A stretch of 45,138 bases of DNA from a virus: positions 1 through 45,138 of IMG/VR virus record IMGVR_UViG_3300018036_001528; one strand, 5' to 3'. The translations under genes were made by a program, and so were the position numbers. Under the pieces are notes generated by a model. The model did no database searches, was not told where the DNA came from, and saw only the letters and a list, made by a program, of their open reading frames with translations. Below, piece by piece: positions 1 through 45,138 of this stretch. The first letter of the stretch is position 1, and the number at the start of each line of letters is the position of its first letter.

Positions 1-231
1 AATACTGTTGTTAATTGTATTGATGCTAAGATTAATGCGTCTGGTGAAACACATGTTAATTCACCTAGAATCAAGTTAGGTGAAGCCGCTGCCGAGTCTG
101 TTATTAAAGGTGATACTTTTAGAGCTTGGGTTGATAGTCATACTCACGTTGGTAATTTAGGTGCTCCAACTAGTCCTCCCATGGTACCGTCACCTGAACC
201 TGCATATAGCAAGAAGAATACTACTGACTAA
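1..231 (+). CDS. Baseplate spike / hub protein, C-terminal end (partial)
   Basis: Frame 1 is open from the window edge to a TAA at 229-231, giving the last 76 residues of a protein that begins upstream. The visible end has alternating short beta-type segments (INASGETHVNSPRIKLG) followed by DSHTHVGNLGAPTSPPM. A His-x-His, Gly, Pro-Thr-Ser-Pro-Pro ending of this kind is usual at the C-terminus of gpV/gp45/gp5-type baseplate spike proteins, where the beta-prism narrows to the tip. The next genes (small partner, then the gp25 and gp6 block) fit a baseplate hub position. The N-terminal OB-fold or lysozyme part is not in the window, so the subtype cannot be told. Confidence 0.6.
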   Translation, partial: NTVVNCIDAKINASGETHVNSPRIKLGEAAAESVIKGDTFRAWVDSHTHVGNLGAPTSPPMVPSPEPAYSKKNTTD

Positions 232-239
232 TATATAAA
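232..239 (+). promoter_or_regulatory. Late-promoter-like TATATAAA element
   Basis: TAATATATAAAC spans 229-240, overlaps the stop codon of the preceding gene and lies 17 bases before the ATG at 257. It matches the element repeated at 607, 1834, 4042, 27943, 30186, 34512 and 37368. It resembles the T4 late promoter octamer TATAAATA. No convincing inverted repeat flanks this copy. Confidence 0.45.
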
Positions 240-256
240 CTGATAAACAATACATT

Positions 257-559
257 ATGGCATTAGTACCCCCAACTTTAGAAACCGCATTGACTGCAGC
301 ATATGCAGCAGCATTAACCGACTTTATTGCTGTTATTAAAGCTAACCCATTAGGTTTGGATTCAGGCGCGGCTAACCTAACAGCAGCAGTTACTTCTTCA
401 TCTGTTGTGTTTGCTAAATTAGCTACACCTGCTATTGATGCATATATAAGATCTCAAACAATTACTATACCACCAGGACAAGCCGTTGCTACTGCAGGTA
501 GCCCTGCTGCTCAAGCCGGTGCCACAACAGCACCATCACCACCTGCTATCATTGTTTAA
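257..559 (+). CDS. Small baseplate-associated protein, unknown
   Basis: A 100-residue protein, rich in Ala, Thr and Pro, follows the spike gene by 25 bases. Residues 1-65 look helical (ALTAAYAAALTDFIAVIKA). The last 35 residues are a flexible Ala/Gly/Pro tail ending APSPPAIIV. I do not recognise a family. Small proteins of this composition often follow the spike gene in myophages, so a tip or hub accessory role is plausible from position alone. The start ATG at 257 is the only good one and has no Shine-Dalgarno sequence. Confidence 0.6.
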   Translation: MALVPPTLETALTAAYAAALTDFIAVIKANPLGLDSGAANLTAAVTSSSVVFAKLATPAIDAYIRSQTITIPPGQAVATAGSPAAQAGATTAPSPPAIIV

Positions 560-606
560 ACAATTAGAATACTTAGGTGTATAACTATTATAAGTCAACA
601 GAGTAA

Positions 607-614
607 TATATAAT
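607..614 (+). promoter_or_regulatory. Late-promoter-like TATATAAT element
   Basis: TAATATATAATC at 604-615 is 27 bases before the ATG of the S1-repeat gene. Around it, ATTATAAG upstream and CTATAAT downstream can pair with one bulge, a weak version of the promoter-in-hairpin layout seen at 1857, 4065 and 16611. Confidence 0.4.
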
Positions 615-641
615 CTATAATCACGCTTTAATAAAAAATAA

Positions 642-1814
642 ATGATTGAACAAGAAATCACGATCCAGCTTAGCGACGATCCATTTGACACAAAGACAGT
701 AAAGGTACAGGTACCTAAAGGCACAAAACTATTATGTAACGAATCATATACAGCTGAGGCTATTAAAATGTATCAACTAGCCGATGAGGAAGTTGTCCGA
801 CTTCAAAAATCAGAAGAAGCAAATAATTACATAACACAAGGTGAAATAGTCCACATTAAGAAGATTAAGCAAATCATAGATGATGTGGAAGTTGAAACTA
901 AAGTTGAAGCACTTATTGATATTTCACAGAAGAATACTGCTGTTTGTGTGTTAACAAAAGAACCTAAAGAAATCGTAGACCAATTAGAGGTTGGGATGTC
1001 TGTTGATATAAAAGTAAAGAGACAATCAAGAGGGGTTCTTTATGCTTCAATTGCAGATGCATTAGATGAAGTTAAGAGAAATGAAATCTATGCTGCAATA
1101 GGAGATAAGACAGTAGGATTTACTGGTTATGTCAAAGAACTAATACATGGTGGTTACTGGGTTGAAGTTGGTGGAATCCAATGTTTTATGCCAGGATCCT
1201 TAGGTGGATTAAATAAGCTTTATGACTTTAATGTATTGGTTGGTAAAGAGCTTATTGTAATGCCTATTACATATTCAAACGAAAAACAAACTATCGTAGT
1301 TTCTCATAGAGAATATTTAAGAACTATGATACCTTCCACTGTTGAGTCGTTAAGAGAAAATATCAAAGATCATATTACCGGCTTTGTCACAGGTACCACT
1401 AAATTTGGTATCTTTGCTGAATTTAATGAATGCCTCACTGGATTAATTCCTAAAAATGAAATAGATGAAGAGACTTTAGCCAAATTTGAAAACCGTGAAA
1501 TTAAACCGGGTGATGAAATTAGTTTTTGGACTAAAGAAATTATTTCAGAAAAGAAAATCATTTTAAGTCAACAAGGTCCTAAGGTTGATCTATGGGACGG
1601 TGCTGAAGAAAAGTATAAACCAATGATGGTTACTGAAGGTAAAGTTACCAAGGTTACTAAGTACGGCGCATTTGTTGAATTGGAAAAAGGTATTAGTGGA
1701 CTTATACATAAAACCAAACTTAAAGATACTGAAGTTACTAAAGGAGACATGCTTCAAGTTAAGATCCAAAGTATCAATACAGCAGATCGTAAGATTACAA
1801 TGAACTTAGTATAA
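642..1814 (+). CDS. S1-repeat RNA-binding protein (ribosomal protein S1-like)
   Basis: This 390-residue protein carries S1-type OB-fold repeats. Two are clear: residues about 243-311 (GFVTGTTKFGIFAEF...LTGLIPKNEI) and about 328-390 (GKVTKVTKYGAFVELEKG, then ISGLIHKTKL). Both have the G-x-V-x-x-V-x-x-(Y/F)-G-x-F-V pattern and a C-terminal RKI.LS/MNLV strand. A more diverged repeat lies near 155-225 (GFTGYVKELIHGGYWVEV, SHREYL), and the region 65-140 may be another. S1 repeats bind single-stranded RNA, and in the ribosomal protein they recruit mRNA to the 30S subunit. The sequence does not show whether this one acts on ribosomes, on phage mRNA decay, or in the virion. It lies among structural genes and has its own promoter-like element at 607. 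Confidence 0.8.
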   Translation: MIEQEITIQLSDDPFDTKTVKVQVPKGTKLLCNESYTAEAIKMYQLADEEVVRLQKSEEANNYITQGEIVHIKKIKQIIDDVEVETKVEALIDISQKNTAVCVLTKEPKEIVDQLEVGMSVDIKVKRQSRGVLYASIADALDEVKRNEIYAAIGDKTVGFTGYVKELIHGGYWVEVGGIQCFMPGSLGGLNKLYDFNVLVGKELIVMPITYSNEKQTIVVSHREYLRTMIPSTVESLRENIKDHITGFVTGTTKFGIFAEFNECLTGLIPKNEIDEETLAKFENREIKPGDEISFWTKEIISEKKIILSQQGPKVDLWDGAEEKYKPMMVTEGKVTKVTKYGAFVELEKGISGLIHKTKLKDTEVTKGDMLQVKIQSINTADRKITMNLV

Positions 1815-1816
1815 CC

Positions 1817-1855
1817 TTTATCCTGGTTTGGAATATATAAACAAATCAGGATAAA
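1817..1855 (+). promoter_or_regulatory. Promoter-in-hairpin at the amidoligase-like gene start
   Basis: Left arm TTTATCCTGGTTTG (1817-1830) pairs with right arm CAAATCAGGATAAA (1842-1855) over 14 positions with a single G-U pair. The 11-base loop 1831-1841 holds the promoter-like TATATAAA (1834-1841). The right arm ends one base before the ATG at 1857. A transcript reading through from upstream would fold this hairpin over the initiation region. A transcript started just downstream of the TATA element would lack the left arm. The stem is AT-rich and has no following U-tract, so a terminator is unlikely. Confidence 0.65.
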
Positions 1856-1856
1856 T

Positions 1857-3155
1857 ATGTATTCTAACGAAGAACTTAATGCTATTCATTCCTCTAAGGT
1901 TGGATTTGAATTTGAATTTTTTGCAAATGAAAGTATAGATTCAGCCAAAGAGAGTCTTTCTAGAACTCTTAATAAGAAAATTAGAATAGAGGAAAAAGCC
2001 CATAGTGATTTTGCTCCAACCGAGGATGTCTTTAAAATGGAGCCGGATAACTCTGGTGGTACAGGGATGATTGAATTGGTCACAGGGCCTTTACCTTTTG
2101 TTGAGGCAAAATTAATAATGGCCAAAACATTAAAGTGGATAAGAGAAAACGGTACTACTAATGAAAGGTGTTCTATCCATGTCAATCTTGCGTTTGACGG
2201 TAAAAAATTAGGACCTATTACCAATATGTCTAAATTAGATATTGGTAAATTTGTTCTTAATTTTGATGAAGACCGTGTTTATGAAGCCTTTCCTAATAGA
2301 AAGGATTCTGTTTATGCAAAGTCAATAAAGTTTATTGTACCTTTAAGTGGAATGACACAGTCATCACCAGGTAAAAACATTTGGAGAAATTACGCATTTG
2401 TTAATGACAAGTATTATGGTATAAACTTTACTAAGATACCTAAAGGGTATATTGAGTTTAGGTATTTAGGTGGAAAGGATTATGAAAAGAAGTATTCCAC
2501 TATACTTTCAATGACCGAGCATTTTATTACCTCACTCTATGAAACTCTTGTTAATCCTAATTACACTGAAGATGATTTGAAGCTTTTGGATTCTGTATTA
2601 GAAAAACACAGACATGTAATAGAGTCCTATAAGACATATAAGGCATTCAAGGAAAAGTTCCCAGATATTCATTTAATGATTGATCTTAAAACAGAAAACC
2701 AAATAGTGGAAATGTTTTATCCTCGCATAAGAGAAAAGATATTTGAGCTATTAACTAAAGCCGATATGAAAGAAGGTTTAATTAATTATGACGCCGATAG
2801 TGGTAGAATACAAATTAAGGATGCCAAGCTTATGAGATGCTTTGAAGTTAAAGGAATTGATATTGTAGATTCTGTTATTCAAGGTAATATAATTAACTGT
2901 GATATCTTTGGATGTGACATTAAAAATAGCTCAGTATTTGAATCTAACTTATTTGGAGCTACTGTAGTTGAGGATTGTAAAATTGAGGAATCTTATGTTA
3001 GCAAAAATGTAGTATGTGAAGATAGTTACGTCTTTGGTAAAAGAGGTGTATTTAGCGGTGAGATGGTAGGTGGCATATTTAGACAAGGTAGAGCTACAAA
3101 TTTTGCAAGATTCAGTAAAGATACTGAAGTAATAGAGATAGAAAAAATTAAATAA
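1857..3155 (+). CDS. Amidoligase-like (COOH-NH2 ligase) protein with C-terminal repeat domain
   Basis: The 432-residue protein begins with features of the glutamine-synthetase-like amidoligase family (Amidoligase_2): GFEFEF at 16-21, an acidic/Gly segment with IELVTGPLPF at about 62-81, CSIHVNL at 105-111 and a later GYIEFRYLGG. In that family the paired Glu, the E-x-x-(S/T)-x-P segment and the His form the ATP and metal site that joins a carboxylate to an amine. After about residue 325 the sequence changes to short hydrophobic repeats (GIDIVDSVIQGNIINCDIFG, then DIKNSSVFESNLFGAT) like a pentapeptide or parallel beta-helix domain. The substrate is unknown; peptide or cell-wall amide chemistry is possible. 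Its start lies directly after a promoter-in-hairpin element. Confidence 0.65.
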   Translation: MYSNEELNAIHSSKVGFEFEFFANESIDSAKESLSRTLNKKIRIEEKAHSDFAPTEDVFKMEPDNSGGTGMIELVTGPLPFVEAKLIMAKTLKWIRENGTTNERCSIHVNLAFDGKKLGPITNMSKLDIGKFVLNFDEDRVYEAFPNRKDSVYAKSIKFIVPLSGMTQSSPGKNIWRNYAFVNDKYYGINFTKIPKGYIEFRYLGGKDYEKKYSTILSMTEHFITSLYETLVNPNYTEDDLKLLDSVLEKHRHVIESYKTYKAFKEKFPDIHLMIDLKTENQIVEMFYPRIREKIFELLTKADMKEGLINYDADSGRIQIKDAKLMRCFEVKGIDIVDSVIQGNIINCDIFGCDIKNSSVFESNLFGATVVEDCKIEESYVSKNVVCEDSYVFGKRGVFSGEMVGGIFRQGRATNFARFSKDTEVIEIEKIK

Positions 3156-3157
3156 AG

Positions 3158-4009
3158 ATGGCAAACAAAAGTTGGTGTAACCCGGATGCGGCTGAATGTT
3201 TAGATGCTTTGATCAAACAGATTAATGATGACTTAACTGTAGGTTGTCAAATACCTTTTACAGTTCCTAAAAAAGAATTGGCTAGAATTATAGATAGGGC
3301 AAAGGATTACTTTTATAAAATCTATGAAGATAGTGTAGAAGAAATGTTTATTGCTTTACCTGCATCTGCTTGGGCCGAAAAGGATTTTAGACAAGGAATC
3401 AGCCATAATAGTGGAGGTAATACTTTATCAGAAGCAGATGTAAATAACTCAAGAGGTGTGGTTAAAATGCCAGATACTATATGGGCAGTTAATAATGTTT
3501 TTGAATTGAACGGTTTTTCTGGTGAAGATGGCGGCTTTGGGGATTATTCTTTTTCTGGTATGGACCCAGATTTTGCATTAGATAAATTTATATACTCTGA
3601 TGTCTATGGTGCTGGTATCGGTTCGGAAGAACTTATGTATTATGTAATTAATTCTAAGTTTATTGATAATGCTAGACAGGTTTTACAGGCTCAGATTTCC
3701 TATAACTATAATAGGTTAACAAAGAAGCTTAGATTTATGGGAAAATTACCGGATCGAGGAGCTTGTGTTTTCCAGGTTTACAATACTATTCCTGATTGTA
3801 ATTTATTTCAAGATGAAGCCTTTATCCGTTACTGTATCGGTATGGCCAAAATACAGCTATCTAGAATACTAGGAACTTTCCAATTTAACCTACCTGGTAA
3901 TATTACTATAAACTACGATTTAATAGCTGGAGAGGGGCGTGAAGAGATTGATAGGATTGTTGAAGAGATTAAAGGCGACGAAGGTGTTGACTACTTCTTC
4001 ACCGGTTAA
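3158..4009 (+). CDS. Virion structural protein, unknown (neck or tail)
   Basis: A 283-residue protein that starts two bases after the previous stop. It is mixed alpha/beta with no signal peptide. Recognisable blocks are an N-terminal helical part (LARIIDRAKDYFYKIYEDS at about 45-65), a Gly/Asp-rich middle (GFSGEDGGFGDYSF), and a C-terminal block LGTFQFNLPGNITINYDL followed by an acidic helix ending GVDYFFTG. I do not recognise a named family. Length and position immediately before the gp25-like gene fit a neck, tail or baseplate component of a T4-related phage, but that is inference from context. Confidence 0.6.
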   Translation: MANKSWCNPDAAECLDALIKQINDDLTVGCQIPFTVPKKELARIIDRAKDYFYKIYEDSVEEMFIALPASAWAEKDFRQGISHNSGGNTLSEADVNNSRGVVKMPDTIWAVNNVFELNGFSGEDGGFGDYSFSGMDPDFALDKFIYSDVYGAGIGSEELMYYVINSKFIDNARQVLQAQISYNYNRLTKKLRFMGKLPDRGACVFQVYNTIPDCNLFQDEAFIRYCIGMAKIQLSRILGTFQFNLPGNITINYDLIAGEGREEIDRIVEEIKGDEGVDYFFTG

Positions 4010-4036
4010 TATAATCTAAGACCCTCAAAAAATGTA

Positions 4037-4063
4037 GAGAATATATAATAAAAGAATATTCTC
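4037..4063 (+). promoter_or_regulatory. Promoter-in-hairpin at the gp25-like gene start
   Basis: GAGAATAT (4037-4044) and ATATTCTC (4056-4063) form a perfect 8-bp inverted repeat with an 11-base loop. The right arm ends one base before the ATG at 4065. The promoter-like TATATAATA (4042-4050) begins in the left arm and continues through the loop. By T4 late-promoter geometry a transcript would start near 4055 and contain only the right arm, leaving the start codon open, whereas read-through RNA would be closed. Confidence 0.55.
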
Positions 4064-4064
4064 C

Positions 4065-4430
4065 ATGATTAAGGAAATTTATAGTAGAGACATAGATGCA
4101 CCTAAGTATAATGATGACATTATCGAAGTGACTGATAAGCTACAGCAACTTATCCTTAAAATAGAGAATGTATTATTTACTAGGAGAGGTGATGTATTAG
4201 GAGCCCCTAATGTAGGGTGTAATCTTGATGATCTTATCTTTTCTTTAGTGCTAAATGAATCTGTTATTGCTCAACGAATCAATACACAGATCCAAACCTA
4301 TTGCTTAAACAGTAGCGATGGAAGTTTTGGAGTAGATACTAGAGTACAGTTCTATAGCACGGTTGAAAGAAATGGTGCTTTAGTAGATATTTACATTAAT
4401 GAACAAAGAGTAATTGGTGCTCTATTTTAA
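4065..4430 (+). CDS. 25: gp25-like baseplate wedge protein
   Basis: At 121 residues it is near the length of T4 gp25 (132) and follows the GPW/gp25 pattern: an N-terminal strand and helix (EVTDKLQQLILKIENVLFTRRG), then GAPNVGCNLDDLIF at about 46-59, matching the family's R-x-G-x-x-x-x-P-x-x-G-x-x-L..L.F block, and a C-terminal beta hairpin. The conserved Glu-Pro-Arg of gp25/TssE proteins appears to be Asp-Thr-Arg here (residues 91-93). gp25 is the small wedge subunit that nucleates the tail sheath at the baseplate. The gp6-like gene follows 14 bases later, the same neighbour as in T4. Confidence 0.8.
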   Translation: MIKEIYSRDIDAPKYNDDIIEVTDKLQQLILKIENVLFTRRGDVLGAPNVGCNLDDLIFSLVLNESVIAQRINTQIQTYCLNSSDGSFGVDTRVQFYSTVERNGALVDIYINEQRVIGALF

Positions 4431-4444
4431 AAATATGATAGTGA

Positions 4445-6301
4445 ATGTCATTCTTCAGTAAAACAAGAATAAAAGCAACGGAGTTATTCTATGACGCATT
4501 TGAATATCTCCAAAGACAATACGACCAGGCCGGTGAAGTGTTTACGCCTGCGTCCCCGTTTGGTCAGATACTTACTGTAGTTGCTAACTTAGGCGAGCTT
4601 ATAATGTTTTACATTGAAGCTGTTGCAACAGAGCTTAATATATCAAGAGCACGTAACATTGAATCAATCTATGGTCTTTCTAGGTTAACTGGTCACGATC
4701 CTACGAGAGGGATATCTGCACAAGGAATAATTGGTTTAAGACTAAACACCTCGGCATCAACCCTCGTAGAAGGAGATTATGTACAGATATTAAATATGGC
4801 TCCTCTTGAAATTTCTCAGAATGGCCTTTCTTATTTTATAAAATTTGACAGTGATTATATTAGATTAGAAAAGACCACTCGGCAGTTTACTAATGTTCAG
4901 CTAATACAAGGAGAACTAGAAGACCAAACCTTTACTGGTACCGGATTGGCATTACAGAGTTATAACTTAACCACAAAGGAGCCTACTGATCAATACATGG
5001 TTGAGGTTTATGTAGATGGTAAAAAATGGAAAAAGGTAGATTCTCTTTATGATATGAATAACGGTGAAGAAGCTGCTATGGTTAAAACTAGTGTAAACGG
5101 TGGCTTAACTGTTTTCTTTGGTAATAATCAATTTGGTCAACCGCCTGCATTAGGTTCAATAATTAAGGTAACATATATAAAGACAAGAGGTACTGCTGGT
5201 AACATTGGAGGTAAAAATTTAGGTCTTAAGTTTAAAGAACCTGGTACCGATCCACAAGGTAACGACGTAGATCTTAATGAAGTCCTATCATTAAACATTG
5301 TAAGAAATCCAATGTTTGGATCAGATAGTGAAGATCCTGCATTTACCAGACTAATAGCCCCATATCAAAGTAATTCTTTTGTATTGGCTAACCCTAATAA
5401 TTACATTTACTATTTAAGCAAGTATGATTACTTTTCTTTTATAGATGCATATAATACTAAAGATGATCAGTATTTAGATGATGACAATATTGTTTACCTT
5501 TTCTTAATCCCTGATATTGCTAAAAAGATAACAAGTGACACAGATTACTTTAGTGTATCTGAGGATGAATTTGTTATGACAGCAGATGAAAAAGAAATGG
5601 TATATGATATTCTTAACCAAAGCGGCAGGCAGATTGTTACAGCTGAGGTTAGAATAAATGATCCTATAATTAAAAAGTATGCTCTTAATATTGTATTAAG
5701 ATACGTAGACGGTTTTGATAAAGAAGAGATTCATGCAGAGATTAGAGAAAATCTTAGTACTTACTTTATGATAATCAATAGAAGGGATCGTATTCCTAGA
5801 TCTGATATAATTTCAATTATTGAAAATGTGGATGGTGTTGACTCTGTTAATGTATTCTTTATATCAGCAGAAAATGAAAAGGCAATTACCGATGGCTTTT
5901 ATGTAGTTCCAGTTTATGGTACCGATCCTGTAACTGACCAAAAGGTACTTATTGAAAATAAAAAGGTACCATTAGCAGAAGGTGAAGATCCACAATTAGG
6001 GTTAGATGAATTTGGCGATGTGGTTATAGGCCCTGATGATTTAGCAATAATCAGAGGTGGGTGGGAAGATCGTAATGGAACTTACTATGAACCTATTCCA
6101 CAAAAGAATACTATAAGTTCGCTTAACATATTCTTTAAAGGCGCTATTCCAAATAACCTATACAATAAAACACAACAGAGCAAGTTTAATGATCTTAAGC
6201 GAACTCGTGGAACTACAATTGCAACTTCACGTAATGCAAGAAGTACAAATACTGGAAGGCTACAGGATAGCCCAACATTGAAAGCTATAAGAGGAAAGTA
6301 A
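4445..6301 (+). CDS. 6: gp6-like baseplate wedge protein (BaseplateJ family)
   Basis: The 618-residue protein is close to T4 gp6 (660). The N-terminal 100 residues are helical (FYDAFEYLQRQYDQAG, then ELIMFYIEAVATELNISRARN) and lead into SIYGLSRLTGHDPTRG, the usual gp6/BaseplateJ entry. A beta-rich centre (NGGLTVFFGNNQFGQPP, KVTYIKTRGTAGNIGG) is typical of BaseplateJ proteins. The C-terminal part (about 400-480) has a helix-strand domain (EEIHAEIRENLSTYFM, RDRIPRSDIISIIENVDGVDSV) like the dimerisation domain of gp6. The last 60 residues are Thr/Arg/Asn-rich and probably disordered. gp6 forms the iris-like ring of the inner baseplate. The gene directly follows the gp25-like gene and ends touching the small gene at 6303. 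Confidence 0.8.
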   Translation: MSFFSKTRIKATELFYDAFEYLQRQYDQAGEVFTPASPFGQILTVVANLGELIMFYIEAVATELNISRARNIESIYGLSRLTGHDPTRGISAQGIIGLRLNTSASTLVEGDYVQILNMAPLEISQNGLSYFIKFDSDYIRLEKTTRQFTNVQLIQGELEDQTFTGTGLALQSYNLTTKEPTDQYMVEVYVDGKKWKKVDSLYDMNNGEEAAMVKTSVNGGLTVFFGNNQFGQPPALGSIIKVTYIKTRGTAGNIGGKNLGLKFKEPGTDPQGNDVDLNEVLSLNIVRNPMFGSDSEDPAFTRLIAPYQSNSFVLANPNNYIYYLSKYDYFSFIDAYNTKDDQYLDDDNIVYLFLIPDIAKKITSDTDYFSVSEDEFVMTADEKEMVYDILNQSGRQIVTAEVRINDPIIKKYALNIVLRYVDGFDKEEIHAEIRENLSTYFMIINRRDRIPRSDIISIIENVDGVDSVNVFFISAENEKAITDGFYVVPVYGTDPVTDQKVLIENKKVPLAEGEDPQLGLDEFGDVVIGPDDLAIIRGGWEDRNGTYYEPIPQKNTISSLNIFFKGAIPNNLYNKTQQSKFNDLKRTRGTTIATSRNARSTNTGRLQDSPTLKAIRGK

Positions 6302-6302
6302 T

Positions 6303-6572
6303 ATGAATACATTTACAGAAAGAAGAAAGGGAATGCCTAGTGTTTATAAAGCTACTTATGAAGAAGGGTGGGATCTAAAAAATTTAGGTAATGACTATAA
6401 CGAAAACTTAATGAAAAATTCCTTTTCAAATTACATGTTTAGGAATCATAGATTAGCCGATTTCTTAAATGATTACTTAGGACCTATTATGCTGTTTTGG
6501 ATAAACAAAGTAAAGTACCTTAGAATCTATTATAACTTTGGTGTACCTAAAGACTATCAAAAAATAAATTAA
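6303..6572 (+). CDS. Small tail protein, unknown
   Basis: The 89-residue protein begins one base after the gp6-like stop, and the next ATG follows its own stop by one base, so translation is likely coupled. It is rich in Tyr, Asn and Phe, with an amphipathic helical stretch (NYMFRNHRLADFLNDYLGP) and a hydrophobic segment IMLFWINKVKYLRIYY near residues 60-75. That segment looks like a buried helix or strand rather than a membrane span. No family is recognised. Position between the wedge genes supports a baseplate accessory role. Confidence 0.65.
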   Translation: MNTFTERRKGMPSVYKATYEEGWDLKNLGNDYNENLMKNSFSNYMFRNHRLADFLNDYLGPIMLFWINKVKYLRIYYNFGVPKDYQKIN

Positions 6573-6573
6573 G

Positions 6574-9500
6574 ATGGCTAATAATTGGCAATATTTAAAT
6601 TTCTTTGATAAGAATGGGAAGTATTATAATTTTGATTATGATGCTTCTTCAGATAAATGGACTGGTACCGTTTACCTTCCTGAGGTATCTATCGGGTTAT
6701 TTGAAGTGGGTCAATTATTTATACTTGAAGAATTTATAGATTCAAATACAAGCACTAAGAAATTCGGATTCCCTCATGGTATTGAAGTACCTAGTGGAAC
6801 TACAGGTGCAACTAATGGCGTTTGTGAATGGGTAGCTGAATGGCAAACATCAGACCCAACGGAAATCTTTTTATTCCAGTTTGATATGGATTTTGATACC
6901 GGAACCCAGACATCATTAGAGATGGAACAGGATGGGCCACCACTAGAAATCATAAGTGCATTAGACATTCCATTAGATTATGATCCTACAGAAACAGTAG
7001 ACCCAAGCGGATTAACCATTACAGATAAGATTACATCAGAGGCATTACAAATTAATTTTGCAATCAGATCTGAAACTGAAAATACTTTTAAAAGAACTCT
7101 TTTAATTAAGGATAAGTGTACTGATGCAGTTATTGCAGAAATTTTAGTATGGGGTGAAACTGTTGGAGAAGATGAGCGCTTAAAGGTTATGACACAGAAT
7201 ATGGGTTATAATATATTGGAATCTGATAGTAGTGTATTTAGAGATACTAACATTAAAGAACTATTACCTGATTACATGGAGGTTAACCTAAAGAGAAAGG
7301 AGATAATGTTAGAAGGTTCTAATGTATACCCTTTCATAGGTTCATATAAAGGTTTGGTAAATGCTATTAAGTTTTTTGGTTATGATACATTACAAGTAAA
7401 AGAATTCTGGAAAAATGTAGATGCAAATTCTCCACAGTTTGGAAAATATGTTCAAGGTAATAACATTAGTGTATTTGATCCAACTGTTAATTATAATGAC
7501 AGGAGTATAACTTTACCTAATAAGAGGTTTAGAAAAACTAGCCTATTTAGTCTTGTTTATAGAATCAATAATATTGTACCTGATAAATATGATATTGAAG
7601 ATTTACCAATAACTGAAGAAAACTTTGATTTTACTATTGAAGAAATCTTAATTAAGCTATTCGGTCTTAAGAAAAAATTAGAAAAAGAATTCTTACCACT
7701 TAATGCTCATATTAAGGATATTACTGGTGAGGCAGATTTCTTTGGTTTATTGGAGGTAGTAAATACAATAAGTAGAAATGATAAGAGAGAAATAGTTGCT
7801 GGTATAGATGCAAATTTTAAACTGTCAACTGATGATTGTATTTACATAGAAGATCTTAGAAGTTTTTCTTCTTTTTGTTTGGGAAGTGAAGCAATAGTAG
7901 ATGAAGCCATTGTTAATTTCTGTAATGCTTATGTAGCCCCTTTCACAACTGGTGTTGGTAGAAATATTATAGCAGGCCCAGTTAACACTGGAACTATATA
8001 CCCACCACCGCCTATAGGACCTGATTTTAATGATCCTATGGGAGCACCGTTTGATGGAGCCAATGTAACAGTGCAAGCATTGGCTGATGCCTTCGTTGGA
8101 TACTTTACTAGGTATGCCCCTAAGTTAAATAAAATAGGTGCATGGCCCGATGGCGAATCTTCTTGGTATCTACCTGACAAACCTGGAATTCCTGTTGGTG
8201 CATTAACAACATTAGAGAATACTTCATTTAATACATTAACATGGAACAATATTGACTTAACATGGAATCAATTAAATGATGCCAATAAATTCTTTTCATT
8301 TGATATAGACCCACAAGGTATAGCAGCAGGTGACATATTTACAATCAATGATCCTGACACTAATACAGGTGCAACATATACTGCTGTTGGTGGAGATACT
8401 GATACTGATGTAGTTAATAATTTATATAGTCAATTGATTGCTCTTAAAACTTCATTTGTTGATCCTTGGGTATTTTGGGATATAAGTAAAGAGAATACTG
8501 TTACTGGTGATGTGGTTAGAGTATTCGGCCAAAACGTAGATAGATTAAAAGTAACATGTCAATCTGTTGTTGGATCACAATTATTATTTAAGCAGTTACC
8601 AGGGGAGACTTTATTTACCTGGGATGCTATTGAGCGTGGAAATTTTGATGAAATAGAATGGACTATATTTAAAGACGAGACTGATATATCTCCTGCATAT
8701 TTTGAAGTCATAAGAGGACCTATTGCAGACTATAGCAAATTACCTGTAATCTTACCTTATGTAGGAACCTATACGGTTGAAATGAAATTATATGATTTGT
8801 ATAATAACATATCTTCTAAGGTTAAGACTGATTTTATTTGTGTTGAAAGCAGGGAGGTTGAATACTCAGGTTGGTATCAATCACGTAAAGAAAATTATAC
8901 ATGGTCAAGCGAAGGAAAATTTAAGTGGAATGATTATGGTTCATACTGGAATTTGCCTATAGAGCCTGCAATTACTTGGGAAGAAGAAACTCCTAGCCTA
9001 TATGAATCGTTAGATCGTGTTAATGCTATACTGAATAATTTTGGATTAGGGTCATCTCCTGACTTCCAATTACTTAATTACCAAGATGATGGTAAGGCTA
9101 GTTTTTCAGGACCGTATTTCTGGAATAACTTAGATATAGGAGGTTGGAATGATACCTATCACTTATGGTGGGATATGACTAGTACAACCGGGGATACACC
9201 GGCGTTTTTCCAATTTTCTGAAGTAATACCTGATACTTATCTTAAGATCACTGACACTAAAGGTAATACTGCCGAGCATTATTTTGATTTAAGTACTACT
9301 ACATTGGCACAAGCTGCATCAAGTTTAAATGTTAGTAAAGATCCTATCATTAATAAGTATGTTTATAATGTAGTATATGATGCAAGCAATAATCAAAAAT
9401 TTATACAAGCTGTATGTAGATATTTTGGAGTACATGGTGATTGGACATACATTGATATTGTATATGCAGATGGTAGTAGAGTATGCCCATCTACAGGAAA

Positions 9501-9858
9501 TACTGGATCAACTGGATCTACTGGATCTACTGGGTGTCCTAGTTTAATTTATAGAAAAGGATTACATAAAGCAAGTAACCCAACATGGAATACTGCTAAG
9601 TTTATAAATAACGGAAAGACATTACCTAAGATGACTTGGTTGATGTTTGTTTATGATAAATGTAAGATACCTGGTAAGGCTAATCCTAGATGGATAATTA
9701 AGAATACTACTAACTCTAGAGTGGCCGATATATATTTTGAGAGTAAATACTTGACTTATCTGTTTAAGCATCCAGGTAAATATGAGATCACTCTTGAACT
9801 TACAGACACGAACGGGAATAAATATAAAAAGGGTAGGAATATCCTGGTAATAAAATAA
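6574..9858 (+). CDS. Large baseplate wedge protein with PKD-like domains (gp7 position)
   Basis: The 1094-residue protein follows the gp6-like gene, as gp7 (1032 aa) does in T4. Sequence likeness to gp7 itself is not visible, so the assignment is positional. A segment near 245-275 (NVYPFIGSYKGLVNAIKFFG, then YDTLQVKEFW) resembles the gpI/tail-protein-I type helix-turn pattern. After about residue 700 two PKD/immunoglobulin-like units appear: one ending LPYVGTYTVEMKLYDLYNN and one at the very C-terminus, HPGKYEITLELTDTNGNKY. Between them sits a short GST-type Gly-Ser-Thr repeat (DNA 9491-9533) flanked by Cys. The PKD units may be peripheral decorations reaching the cell surface or joining fibres to the baseplate. 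Confidence 0.6.
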   Translation: MANNWQYLNFFDKNGKYYNFDYDASSDKWTGTVYLPEVSIGLFEVGQLFILEEFIDSNTSTKKFGFPHGIEVPSGTTGATNGVCEWVAEWQTSDPTEIFLFQFDMDFDTGTQTSLEMEQDGPPLEIISALDIPLDYDPTETVDPSGLTITDKITSEALQINFAIRSETENTFKRTLLIKDKCTDAVIAEILVWGETVGEDERLKVMTQNMGYNILESDSSVFRDTNIKELLPDYMEVNLKRKEIMLEGSNVYPFIGSYKGLVNAIKFFGYDTLQVKEFWKNVDANSPQFGKYVQGNNISVFDPTVNYNDRSITLPNKRFRKTSLFSLVYRINNIVPDKYDIEDLPITEENFDFTIEEILIKLFGLKKKLEKEFLPLNAHIKDITGEADFFGLLEVVNTISRNDKREIVAGIDANFKLSTDDCIYIEDLRSFSSFCLGSEAIVDEAIVNFCNAYVAPFTTGVGRNIIAGPVNTGTIYPPPPIGPDFNDPMGAPFDGANVTVQALADAFVGYFTRYAPKLNKIGAWPDGESSWYLPDKPGIPVGALTTLENTSFNTLTWNNIDLTWNQLNDANKFFSFDIDPQGIAAGDIFTINDPDTNTGATYTAVGGDTDTDVVNNLYSQLIALKTSFVDPWVFWDISKENTVTGDVVRVFGQNVDRLKVTCQSVVGSQLLFKQLPGETLFTWDAIERGNFDEIEWTIFKDETDISPAYFEVIRGPIADYSKLPVILPYVGTYTVEMKLYDLYNNISSKVKTDFICVESREVEYSGWYQSRKENYTWSSEGKFKWNDYGSYWNLPIEPAITWEEETPSLYESLDRVNAILNNFGLGSSPDFQLLNYQDDGKASFSGPYFWNNLDIGGWNDTYHLWWDMTSTTGDTPAFFQFSEVIPDTYLKITDTKGNTAEHYFDLSTTTLAQAASSLNVSKDPIINKYVYNVVYDASNNQKFIQAVCRYFGVHGDWTYIDIVYADGSRVCPSTGNTGSTGSTGSTGCPSLIYRKGLHKASNPTWNTAKFINNGKTLPKMTWLMFVYDKCKIPGKANPRWIIKNTTNSRVADIYFESKYLTYLFKHPGKYEITLELTDTNGNKYKKGRNILVIK
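9491..9533 (+). repeat. Gly-Ser-Thr micro-repeat inside baseplate gene
   Basis: A 9-base period (ACTGGATCT and close variants) encodes STGNTGSTGSTGSTG followed by Cys-Pro. A similar, longer-period repeat is in the gene at 16611. Such TGST runs are flexible or collagen-like linkers, and they are prone to length change by slippage. Confidence 0.75.
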
Positions 9859-9865
9859 CAAAGAA

Positions 9866-10513
9866 ATGGCAATTAGCGTAACAGAAATTCTTGGAACAGA
9901 TTCATTATCCGGATCTAGACTGGTATTAAACGATAACTTTAATATCTTGACAAGTGAGATTAATGCAATGGAGGTTTACTTTAACCCAACTGCTGGTACT
10001 ATTACTAATCTTAATGATCTTAAAACAGAATCATTAAGAGTTGGTTTGAGTACAATCTACTTAGACATTAATGCATCCACCTTTGATGTTTTAACCAATG
10101 TTAATATGACAGGAAATCTTAACCTTAACGGTGGAGGTTTGGTTAGAAACGATGTGGATCCACAAACATTAAATGATACTTTTGCTGGAGGATCACCTAT
10201 TAATGTTGGAACAAGCACAGCAGTTCCACCGTATACTATTGAAAGAGTAGGTAATTCCACAGGTACAGCTATTACAGTTTTACTTAATGATGGTGTCATT
10301 GGTCAAGAAATATTCTTTGTCTATTCTGAAGCACAAACTGGAGCAGTAGATATTAAAGGTGCAGTTAATCCTTTAATTCTTCCTGGTGCAGGCGGTACAC
10401 CAACCTTGACATTAGATGCTCAAGGTCAATCGGTTCACCTTGTATGTGTTGATGATGGAACAGGAAATGGTGATTGGTACTTAGTTGGTGGAGTAGGATA
10501 TACAATTAGTTAA
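9866..10513 (+). CDS. Short fibre or baseplate-attached protein
   Basis: The 215-residue protein has an N-terminus MAISVTEILGTDSLSGSRLV followed by LNDNFNILTSEINAM, closely like the N-terminus of the 940-residue fibre at 21250 (MAITIQELLASDTISQVVDK, then INFNFDQLL). The rest is beta-rich, with Gly/Thr/Val repeats (NVNMTGNLNLNGGGLV) and a C-terminal unit GQSVHLVCVDDGTGNGDWYL followed by VGGVGY that reads like a compact beta-sandwich tip. I infer a trimeric short fibre or collar sharing a docking site with the longer fibre. Confidence 0.6.
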   Translation: MAISVTEILGTDSLSGSRLVLNDNFNILTSEINAMEVYFNPTAGTITNLNDLKTESLRVGLSTIYLDINASTFDVLTNVNMTGNLNLNGGGLVRNDVDPQTLNDTFAGGSPINVGTSTAVPPYTIERVGNSTGTAITVLLNDGVIGQEIFFVYSEAQTGAVDIKGAVNPLILPGAGGTPTLTLDAQGQSVHLVCVDDGTGNGDWYLVGGVGYTIS

Positions 10514-10530
10514 TAAAAAGAAAGTAATAC

Positions 10531-12648
10531 ATGGCAACCACGCCTTTAATTAAAACGCCGCAGGCTGAAGGAGGTACTTTTTACACCTTCTCTTCTTCTG
10601 CACGAGATTTATCAAAGACACTTAATAATGACAGCCTTAAGTTAGTCTTTTCTAAGTTTGTGCTTTTGAATTTGCCTGACTTTGATAGACTTGATCCTAA
10701 TACATTTAGTAATTATGAAAACTATATGCAATTTGATACCATAGACGGTATGATTGCAAGTGGTGGGTTAAAAGGAGATCCTAATGTTAACTTTACAGAA
10801 AGCCTTCAAAATTATGCGCTAAATTTAGAAGAGTTAATTATAAGTGATGCAGGATATGATAATACTATCCAAAGATCTGTTGCCGAACGTGTTTTCTTTA
10901 AGTGGCTAAAAGAAACTGGTGCTATCCGATTTAGAGAAGCCACTAATCTTGAAAAAACACCAAGTATTACAAGGCCTTTATTTGTTGAAGAAGATCAACA
11001 GTTAACAGGACCTAGACAATATAGAAAGGTTGTACAATACATAGGAGATATTGATATTGTTAATAATGTTGATAAAGCAGGAGAAGCTTACACTGAACTT
11101 TATATTAATGTTCCTACTGAAGTTGGTAAAACTCCAACTGTTTTGTTTGACTCAATTTCAGATTTAAATTACCAGCCTAGTTTAAGAATACAAGGCAAGG
11201 ATGAATTTATATTAGGTAGAAATGCTAGTACAATACATCCACAAGGGTTAAGTATTAATGCATTCTATGATTATGATCAACCTCTCTTAGGCCCAGGTAT
11301 TAACGGTGGGTATACCGATCCCAATGCAAACTGGATGAATGAGCCTAATCCGCCAACATCAACAGATTCATATTTTACTGAACCTGGTTCGTTTATTAGT
11401 GCTAACAATGCTAACATTAGAAAATACCCGGCAGATTATGGAAGTCCTGCTGGATATAGTGGATCTGCTTACGTTAGATCTGAGCTTGATGGTATCTCAG
11501 TAGACTTCACACCAGGTGATTATGAGCAAATTGCATCGGACCCTACAATATCTACTATTGCACAATTTAATGGAACTGATCTTGCAGGTACATTTGAATT
11601 TAATACCGTGTTGGTCTATTATGATTTAGTTGATACAAGTAATACTTCAAATACGGTTACTAACCTATACGGTATTCTTCTTGTTGATAACATTACTCCA
11701 ACAACTGATGGTGGTTACATTCAGAGATATCCTAAGTTTAAACCAAATAAAGTTACCGGGCAAAACGGAAACAGTTATGGATTTAAAATTAATTTACGAT
11801 TTGATGCTTCACCAGGAACGGCCGGTATCGACACAATCGTTAATGACTATAATACATTTTCAATGCAGCTCTTCAGTGAAGCGACTGCACAATTACAAGA
11901 ATCTGCAAAAATATTCCAGACGCAGCAATTAGAAATATCAAAGATTGACCAAAAGGTACAATCTCTAGAAAATCAAATTGCCAACGTATCCGATGTGACT
12001 TCATTACAGGCTCAGATTAACAGTGTCCAGGATCAATTGGATGCAGCTAATCTTGCTTTTGCTAATGATACTGTTTTGTTAGATCTTATTGCTAAAAACT
12101 CAGATGAAATACAGGCATTGGCTACAGGTAATGTACCAATTACTTTACAGTATAACACTGATGTAATTAGACAAGGTACTGGTATTAAGGTTGATACTAA
12201 CACACCTAATCTTGTTACTATTTCATTAGCAACACAGGAATACAATTTTATGATACCTTACAACGCAGATGAGGTTACTATAACAACTGCTAACCCTCTT
12301 GATCTTAATCAAGCAATTCCACAAGTATTTGCTGATTTAGTTACTTATACTAATATGTTAAGATTAGATACTGTAAATCAAGCAGGCGGTGATTTGAATA
12401 TTTACATTGATGATACTGATATACAATGGAAGACTGGTCAAACTCTTAGATTAACATTCAATAATAATCTTAATATAGGTTCTAGGAATATTCGTGTTTG
12501 GACTGATGCACCAAGTAGACTAAATAACGGTTCATTTGGAGTATCTATGGGAGTCATTACAAACTCTGATATTACAGAGAAACCTATAATTGAATTTATA
12601 TGTACAGAACAAGGTACTCTGAATTTCGTATATGATATCATTAAATAA
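10531..12648 (+). CDS. Large baseplate or tail structural protein with coiled coil
   Basis: The 705-residue protein has an N-terminal domain with the segment SVAERVFFKWLKETGAIRFR at about 110-135, a helix seen in baseplate proteins of T4-related marine phages. The beta-rich middle is Gly/Pro/Tyr-rich (PGINGGYTDPNANWMNEP). A heptad coiled coil lies near 465-520 (ISKIDQKVQSLENQIANVSD, then LQAQINSVQDQLDAANLA). A beta-type C-terminal domain follows (NFMIPYNADEVTIT). The coiled coil suggests trimerisation, as in gp9/gp10/gp11-type baseplate periphery proteins. No closer identity can be claimed. Confidence 0.6.
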   Translation: MATTPLIKTPQAEGGTFYTFSSSARDLSKTLNNDSLKLVFSKFVLLNLPDFDRLDPNTFSNYENYMQFDTIDGMIASGGLKGDPNVNFTESLQNYALNLEELIISDAGYDNTIQRSVAERVFFKWLKETGAIRFREATNLEKTPSITRPLFVEEDQQLTGPRQYRKVVQYIGDIDIVNNVDKAGEAYTELYINVPTEVGKTPTVLFDSISDLNYQPSLRIQGKDEFILGRNASTIHPQGLSINAFYDYDQPLLGPGINGGYTDPNANWMNEPNPPTSTDSYFTEPGSFISANNANIRKYPADYGSPAGYSGSAYVRSELDGISVDFTPGDYEQIASDPTISTIAQFNGTDLAGTFEFNTVLVYYDLVDTSNTSNTVTNLYGILLVDNITPTTDGGYIQRYPKFKPNKVTGQNGNSYGFKINLRFDASPGTAGIDTIVNDYNTFSMQLFSEATAQLQESAKIFQTQQLEISKIDQKVQSLENQIANVSDVTSLQAQINSVQDQLDAANLAFANDTVLLDLIAKNSDEIQALATGNVPITLQYNTDVIRQGTGIKVDTNTPNLVTISLATQEYNFMIPYNADEVTITTANPLDLNQAIPQVFADLVTYTNMLRLDTVNQAGGDLNIYIDDTDIQWKTGQTLRLTFNNNLNIGSRNIRVWTDAPSRLNNGSFGVSMGVITNSDITEKPIIEFICTEQGTLNFVYDIIK

Positions 12649-12673
12649 ATAATAAAAGAACGTAAAGATAATA

Positions 12674-15600
12674 ATGGCTGAAAATAATTCTATATCAACT
12701 CTCTTACCTGAACTTTTAAGGTTATTCAATAATTCTTTAGAAAGTTTTGAGAAGGTTAATCAGGCCATTACTTCTAGTAATGAATCGGTTACTATCAATA
12801 TTCAAAATAATGATGGTACAAATTCCAGGGTTACTATTCCTAGTTTCGGTTTTCTTAAGAACTCTGTAGATAGACTTCAATCTAATATTAATACAATTAC
12901 TAATGTCAATGGTTCGAACAGTTCAATTAGACTTTCCGATGGTACATTTAGAAAATTAGTTTTAGCAAAGTTACCAACAGAAGCAAATAGCTTAACATCT
13001 ATTAATTCAATTGAAAACTTTAACATTAAACCTAATTGGTTTTTTGAAGAGTTAATCAACCCACTCTTATACATTTCATTTGATTTAACTGGACAGGTAC
13101 CTATTGATACTGAAAGAGCAATCATACAAAGATTTATTCTTAATACCAATACACAAGCTAAAGTTAATTACTTTACTAATAATTTTGAAGGTCGGGCAGA
13201 CATTAATTATGATACCTTTTTACAACAAATTGTAGAGAGAAATATTTCATATGTATTGGATGAAGCTGTTGTTGATCTACCACCTAGAGTTAAAAGATAT
13301 ACTGGCAACTTCAGCGTCGTTAGAATATCAGATGCCACTGTTACAGAGGAAATTAACGGTGTTACGGTCACTTCTCAAAAGAAACAATATAAACTAAATA
13401 AACTTTTTTATACTGATGCAGAGGCCGATTTTGACGACACGGTACAGCTTGCAGTAGGAGATAGTCTTGAGGTTATTACCGATCCTATTAATACAAGATA
13501 TAGAATTACTAAAATTGATTCTAGTACAAATACAGTTATATTGGAATTGGTTGAAGGATCCGAGCCTATTAGAATTGGTGCTGACATTTTAAAAATATCT
13601 TCTGCATTAGAAGATAATGTACAGGTTGATGTAACGGTAGGATTTAATGAAAGATGTGTTACTTTCGTTAAGCCTATAGATCCAGATTCAAAAATTCCAT
13701 CTGTTAATTGGTCACCGGGTAGTGCATTTTATACAAATACATTAACTACCATAAATGCCGCAGGCGTAGAACAGACTTTAGCTGAATATTACCAACAGAG
13801 TGCAATTGATTTTGGTTCGATGCTATTATCTTTTGCTGATGATAAGATTCCAACAACAAGGGAGGGTATTATTCCAAATGCGCCTGAATTGACGATTGAC
13901 GATTTTAATGTTAAGTTAATTAATGGGCAAGTTAGTGATTCTCCAGCAATTATAGAATTAACAGATTTAAATAATCAAAAGAATACCATTGAAGCTACTC
14001 TTAAAGAATTAGATGGTGCTATAGCACAGAGTAGAACAAAGATACAAACAACTAATTATTCTACTGAGGTTGAAAGAGATGCTGATAAGAATGCATTACA
14101 AGGTTTAATTACAGAGAGATCTTCGCAGGCGCAACTGTATTCATCCGTTGTAAAGGAGATAGATGCTAAATCTAAAGATAATTCAGTATCAAGCATAACA
14201 CCTAAATATAGGGCTAGAGGTTTTTGGCCAATGCCACAGGAAAAATCTACACCAGCTACCGGTACACAGTCAATCGTTAAGTTTAAGATAAGATACCGAT
14301 ACCTATCAAGTGATGGTGCAGCCAACCCGGTAGATCAGTTTACTTTTACTGATGGGTCTGGAAAAAGCCAAGGTGCATTTTCTAATTATAATATAGTTGA
14401 AAGTACCCTTAGGCCTAGAGAAAGAAACCCAATCACAGGTACATATGAATGGATTGCAATTGATGCAGATAATGCAGATTCAGTAAATATTAACCAGTTA
14501 GACATACCAATTAGAAAGGGTGAACAGGTAGAGGTACAGGTTAAATCAATAAGTGAAGCAGGATGGCCATCAAACCCATTAGAGAGTTCTTGGTCTAATC
14601 CAGTTATAATTCAATTCCCAGCTGACTTAAGTTCGGATAATGCAACCGAGGCAATACTAAATCAGAACCAACAAGATTTGGCTAAAGTAAGTCTTGAAGA
14701 AGATCTAAATGCAAAAGGTATTGACCAGCATTTAAGTAGTTCATTTACTGCAAACGAAACTTATTTTGCTCACTCAACACCGGTTATTGCATCAGGTTTC
14801 TTATCTGAGAACCAAACGCCAATTGATCTATTTACTAAGCTACAAGAAATGCAAAATCGTTTAGACGAGTTTGCTGAAATACTTAGAAATGCTCAAGGTA
14901 ATTTGGTTGTTACTTTAATTGATGATCAAGGTAATGTAACTAACCTTAAGAGAAATTCTTTAACTAAAGTTTTTGCTGGTTTTTATTCCCAAGAAGTATC
15001 TAACCTAGATGATCCTAGAGGGGCTATTATATCTAAAACATTCTTTATTAACTTAGCCAATAATGAACAAACTGGACTAAGATTAATTTCTAGGATTGCC
15101 GGTAACAGAGGCCGCATGGTTAAACAATCAGAAAATCCTAATTACACAATAAGTGAGGTAACTGGGGGTAGTACTATTTTACCTGCTACTTATTCATGGT
15201 TAGATAACAGTTCGGTTAATCAAAGTAGTGGTGTTGCAACGTTTACTTCAGACGATGCTGATTATAATACTGTTAGAAAATATGACCTAACACCGGTTCT
15301 TTTGACTAATCCTACTGTGGATGGTAACTGGAGTTACGGTCAGACCACATCTTTAGCACCTTTCCAATCAACACAGAATAAAAATCAATTTATTAATAGT
15401 AGATATAGCGATGTTTCTTCTGAGGAAAACTTTTACAATTACCGCAACCCAGACAATGACTTTACATTTAATTTAGATTCTGCTGAAAATTTCTACGGTA
15501 GAGATACAGGGACAGTTTCAATTGATCCGGCTGAATTTATTTGGGGTGGTGGGTTTGATGCTACTGGTGCACCAACAACCGCAGGGACTTACCCAATTGC

Positions 15601-16558
15601 TACTGGTGACGAAACACTAGAGATTCATATTACTCACCCATATATACAAAATTTGGATGCATTTAGAGCTGCATATATCCAATTTACAGGAGATACTACA
15701 ACATTAGGAAATGTAGGAGACCCTATACCAGGTGCTTTAGATTGTACTTCTAACGGTAATGGTACTGCTAATGTTTTATTTAGACATTCAAAATTTATTC
15801 CATTACAGTCTGATCAGGCAAAGGGGAAGCAACAGGCAATTTACCTAAATGAAAATATTGTTGAATTAGAAACATTAACAACTACAGGTGCTTTAGCTGG
15901 GCAAAGCTTTACAACAGGTCAATTAATTCAACCTAGCCCTTCATTGACCGCATCATCTCTTATTGCATTAAAAAGTGTTAATGGCGGCGCTGGGTATAGT
16001 AGAAATGTTAAAACTGCGTTTGAAACATTTGATCAATATACTTTAGGTAAAGAAAGTTGCGGATCTTATCTGTTCATTTCTTCAGATGACCATAACAATA
16101 TTCAAGTAGGTGGTGATTCAATACAGTCTGCTACGATTGTTGGATTTGGTCAACAGAATTCTATAAATATCCCGATGGTATTTCAATATAGAATGACCGA
16201 TTACTTTGGAACTGGTTCTGGTAGTGCAGGTGGATTTGGAAATATTGCAGGTGATAGTACAGGTTCAACGGTTAATGTTACTTATGCAAAAAGAATAGGA
16301 TTTGATATATTCCCTGATAATCAGGATGTCTATCAATATGATGTTGAGGTGTTTGCTAAATTCCGTTCAGATAACCTTAATTTAGATGTATTCCCATCAA
16401 AGACAGTTACCAAAGGTTTAAATGATTTAGAAAAAGTTTTAACTAAGTTAAGCCCTTCTGTTACTGCCACTAGAGTAAATGATGTTGTTAGATCTGGTGG
16501 ATCTTCTAGCCGTGGTGGTATAACGCAAGGGTTTGCGCAAGAAGGCAGTTCCTTTTAA
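12674..16558 (+). CDS. Very large baseplate or fibre protein, FN3-like region
   Basis: The 1294-residue protein begins with an amphipathic helix (TLLPELLRLFNNSLESFEKV), then beta-rich sequence. Around 435-500 a coiled coil is visible (LNNQKNTIEATLKELDGAIA, then RTKIQTTNYSTEVERDADKN). About 510-640 looks fibronectin-III-like (VKFKIRYRYLSSDGA, GEQVEVQVKSISEAGWPSN, then SSWSNPVIIQFP). The C-terminal half is Gly/Asn/Thr-rich beta sequence and the end is Ser/Gly-rich (RSGGSSSRGGITQGFAQEGS). It lies between two other giant structural genes. A role at the baseplate periphery or fibre junction is likely, but no named family is recognised. Confidence 0.55.
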   Translation: MAENNSISTLLPELLRLFNNSLESFEKVNQAITSSNESVTINIQNNDGTNSRVTIPSFGFLKNSVDRLQSNINTITNVNGSNSSIRLSDGTFRKLVLAKLPTEANSLTSINSIENFNIKPNWFFEELINPLLYISFDLTGQVPIDTERAIIQRFILNTNTQAKVNYFTNNFEGRADINYDTFLQQIVERNISYVLDEAVVDLPPRVKRYTGNFSVVRISDATVTEEINGVTVTSQKKQYKLNKLFYTDAEADFDDTVQLAVGDSLEVITDPINTRYRITKIDSSTNTVILELVEGSEPIRIGADILKISSALEDNVQVDVTVGFNERCVTFVKPIDPDSKIPSVNWSPGSAFYTNTLTTINAAGVEQTLAEYYQQSAIDFGSMLLSFADDKIPTTREGIIPNAPELTIDDFNVKLINGQVSDSPAIIELTDLNNQKNTIEATLKELDGAIAQSRTKIQTTNYSTEVERDADKNALQGLITERSSQAQLYSSVVKEIDAKSKDNSVSSITPKYRARGFWPMPQEKSTPATGTQSIVKFKIRYRYLSSDGAANPVDQFTFTDGSGKSQGAFSNYNIVESTLRPRERNPITGTYEWIAIDADNADSVNINQLDIPIRKGEQVEVQVKSISEAGWPSNPLESSWSNPVIIQFPADLSSDNATEAILNQNQQDLAKVSLEEDLNAKGIDQHLSSSFTANETYFAHSTPVIASGFLSENQTPIDLFTKLQEMQNRLDEFAEILRNAQGNLVVTLIDDQGNVTNLKRNSLTKVFAGFYSQEVSNLDDPRGAIISKTFFINLANNEQTGLRLISRIAGNRGRMVKQSENPNYTISEVTGGSTILPATYSWLDNSSVNQSSGVATFTSDDADYNTVRKYDLTPVLLTNPTVDGNWSYGQTTSLAPFQSTQNKNQFINSRYSDVSSEENFYNYRNPDNDFTFNLDSAENFYGRDTGTVSIDPAEFIWGGGFDATGAPTTAGTYPIATGDETLEIHITHPYIQNLDAFRAAYIQFTGDTTTLGNVGDPIPGALDCTSNGNGTANVLFRHSKFIPLQSDQAKGKQQAIYLNENIVELETLTTTGALAGQSFTTGQLIQPSPSLTASSLIALKSVNGGAGYSRNVKTAFETFDQYTLGKESCGSYLFISSDDHNNIQVGGDSIQSATIVGFGQQNSINIPMVFQYRMTDYFGTGSGSAGGFGNIAGDSTGSTVNVTYAKRIGFDIFPDNQDVYQYDVEVFAKFRSDNLNLDVFPSKTVTKGLNDLEKVLTKLSPSVTATRVNDVVRSGGSSSRGGITQGFAQEGSSF

Positions 16559-16560
16559 TC

Positions 16561-16611
16561 TTTGATTTTCACTTCCATCTTGGTGAATAAATAAAAAAAG
16601 TGAAAATTAAA
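16561..16611 (+). promoter_or_regulatory. Promoter-in-hairpin at the 1543-residue gene start
   Basis: TTTGATTTTCACTT (16561-16574) pairs with AAGTGAAAATTAAA (16598-16611) over 14 positions with one G-U pair; the central 10 bp are perfect. The right arm ends on the A of the ATG at 16611, so the start codon is partly in the stem. The 23-base loop includes GAATAAATAAAAA, a variant of the late-promoter-like element. The layout matches those at 1817-1855 and 4037-4063. No U-tract follows. Confidence 0.6.
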
Positions 16612-19600
16612 TGGCCGAAAGACTTTTTGACAAAGCATCGTATAGTATTGTTAGAACTAATCCTAAATTAACAGCTAATGTTAAGTTAGTTAGTAACGGC
16701 GATAATCTTTACTTAGAATCATTCAGTGCAAATACTGAATTGGCATCTTCTACATTTAAAGCATTTAAGATAAGTGGAAAGGATACTTATGATAAAGATG
16801 TCTTTAGATTTTTTCAAGGCGGTAAATTTCCTACCGATTTAGCTTACGAAGTTTTCCAAGAATATCAAGACGTTTCGGTCTTATCTCAGTATCAGAATCA
16901 ATATGAAATGTTCTATTCAGCCGGTACAAGATCAGTGTCTTCATTGGCATATACTGAGGATCTAGGTATGTTAGCGCCTTTATGGCTAAATGAACAAATA
17001 CCCAATTACTTTGTTGTATTTAGAATTGATAATCCTGCAGCCGTTAATAACATTAATGCTGAATTAGAAAACGCAGATTATCTTAATGCACAAACATCAG
17101 CTAATTTTACAAAAAATGTATTAGAGAATTGTACAGCAATTAAAACATTTGACTTAAGCTCTAATAGTTTACTTGGATCTTATATTAGAAATTACCGTAA
17201 CCTAGAATCGTTCCCTAAGTCGCCGTTGACCGTTAGCTGGAGAAAGGATGAACCGATACAGTGGAATGGTATTAATTATAAGAAAGGTGGCTTTACCTCA
17301 GCAGGTAGCTATTCATACGATGATCTTGTTGCACAGGATTCAACGATTATTCAAAATGAATTTTTCTTTACTCAAGGATTTGAAAGAAACGGTGTTCTTT
17401 TAGCAAACTTAATTAACCTTGAATTTTTGTTTTCCGATAAAGACGCGCCTGATTATTCTATTAATAGATATTTTGGATTATATGTAAATGAAGTAGAAGA
17501 AGGTAGGTTTGATATATCAGGAGAAGGCTTCTTTAAGAATACCGAAAAGACACAGCTACCGAAAATTAAAACTATCCAAGAAGTATCTGAACAATTAAAC
17601 ACGCCGTTTGAGATTGAAAATAGTAACGGTGTATTAGTTTTTCTTGACCCTTCAAAAACTACAACCGTTACTGGTCTACCCACCCCTAATAGAGTTAATG
17701 AAGTTGAATCCATATTTTATGTTAAAGATAAGAATAACGACTTTCATACTATCAAGAAGGGTTCAACTTGGGGAAATAATCAAATAAGATTGTTTGACAA
17801 AACGATTGATATATCAAAACTTGCAGGGTTTAAAACACCTGATACCTATGCCAATGCTAGCATAATACAGAGAAAAGGGCAATCAACATGTAGCTTTAAG
17901 ATTACTAATGAATTAGTGGATGGTTTTAAGATTACTTTTTATGATAGCAATAATAGAGTTGGTGAAGTGGCTGCTAGTTCAATCGAAGTACCTAATGTAG
18001 GACAAAGTAAATATCATTTCTTTAATCCTAATGGAACCCCGCAAGAAATTGCAAAAGCCATAACAAATGCTATAAATATAGGTATACCTAAAGAGAAGAG
18101 ATTCTTTGAAGCTTCATATAATAATGATACGGTTTATGTAGAGTCAAGATTTAGTGGATCAAGATTTAATAGACTTAATTTTGAATTAGATTTTACTGAT
18201 TATCCGTTAATGGTTAATGCTATATCAACCTACCCATCAACATCGGTAAATAATCCTAATGAAAACTTTGTAGGTGGAAATGACGTAACCGGTTCTTTAC
18301 TTAAAGTTACAGCAGGAGATCAGGATCGGTTCGTAAAAGGTAACTATGTTCAGTCTAAAGATGGATTTGCCCAGATAGGTGATTGGGTGCCTTATTTAGA
18401 GGAGCCGATAAAAAACAGTAGTGGTAAAATTATTGGTTATAATAATATTGACACGAATGTAATTATAACTCTTAACGATAATCAAATTGAAACTACGCGA
18501 AGTGGTCAAGTTGCACTGTATTCTGATTATAGACCTTCGTTTGGTAGATTTTCAATATTTCCTATAAGAGATTTTGACTATGATTTCTATAGCACAATGT
18601 TTAGCCAAATGGGTGAGCTATCTTATGAAGAATACTACTACAAAAATAGCTTATTTGGGCGAAGTAATCCTGAAATTAGAGAGTTTTATTATGATGATGG
18701 TGGCTTTGCTACACTTATAGGATTGCTAAAAGACTCAGATCCAGATCAATCTTTTGATTCTATTATTAATTCTGAGTATGATAGGCTTGAAGAAAACTAT
18801 TTAAAACAACAGGCCGTTGCATCTAGAGTAATCCCTTACATAAACAAATGGTCATACTTAAATGACGGTAAGAATGTTAGAAATCTTCCGTATAGTTTAA
18901 ACTTAAGCGAAGCATTCGGGCAAAATAATTTTGCGCCGTCAAAATATTCTATAGGGCAAGATCCACTAGGCTTCACACATGAATGGTATTACTTATGTGA
19001 GTTTCCTGATTATTTTGATAATGAAGCCATTAAGAGTTCATGGAGTTATATAGATAATGCACCAGTAGATTCTACTGAAGAAAATCCTTTCACAGGTTCA
19101 GTATATTCACCAGGTACATTCCAGAAAATTGACAAGGATTACTTTAATGATTACTTTATAGTTGATAAGTTTACTACCGGCGGTCAGATAAACTTAATAG
19201 ATAAGCAACTTAGATATGGGAGATTTAGTGGAGGCGATGAAAAGAATTTTGCTGAAGCTTTTTTAAGAGGTGTTAGAATAATTGCAAAACCAAAAGCAGA
19301 TATAAACAAGAAACCTAACTTTAATGCAAAATCATTATCATATGTTAATGATGGTAGATTTAATGATTATAGGTTTTCGGTAATGCTTATACCAAATGCA
19401 CCTGATAAGCCTGAGACACAAATTAAATTTATCAAGAATGATAAGTGGAAAACTGTTGTAATGTTAATCTTTCTTACACTAGAAAACAAGTGTGTTAATA
19501 AGGGTTCACAGAGTATTGATAGAACGGTTTTGTATTCATTTGAAAGTGATTATCAAACACAAGACTGCCAACCTATCCAGGTATCAGGACAAGGATATTT

Positions 19601-21242
19601 ATATGAGCGTGGTATCGTACAGGGTGCAATAAGCTTTTTAGCTACTTCATTTAATCCTACGGTACAAGCCTATCTTGTACAGGGTGTGGTTGATGTAAAT
19701 GGTATACCTCCTAGATTTTTGCGTGATATTACAATAGGTAGTGATGGACAATTTAATCCAATAAAATTTGAAATTGGATCCGACATATATGAGATTAGTG
19801 GAATACAGAGGGTTGTTTCTGATTCACAGTTTTTTGCTACAACCATTACTCTTAACGGGTCCCCTTATATACCTGGTGGCCCAACCCCTAGTTCGTTGGA
19901 GTTATTAGAATCAAGTTACTTTACGGTCGGCGGCGGTTTTAATGCATATACGTCTAGATTAACCGATGTTGGCTTTGCTTCTATTTTTAAAAATGTTAAT
20001 CAAGGTGCACCTAATATTGTCTATGAAACTATTGATAAAGAAGGTAATAGGATCCTAGATAATAATGGAGATTTAGCACAAACATTTTCTATTGAACTTA
20101 GAGCACAAGAAGATATTATTAAATCTGTATACATTGGTGTCTTACCGGATCCTGCCAAACCTACAGTGTTTAACTTGACTGATATTATTGGATATGACTT
20201 ATCATTACAAACTAAACCTAGAGTTACACCTATTGGTAGACATGCCGGTTATTATGAGCCAACTTCGTTAGATATATTCTTCTTTAGAGACCCTTATATT
20301 AATATTGACTTTGATACATCTACTGGAACAGGTAGCACTGGAACGGGTAGTACTGGAACGGGTAGTACAGGTGGTCCAATACCTGATGAAGTTTACAAGT
20401 ATAAAGTTATGGAGTTGTGTAGATATGCAAACACACAATTCAATAGTAGCGACACTGAAAGGTTTGGACAAATTAGAAATCTTTTTTATCATAAAGTTAA
20501 TGAGGAAGATCCTTCAACAGTATTAGAGCTTTCTACTGATAGCGCATACTTAAGTTTATATCCACTTATTAATGAAGTAGGTATTTTTAGTAGAGATTTT
20601 TATACATTCTCTTCAAACTGGGAACCTGCATATTTTAGAAAGAGTATTGATAAATCCCAAATACAATCAGTTATTGGTACAAGAGCAATGACTGAAAGAA
20701 AATCATTCTTTGGTTCTAAGTATTTAAAGGTCCCACAACAAATTGAACTTGAAACTTTTATACATTCTGAGGAATTTATTAAAGATGCTATTAAACAACC
20801 GTCTCTTATAGAAGGTAACTTTATGACAGAGGAAAATGATACTTATGTTAAGTTCTATATGTTTATTCAGAAGAGACTAATTGAGTATCTCTTTGGACCT
20901 ATTAAAGAACAGTTTAAAAAGTATATTAAGCCTGAATTTAGTTATGCAGATATTGAAACTTTAGATGATGATGTTGAAAGATACATTAGACAAAATATCT
21001 TACAATTATACAAAATAGCAAATGTTGATTTTTACGTTAAGAGTACTAGAGAAAATCTACCGTTAAATTATTCAACTGCTGCATTAACAAATTCGGAAAA
21101 GGCAGCCAGCGGATTAACTATTAACACGGCGGTTGGATCAAAGCTACTTAATACCAACCTATTTGATCTGAGCCTAATATATAACAAAAGGACAGGGTTT
21201 ACTGAATCATTTGGGTTTAGTATAACTATAGTTAAAAAATAA
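16611..21242 (+). CDS. Very large baseplate or tail structural protein (1543 aa)
   Basis: This is the largest gene in the window. The protein is Asn/Tyr/Phe/Asp-rich with mixed beta content, no signal peptide and no membrane segment. Its N-terminus (MAERLFDKASYSIVRTNPKL, then TANVKLVSNGDNLYLESF) is typical of large structural proteins of T4-related phages of Bacteroidota and marine hosts, but I cannot name a family. A Gly-Ser-Thr-Gly-Thr repeat interrupts it at DNA 20319-20375. The last 250 residues are more helical (EEFIKDAIKQPSLIEGNF, LIEYLFGPIKEQFKKY, ADIETLDDDVERYIRQN). The gene has its own hairpin-embedded promoter-like element, suggesting its timing or dose is set separately from upstream genes. 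Confidence 0.6.
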   Translation: MAERLFDKASYSIVRTNPKLTANVKLVSNGDNLYLESFSANTELASSTFKAFKISGKDTYDKDVFRFFQGGKFPTDLAYEVFQEYQDVSVLSQYQNQYEMFYSAGTRSVSSLAYTEDLGMLAPLWLNEQIPNYFVVFRIDNPAAVNNINAELENADYLNAQTSANFTKNVLENCTAIKTFDLSSNSLLGSYIRNYRNLESFPKSPLTVSWRKDEPIQWNGINYKKGGFTSAGSYSYDDLVAQDSTIIQNEFFFTQGFERNGVLLANLINLEFLFSDKDAPDYSINRYFGLYVNEVEEGRFDISGEGFFKNTEKTQLPKIKTIQEVSEQLNTPFEIENSNGVLVFLDPSKTTTVTGLPTPNRVNEVESIFYVKDKNNDFHTIKKGSTWGNNQIRLFDKTIDISKLAGFKTPDTYANASIIQRKGQSTCSFKITNELVDGFKITFYDSNNRVGEVAASSIEVPNVGQSKYHFFNPNGTPQEIAKAITNAINIGIPKEKRFFEASYNNDTVYVESRFSGSRFNRLNFELDFTDYPLMVNAISTYPSTSVNNPNENFVGGNDVTGSLLKVTAGDQDRFVKGNYVQSKDGFAQIGDWVPYLEEPIKNSSGKIIGYNNIDTNVIITLNDNQIETTRSGQVALYSDYRPSFGRFSIFPIRDFDYDFYSTMFSQMGELSYEEYYYKNSLFGRSNPEIREFYYDDGGFATLIGLLKDSDPDQSFDSIINSEYDRLEENYLKQQAVASRVIPYINKWSYLNDGKNVRNLPYSLNLSEAFGQNNFAPSKYSIGQDPLGFTHEWYYLCEFPDYFDNEAIKSSWSYIDNAPVDSTEENPFTGSVYSPGTFQKIDKDYFNDYFIVDKFTTGGQINLIDKQLRYGRFSGGDEKNFAEAFLRGVRIIAKPKADINKKPNFNAKSLSYVNDGRFNDYRFSVMLIPNAPDKPETQIKFIKNDKWKTVVMLIFLTLENKCVNKGSQSIDRTVLYSFESDYQTQDCQPIQVSGQGYLYERGIVQGAISFLATSFNPTVQAYLVQGVVDVNGIPPRFLRDITIGSDGQFNPIKFEIGSDIYEISGIQRVVSDSQFFATTITLNGSPYIPGGPTPSSLELLESSYFTVGGGFNAYTSRLTDVGFASIFKNVNQGAPNIVYETIDKEGNRILDNNGDLAQTFSIELRAQEDIIKSVYIGVLPDPAKPTVFNLTDIIGYDLSLQTKPRVTPIGRHAGYYEPTSLDIFFFRDPYINIDFDTSTGTGSTGTGSTGTGSTGGPIPDEVYKYKVMELCRYANTQFNSSDTERFGQIRNLFYHKVNEEDPSTVLELSTDSAYLSLYPLINEVGIFSRDFYTFSSNWEPAYFRKSIDKSQIQSVIGTRAMTERKSFFGSKYLKVPQQIELETFIHSEEFIKDAIKQPSLIEGNFMTEENDTYVKFYMFIQKRLIEYLFGPIKEQFKKYIKPEFSYADIETLDDDVERYIRQNILQLYKIANVDFYVKSTRENLPLNYSTAALTNSEKAASGLTINTAVGSKLLNTNLFDLSLIYNKRTGFTESFGFSITIVKK
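20319..20375 (+). repeat. GSTGT 15-base tandem repeat inside structural gene
   Basis: About three copies of a 15-base unit (GGTAGTACTGGAACG and variants) encode GSTGTGSTGTGSTGG, preceded by Thr-Gly-Thr. It is a flexible linker or short collagen-like run and a likely hotspot for copy-number change. Confidence 0.75.
21175..21185 (+). promoter_or_regulatory. Possible intragenic late-promoter-like element
   Basis: TAATATATAAC lies in the last 70 bases of the 1543-residue gene, 64 bases upstream of the fibre ATG at 21250. It matches the intergenic element closely, but it sits in coding sequence, and similar matches by chance occur at 32733 and 34433. Confidence 0.25.
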
Positions 21243-21249
21243 GAACAAA

Positions 21250-24072
21250 ATGGCAATAACAATACAGGAATTACTTGCCTCCGATACTATTTCGCAAGTA
21301 GTTGATAAGATCAATTTTAACTTTGATCAATTACTACTTAACGGCGGTGGGCCAGTTGGACCTGCTGGACCGTTAGGACCTCCAGGACCTATAGGCGGTA
21401 GAGGAGAAAGAGGAACTGAGTGGTATGAAGGTACTGCCGATCCTAATGTTGTGCCACCTACTTTAACCCCGCTAACTGCTGATTACTACTTACAGAGTAA
21501 CGGTGATGTATGGGAATTTACAGGATTAACTTGGACTAATACTGGAATAAACCTAGTAGGACCAGCTGGTCCTTCTGGTGCATCAGTTGGGTGGTCACAG
21601 TTTGGAAATAACCCATATCCTAATTATGCAGCTACTTACCAAAATGTTTTATACCCAGCTCCAATAACAACAGGAATAACAGTTAGTAACCAAGGTGTTG
21701 CTGCTACTCTAATAGGCGCGGTTGGCCCAGGCGATGTTTCTGCTAATCCAGGAATTCCATTTACTCCTGCATTCCAGCTTAACAATACAATGGCTGGTAG
21801 TATCGATGCATCTGTCGTAAGTATGCTAGTTCATCAAAAAGATAGTTCGGCGTCTGCGATTAAATTTATGGGTGGTGGGGCAGTTGCTGCTGATAATTAT
21901 GAACAATCGGCTTTAGCTAATCTATCTTCAATAGGTTTAGGTATTGATGATTCTATTGTTATAAATGTACCTAAATCTGTTACAGGAACAATTGGATCTT
22001 TACAAGATACTTATGGATTTAACCTCTATACTTTACAAAAAGGACAAAGTTTTAGGGCAGGTAGATCAATTTCATTTACTACTGGTACTCTGGGGCCTAC
22101 TCTTACAGGTCCGCTTGATGTATCTGATTTTACTATTAATCTAAATGTGGTTAATTCATCTAAGCTTCCTAAATATGAAATGAATATTTTAGGTAGCAAG
22201 GATGCATCTATTTCTGCAGGTAATGTTACGTTGCCAGTCGCAACACTTAAAGAAGGTAGCATTGTACTTGATAGTGGTAAGGTGAAGCTAATAGCAAAAG
22301 ACCTAGTTAATATAGAATCTTTAAGTGGTGAGTGGAATTTCCCAGGACTTCAATCTGTGCCTATTACACCAGCCGGTTTATTAGGTATAAGTTCTAGTGG
22401 TAAACTAGGAACACTATCAACAGGTGGTAGTTTTAGCCCAGGTATACTAGGCTGGAACGGCACAAGCTTAACATCCGATACTGGCACTAATAATAGAATA
22501 GTTAGATGGGATGGTACTGCAGGTATACAATCAAGTACATGGGAAATACAGGATACCGGTGCATTGGTAGCCATGTCAGGAAATAAGTTTATTGGTGATG
22601 ATGGATCAGGTATTGAGAGAATCTATTTTGATGGTAATGTTGATAATAGAATAGCATTAGAAGACGTACCGACTGGGGTTAGTGGGTTAAGCAATAGAAT
22701 TCAGATTTATGTAGAAAATACAGGTAATGAAGCCAGAGGATTAACTGTGACGCAAAATGGTGTTTTTGTTGGTTACGGTAAAACTGGCACAGGATTAAGC
22801 ATGATTAATTCTGAGTCAGTGATGAGTATTAAACCTATAGGCTCAGGAAGTGCAGCAACGGCTTCATGGATAGAGTTTGGTACACCCGGTTCGGCTACAG
22901 CGACATCGCCTACAATAATTGGACCTATAGCTGGTTCATCAGCACCTGCCTCAAGAGATATGTTAACTATTAAAGGTGGGTCGGGAAGTCCACTTGCTAC
23001 TGGTTTTGGTTTATCAGGTATAGGTCGTCAGGTAGCTATTTTAGGTGGTGATGCTACAGCTTTACAAAGTGGTGGGGATGTTTATATATCTGGTGGTATA
23101 AAAGCGTCTGCAATTTCGTCTAATGGTAGAGTTATATTGGGGTACGAGCCGTATGGCTCTACATATCAGTATTCATCCCATGTTAACTTCGGTGATTCTA
23201 GCGGATCCAGCAGGGGTTGGGTTTATATCAAACAACCAGCTGATGCTGATATTCCAATTACCGCGCAAAGTTATACTTTAGCAGTATCAAGTAATCATTC
23301 ATCAGTACAAGGTGATGCGAGAAACGGTGCTGTTAAATTTACAAATAGTACTGATGATAAAGCAATAGAATTTCATACACAGGTAGGTACTGATGATTAT
23401 TCACCACTGTCTAATGATAATGATAACATTATTATTAATAGGGGTACCGCTACAGCTGCTGGTACTAATGGGTTAGTTATAGCCCCTAAATCCAGACCTG
23501 TAGGTATAAGAATGGATGCTGATGATGACAAGTTACAACTACTTTCGTATGGTGTTAATGAAGCCACTAATTATAATGGGCAACAGTTTACTTGGTATGC
23601 GGAAGGTAATATTCATATAGATCACACCAGCGCGATCACACCGCCTTCAACACCATTATATGCATCTAACCCTGAGAGAACTAGAGGTATTTTTGCAAGT
23701 GGAGAATTTGGACCATCTAATACAATTACGGGTGGAGGTTCTATAACAGGGCAATGGATAAGAGTAGGTCGTAATGTTACATTTAGCGGAACTGCTACGA
23801 CTAGTGGATCTAATGCTACTCAGCGTATATGGCCATTACCGCTTAAGCCATCATCAGGCAACATTACAGTTCTACACGGAAGTGGTACACTCTTTTCTGG
23901 TGCAGGTGGATCTTATGCATTTCGGATGATGCCAGTAGAAGCCTTCGCTGCTGGTACAAATGGGTTAGCCTTTAAATGGGGTAGTGGTATTTGGGTCGGG
24001 AACCCATACGCAAGTACCGTTAGTAATAATGGTAGTGGTGTTAGATTTACAATACAATATATGTTACCATAA
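21250..24072 (+). CDS. Tail fibre protein with collagen-like segment
   Basis: The 940-residue protein has an N-terminal docking part shared with the protein at 9866, then a collagen-like run GPVGPAGPLGPPGPIGGRGE at about 35-55 and a second short GPAGPSGAS near 105. A long Gly/Ser/Thr-rich beta-helical or triple-stranded shaft follows. The C-terminal domain reads ITGQWIRVGRNVTFSGTATT ... GVRFTIQYMLP, a pattern common at receptor-binding fibre tips. The likely role is host recognition, with the N-terminus on the baseplate. The stop TAA overlaps the next ATG (TAATG). Confidence 0.75.
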   Translation: MAITIQELLASDTISQVVDKINFNFDQLLLNGGGPVGPAGPLGPPGPIGGRGERGTEWYEGTADPNVVPPTLTPLTADYYLQSNGDVWEFTGLTWTNTGINLVGPAGPSGASVGWSQFGNNPYPNYAATYQNVLYPAPITTGITVSNQGVAATLIGAVGPGDVSANPGIPFTPAFQLNNTMAGSIDASVVSMLVHQKDSSASAIKFMGGGAVAADNYEQSALANLSSIGLGIDDSIVINVPKSVTGTIGSLQDTYGFNLYTLQKGQSFRAGRSISFTTGTLGPTLTGPLDVSDFTINLNVVNSSKLPKYEMNILGSKDASISAGNVTLPVATLKEGSIVLDSGKVKLIAKDLVNIESLSGEWNFPGLQSVPITPAGLLGISSSGKLGTLSTGGSFSPGILGWNGTSLTSDTGTNNRIVRWDGTAGIQSSTWEIQDTGALVAMSGNKFIGDDGSGIERIYFDGNVDNRIALEDVPTGVSGLSNRIQIYVENTGNEARGLTVTQNGVFVGYGKTGTGLSMINSESVMSIKPIGSGSAATASWIEFGTPGSATATSPTIIGPIAGSSAPASRDMLTIKGGSGSPLATGFGLSGIGRQVAILGGDATALQSGGDVYISGGIKASAISSNGRVILGYEPYGSTYQYSSHVNFGDSSGSSRGWVYIKQPADADIPITAQSYTLAVSSNHSSVQGDARNGAVKFTNSTDDKAIEFHTQVGTDDYSPLSNDNDNIIINRGTATAAGTNGLVIAPKSRPVGIRMDADDDKLQLLSYGVNEATNYNGQQFTWYAEGNIHIDHTSAITPPSTPLYASNPERTRGIFASGEFGPSNTITGGGSITGQWIRVGRNVTFSGTATTSGSNATQRIWPLPLKPSSGNITVLHGSGTLFSGAGGSYAFRMMPVEAFAAGTNGLAFKWGSGIWVGNPYASTVSNNGSGVRFTIQYMLP

Positions 24073-24314
24073 TGAATAAAAAAGAAAGAAAAGAGCTTAA
24101 AGAATTTGTAGACAGGTATAAGGAAATTGAAACTTCTATTGACCTAATGCAAAAGAGTATTGAAAGTTTGGCGGAAAAGAGAGATAGTCTTTTTACTGAG
24201 CTTGAGCAAATGAAAGGAAAGGAAAAAAAGTTTATGGATAGCTTAATAGAAAAATACGGAGAAAGTAATGTTACTCCTTATAAGCTATTACAGATCTATG
24301 AAGAGGGTATATGA
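24072..24314 (+). CDS. Small coiled-coil protein, unknown
   Basis: The 80-residue protein is almost entirely charged helix (ERKELKEFVDRYKEIETSID, then SIESLAEKRDSLFTELEQMK) with a short C-terminal part. It overlaps both neighbours by a few bases (TAATG upstream, ATGA downstream), so it is translated together with the candidate spanin. It has no signal or membrane segment. A regulator or cytoplasmic partner in a lysis cassette is possible but unproven. Confidence 0.6.
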   Translation: MNKKERKELKEFVDRYKEIETSIDLMQKSIESLAEKRDSLFTELEQMKGKEKKFMDSLIEKYGESNVTPYKLLQIYEEGI

Positions 24315-25081
24315 TAATACTTAAAAACATATTAAGCGTAATTACTGATCCTAAAAATACTAGAATGTTTTTACTAGGTGGTATTGTTGTGCTATGTATT
24401 TTGTTTTTAAGACAGTGTCAAGCTACGACTGAAGCTAAAGGAGAAGCTACAAGAATAGAGAATAATTGGAAAGCTTCACTGGATGAAATTGAAAACTACA
24501 TTAATGAGAAGGGTAATGCTGAAGCTGAGATCATGGCACTAACCTTAACTATTGATGAGCTAGGGAAAACACTTGAGTATGAAAAAAATAAACCACCTAT
24601 TACAATAATAGAAACCAAGACTGTTATTAAGGAGGTTATTGTTGAAGTACCTGTTACCGTGGTTGATACTATCATTGGTAATTTTAGTTCAGCATTTCAA
24701 ATTAAGGACTCTGCTACTTGGGGTAATAGCTCTAGAGAGATTGGTATTATTGTACCTTATGAAGCACATGACAGTACAATAGATCTAGGTAATGCTACTA
24801 TTGATCTTAACCAGAACATTTGGTTAACTGCTTCTATATTGAGAGATAGAGAAACCAAAGAGGTTTTTGTAAATCTTGAAACTGATTACCCAGGAACAAC
24901 TTTTAATAGCGCACAAGGAATACTAATAGACCAAACGAGTAAAGGTTTTTTAGATCTCCAAAAACAAAATAGAAAAACATTAGGCATTGGATTACAGCTA
25001 GGCGTTGGGTATGGCAGCAATGGATTTACACCGTATGTAGGTATAGGTCTAGGTTATACTCCTAAGTTTTTGCAATGGTAA
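24311..25081 (+). CDS. Membrane-anchored periplasmic coiled-coil protein, candidate spanin
   Basis: The 256-residue protein has a basic N-terminus, one membrane span at about 19-34 (MFLLGGIVVLCILFLRQ) and Cys36. A helical periplasmic stretch follows (about 40-95) and then a Val/Thr/Lys segment (IIETKTVIKEVIVEVPVTVV). The last 35 residues are glycine/aromatic alternating strands (LGIGLQLGVGYGSNG, FTPYVGIGLGY), the look of an outer-membrane beta hairpin. An inner-membrane anchor, a rod and an outer-membrane-seeking end are the design of spanins that fuse the two membranes at lysis. Similar one-gene arrangements are found in phages of Bacteroidota. No endolysin or holin is visible next to it, so a tail or superinfection role remains possible. 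Confidence 0.5.
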   Translation: MIILKNILSVITDPKNTRMFLLGGIVVLCILFLRQCQATTEAKGEATRIENNWKASLDEIENYINEKGNAEAEIMALTLTIDELGKTLEYEKNKPPITIIETKTVIKEVIVEVPVTVVDTIIGNFSSAFQIKDSATWGNSSREIGIIVPYEAHDSTIDLGNATIDLNQNIWLTASILRDRETKEVFVNLETDYPGTTFNSAQGILIDQTSKGFLDLQKQNRKTLGIGLQLGVGYGSNGFTPYVGIGLGYTPKFLQW

Positions 25082-25094
25082 ATAAATAGTTAGA

Positions 25095-26471
25095 ATGGAA
25101 TCATCTAAGTTTATACAAATATCAGACGGTATACTTATTGAGTATATTTACACTAGCCAGTCTAATCCAACAGAGTTTAGTACAGCAACATACCCTATTG
25201 AGATCATGAGAGATGGTCATACGGGTGGTAGTTACTTATTTAATACTGATGCGGTTGCAGCTGAGATGGGTAACTATCGTGATATATCTGTAGCTGCCAT
25301 CAATGAAAATAAAACACAGTATGCTTATTTAGATACTGACATAGGTGTTCCTTATAATGATTTTGACCCACTCTTAACAGATAGTGCAAGTCTTTTACAA
25401 TCTTTTAGCCCACAGCAGCTGATTGCATATGATAAGATAAGGGTCCATTTTATTTCAGGATTTAGCTTTACTGGATTTGATGGAATTATTTTTGAAACAC
25501 TAGTTCCTAGAAGAGATGGTAAGATGCTAAACTTATCGTCTATAAATTTCTTAAAGACGGATACACCTGTATTTAATCCTGATCCAATTCTAATTAATGA
25601 CAAGTTATATGCTACTTATATTGAATGGCGTGTACCTTCTCTTTACTTTATGAATAATGGATTTAATAATGCTGTACCTAACGGTCTAGGTTATAAGTTA
25701 ACAGAAGGACAAGGCTTTTTAGGTACTCCTACTATTACACTTAAGGCTACTGGGATTTATGAAACTATAGTTGAAAACAGTTATAGCTATTATAATGTAG
25801 AAGAAATTAATTCAGTTACTATTGCAAACAGAGACATCTATGATGATCTTTATGCAAGTGTGGTTGAATCGGATAGTGGAGATTACTTTGAGCTAACTGG
25901 GATGGTGACCGGTTCTACTTTTTCTAATTTCATTGCACAACTTAATTCATCAGGTGGTGACTATGTTGTATTCCATGAAATTAATGTAAGTGAACAGATA
26001 GGTACTAACTTTACCAAAACCAGTACTCAGGTATATACACAAACCACAAACTTTGATAATCCTATCCTATTTAGACCTATTGTACTAAATAGTTCAATTG
26101 CTGCATCCTTTTCAATAAATTACTTATTAAGACTTTATAATAGAGCTGATAATACACAGATAATTAAACAAGCAAATTTAACTTCATTTGATGTTAAGAA
26201 ATACGGAAGAAGATTAATGAAGATAAACTTAGGTGTAGTACCTACAGTTGCAAATGTCTATAATCAGATATCTAAAGATGATGGAAGTAACATCATAGTT
26301 AATAATGGAAATTCTGGAACTAGACCAGGGGAAACATCAGAAAAAATTGTAGAGCAATTAGTAGTTAAGACCAAGTATGTTACTTCATTTAGGGATAGAT
26401 TAAATGTAAAGGCTGCAATTTCACCAGCAAAAATACAAACATTAACCGAAGACGATGGCAGTACAGACTAA
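25095..26471 (+). CDS. Virion structural protein, unknown (baseplate or fibre)
   Basis: A 458-residue beta-rich protein with many Tyr, Asn, Thr and Ser and no signal or membrane segment. Residues about 1-300 read as beta-sandwich domains (SKFIQISDGILIEYIYTSQ, RVHFISGFSFTGFDGIIFET). The C-terminal part has a short basic end (VVKTKYVTSFRDRLNVKAA). It overlaps the next gene by 17 bases, so the two are probably made together. No family is recognised. Position between the candidate spanin and the tail-tube-like gene favours a tail role. Confidence 0.55.
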   Translation: MESSKFIQISDGILIEYIYTSQSNPTEFSTATYPIEIMRDGHTGGSYLFNTDAVAAEMGNYRDISVAAINENKTQYAYLDTDIGVPYNDFDPLLTDSASLLQSFSPQQLIAYDKIRVHFISGFSFTGFDGIIFETLVPRRDGKMLNLSSINFLKTDTPVFNPDPILINDKLYATYIEWRVPSLYFMNNGFNNAVPNGLGYKLTEGQGFLGTPTITLKATGIYETIVENSYSYYNVEEINSVTIANRDIYDDLYASVVESDSGDYFELTGMVTGSTFSNFIAQLNSSGGDYVVFHEINVSEQIGTNFTKTSTQVYTQTTNFDNPILFRPIVLNSSIAASFSINYLLRLYNRADNTQIIKQANLTSFDVKKYGRRLMKINLGVVPTVANVYNQISKDDGSNIIVNNGNSGTRPGETSEKIVEQLVVKTKYVTSFRDRLNVKAAISPAKIQTLTEDDGSTD

Positions 26472-27384
26472 CATATCAGTAACAAAAAAGGAAAGAGAAT
26501 ACTATAAAAAGTTTACGACTCTCAATCCTACGGCCGAGCCGTTACCACAGGGTGATGGTGTTATTAGAATATCACCATTTGATGATTACATTATCTTTAC
26601 GCTGTTTGATGAGACTGGTGAAAATAGTGAATTGGTGGATAAGCCGATTGACTTAAGTAATGTAGGTACTCTTACTTTAGTTTTTGTTGGTGAAAATGAT
26701 GAAATAAGAATTCCTAATTTTACAAGGGTACAAGAAGTGGATCCTTCCCAGGGTCAAGTACTCTTTAAAATTGATAAAGAAAATTCAAAGAAGATTTTAT
26801 CATTGGATAATAATAACTTTTATATCTCTACAAGAATGGAGGATGAAAGCGGTGTAAGTGATGAAAGCGTTTTGTACACAGGTACATTCTTAGGCTTAAA
26901 TGATGCTGCCAAACAAACAATGACTTCTAAGTTAAATGAACAGGCATTGCTATATTCACAAGAACTTGCTAAATTACAGTCTGAGATAGAAAGGCTTAAT
27001 ACTCAATTAGCTGAAATGATATCTTTGGATGAAGAACAAATTGCAACTATACAAGCATTAGAAGCATCTAACTTATCTCTCACTAATGAAGTAGCAACTC
27101 TTACCGATAAGCTAGGATCTGCAGAATCTGAACTGGCTCTAAAGGAAGCGGAAGAAGCCCAGGCTTTAGCTGATGCAAATAAAAAGAAAAGGGAACAGGT
27201 TACTGCAATACGGAAAAAGGCACAAATTCAAACATCAAAGAAAAAAGAAAAAAGATACTTCAAACAGGCCGCTAATAATTTACAGGAATTTAATACTAAA
27301 AGAACTCCAGTAACAGGAAAATTAAATGTTGCATCAGGTCTTAGCCAATCTAGGAGCGGCAGCGGCGGGTTCATAGCAGAGTAA
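26455..27384 (+). CDS. Virion protein with beta N-domain and long coiled coil
   Basis: The 309-residue protein has an N-terminal beta domain (about 35-150: GVIRISPFDDYIIFTLFDET, LTLVFVGENDEIRIPNF) reminiscent of BppU-like baseplate N-domains. A coiled coil follows at about 160-250 (LYSQELAKLQSEIERLNTQL, LEASNLSLTNEVATLTDKLG), then a Lys-rich stretch and a Gly/Ser C-terminus. The coiled coil implies a trimer or dimer rod. It could link the baseplate or tube protein to a fibre. The next ATG is only three bases after its stop. Confidence 0.6.
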   Translation: MAVQTNISVTKKEREYYKKFTTLNPTAEPLPQGDGVIRISPFDDYIIFTLFDETGENSELVDKPIDLSNVGTLTLVFVGENDEIRIPNFTRVQEVDPSQGQVLFKIDKENSKKILSLDNNNFYISTRMEDESGVSDESVLYTGTFLGLNDAAKQTMTSKLNEQALLYSQELAKLQSEIERLNTQLAEMISLDEEQIATIQALEASNLSLTNEVATLTDKLGSAESELALKEAEEAQALADANKKKREQVTAIRKKAQIQTSKKKEKRYFKQAANNLQEFNTKRTPVTGKLNVASGLSQSRSGSGGFIAE

Positions 27385-27387
27385 GAT

Positions 27388-27942
27388 ATGATATTAAGCG
27401 CAAGAAATAATCAATTTAGGTTTGAGTTTCCTAGAACTTTTATTCCAAAGGAAATTTCAAATAAGTATAGGCCTTATCTAAATAGGATACCTGGTGGTCT
27501 TATAAAGGAACCTATTGACTATTTTAATTACGGAATACAGTCAATGAATTTACCAGGCCCATCTTTTGATCCTGTTACACAAAATGACTTCCCAGGTAAT
27601 ACTAGGAGCTTTAGAAGTAGCTTACCTACACAAGAGCTATTTGATAAAACTTTAACTGTTACCATGCAAGCATTTGATGGGTGGATAAATTATTGGATGG
27701 CTGTTGAAACTTTTGACTATTACTATAAGCTATCAGGTAAAGATCCGTTCGTACCAGAAGGTGTAGGTTTGCAAATGTTAGACGGCGAAGGAAATATTTT
27801 TGTTACCGTTCAGCTAAAAGATATGATAATGACCGGTGTAAGTGCATTAGATTTAAACTTTTCAAGCAATACAGTAGAATTCCAAACCTTTGATATTAAC
27901 TTCACATATAACATACTTAATATAGCAGTTAATCTTACCTAA
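27388..27942 (+). CDS. Tail tube-fold protein (gp19/gp54-like)
   Basis: The 184-residue protein is close to T4 gp19 (163). The order of elements fits the tail-tube fold: a strand NNQFRFEFPR, a loop with MNLPGPSF, a pair RSFRSSLPTQELFDKTLTVT, a helix GWINYWMAVETFDYYY and a final strand pair DLNFSSNTVEFQTFDINFTY. The last compares well with the NEIQTFEVTLALDY end of gp19. The tube forms the inner channel of the tail. A gene next to baseplate genes could be a tube initiator of the gp54/gp48 kind rather than the main tube subunit, which may lie elsewhere with the sheath. Confidence 0.6.
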   Translation: MILSARNNQFRFEFPRTFIPKEISNKYRPYLNRIPGGLIKEPIDYFNYGIQSMNLPGPSFDPVTQNDFPGNTRSFRSSLPTQELFDKTLTVTMQAFDGWINYWMAVETFDYYYKLSGKDPFVPEGVGLQMLDGEGNIFVTVQLKDMIMTGVSALDLNFSSNTVEFQTFDINFTYNILNIAVNLT

Positions 27943-27950
27943 TATATAAA
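27943..27950 (+). promoter_or_regulatory. Late-promoter-like TATATAAA element
   Basis: TAATATATAAAC (27940-27951) begins on the stop codon of the tube-like gene and sits about 18 bases upstream of the ATG at 27969. It is the same core as at 232 and 1834. No convincing hairpin is seen. An AAAGGAAA stretch follows, one of the few purine-rich leaders in the window. Confidence 0.45.
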
Positions 27951-27968
27951 CAAAGGAAATAGAGTACA

Positions 27969-28319
27969 ATGAAAACATTTAAAGATTACCTTACCGAAAA
28001 CCATAATGACTCAGTAGATATTGAGGCTTTGTTAAACGAATCATTAACCCACGAGCAGGAAGCTGCAATCGATGAAGCGGTTGATCGCATAATGAAAGAA
28101 CATGAAAGTGGTCGTGATCTTGAAGAAGTAATGGAAGAAGTTGTTAATGAGGGTATCTTAGGTTCAGTATTAGGTGGTCTTACTGGTTTTGCTTTAGGAA
28201 AGGCGGTAGGTAAAGCAATTGCTAAAGTATTAGGAATTGAGAAGGGTGCTCTATATGATCTTCTAACCAGTCGATTAGTAGGAGCTGCATTAGGTGCGGT
28301 TCTTGGTAAGAGACTTTAA
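27969..28319 (+). CDS. Small tagged protein with glycine-zipper membrane segment
   Basis: The 116-residue protein starts MKTFKDYLTEN, very like the T4 internal-protein capsid targeting sequence (MKTYQEFI-type). A charged helical part (about 15-60) follows, then a Gly-zipper hydrophobic region (ILGSVLGGLTGFALGKAVGK and SRLVGAALGAVLGKRL). The latter resembles membrane-inserting peptides. By analogy with T4 internal proteins, it may be packed in the head, trimmed by the prohead protease and injected, perhaps helping DNA cross the inner membrane. That is inference; no close homologue is known to me. Confidence 0.55.
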   Translation: MKTFKDYLTENHNDSVDIEALLNESLTHEQEAAIDEAVDRIMKEHESGRDLEEVMEEVVNEGILGSVLGGLTGFALGKAVGKAIAKVLGIEKGALYDLLTSRLVGAALGAVLGKRL

Positions 28320-28329
28320 TCTTATCTAA

Positions 28330-28989
28330 GTGATTTATACAGGAATTGATTTTTCTCTCAATAGCCCAGGTGTTTGTGTACAGAACCATCAAGGTGAATA
28401 TAAGTTTATAACTTTCTTTAATTATGGTAATCGTATCTGGGATGAAGAAGGCCGTAAAATACCTAAAGCATTTTCAGTTCATAAAGAATTGATGGACAGT
28501 AAAACCATAATAGGCTTTCCTTATTATAGGCATGTAGCAAGTAAGGATTTTTTACTTAGAGAACGAGAGAAAATGACAGACGGTCAATCTATAGCCGATC
28601 TTATTGGAAATATCTTAATAACACTCTTTGGAACAGACTCACATAAAGTTTCTCTTGAAGGGTTCTCTTACGGTTCTAAAGGTAATTCATTTATTGACAT
28701 TGTACAGTATAACACATTCTTAAGAAATAGGCTAGTTAATGCATGGGGTGTCAATAAGATATCAATTTACCAACCTTCTCATATTAAAAAGCTAGCAGGT
28801 AAAGGTAATGCAAACAAGCACTATATGGCTAAGGCATTTCAAGATGATGTACTTAATGATAAGAACCTGAGAAAAACTGAATTGTGGAAGTGGACTCAAG
28901 GTAAAGACTTTTCAGAAAAGATCCCCAAGCCTTTGGATGATTTAATAGATGCGTATTTTATTTTAAATGCAAATAAAGAAAAAGGATGA
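28330..28989 (+). CDS. RuvC-like Holliday junction resolvase
   Basis: The 219-residue protein starts with GTG at 28330, which gives MIYTGIDFSLNSPG, the first strand of the RNase H/RuvC fold with Asp7. Glu110 follows in KVSLEGFSYG, and the C-terminal acidic cluster PLDDLIDAYF (Asp203, 204, 207) completes the acidic catalytic set. Such enzymes cut four-way DNA junctions. T4 uses endonuclease VII (gp49) for this before packaging, so a RuvC-type enzyme would be a replacement. It could also act as another RNase-H-fold nuclease. Neighbours are head and replication genes, in keeping with DNA debranching. Confidence 0.7.
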   Translation: MIYTGIDFSLNSPGVCVQNHQGEYKFITFFNYGNRIWDEEGRKIPKAFSVHKELMDSKTIIGFPYYRHVASKDFLLREREKMTDGQSIADLIGNILITLFGTDSHKVSLEGFSYGSKGNSFIDIVQYNTFLRNRLVNAWGVNKISIYQPSHIKKLAGKGNANKHYMAKAFQDDVLNDKNLRKTELWKWTQGKDFSEKIPKPLDDLIDAYFILNANKEKG

Positions 28990-29118
28990 GATCACAGTAT
29001 ACTTACAATCCACAATCCTAAAACCACATAATACTTAAATGCTAGTAAATAGATACTTTTCTTTCAATCAATCAGTTAAATTTTATATATAGAGTTTAGA
29101 ACTTAGTTTCAGAAAATC
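28990..29118 (+). other. 129-base gap before the GroES-like gene
   Basis: The gap is AT-rich and has no ORF or tRNA shape. TTTATATATAGAG (about 29082-29094) is a possible late-promoter variant 25-35 bases before the ATG at 29119. TTTTCT (29057-29062) can pair with AGAAAA (29111-29116) around it, too short to call. Confidence 0.4.
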
Positions 29119-29391
29119 ATGGTAAAGGCAATAAAAAATAGAATATTTCTTAAAAAAGATGAACAACCTGAAAAAATCGGAAGTATATACATGCCAAAAA
29201 CCGAAGGGCAGTATGCTCCACCGTATTCAGGTACAATCATTTCAGTAGGCGATGAGGTTAAGGATAGTGATTTTAAAGTAGGTGTTAAAGTATTCTTTCA
29301 TGACATGGCAGGAACTGAATTTGAGTTTAATGGAGAAAAGATTTTCAGTATCCGTGAGAATGATATAACTGCAATTATTCTTGATTCATGA
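29119..29391 (+). CDS. groES: GroES-like co-chaperonin
   Basis: The 90-residue protein follows the Cpn10 pattern: KAIKNRIFLKKDE at the start, a mobile loop about 17-33 with GSIYMPKTEG, where Ile-Tyr-Met takes the place of the GroEL-binding Ile-Val-Leu, then SGTIISVGDEV, KVGVKVFFHDMAGTEFEFNG and a C-terminal NDITAIIL. It caps GroEL rings. T4 brings its own co-chaperonin gp31 so that host GroEL can fold the large capsid protein gp23. A similar role is likely, since no GroEL gene is seen here. This protein is nearer to bacterial GroES in length and pattern than to gp31. Its stop overlaps the next start (ATGA). Confidence 0.85.
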   Translation: MVKAIKNRIFLKKDEQPEKIGSIYMPKTEGQYAPPYSGTIISVGDEVKDSDFKVGVKVFFHDMAGTEFEFNGEKIFSIRENDITAIILDS

Positions 29392-30146
29392 AACATGTAT
29401 TTATAATAGGATCTGTAGTCTCACCTAGTAAAGGGAGATTTGATTACATGGATACCAGGAGTACTCAAACTGATAAAGAAAGAATGGTAGAGACTTTATT
29501 AGCAATAAATTCAGTTTACTTACTGTATCCAAATGCAAAGGTTTATTTAGTAGATGGATCATTAAAAGAATCTTCTGCTGATCTTCATTTGTCTTTTATA
29601 ATAAATATCTGGGGATATAAAGATTTAGAATGTATAAGAATTGAAAACTTAAATAAAGATGCCGCCAAGGTTATAAATACACATCATAATAAATCACACT
29701 GCGAAGCTGTCTTATATTCTACATTCTTAAATCATTATAGCCATAAACTAAAGGAATACGACTTTGTGACAAAACTATCAGGTAGATATAACTTAAGCGA
29801 TAATTGTGGTAGTGGTTTAAATGATAAAGATGGAGTTTACTTTAAGAGAATATGGGATTATGATAATCCATATGATACAATACTAGCTTATCCTGATATG
29901 ATGTTGCCTGGTCAGACAGAATATGAAATGAATTGGACTGCGAGTTTTTGTTTTTCTTTTGGTATTAATAGACTTAATGATTTTATAGAGTTTTGGGAAT
30001 ACATTAAAGATAACACACAGAATACTTCTAAAAGTAATGAAAGGATCATTAGATACTGGCTCTGGAAAAATGAGATAGTATCAACTGATTTAGATTGGAA
30101 AATATTAGCGTTTAGAGGAGACGGTGGTGGGATTTGGCATTTTTAA
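29388..30146 (+). CDS. Glycosyltransferase-like protein
   Basis: The 252-residue protein has an N-terminal strand-loop KHVFIIGSVVSP, then LLAINSVYLLYPNAKVYLVD, typical of a nucleotide-sugar-binding Rossmann-like half. The segment YDFVTKLSGRYNLSDN matches the K-(I/L)-(S/T)-G-R-Y motif of small glycosyltransferase-like proteins in bacteria and large phages. A C-terminal part, MNWTASFCFSFGINRL followed by DFIEFWEYIK, completes it. It could modify phage DNA bases, fibres or the host surface; nothing here picks the substrate. It overlaps the GroES-like gene by four bases. Confidence 0.5.
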   Translation: MKHVFIIGSVVSPSKGRFDYMDTRSTQTDKERMVETLLAINSVYLLYPNAKVYLVDGSLKESSADLHLSFIINIWGYKDLECIRIENLNKDAAKVINTHHNKSHCEAVLYSTFLNHYSHKLKEYDFVTKLSGRYNLSDNCGSGLNDKDGVYFKRIWDYDNPYDTILAYPDMMLPGQTEYEMNWTASFCFSFGINRLNDFIEFWEYIKDNTQNTSKSNERIIRYWLWKNEIVSTDLDWKILAFRGDGGGIWHF

Positions 30147-30338
30147 TTTTTTTCTTGTTAGTGTGAAACTAAGTATAGATATGAATATATAAATAACAAA
30201 GGAACTGATTATTCAGGGACTTTTAAACTGGCACTAACAAGGCAAAGTATATTGGCAATTCCCGGGCACGCAAATAGGCAATGCTAAGTTATGGCTTTTA
30301 AATTAACAAAAAGTAAAACTTAAAAAAAGGCAATTAAA
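30147..30338 (+). promoter_or_regulatory. gp32 leader: late-type promoter, inverted repeat and UUAAA-rich operator-like tract
   Basis: The 192-base gap holds a promoter-like GAATATATAAAT (30183-30194) and then a leader of about 140 bases. CTTGTTAGTG (30154-30163) and CACTAACAAG (30232-30241) are perfect 10-bp inverted repeats around the promoter. GGCAA recurs at about 30241, 30254, 30278 and 30329. The last 45 bases are A-rich with TTAAA at 30298, 30320 and 30334 and TTAAC at 30303. T4 gp32 represses its own mRNA by binding an unstructured leader with UUAAA repeats next to the start. This tract looks the same. I could not find a clear pseudoknot upstream, which T4 also has. Confidence 0.5.
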
Positions 30339-31238
30339 ATGGCAAATGAATTCGACATTTTCAGTGTAAGCGTCAATGACCTTGACACTGGAGACAGACC
30401 CGCACCAAGTAGCGATCTGTATTCACCAAAACCCGATCAGGGACAAGACGGTACCTACCGTTCATTAATTAGGTTTCTACCTAACGTAAAAAATCCACGC
30501 AAACCTTTCGTTCGTAAGTATGTCTATTGGTTAGAAGACCGAGATGGCAACGGATTCTACGCAGATTCACCATCTACCGTTGGAGACAAATGTCCGGTAC
30601 AGGATATGTTCTTCAAACTTAGAAACTCTGAATCGGCTGTAGATAAAAAGATGTCAGAGGGACTTAAGCGTAGAGAAGTATTTTACGCACTGGTACAAAT
30701 TGTTAAAGATCCACAAAACAAGGAGCTTGAAGGTCAAATTAAAGTAATGAAATTTGGCTACAAAATTAAAGCTAAAATTGATGAGGAACTTAACCCACAG
30801 TTTGATGAACCTACACAAGTGTTTGATCCATTCGAAGGTAAGAACTTTGAATTGATTATTTCTAAGAAAGGTGGTTATCCTAACTACGATTCATGTAAAT
30901 TCCAAGGCTCTCGTTCTGCTATGACAATCAACGGAGAATCTGTAACCGCTGATGACGCAGGGAGAACTGCAATTTTGGATTATGTTAAGGATGCACCTGA
31001 ATTGGCTAACTTCGATTACCGACCATGGAATGATGAACAGAGAACTAAAGTTATGAACGTTCTTTCTCAGTTCAGTAACCCAGGTGAGGCTATTGAAACT
31101 GTTACCAAACCACAAGCTGCACCTGAACCTAAGAAGGCTGAAAAGGCTGCTGAAGCTGTAACCGAAACTGCTTCATCTACCGAAAGCTCTTCAGGTGGAG
31201 ATGACTTTGATGATTTCATTAACGGATTAGATCTTTAA
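30339..31238 (+). CDS. 32: gp32-like single-stranded DNA-binding protein
   Basis: The 299-residue protein equals T4 gp32 (301) in length and shares its landmarks: RSLIRFLPNVKNPRKPFV at about 41-58, the CPVQDMF block near 85-91, a KRREVFYALVQIVKDP strand at about 110-125, and PFEGKNFELIISKKGGYPN with YDSCKF near 164-188. The C-terminus is Ala/Glu/Ser-rich and ends DDFDDFINGLDL, the acidic tail used to contact replication and recombination proteins. T4 gp32 binds zinc through one His and three Cys. Here only Cys85 of that cluster is evident (GDKCPVQD against DSCPVCQ), so the zinc site looks lost. The primase gene starts five bases after its stop. Confidence 0.9.
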   Translation: MANEFDIFSVSVNDLDTGDRPAPSSDLYSPKPDQGQDGTYRSLIRFLPNVKNPRKPFVRKYVYWLEDRDGNGFYADSPSTVGDKCPVQDMFFKLRNSESAVDKKMSEGLKRREVFYALVQIVKDPQNKELEGQIKVMKFGYKIKAKIDEELNPQFDEPTQVFDPFEGKNFELIISKKGGYPNYDSCKFQGSRSAMTINGESVTADDAGRTAILDYVKDAPELANFDYRPWNDEQRTKVMNVLSQFSNPGEAIETVTKPQAAPEPKKAEKAAEAVTETASSTESSSGGDDFDDFINGLDL

Positions 31239-31242
31239 TCCT

Positions 31243-32319
31243 ATGGGAACAGAAGGAGTAATATCTTCTGAGATGAAGGCTCGGATTATCGATAAGGTAG
31301 TCCGAGTTCTTCATCAAACCCATTCTCATCCTGAAAAAAGAAGAGTCTTAGAGGGAAGAGAACGTTTAAATTTTGCATGCCCTTACTGTGGTGATTCTAC
31401 TGATAATGAAAGAAAGAAAAGAGGTAACCTTTATTGGAATGATTTATACATTCACTGTTACAACTGCTCAGCTCATGTAAGTTTAGATGTTTTTCTAAAG
31501 GATCATAATTTAAATTTTGAAGGAGAAGACCGTATTGATGTTTTAAACTTCATTAAAGAAAACCGAAAAAGCTTCTCATTAGGTGAAACTTTAGAATTTC
31601 ATCTCTTTGAAAAAATTAAAGATCTCTCATTAACATTTGATGAAATTGCATTAGGCTTTAATGTCTATCCAATTAACTCTCTTACCTACAGAGCATATCC
31701 TTATCTTAAGAGTAGATTACTTCATCATAAAACAGAATACTTTGGGTATGATCCTAGACGAAAGGAGCTGTATGTTTTTAACTTAACTTCTGATAATAAG
31801 ATTATAGGTTTTCAGACTAGGGATTTATCAGGAGAGGGTGGTGGTCCTAAATATAAAACCTGGAATATTGAAAGGATTTATGATAGGCTTAAAAAACCAC
31901 TTAATGTATCTGAAGAAGAAATGGATTCTCTAAATAAGATATCTATGATCTTTGGAATTCTTACTGCAGATATGAGTAGAGACTTTACTGTATTTGAAGG
32001 TCCTATAGATGCTATGTTTATGACAAACACAATCGGTTTAACCGGTGTAAAAAAGCAAATACTGGATTTTAATGATATTCCAACAGTTAGGTATTTCTTT
32101 GATAATGATATAGAAGGAAAGACAAGAATGATTGAAAAACTAAAGTCAGGTAATACTGTCTTTATGTGGGATAAGTTTTTAAAGGATTTTAGAATACCAT
32201 CAAAAAAGGTTAAAGACTTAAACGATCTGGTTATGTATGAATACAAACATAGAACTGGGTGTCTAAGTCAGTTGGATAAATATTTTACAAATAATCATTT
32301 AGATTTAATTTTCGTATGA
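31243..32319 (+). CDS. 61: gp61-like DNA primase
   Basis: The 358-residue protein (T4 gp61 is 342) has an N-terminal zinc ribbon: CPYC at 46-49 and CYNC at 72-75 (FACPYCGDST and IHCYNCSAHV). A TOPRIM domain is seen with FTVFEGPIDAMF (the catalytic Glu) and YFFDNDIEGK (the Asp-x-Asp). It makes RNA primers for lagging-strand synthesis together with a DnaB-type helicase, which is not in the window. It follows the SSB gene and its stop overlaps the next ATG (ATGA). Confidence 0.9.
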   Translation: MGTEGVISSEMKARIIDKVVRVLHQTHSHPEKRRVLEGRERLNFACPYCGDSTDNERKKRGNLYWNDLYIHCYNCSAHVSLDVFLKDHNLNFEGEDRIDVLNFIKENRKSFSLGETLEFHLFEKIKDLSLTFDEIALGFNVYPINSLTYRAYPYLKSRLLHHKTEYFGYDPRRKELYVFNLTSDNKIIGFQTRDLSGEGGGPKYKTWNIERIYDRLKKPLNVSEEEMDSLNKISMIFGILTADMSRDFTVFEGPIDAMFMTNTIGLTGVKKQILDFNDIPTVRYFFDNDIEGKTRMIEKLKSGNTVFMWDKFLKDFRIPSKKVKDLNDLVMYEYKHRTGCLSQLDKYFTNNHLDLIFV

Positions 32320-32531
32320 TAAAAAATTATAATGAATTTGTGACTGAACAATTTGATGATTTTTACAAAGACTTTGAAACTTCAAAAAAGAAACTTAAAC
32401 TCTTTACTAAATTTGGTAAGATGAAAGTAGATTCATTTGATACTAGCTTTACATTACCTGAGCCTAAGAAAAAGTTTCAACCTAAGATTAAGAATTATAA
32501 AAAGACTAACAACGATAAAGGTATATTTTAA
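32316..32531 (+). CDS. Small capsid-targeting-like tagged protein
   Basis: The 71-residue protein starts MIKNYNEFVTEQFDDF, which fits the F-x-x-F-(V/I)-x-E tag seen at 27969 and elsewhere, so it may be an internal head protein. The remainder is Lys-rich (KKKLKLFTKFGKMK, PKKKFQPKIKNYKKTNN), a DNA-binding composition like T4 internal proteins. It sits by overlap between the primase and the UvsY-like gene (ATGA before, TAATG after). A recombination accessory role cannot be ruled out. Confidence 0.6.
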   Translation: MIKNYNEFVTEQFDDFYKDFETSKKKLKLFTKFGKMKVDSFDTSFTLPEPKKKFQPKIKNYKKTNNDKGIF

Positions 32532-32980
32532 TGGCATTTGACGATACACAAATTAAAGAAGCTAACGAACAGTTAGAACAAAGACTAACTAAAGATCGTG
32601 AAGATTGGAAAGAAAAGATCAAAGATCTTGTAAGTAAGCTTAAAAACATGAACGAATTATCAGAATGCCAAGTAAGAATGCTATCTTATAGACAGATACT
32701 CTTAGATAAGGTTACTGATTTTAAGACAACAATATATAAAAGAAACGCTACTTGGGATAAGTATTACAAATCACAGTATAGAGAATATTCTGTTAACTAT
32801 GATATTAAGCTAACCAACGGTGAAAAAAATCAATTCATTAAAGCAGACTTAGCCTCGCTTAGGACCCAAATAGACATGTTACAATCTCATATTGATTATT
32901 ACTATGAATGTATCAAAACGCTGGATAATATGGCCTTTGCTATTAGGAATCGTATTAGCTTAGATGATAAAGAATTTTAA
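32531..32980 (+). CDS. uvsY: UvsY-like recombination mediator
   Basis: The 149-residue protein is near T4 UvsY (137) in length, helical, and has the same layout: an N-terminal helix (EDWKEKIKDLVSKLKNM), a middle with LLDKVTDFKTTIYKR and YYKSQYREYS, then KADLASLRTQIDMLQSHIDY and a C-terminal helix with LDNMAFAIRNRISL (compare AIKSRGFAIKHI of UvsY). UvsY loads UvsX recombinase onto gp32-coated DNA. It directly precedes the UvsW-like gene, the T4 neighbour order, which strengthens the call. It has low sequence identity, so moderate confidence. Confidence 0.7.
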   Translation: MAFDDTQIKEANEQLEQRLTKDREDWKEKIKDLVSKLKNMNELSECQVRMLSYRQILLDKVTDFKTTIYKRNATWDKYYKSQYREYSVNYDIKLTNGEKNQFIKADLASLRTQIDMLQSHIDYYYECIKTLDNMAFAIRNRISLDDKEF

Positions 32981-34482
32981 TGGAACTTTCGTTATCAGAA
33001 AATAAAAAGTTTTTAGTAATTGACTCATGTACCGAGATGGAATATGAGCAGTTAAAATCTAGTCTTACAAAGAAGATTGAAGGATGGAGATTCCACCCAT
33101 TAGTCAAAAAGAAAGTTTGGGATGGAAATATCTCATTCATAAAAAGAAATAAAATTCCTGCAGGTTTATGGAAAGAAGTTATTGATATTTGTAAAGAATA
33201 TGATTACCAGTTTACCTTAAATGGAATAACTGATATCTTTGATACTTCTATTACTGAGGATGTCTTTAGGGAATGGGTTGATGACTTTTTTAAGAACTCT
33301 GATATTAAACCACGAGACTATCAAATTGATGCCGCGTTAAAAATTCTTAAGTATAGAAGATGCCTTGCTGAATTAGCTACATCTGCAGGTAAAACCCTTA
33401 TCTCTTTTATGGTTGTTGCTTACATGATGGAACAGTTAGGTAAAAAGAAAATCTTAATGATTGTGCCTAATGTTAGTTTGGTTGTACAGGCAACTGGTGA
33501 TTTTGAAGAATACAATAAAGGTAGGGTACCTATTAAGATTCAACAGATATACGCAGGCGTTAAGATACGAAAAAGTTCTAATGTTGTAATTGGTACATAT
33601 CAGTCATTGACCAAAAAGGATGAAGAATACTTTAGCCAATTTGATGCGGTCTTTGTAGATGAGACTCATAAAGCCAAAGCAAATTCAATCCAAAAGATTA
33701 TGGATATGTGCTGGCATTGTGATTATAGATTTGGTCTTAGTGGAACTATTCCTAAAAGAGGAACTGTTAATAGGCTAAGTTTAATGTCAGCAATGGGCCC
33801 TTTAGTTACTCAAGTAAAAGCCGCTCATTTACAAGATGAAGGTTATATTGCAAAATGTAAAGTACTACAAATCCACATGGAATATGCAACCGATGCGCAA
33901 AAGGAAGCATTTTCATCTCTATCTAAAAACCCTTATGATAGACAAAAACTGTTTAGTCTAGAACAGAACTTTATTAATGAAAGTGAAAAAAGATTAGACT
34001 TTATTTGCCAAGTAATTAAAAAGTCAACATCCAACTCATTAGTGCTATTCCATAAAATAGCATACGGTGAAAAGATATATCAAAAGCTTAGAACTATAAC
34101 CGATAAAAAGGTCTATTATGTAGATGGTTCAGTAAAGTCTGATTTTAGAGAAGAGTTTAAAAGCAGAATGGAAAAGAATGATGATGTTATTATTGTAGCT
34201 TCATACGGAACATTCTCTACAGGTATTTCTATTAAAAACATACATAACATATTTTTTACCGAGTCATTTAAATCTGAAGTCATTATCAGACAGTCAATTG
34301 GTCGTGGATTAAGAAAGCATGCATCTAAAGATACTGTTAAGATTTATGATTTTATTGATGACTTTAGATATAAAGCTGATGACCATGATTGGATGAATTA
34401 CATTTATCGTCATGGTATGGAACGCCGAAAAATATATAAAGAAGAAAAATTCCCATTTGAAGTTCAGAATGTTAGATTCTAA
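32980..34482 (+). CDS. uvsW: UvsW-like DNA/RNA helicase
   Basis: The 500-residue protein (T4 UvsW is 503) has an N-terminal DNA-binding part with EGWRFHPLVKKKVWDGNI, then superfamily 2 motifs: Walker A ATSAGKT at 133-139, DETH at 227-230, SGT at 254-256, and motif VI QSIGRGLRKH near 430. UvsW unwinds branched DNA and R-loops and switches T4 from origin to recombination-dependent replication. It starts on the UvsY-like stop (TAATG). The next gene is preceded by a late-promoter-like TATATAAA. Confidence 0.92.
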   Translation: MELSLSENKKFLVIDSCTEMEYEQLKSSLTKKIEGWRFHPLVKKKVWDGNISFIKRNKIPAGLWKEVIDICKEYDYQFTLNGITDIFDTSITEDVFREWVDDFFKNSDIKPRDYQIDAALKILKYRRCLAELATSAGKTLISFMVVAYMMEQLGKKKILMIVPNVSLVVQATGDFEEYNKGRVPIKIQQIYAGVKIRKSSNVVIGTYQSLTKKDEEYFSQFDAVFVDETHKAKANSIQKIMDMCWHCDYRFGLSGTIPKRGTVNRLSLMSAMGPLVTQVKAAHLQDEGYIAKCKVLQIHMEYATDAQKEAFSSLSKNPYDRQKLFSLEQNFINESEKRLDFICQVIKKSTSNSLVLFHKIAYGEKIYQKLRTITDKKVYYVDGSVKSDFREEFKSRMEKNDDVIIVASYGTFSTGISIKNIHNIFFTESFKSEVIIRQSIGRGLRKHASKDTVKIYDFIDDFRYKADDHDWMNYIYRHGMERRKIYKEEKFPFEVQNVRF

Positions 34483-34511
34483 TATAGAATATCTTTCACA
34501 TGGGACATGGA

Positions 34512-34519
34512 TATATAAA
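34512..34519 (+). promoter_or_regulatory. Late-promoter-like TATATAAA element
   Basis: GGATATATAAAA at 34509-34520 lies 27 bases before the ATG at 34547. TATCTTT (34490-34496) and AAAGATA (34533-34539) could pair around it over 7 bp, but this repeat is short and AT-rich. Confidence 0.4.
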
Positions 34520-34546
34520 AAAAGAATCAAAAAAAGATAAATTAAC

Positions 34547-35944
34547 ATGAAACCAATCAAAAAGTTTTCAACGATTGCTACGGCAACTGATTCGCTTAAT
34601 GAATCTGCTAAAGTCAATCAAGACGCCGTAATGGATCTTGTTAAAAAGATGGGTTACGAAAGTGTCGAAGAATTAAAGAAAGAAAAGAATCTTTTGTCTA
34701 AATTAGAAGCATTACTAAAAGACTTTACTCCAAAGCAAGATATATCTGAAGATGAAATTGAAGAAGATAGAGCAGAGGATATTGAAGATGAAAGCAAAGC
34801 CAAAGGCGAACCTAAATCATTAGAAGGCGAAGAAGGCGAAAAAGAAGAAGATAAAGAAGTAGGTGGAACCGGCGAAGTTGCCGAAGAGGATGAAGTTGAA
34901 GAAGATACTGCTGAAGACATCGAGGATGAAGTAAATGCAATAGGAGAACCTAAAGACGTTGAAGATGAAGCCGGTGAAAATGTTACTGATGATCAACCTG
35001 TTACTGATGAAGTACCTGCTGAAGGTGATGACGAAGAATCAGGTATTGATGTAGAAGAGGAAGAAGATACTCCTGCTGCTACTCGTAGAATAATGGCATT
35101 TGAAGATTTCATTAAAGAAAAGGAAGTTACTGTTAATAAGAATGTTAAGTATCATGATGATGATGAGGAGCCAGAAGATTACGCTGCTCCTATTGCTGCT
35201 TCTGCTGATCCGTTAGCTGAAGAAGATGAAGAAGAAGAAATTGAACATGATAAAGACGCAGCAAAAGATGACTATGCTCATATAGAAGATTTGAAAAAAG
35301 ATGCTGCTGATGATAAGGAAGAAGAAGACGAATTAGAGGATGAGGATATGCATCACAAGAAAGACGAATCAAGAATTATGTCTTTCTCTAAATTTGTTAA
35401 TGAAGCATACGGTTCTAAAGAAGACGAAGAGGTAGAAGAATCTGATGAAGATGAGGTTACTGAAGAAGTTGATAACGGTCCTGAATTAAAAGATGAAACG
35501 GCTGATCAAAACGGCATTGTGATTAAGGTTGCAAAAGGTGACGGTCCTGAATCAGCCGCAGGTATTGCAGGTGATATTATGGATATGGGTAAGCCTGAAG
35601 AAGAGCCTGATTCAAAGGGTGAAGAATTGGTTACTAAAGACCAAAACATTACCACTGCACCAGAAACTGCAAAAGATGAAGCCGATGTACAAGGTACTGT
35701 TGTTGTAAAGGAAGAAGAAGAAGTAGAAGCTGAAGAAGAGGAAACTGTTGAAGAAGCTAAAGTATCAGAAAAAGAAATTAAGTCTGATAAGGAATTTGAA
35801 GAATATGCAACTGAAATTCTAAAAAATGCTCACGGCGATGATTTTGATGAAGCCAAAGCAAAAGAAGTTATTGACGGTTTAAAATCTAAGTATAGCGGAG
35901 ATTACGGTGCTATGGTTGGGGCGTTACAATCTTCAATGGGATAA
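34547..35944 (+). CDS. Acidic head-core-like protein with internal targeting motifs
   Basis: The 465-residue protein is extremely acidic (Glu/Asp runs over most of residues 65-400). The N-terminal 60 residues are basic/helical. It holds two internal copies of the F-x-x-F-(I/V)-x-E motif: IMAFEDFIKEKEVTVNK (DNA about 35093-35143) and IMSFSKFVNEAYG (about 35375-35413). Two acidic blocks starting EEDRAEDIEDE and EEDTAEDIEDE (DNA 34760-34840 and 34898-34978) look like a tandem duplication. The C-terminal 55 residues are a compact helical domain. The acidity and motifs fit a scaffold or core protein cut by the prohead protease. No family is recognised. Confidence 0.5.
   Translation: MKPIKKFSTIATATDSLNESAKVNQDAVMDLVKKMGYESVEELKKEKNLLSKLEALLKDFTPKQDISEDEIEEDRAEDIEDESKAKGEPKSLEGEEGEKEEDKEVGGTGEVAEEDEVEEDTAEDIEDEVNAIGEPKDVEDEAGENVTDDQPVTDEVPAEGDDEESGIDVEEEEDTPAATRRIMAFEDFIKEKEVTVNKNVKYHDDDEEPEDYAAPIAASADPLAEEDEEEEIEHDKDAAKDDYAHIEDLKKDAADDKEEEDELEDEDMHHKKDESRIMSFSKFVNEAYGSKEDEEVEESDEDEVTEEVDNGPELKDETADQNGIVIKVAKGDGPESAAGIAGDIMDMGKPEEEPDSKGEELVTKDQNITTAPETAKDEADVQGTVVVKEEEEVEAEEEETVEEAKVSEKEIKSDKEFEEYATEILKNAHGDDFDEAKAKEVIDGLKSKYSGDYGAMVGALQSSMG
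34760..34978 (+). repeat. Duplicated acidic block in head-core-like gene
   Basis: Segments 34760-34840 and 34898-34978 encode matching phrases (AEDIEDE, then A-x-GEP-K, then E-rich). They are separated by 57 bases, so the repeats are diverged direct copies and not slippage of a simple sequence. Confidence 0.6.
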
Positions 35945-35958
35945 CATAAACTAATTAC

Positions 35959-37230
35959 ATGAAACATATTAAATTGTTTGAAGAATGGCTGGCCGATAAA
36001 AGCCAGCCATTTCTTTTTGAAGGCGGAGCAGCTGGTCATATGAGCCATCCGTATGATGATAAAGGATTAACCTTCGGTGACTTTAAAAAGATCGTTGATG
36101 CAGGACTTCGCGGGGAATTGAACTTTGAAGAGGATCCTATTGAAAAGACCGATGGGCAAAACTTATTTGTTACTATGAAAGATGGTAATGTTATGTTTGC
36201 CAGAAATACAGGTGATACAAAAGATCCTATGAGTCTTAGTCAATTCGTATCAAAGTTTGAATCTCATGATGTTCCTATGGTAAGAGATACATTTACTTTT
36301 GCTGCTAAAGATCTTGCTAGTCTTTTAGTTAAATTGCCTAAACCAAAACAAGAAGAGATTTTTGATAATGGTAAGAACTTTATGAATATGGAGCTTATCT
36401 ATTCTAAAAATCCTAATGTAATTAACTATGATACTGATGTTATTCAATTTCATAATATTACAAAAACAGATGGTGATGGGAATATCTTAGATACGGATAG
36501 TAGACCTGCTAAAGAAATTCCACAAATCTTAGCCAAAGTAAAATCTGATATAGGTAAAACATTTAAGATTATTCCACCTAGAATACTTCAACTACAAAGA
36601 GATGTTGATTTTAGCGCTAATAAGAAAAGGTTTGAAGATAAAGTTATTGCATTACAAAATCGTTATGGTTTAAATGACGGTGATGAAGTTTCTCGTTACC
36701 ATGAAATGTGGTGGAGAGAATTGATTGATGCAGACTTTCCTAACCTTTCACAAGATGTTAAGGAAGGGCTTTTACGGAGATGGGCGTACGGCGATAAGAA
36801 AAGCTTAAATATGAGATCTCTTGAAAAGCAAATCGGAAAAGATGAAGCTGCATTAGTTAAGAAGTATGATAAAGAAGATGTTAAGAAAAAGTATAAAGAA
36901 AACATTAGACCTTTTGAAGATCTATTCCTGGAGCTTGGTGCTACTATTATTAGGAATGCAAGTAATTTTGTTGCGGCAAACCCATCTGATGAAGCACAAA
37001 GATTAAGAGCTTATCTTGATACTGAAACTACTAAAATTAGAAAAGGTGGCGGTGTTGATCAAATTAAAAAGGTTGAAGACCAATTGGCTAAACTTGACCG
37101 AATCGGTGGCCTTGATTCAATTTATCCAAGCGAAGGTATTGTCTTTAGATATAACGGAAAGCTATATAAATTAACTGGTGCTTTTGCTCCACTTAATCAA
37201 TTATTAGGTATTATTAAGTACGGAAGATAG
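35959..37230 (+). CDS. Ligase-like nucleotidyltransferase with N-terminal targeting motif
   Basis: The 423-residue protein starts MKHIKLFEEWLADKSQPFLF, a variant of the MKxxxxFxxFxxE tag. The body shows the covalent nucleotidyltransferase (DNA/RNA ligase, capping) motifs: motif I EKTDGQNLF with Lys63 as candidate AMP-linked residue and Gly66; ARNTGD as the next conserved Arg; a motif III-like FMNMELIY with Glu145; motif IV SEGIVFRY at about 391-398; and motif V YKLTG at 403-407. The 250 residues between motifs III and IV hold a long helical insertion. Such enzymes join or adenylate nucleic-acid ends, but its substrate is not known. A terminator follows at 37317. Confidence 0.65.
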   Translation: MKHIKLFEEWLADKSQPFLFEGGAAGHMSHPYDDKGLTFGDFKKIVDAGLRGELNFEEDPIEKTDGQNLFVTMKDGNVMFARNTGDTKDPMSLSQFVSKFESHDVPMVRDTFTFAAKDLASLLVKLPKPKQEEIFDNGKNFMNMELIYSKNPNVINYDTDVIQFHNITKTDGDGNILDTDSRPAKEIPQILAKVKSDIGKTFKIIPPRILQLQRDVDFSANKKRFEDKVIALQNRYGLNDGDEVSRYHEMWWRELIDADFPNLSQDVKEGLLRRWAYGDKKSLNMRSLEKQIGKDEAALVKKYDKEDVKKKYKENIRPFEDLFLELGATIIRNASNFVAANPSDEAQRLRAYLDTETTKIRKGGGVDQIKKVEDQLAKLDRIGGLDSIYPSEGIVFRYNGKLYKLTGAFAPLNQLLGIIKYGR

Positions 37231-37316
37231 ATAGACTGGATTCTTATATTGCTTACCTCTAGAGGGAGCCAACATTTGAGTTTTGGGTATATACTCTAAC
37301 TGCTATAAAGTATGAT
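37231..37316 (+). other. Non-coding spacer before the terminator
   Basis: Eighty-six bases with no ORF. CCTCTAGAGG is a 10-base palindrome near 37256-37265, and GAGT at about 37278 can pair with ACTC at about 37293. The stretch could be a small RNA ending at the terminator, but no known RNA family or tRNA shape is recognised. Confidence 0.3.
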
Positions 37317-37345
37317 AAAGGGCGACTACATAACCGCCCTTTTTC
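37317..37345 (+). terminator. Rho-independent terminator
   Basis: AAAGGGCG (37317-37324) pairs perfectly with CGCCCTTT (37335-37342) around the loop ACTACATAAC, and the arm runs into a T-tract ending at 37344. GC-rich bases sit at the loop side of the stem. This is the clearest intrinsic terminator in the window. It ends the run of genes up to the ligase-like gene before a new promoter-like element at 37368. Confidence 0.85.
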
Positions 37346-37367
37346 TATATGGTTATAATCTAAAGAA

Positions 37368-37375
37368 TATATAAA
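37368..37375 (+). promoter_or_regulatory. Late-promoter-like TATATAAA element
   Basis: GAATATATAAAC (37365-37376) follows the terminator and lies 21 bases before the ATG at 37397. TGGTTAT (37350-37356) and ATAATCA (37379-37385) can pair over 7 positions with one G-U around it, a weak promoter-in-hairpin candidate. Confidence 0.5.
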
Positions 37376-37396
37376 CTGATAATCAAAAATAAGCAA

Positions 37397-40300
37397 ATGA
37401 AAGAGTTAACTCAGATTTATAAAGATTCAGGAAAGCAACTTATAGATGATCTTTTTAAGGACTACCTTGTAGTAACAGAAAAATTATCCGGATCTTCTTT
37501 TTCTTTTCAACGAAAGGGTGATGGCGTGGAATTCTATAAAGGTGGAAACCAAAGACCTATTAACCTAATTGATAGGACACTTATGGTCTATTATGAAAAA
37601 CCCATCAGTTACATTAAATCGGTAGTTTCTAAAAACTTTAATAGTATACCTGAAAACTGGAAATTCTGTTTTCAATATTTTGTTAATAATCAACCCAGTG
37701 TAATAACATATGATAGAATGCCTAAGAATCATCTGGTTCTTACTCATATTAAGGTTATGGCACCTAGCGGTAATGTTATGAAAGTTATTGAAGATCCTAG
37801 AGTTATTAATGACTGGTCAAATGCATTAGGTGTTACTCCACTATTGCCTCTATTTAAAGGTTATCTAACAGATGATCAGAAACAAAAAATCAAAGAGTTC
37901 TTAAATACACCTAAAGAGGATCATGCAGAAATCTTTAATACTAATTCATTTGCAGAATATCTTTTAAGAATTTTAAATCCTTCTATCCAATCTACTACTT
38001 TACAACACGATTTAAAGAAACCAATTGAATCAATAATATTTAAGTTCTATAAGGCCGGGACTAGACAAAACGTTGCAGCTAAGCTAATAGACCCTTATAC
38101 AGTTAACCTTATGAAAGATAAGGAACCTATTGATTTAAGAAAGGCACCCGCTGATATTAATGAAATTATCTTATTGGATCTTTTAGCATTTATTGAAGAA
38201 AGAGGAATTAAGAAACATGAGATCTTAGGAGATACTGAAGATATGAGATACATTGAAATGGTGTCAAATATTTTTAATGACTATGTAACTAAGAGAGGTA
38301 AGGATATTACAAAGATTGATATTGAAAAAGCCGAGTTTGCAAAAGGTGATGAATTTGATCTTAATGTAGAATTAATACCAAGTCAAAGAACTAAAGATAT
38401 ACTTAATGAAAATCCACAACTTAAAGATCTATTTAAGATAATGTTAGGATCATTAAAAAAGAAAAGAAAAAACGGAGGAAACATTATGACACCATCTGTC
38501 ATTAATGATTTTAACCAAATGGTAGATAAAGTAATTGATGTCATACAACCAAATGACGATGATTCGTTTAAGACTTTTGATGATTATTTAAAGATTAAGT
38601 CAACCAATGAATCTCTTTTACCAACAGCTGAAGAAATGATAGTTGAGGAAAAGGTACTTAATTACAATTCGTTTATCAATTTAGGTAGAGTTATTGTAGA
38701 GGAAGATGGCAAAACCTTAGTAAGAAATAAGAAAACTGGAGATGAGTACGAAGTTAAAAATCCAGACCCTAAAAAGCATGAAATAGTAGAGCCTAAAGGT
38801 AAAGAAGATAAGGAGGCAGACGAACAGCCACAAGAAGGTGCAAGTGAAAAGATATCTAAATTATCTAATAGAGTAGGTGATGAAATAGAAAAGATTAAAG
38901 ATCCAGATAAAAAAGAAAATGCAGAACAGGTATTAGATACATTAAATGTTATTAATGATCCTAATGCACCAAAAGAAGATAAGATTGAAGCAATACAAGC
39001 ATTAAATGATGCAGGGCTGATTGCAAGAAATAGTGTAACTGCAAAGGCTACAAAAATGTATTTAAACACATCAGCAACAGGTCTTCCAAGAAAACTTTTA
39101 GTACCAAGTTCTGGTAGTCCTTCTGAAATAACCAATTTAATGAAAGAAATTGGATTGGAAAACTTCTCACCTGAAGGTGGAAAGATTGGCAGAAAGGAAA
39201 TGACAGCTGCTAAAATATTTGGTGAAGAAAAAGTTGTAAACGTAAAAACTGAAGTATTAGAAGATGGCATTCAAATAGGTGGTGGTAAAATACAAAAAAC
39301 TAAAATACCTTCAGATGATGAGCTATTAAAGGTATATGGTTCTAAAGAAGATGCTGATTTGGCAAAAAAGTTTTTAGAGAGAAGAAATAACATTATTGAT
39401 TCTGCAATGAACTCATTTAAGTCAGGTGAAATGTCAATCATAGAACCGGTTCCTAATACTCCACCTTCATCACCAGAAAACAGAGATAAGCTAAAAAATG
39501 CTACGGCGGATTCTATAGTAGAAGGATTTGAGGAACAATTTAAAAAGACAGGAAATGCCCCATCAAAATCACAGACTAAGATTTTAAATGATTTTAAGAA
39601 TCTTAAAGATATTAAAGATCCTGAAGAATATGATAAGGAATTGCATAGACTTACCGAGGAAATGTTTGCCGATCCATTTTTTGATAGCGCAACTGCAGAT
39701 GTTGCTGAAATGGTAACATATATGAGTGAATTGAATAAAGGTAATGAAGTATATATGCCAGCTCAGTCAAACTATCCACTAGGTGACATAATATCAATAT
39801 CTCCCGAGAAAATAGATTTTGAAAAAGATTCACCAGAAGAAATACAGCGAAAGATGCAATTAATCTATAACGGTGTAGAGGCTAGGTCTATTAAGAAAGG
39901 TGCAGGTGGTGCATCAGCATCTGGTGTAAAAACAGATCAATCTTCATTTAATGAAGTTACTAATAAGAAAGGTGAAAAGATTAGTCCTGATGAAATAAAG
40001 AATGATTTATCAGATTTATCTGATAAAGATAAAGTATATAATGAACTTATGTTCGGTGATGTTGATAAAGCAGCAAAAAGAATCGAAGAAATTGCAGAAA
40101 AATATGATTTTGATTTAAATGATGAAGGCTTTAAAAAGAGAAGAGATCAATCAGTTAACTCTGCTGTTGAAAATATTCTTAGTAAGCCTAAGTGCGAGGG
40201 ATCAGATAGAGAAAATCTAAAGAAAAAATTGGAGTCATATTTTAATCAAGGTGAAATGTATGCATCGGTGTATAATGAAAATGTTAATGAACAGCTGTTT

Positions 40301-40465
40301 GTTAATGAACAATACAAATACACTAAAACTAAAGGTCTTGATGTTAATAGAACAGATGGGGTAAATAAGCTCGCTAGATTAAATTTTGCATTTTCTGCAG
40401 GATCTTGGAGTTGTGACGGCCGACCTTCTAATCCTGTACCAACAAGGTTTGTAAATGATAAATAA
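37397..40465 (+). CDS. Large protein with ligase-like N-terminal domain and internal targeting motif
   Basis: The 1022-residue protein opens with a second nucleotidyltransferase-like domain: VVTEKLSGSSFSF with Lys29 and Gly32 as motif I (K-x-x-G), NWKFCFQYFV as a motif III-like strand, and SIIFKFYKAGTRQ then AAKLIDP as motif IV/V-like strands near 210-230. After a helical region it has EEKVLNYNSFINLGRVIVEE (DNA 38645-38703), like the targeting motif. The rest (about 440-1022) is a charged, helical part with a compact segment YMPAQSNYPLGDIISIS, then SIKKGAGGASASGVK. I do not recognise that C-terminal half. The mosaic looks like a processed or packaged polyprotein. It has its own promoter-like element. 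Confidence 0.5.
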   Translation: MKELTQIYKDSGKQLIDDLFKDYLVVTEKLSGSSFSFQRKGDGVEFYKGGNQRPINLIDRTLMVYYEKPISYIKSVVSKNFNSIPENWKFCFQYFVNNQPSVITYDRMPKNHLVLTHIKVMAPSGNVMKVIEDPRVINDWSNALGVTPLLPLFKGYLTDDQKQKIKEFLNTPKEDHAEIFNTNSFAEYLLRILNPSIQSTTLQHDLKKPIESIIFKFYKAGTRQNVAAKLIDPYTVNLMKDKEPIDLRKAPADINEIILLDLLAFIEERGIKKHEILGDTEDMRYIEMVSNIFNDYVTKRGKDITKIDIEKAEFAKGDEFDLNVELIPSQRTKDILNENPQLKDLFKIMLGSLKKKRKNGGNIMTPSVINDFNQMVDKVIDVIQPNDDDSFKTFDDYLKIKSTNESLLPTAEEMIVEEKVLNYNSFINLGRVIVEEDGKTLVRNKKTGDEYEVKNPDPKKHEIVEPKGKEDKEADEQPQEGASEKISKLSNRVGDEIEKIKDPDKKENAEQVLDTLNVINDPNAPKEDKIEAIQALNDAGLIARNSVTAKATKMYLNTSATGLPRKLLVPSSGSPSEITNLMKEIGLENFSPEGGKIGRKEMTAAKIFGEEKVVNVKTEVLEDGIQIGGGKIQKTKIPSDDELLKVYGSKEDADLAKKFLERRNNIIDSAMNSFKSGEMSIIEPVPNTPPSSPENRDKLKNATADSIVEGFEEQFKKTGNAPSKSQTKILNDFKNLKDIKDPEEYDKELHRLTEEMFADPFFDSATADVAEMVTYMSELNKGNEVYMPAQSNYPLGDIISISPEKIDFEKDSPEEIQRKMQLIYNGVEARSIKKGAGGASASGVKTDQSSFNEVTNKKGEKISPDEIKNDLSDLSDKDKVYNELMFGDVDKAAKRIEEIAEKYDFDLNDEGFKKRRDQSVNSAVENILSKPKCEGSDRENLKKKLESYFNQGEMYASVYNENVNEQLFVNEQYKYTKTKGLDVNRTDGVNKLARLNFAFSAGSWSCDGRPSNPVPTRFVNDK

Positions 40466-40484
40466 ATAAAAAAATATGCATATA

Positions 40485-41606
40485 ATGAAAAATCTAAATA
40501 AATTAGATAACTTCATAGTAGAAAAGAAGGTAACGGTTAAGAGAAGGTATACAGAAAAGTATCCAGCAAAAAATGTATCAACATCAGCAAGAGTACGCAA
40601 CGCTATTTTAGATGCGGTTGCAGATGGTCATTTAACTGAGGATGAGGTTAATACAATTCTTGCAGAAATCCAAGCTCATAAGAAATGGCTTAAAAGAAAC
40701 TTAGGTCTTTTTAATATTAGCGAAGATGAAAGCGGTATTAAGAGATATTCACTTTCTCCCTATGGACATAGAATTAGAAAGGCTACAAAAACTGAAACTA
40801 TAAATGAAGCACTAAAGGTACCTCATCCAAAACCTGGAATGAAAAAGGTAAACATGTTTGTAGGAAGATTCCAACCTTTTACCTTAGGTCATGTTAAAGT
40901 ATTTGAAAAAATGTATAAGGAAAACGGTTTGCCTGTAGTTGTATTTTTAGTAAGAGGTAAAAACCCAGATCCTGAAAAGAGACCTTTTGATGAAACTTTA
41001 CAGCAGGCTATGTTTGCTAAAATGGCTAAACAGTATCCCTTCCTAGAAACTGCAATCGTGGTTCCTAATGGCGCAATTGATACTCTCTTTGCTGCTGCTA
41101 GGCCAACTTATGAACCGGTTATGTGGGGTTATGGAACTGACCGAAAGAATGCGTATGATTCAATGATCAATAAAGATTCTTATAGAGAGCAGTTAGGAGT
41201 AGATCCAGATTTTAGTGGATACGAAATCTTTAGAACTGATGATAACATATCAGCATCCAAAGTTCGTAATGCCCTTAAGATAGATGATGAAAAGACATTT
41301 AAGAAAATGACACCAAAGAGTATACATAGTTTTTATAAAACTTTACAAGATATTCTACAACCAGTAAAAGAAAGTAAAAAGATGGAAAATTTAAAATCTC
41401 TAAACGAACATGCTAACATCGAGGAAAGTGTGGAATTGAATGAAGAGTATATTGAACTAATGCAAATTGATGAACCTCTTAATGGTATTAAAGCTGCTTG
41501 GGAAGACTGGAAAAATGGCCCTGCTACCGAGTATGAAGATGTACCTCGTGCATATAAAGAGTTAGAAAAATATGTAGCCAAATGGCTTAAGAAAAATTTA
41601 AGATAA
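40485..41606 (+). CDS. NadM/NMNAT-like nucleotidyltransferase with N-terminal targeting motif
   Basis: The reading frame opens at 40476 (MHIMKNL), but the second ATG at 40485 gives MKNLNKLDNFIVEKKVTVKR, which fits the tag seen in the other proteins, so 40485 is preferred. After a helical domain (VRNAILDAVADGHLTEDEVN, then KKWLKRNLGL) comes a HIGH-type nucleotidyltransferase core: VNMFVGRFQPFTLGHVKVFE, with Thr-Leu-Gly-His as the (H/T)-x-G-H motif, and ISASKVRNAL as the I-S-x-(T/S)-x-x-R motif. This matches the NMN adenylyltransferase/NadM-NadR group, which makes NAD from NMN and ATP. The C-terminal 75 residues are an added helical part. It might restore host NAD early in infection. Substrate is inferred from motifs only. 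Confidence 0.7.
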   Translation: MKNLNKLDNFIVEKKVTVKRRYTEKYPAKNVSTSARVRNAILDAVADGHLTEDEVNTILAEIQAHKKWLKRNLGLFNISEDESGIKRYSLSPYGHRIRKATKTETINEALKVPHPKPGMKKVNMFVGRFQPFTLGHVKVFEKMYKENGLPVVVFLVRGKNPDPEKRPFDETLQQAMFAKMAKQYPFLETAIVVPNGAIDTLFAAARPTYEPVMWGYGTDRKNAYDSMINKDSYREQLGVDPDFSGYEIFRTDDNISASKVRNALKIDDEKTFKKMTPKSIHSFYKTLQDILQPVKESKKMENLKSLNEHANIEESVELNEEYIELMQIDEPLNGIKAAWEDWKNGPATEYEDVPRAYKELEKYVAKWLKKNLR

Positions 41607-41983
41607 TGCCGGCACAAAGTAAAGCACAAAGAAGACTATTTGCTCTGGCTCTCCAATTTAAACGTGGGGAGCTTGCTGCATCTGAAGTTTCTGATGAAGT
41701 TAAAGATCTTTCTAAATTACCAGAGAAAGATTTAAAAGACTATGCAGAAACCAAAGAAGAAGGTTTACCTGATAAAGTAGACGAGGATGCAGTAACAGTA
41801 AATCCTAATATGAATGTACAAGGTATGGGAGCTGTTGAGCTTCCTGGAAATCCTGGTTCTATGGATTCTTTTGCAAGCCAAACCGTCGGTAGTGGCGATA
41901 TCCCAACAGGAAAAAAGAAAAAGAAGAAGAAAGTATTACTTTTATCCTTTGATAAGTTTATGGATCTTCTTCAAACAAAATAA
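41606..41983 (+). CDS. DUF3008-like small phage protein
   Basis: The 125-residue protein starts MPAQSKAQRRLFALALQFKR, then GELAASEVSDEVKDLSK and DLKDYAETKEEGLP. This MPAxSKAQxR...KGLP frame is the DUF3008 family of T4-related and cyanophage proteins, of unknown function. Its C-terminus is Lys-rich and ends LLLSFDKFMDLLQTK, which repeats the F-x-x-F targeting-like motif at the other end of the protein. Its ATG uses the last base of the previous stop (TAATG). Confidence 0.65.
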   Translation: MPAQSKAQRRLFALALQFKRGELAASEVSDEVKDLSKLPEKDLKDYAETKEEGLPDKVDEDAVTVNPNMNVQGMGAVELPGNPGSMDSFASQTVGSGDIPTGKKKKKKKVLLLSFDKFMDLLQTK

Positions 41984-41994
41984 ATAAGGTATAA

Positions 41995-44193
41995 ATGGCT
42001 GTAATACCAAAATATCAATTAGAGGCACTTTTTGAGGCTGGAGATTTAATGACACAAGCGTCATTAAAAGACTTCATAGACTCTGCGTATAACCCTACAC
42101 TTGTTGCCGGATCCAATGTTACTATTACAAAGGTTACTACTCCAAGCGGTGATACTTTAACAATATCTTCAACCGGTGGCGGTGGTGGATCTCCTGTTAT
42201 TGCAGGTCCTGGTATTGATATTACAACTATAGGATCCAATGATCAAGTATCAATTAACTTAGATAATTCACAAACCAATATAATTATTAATGGAAGTAAT
42301 GAACTAACGTTTGCCGGTGTTCATGTTCAAGATGAAGGTATTGCAGTAGGTACATATAAAACTATTAACTTTATAGGAGATGATGTATTAGCTGAAGACA
42401 GTGGTACACCAGGGAAGGTAAATGTTTATATTCCTACTCCAACCTTTGCATCTCACTTTAATAAGACCGATGGTACAACAAACGGTACTGTGACTGATAA
42501 TATAACAGAGAGAATTGTTAGAATTAGTTCACCTACCACAGAAGGTACACCTTTTGCAACAAACGGCTGGGCAGGAACTAACCAACCTGCATATACTTCA
42601 GGAAACGGGTCTATATTATTTTCAACGGCCCAACAGGTAACAGGCTTTAGTGGAGATGCCAGTGGAGATGCCAAAATTATAGTAACAGTATATGATGCTG
42701 ATGGAGTAAATGTACTAGAGACATTTGATACGTCTACTGTTAATGCATTATATCAGAACCAGACCTTTACTAGCCTAAGTGGCGATATAACTGTTCAAAT
42801 TTCAAATTATGCAGCAGATACATCCAAGTGGAAGGCTGAGGTTGATATAACGGTTATAGCCGGAGATATCTTGGCCAGTAATGGAAGAGATGGTGGAAGA
42901 TACCATGTATTTGCTTCTATGATAACTGATACTGCAACCGATGGCGGAGGTACTCATTCATATACACAATCTGATGTATTCTTTGATACTAACTTAAGTA
43001 CCCCTGCAATTAATGGTAACATAACTGTTGTTGAAAAAGCAGGTAGCGTTATAAGTAAACACTTGAGTGGGGTAGAATACTATGTAGCTGGGTCTAAGTT
43101 TTTACTTGATGTAACTGACATAGATAACTTTAATGCAAATACACAGGGTCGTGCTAATGCAGCATTATGGAACTTTAGAACAATTGGTACTGATTGGGGA
43201 TTACCTACTTTACAATTAGAGGCATGGAATCCTTCTGTTGGGACAATGGTAAATTGGACTAATCAGTATAATGTACAGAACGTTAATTATGATTATAATG
43301 ATTGGGCTATAACTTCAAGTAATTGGAGATTCCGTAATACTGATGCAACTGCAACTGCTAATGTATATGATCCTTGGGGCACTGGCCCAACAGATTCAAG
43401 TAGCCCTTATGCTATCCTGGTAGATACTTATAGTACAACAGGTAATTCAAATTCTTTAAGAGAAAGATTTGATGATGAGGAGTTTAGGTTAACAAGAGGA
43501 TCTTCATCATATACTACATGGAATTCAGTACCTGCATTAGGTAGTGGAATATCAAATCAGACAGGCTCACTTAGTCCGTTTGATGATGCATGTGTAGTAG
43601 GAAGTAATCTGATAAGAGCTGATAAATTCTTTGCTGATAATGGAAATAGTCCAGCATATGCAACAATTATCAATAACCTAACTGCATATCAGCCTGACGA
43701 AGGTGGGGCAAATCCAAATTACTCAGGATATACTGATACTGCAACTTATCACAGATTATTTGAAACTACTACCCAACCTCTTAAAGTTATAGCAAGTTTT
43801 GAGTTAGCCTTTACTGGTTCTTTTGCAAGCGGTAATGCGTATAATGATTTAGTAAATGAAAATATTAGAATCTATATAAGAAAAGCCGCTGCGCCAGTTT
43901 CAACTAATGTTGGTCATAGTGCAGTTCCTCATTCATTACATGGTGCTGCATTTAATAGTGGAAATTATTCAGATGATCCTGCTGGTGCAATACCACTTAG
44001 CGTAGATGCTGTGAATGGTTCTGCACAGTGTAGAACAGGAACCACCCCAAGTAATACTATTACAGGTACATTTGGTGGTAGTAACGCGTATGAAGGATTT
44101 TATGTAGAAATACAAATAGTAAACCCGGCTGTAAGAATTGATCAAATCGTGGCTACATTAGTATTTAGCGACGGGACATCACAATCAGGTTAA
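41995..44193 (+). CDS. Tail-fibre-like protein
   Basis: The 732-residue protein has an N-terminal helix (VIPKYQLEALFEAGDLMTQA, then SLKDFIDSAYN) followed by Gly/Thr/Asn-rich beta sequence (NVTITKVTTPSGDTLTISST) and aromatic-rich domains in the middle (ATYHRLFETTTQPLKVI). No membrane or signal segment is seen. This is the composition of phage fibre or adhesin proteins. It precedes another fibre-like gene, so the two may form one fibre. A named family cannot be given. Confidence 0.6.
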   Translation: MAVIPKYQLEALFEAGDLMTQASLKDFIDSAYNPTLVAGSNVTITKVTTPSGDTLTISSTGGGGGSPVIAGPGIDITTIGSNDQVSINLDNSQTNIIINGSNELTFAGVHVQDEGIAVGTYKTINFIGDDVLAEDSGTPGKVNVYIPTPTFASHFNKTDGTTNGTVTDNITERIVRISSPTTEGTPFATNGWAGTNQPAYTSGNGSILFSTAQQVTGFSGDASGDAKIIVTVYDADGVNVLETFDTSTVNALYQNQTFTSLSGDITVQISNYAADTSKWKAEVDITVIAGDILASNGRDGGRYHVFASMITDTATDGGGTHSYTQSDVFFDTNLSTPAINGNITVVEKAGSVISKHLSGVEYYVAGSKFLLDVTDIDNFNANTQGRANAALWNFRTIGTDWGLPTLQLEAWNPSVGTMVNWTNQYNVQNVNYDYNDWAITSSNWRFRNTDATATANVYDPWGTGPTDSSSPYAILVDTYSTTGNSNSLRERFDDEEFRLTRGSSSYTTWNSVPALGSGISNQTGSLSPFDDACVVGSNLIRADKFFADNGNSPAYATIINNLTAYQPDEGGANPNYSGYTDTATYHRLFETTTQPLKVIASFELAFTGSFASGNAYNDLVNENIRIYIRKAAAPVSTNVGHSAVPHSLHGAAFNSGNYSDDPAGAIPLSVDAVNGSAQCRTGTTPSNTITGTFGGSNAYEGFYVEIQIVNPAVRIDQIVATLVFSDGTSQSG

Positions 44194-44233
44194 GCAATTG
44201 AAACTTAATAAATATAAAAAGAAAACTAATTAG

Positions 44234-45138
44234 ATGGGATTTAGTACAACTGATGTAAATAAGCTAACCTTTAAGGTACAAGCCGGCGGGGTTATTGATG
44301 CAGATACTGGTGCAAGGTGGTATGAGTCCAAGTTATCATTCAGCCCAAAGGTTTTACCTGAGAGAATTTTAACTGACTATTCATTAATACCTTCTGCAGG
44401 ATCTTTAGCTATAGCTCAATCAAATGCCGTAGCAGATCCAACAAATATAGAAGACTTATCTGCTGCCGCCAGCGCTGTTCAGTTAAGTAGAGTTACAGTT
44501 GGTGCTGATGCTACATGGATTGCTTACAATACTCTAAATACCCCATCATCAGGAGTAAAGCAAAATTGGATTCAGCCAGCATCTATACCTCAATCAAACG
44601 GTAACCCATCAGTTGGCTATTCCGTAAGACTATATAGTGGAGATCCTAGTGGAGCACCTGGTACATTTGCTGAAATAACTACAACAGCTGAACAAGACGC
44701 TACACCAGGTTATGTAGGCTGGGTATTTAATTATGATATGGGTCTCTTATTCCTTGCCAATGATTTACAGGCAGCAATAAGTAGCAATAGTGGTGGTAAT
44801 TACCCAGGTGGATTTGACCTTTATATAACAGGTTTTAGATATGTTGGTGCTACTGGTGGTAGTGGTGGTGGAACTGGTGCTACTGGACCTCAAGGACCAC
44901 AAGGACCTCAAGGGGAAACTGGACCACAGGGTCCACAAGGTGAAACTGGACCACAGGGTCCACAAGGTGAAACTGGACCACAAGGGCCACAAGGAGACGT
45001 AGGTCCACAGGGACCACAAGGTGAAACTGGACCACAGGGACCACAAGGAGAAACTGGACCGCAAGGACCACAGGGAGACGTAGGTCCACAGGGACCACAA
45101 GGTGAAACTGGACCACAGGGACCACAAGGAGACGTAGG
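44234..45138 (+). CDS. Collagen-like tail fibre protein (partial, runs off window)
   Basis: The frame from ATG 44234 ([20 protein letters not shown]) is open to the window end with no stop, so the gene is incomplete. About 205 residues of beta-rich N-terminal domain are followed by [16 protein letters not shown] and then a collagen-like (Gly-Pro-Gln-Gly-Pro-Gln-Gly-Glu-Thr) repeat. It probably forms a triple-helical shaft with the receptor-binding tip beyond the window. It lies 40 bases after the previous fibre-like gene, with no SD and an A-rich leader. Confidence 0.75.
44877..45138 (+). repeat. 27-base collagen-like tandem repeat
   Basis: The unit GETGPQGPQ or GDVGPQGPQ repeats about nine times with only synonymous third-base changes (CAA/CAG, GGT/GGA). 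The order is GET, GET, GET, GDV, GET, GET, GDV, GET, GDV, and then the window ends inside the array. Both minus-strand frames are open here only because the sequence is repetitive. Confidence 0.85.

Follow-up and report, generated by a model that had tools for sequence, protein, structure and literature searches.

Can one stretch of DNA serve both as promoter and as RNA hairpin, and so decide from which RNA a gene is translated? This question is raised by positions 1817-1855 of the window, as we call the whole stretch of 45,138 nucleotides that was analysed, where a hairpin with a promoter-like element in its loop directly precedes an amidoligase-like gene.

Genome setting

The window, a virus record of 45 kb, comes from a large uncultured bacterial virus and carries a series of + strand genes. 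On the left side, matches to head-tail adaptor, baseplate and tail-tube proteins were found and on the right side matches to RuvC, GroES, SSB, primase, a UvsY-like protein and helicase; the GroES-like co-chaperonin gene is located at 29119-29391 (phrog_3188). The best match in the phage collection was LR756500, a 462-kb uncultured phage (51% identity for the baseplate protein and 43% for the amidoligase-like protein), and Lak phages showed about 31% identity to the baseplate protein. Relatives of the latter occur in Bacteroidetes phages and also in Rhizobium and Sphingomonas phages.

Upstream of the hairpin an S1-domain (RNA-binding) protein is encoded at 642-1814 (+; Pfam S1, E 4.7e-21), and the stop codon of this gene ends 2 nt 5' of the hairpin. 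Among the 80 listed loci, 76 show the S1 gene in front of the amidoligase-like gene, and the remaining four begin only at, or within, the latter gene. It has a promoter element of its own, ATATATAA at 606-613 (+), without a hairpin, which served as an internal control. In the hairpin-less relatives L023, L030, L040 and L041 the gap between the S1 gene and the amidoligase-like gene amounts to about 500-620 bases.

The amidoligase-like gene itself (1857-3155, +) seems, judged from the predicted model of its product (pLDDT 91.9), to encode a protein with a glutamine-synthetase-like part and a beta-helix-like C-terminal part of many short strands. A Foldseek search against the PDB gave 17 matches with E<=0.001, all glutamine synthetases by title (probability 0.99-1.00), with pentapeptide-repeat proteins lower in the list at E about 0.01. 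The earlier naming of the gene as an amidoligase gains partial support from the top folds and is weakened by the low TM-scores of the glutamine synthetase matches (0.25-0.31) and by the Pfam Amidoligase_2 score, which at 21.4 bits stays just below the gathering cut-off of 22. Among 27 aligned relatives, Amidoligase_2 was matched by eight (E<=0.001) and Pentapeptide_4 by one.

Structure of the hairpin

The left arm, TTTATCCTGGTTTG, is located at 1817-1830 (+; from sequence, fold and conservation) and the right arm, CAAATCAGGATAAA, at 1842-1855 (+; from sequence and fold). Together they form 14 pairs, 13 Watson-Crick and one G-U, around the 11-nt loop GAATATATAAA (1831-1841, +; from sequence and logo), which holds the promoter element AATATATAA at 1832-1840. 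A single base, T1856, separates the right arm from the ATG at 1857-1859, and the arm covers positions -15 to -2 relative to the start codon. The preliminary description had given the pairing, the loop and the one-base spacing in exactly this form. Folding of the RNA of 1800-1880 gave a minimum free energy of -19.2 kcal/mol against a mean of -9.02 for dinucleotide shuffles (z -3.95), and 1 of 200 shuffles was equally good. When loops of 3-20 nt were searched, it was the sole hairpin in the window with at least 14 pairs and at most one G-U, and none was found by the same measure in 10 first-order Markov sequences of window length.

In the long RNA the hairpin is predicted to lie over the SD region and/or the start codon. 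The window stem is confined to -15 to -2, and in the relatives L189 and L220 the AUG itself is paired. An alternative 12-pair stem between the promoter and the coding start (1828-1839 with 1856-1867) was rejected; by eye it seems impossible where the first codons are ATGTACAC, and in the hairpin-less clade such a stem occurs as GGAATATAT/ATGTATTCC.

Promoter element and leaders

Upstream regions of 60 nt were collected from 726 ORFs that were mechanically called in the window, in the contigs of eight relatives (one of them almost identical to the window) and in five stretches of phage records. The two commonest 8-mers were AATATATA and ATATATAA, present before 97 and 94 ORFs, respectively, and the distance from element to ATG peaked at 15-19 nt. 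Within the window the bare 8-mers ATATATAA and TATATAAA were each seen 15 times, against 9.5 and 10.4 expected, which is not significant. A logo over 69 sites showed G or T followed by AATATATAA and then A-rich sequence, and no position further upstream stood out as a -35 box. As far as sequence can tell, the AATATATAA/ATATATAA motif looks like a real promoter signal. We take the element to resemble the T4 late promoter box, and it may be called a late promoter by analogy, from this likeness and from its place before structural genes.

A sigma-70-like factor was encoded in one of the 10 records searched and an RNA polymerase beta-subunit in none of 10 records, which may be fragments. The sigma-70-like gene is located at 1420-2058 of L325, a 181-kb relative (Pfam Sigma70_r2, PHROG 1740), and its product is a candidate reader of AATATATAA.

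The leaders are A-rich and SD-poor. SD-like 4-mers were present at -18 to -5 in 36 of 496 genes versus 40 of 496 at -33 to -20, and hence are not enriched. Hiding of an SD in the strict sense was rejected for this lack of enrichment and because the AGGA of the right arm is missing in L220 and L189, which keep the hairpin.

Conservation and covariation among relatives

Viral contigs were scanned with three amidoligase-like proteins and one profile as queries. Each scan listed at most 80 loci, the totals in three of them being 94, at least 540 and 104 relatives. From the 254 loci in the upstream analysis, nine with less than 40 nt upstream and 26 without an ATG start were left out; the remaining 219, many of which repeat the same contig, gave 59 distinct sequences, 47 of them at >=60% identity. 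Among these listed loci, ATATATAA was present in 46 of the 47 distinct upstream sequences and ended 16-19 nt before the ATG. The left flank paired better than its shuffles (P<=0.02) in 36 of 45 motif-bearing distinct sequences, and a stem score of >=16 was likewise reached in 36 of 45, where 2.2 were expected. Thirty-eight of the 46 rows were classed as hairpin-bearing, the weakest being L252 and L024 with 7-8 pairs; L038, L219 and L171 have 9 or so pairs and a larger loop. The hairpin is absent in the other eight (L023, L030, L037, L041, L042, L043, L179 and L181), and since this clade keeps gene and promoter without it, the hairpin is not essential. Below 60% identity, eight of 12 distinct sequences are without ATATATAA and the other four fail the shuffle test at 0.05.

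In L220, L255, L189 and L250 the arms are wholly different yet complementary. They read ACATACCAGGTTTAA/TTAAACCTGGTATGT in L220 and ATTCTGCCTGAAT/ATTCAGGTAGAAT in L255, and L189 has a 23-pair stem of unrelated sequence that runs into the start codon (fold z -7.25). As a MAFFT alignment of the leaders placed the left arms out of pair register, re-pairing between lineages was used instead of counts per alignment column. Pairing of each of eight lineages with its own right flank summed to 232, whereas permuting the right flanks gave 121.5 on average. This total was reached by 2 of 20,000 permutations, where about two hits are expected from the identity and from the one swap between L044 and L038, which share a right flank. 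With three hairpin-less rows added, 0 of 20,000 permutations reached it. In a 12-lineage matrix own pairing only equalled the best alternative for L038 (21.0) and fell below it for L252 (14.5 versus 16.0), and by columns the right flanks of these two pair better with other left flanks. That pairing is kept while the letters change suggests that the fold itself matters, and the re-pairing, the G-U bias (see below) and the shuffle test all point to pairing kept by selection.

The ATG-only step had passed over L187 and L192-L194, which were counted only in the terminator scan. L192, L193 and L194 (60%, no ATG; a TTG start would be a guess) carry a further set of arms, AACTAAAT/ATTTAGTT, around ATATATAATAAAA, with a fold z of -1.87 and 11 of 200 shuffles equally good.

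On a tree of 49 proteins three changes of the hairpin label are needed, of which the starred branches force only two. L189 sits among seven hairpin-less rows (starred branches 100/97 and 100/98) on a long end branch of 0.61. Because of this position, loss of the hairpin followed by a new gain with new arms is the simplest account for L189; it is not proven, and several losses could also explain the tree.

Other genes with the same layout

The preliminary description had counted three such layouts, which we took to be those at the starts 1857, 4065 and 16611. The gene at 4065-4430 (+) matches baseplate wedge subunits weakly (PHROG 43 and 261, E 7.2e-4 and 8.5e-4), and the name gp25-like is our own reading of this match. 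Its hairpin has the left arm GAGAATAT at 4037-4044 (+), which overlaps the promoter element AATATATAA, and the right arm ATATTCTC at 4056-4063 (+), 1 nt before the ATG at 4065. Stem scores of >=16 were found in 34 of 59 distinct sequences (3.9 expected), with only 10 of the 59 rows beating left-flank shuffles; the arms are changed in L220 and L193.

The third hairpin precedes a gene for a 1543-aa protein of unknown function (16611-21242, +; phrog_31887, E 8.5e-38). Here 14 pairs are formed between TTTGATTTTCACTT at 16561-16574 (+) and AAGTGAAAATTAAA at 16598-16611 (+), the latter including the first base of the start codon, the A at 16611, and a variant element, GAATAAATAA at 16585-16594 (+), is located in the loop. 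All 17 distinct sequences of this gene scored >=16 (2.8 expected), 12 of them at P<=0.02; in a stricter search the scores were 13.5-30.5 and 0 of 5000 permutations reached the total. The arms are changed in L299, L296 and L100.

Of 62 distinct sequences upstream of the S1 gene, 59 contain a promoter of the same class (by a pattern that allows variants), and in this control two of the 59 scored >=16 where 2.1 were expected. Among 86 promoter-bearing genes of other families five reached this score, with 4.4 expected. No hairpin excess is thus seen in either set, and the layout is concentrated in three gene families.

A probable gate on read-through RNA

We consider it probable that promoter and RNA hairpin, lying on the same DNA, constitute a translational gate on read-through RNA. 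A polymerase reading through from the S1 gene would copy both arms, and the resulting RNA would fold over -15 to -2 (in some relatives over the AUG too), so that the ribosome could not load. A polymerase starting at AATATATAA, presumably guided by a phage promoter-recognition factor, would produce an RNA with its 5' end some 6-8 nt beyond the element (an assumed start). Without the left arm and the loop, this RNA could not fold back and would be translated. Expression of the amidoligase-like, gp25-like and 1543-aa proteins would then be set by their own promoters, whatever the transcription upstream.

The structural half of this proposal, already put forward in the preliminary description, stood up well: the promoter is in the loop, the right arm lies over the start, the pairing covaries and is biased towards G-U, and the start is costlier to open in read-through RNA. 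The transcription start, the read-through, the translational block and any timing are inferred. Opening energies were calculated for positions -13 to +6 with an assumed RNA start 6 nt past the element. In the window, opening of the start would cost 15.0 kcal/mol in read-through RNA versus 4.5 in promoter-born RNA, and the difference between both RNAs was 4.2-18.7 in the 38 hairpin rows versus 0.6-5.1 in the eight without. The mean unpaired probability in the window was 0.33 for the promoter-born RNA, which is thus only partly open, versus 0.23 for the read-through RNA. The prediction was reversed for seven of the eight hairpin-less rows, with the longer RNA clearly more open than the promoter-born one.

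Timing or dosage

The gate could serve timing, as in T4, or the amount of protein. In a version that is compatible with the gate and that we regard as a serious possibility, if one held tentatively, the hairpin makes the gene independent of the S1 unit and the gene's own promoter sets the protein amount. Since the S1 promoter, the nearest one upstream, has the same element (the class found in 59 of 62 sequences), read-through RNA and own RNA should arise together and may be present simultaneously, and gating of early against late expression is therefore not implied. The terminator-like hairpins that replace the gate in L187, L199 and L200 fit insulation as such. On the other hand, promoters of an earlier class may stand further upstream, and comparable hairpins of T4 e and I-TevI separate early from late expression according to passages of PMC3014915. 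Dosage control and timing appear to us about equally likely.

A wider reading is that the three genes form a regulon, with a gate that evolved independently of T4, was lost, swapped for a terminator or re-invented, and with leaders that are opened or read by the S1 protein. As a whole we think this unlikely. S1 proteins in host ribosomes have been proposed to bind A-rich leaders (in part of PMC6847099), and a link of the S1 gene to the leaders is therefore conceivable; if the S1 protein did open them, the gate would be a regulated switch and not a passive one.

Terminator-like hairpins

The position directly behind the S1 stop codon, at 2 nt, would also suit a terminator or a 3'-end protecting hairpin of the S1 unit, an explanation that we rate as quite improbable. 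In its favour, L247 has a T run after the arm, partly absorbed by its longer stem, and true terminator-like hairpins occur in this region of L187, L199 and L200. For the window hairpin an intrinsic terminator was rejected: it does not combine a GC stem with a T run, and a scan of window positions 1-6000 called no terminator-like site there. A run of at least four T in the 10 nt that follow the right arm was seen in none of 40 rows with a stem score of >=14. Termination also fits poorly with the hairpins of the 16611 and gp25-like genes, where the promoter likewise lies in the loop or an arm and the start is immediately adjacent to the end of the right arm. A 3'-end protecting role is compatible with these data.

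A terminator scan of 130 nt upstream gave a hit in one of 39 hairpin rows (L252, weak), in one of 10 hairpin-less rows at >=60% identity (L187) and in two of 12 distant rows (L199 and L200), which are small numbers, against a background of 2 in 1220 shuffled sequences. These last three rows lack the promoter hairpin. In L187 (66%, GTG start) a GC-rich stem with a T run is located just before the promoter, upstream of 3001. The presence of terminators in rows without the hairpin hints that insulation from upstream RNA is the selected trait; 19 of the 22 rows without the hairpin have neither hairpin nor terminator.

RNA or DNA structure

The hairpin could act as a DNA palindrome, either as the operator of a dimeric repressor on the promoter or as a hairpin promoter of the kind used by the N4 virion RNA polymerase. 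The dyad does bracket the promoter element. Precedents exist in the N4 hairpin promoters, in which the hairpin is needed for promoter recognition and the stem sequence is conserved, and in the operator over the I-TevI promoter that is described in sections of PMC2988022. The stems were examined for G-U and A-C cells, both penalised alike. In 37 amidoligase rows 38 G-U cells were found versus six A-C cells, the latter all from outer stem parts of L028, L017 and L032, and in 16 rows of the 16611 gene 10 versus two; these counts are cells and not events, many G-U cells being one inherited pair. The excess of G-U over A-C on the sense strand favours coding-strand RNA over a DNA palindrome. In addition, whole arms are swapped while the pairing stays, which a sequence-reading protein would hardly permit, and the same element occurs in other families without hairpin excess. 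The N4 type was rejected on this last ground and because the stem sequence is not conserved. Altogether, we judge action as DNA to be very unlikely.

Although the phage is AT-rich and chance readily produces weak stems at ATATATAA, a mere by-product of base composition is hardly credible, since the arms covary between lineages and the fold z, the Markov scan, the shuffle tests and the re-pairing permutations all exceed expectation.

Relation to known leaders

The T4 precedent to which the preliminary description had appealed is confirmed by the literature: in T4 e, soc, 49 and I-TevI the long RNA hides the start in a layout that blocks translation, as the relevant passages of PMC3014915 and PMC2988022 have it. 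As proposed here, RNA from the late promoters just upstream of e, soc and 49, located near the 5' strand of the hairpin, loses the 5' part and is translated (same passages of PMC3014915). As with the window hairpin, only some relatives have that of T4 e. The differences are the phage group, the lack of SD enrichment here and the genes, which are amidoligase-like, baseplate-wedge-like and that of the 1543-aa protein instead of e, soc, 49 or I-TevI, so that the hairpins stand before three gene families, one of baseplate-wedge type. By analogy, the window case may work like the T4 leaders; no homology is claimed.

Promoter and RBS-hiding hairpin are likewise combined in one leader in I-TevI, I-TevII, I-TevIII, segB and Aeh1 mobE (in the sections cited of PMC2988022). 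These homing endonuclease genes are mobile, and what their hairpins hide is an SD, whereas here the leader is A-rich and SD-poor and the gene is conserved among relatives. T4 gene 25, the namesake of the gp25-like baseplate gene, likewise begins with a conserved stem, and its structure is counted among those that improve initiation in a passage of PMC3014915; an excerpt of PMC2988022 lists gene 25 among the repressed genes. The gp25-like stem differs in sharing sequence with the promoter and in reaching almost to the start codon. In a Bacteroidetes model, initiation is tuned, independently of an SD, by mRNA structure near the start and by upstream adenines (part of PMC6847099). The A-rich, SD-poor leaders are alike in this respect, but the host of the window phage may belong to another group. 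In open-access PubMed Central, including passages of PMC9723584, PMC7824862 and PMC8948821, we found no case described, beyond T4-type phages, of a promoter located within a hairpin that hides the start; the stem-loop before a phage sigma gene in PMC8948821 has another layout and is read there, in the portion concerned, as possible processing.

It is the comparative evidence, and not one hairpin, which suggests that a further group of large environmental phages employs the start-hiding trick of T4. The genes of these phages show no SD enrichment, and structure may here rank among the main controls of initiation. The hairpins mark three genes as needing independent control, and a promoter motif is now given for the group. 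Clades that carry the hairpin, lack it, use a terminator in its place or may have regained it provide a natural experiment.

Two further arrangements were observed. In L255 and L097 a hairpin of 10 pairs encloses the promoter of the S1 gene, and the gp25-like gene scores low there. At 14818-15333 (-) of L101, of which none of the seven family members appeared among the 30 best of the hairpin scan, a lone 16-pair hairpin is found with TATATAA at the loop and the ATG inside the right arm.
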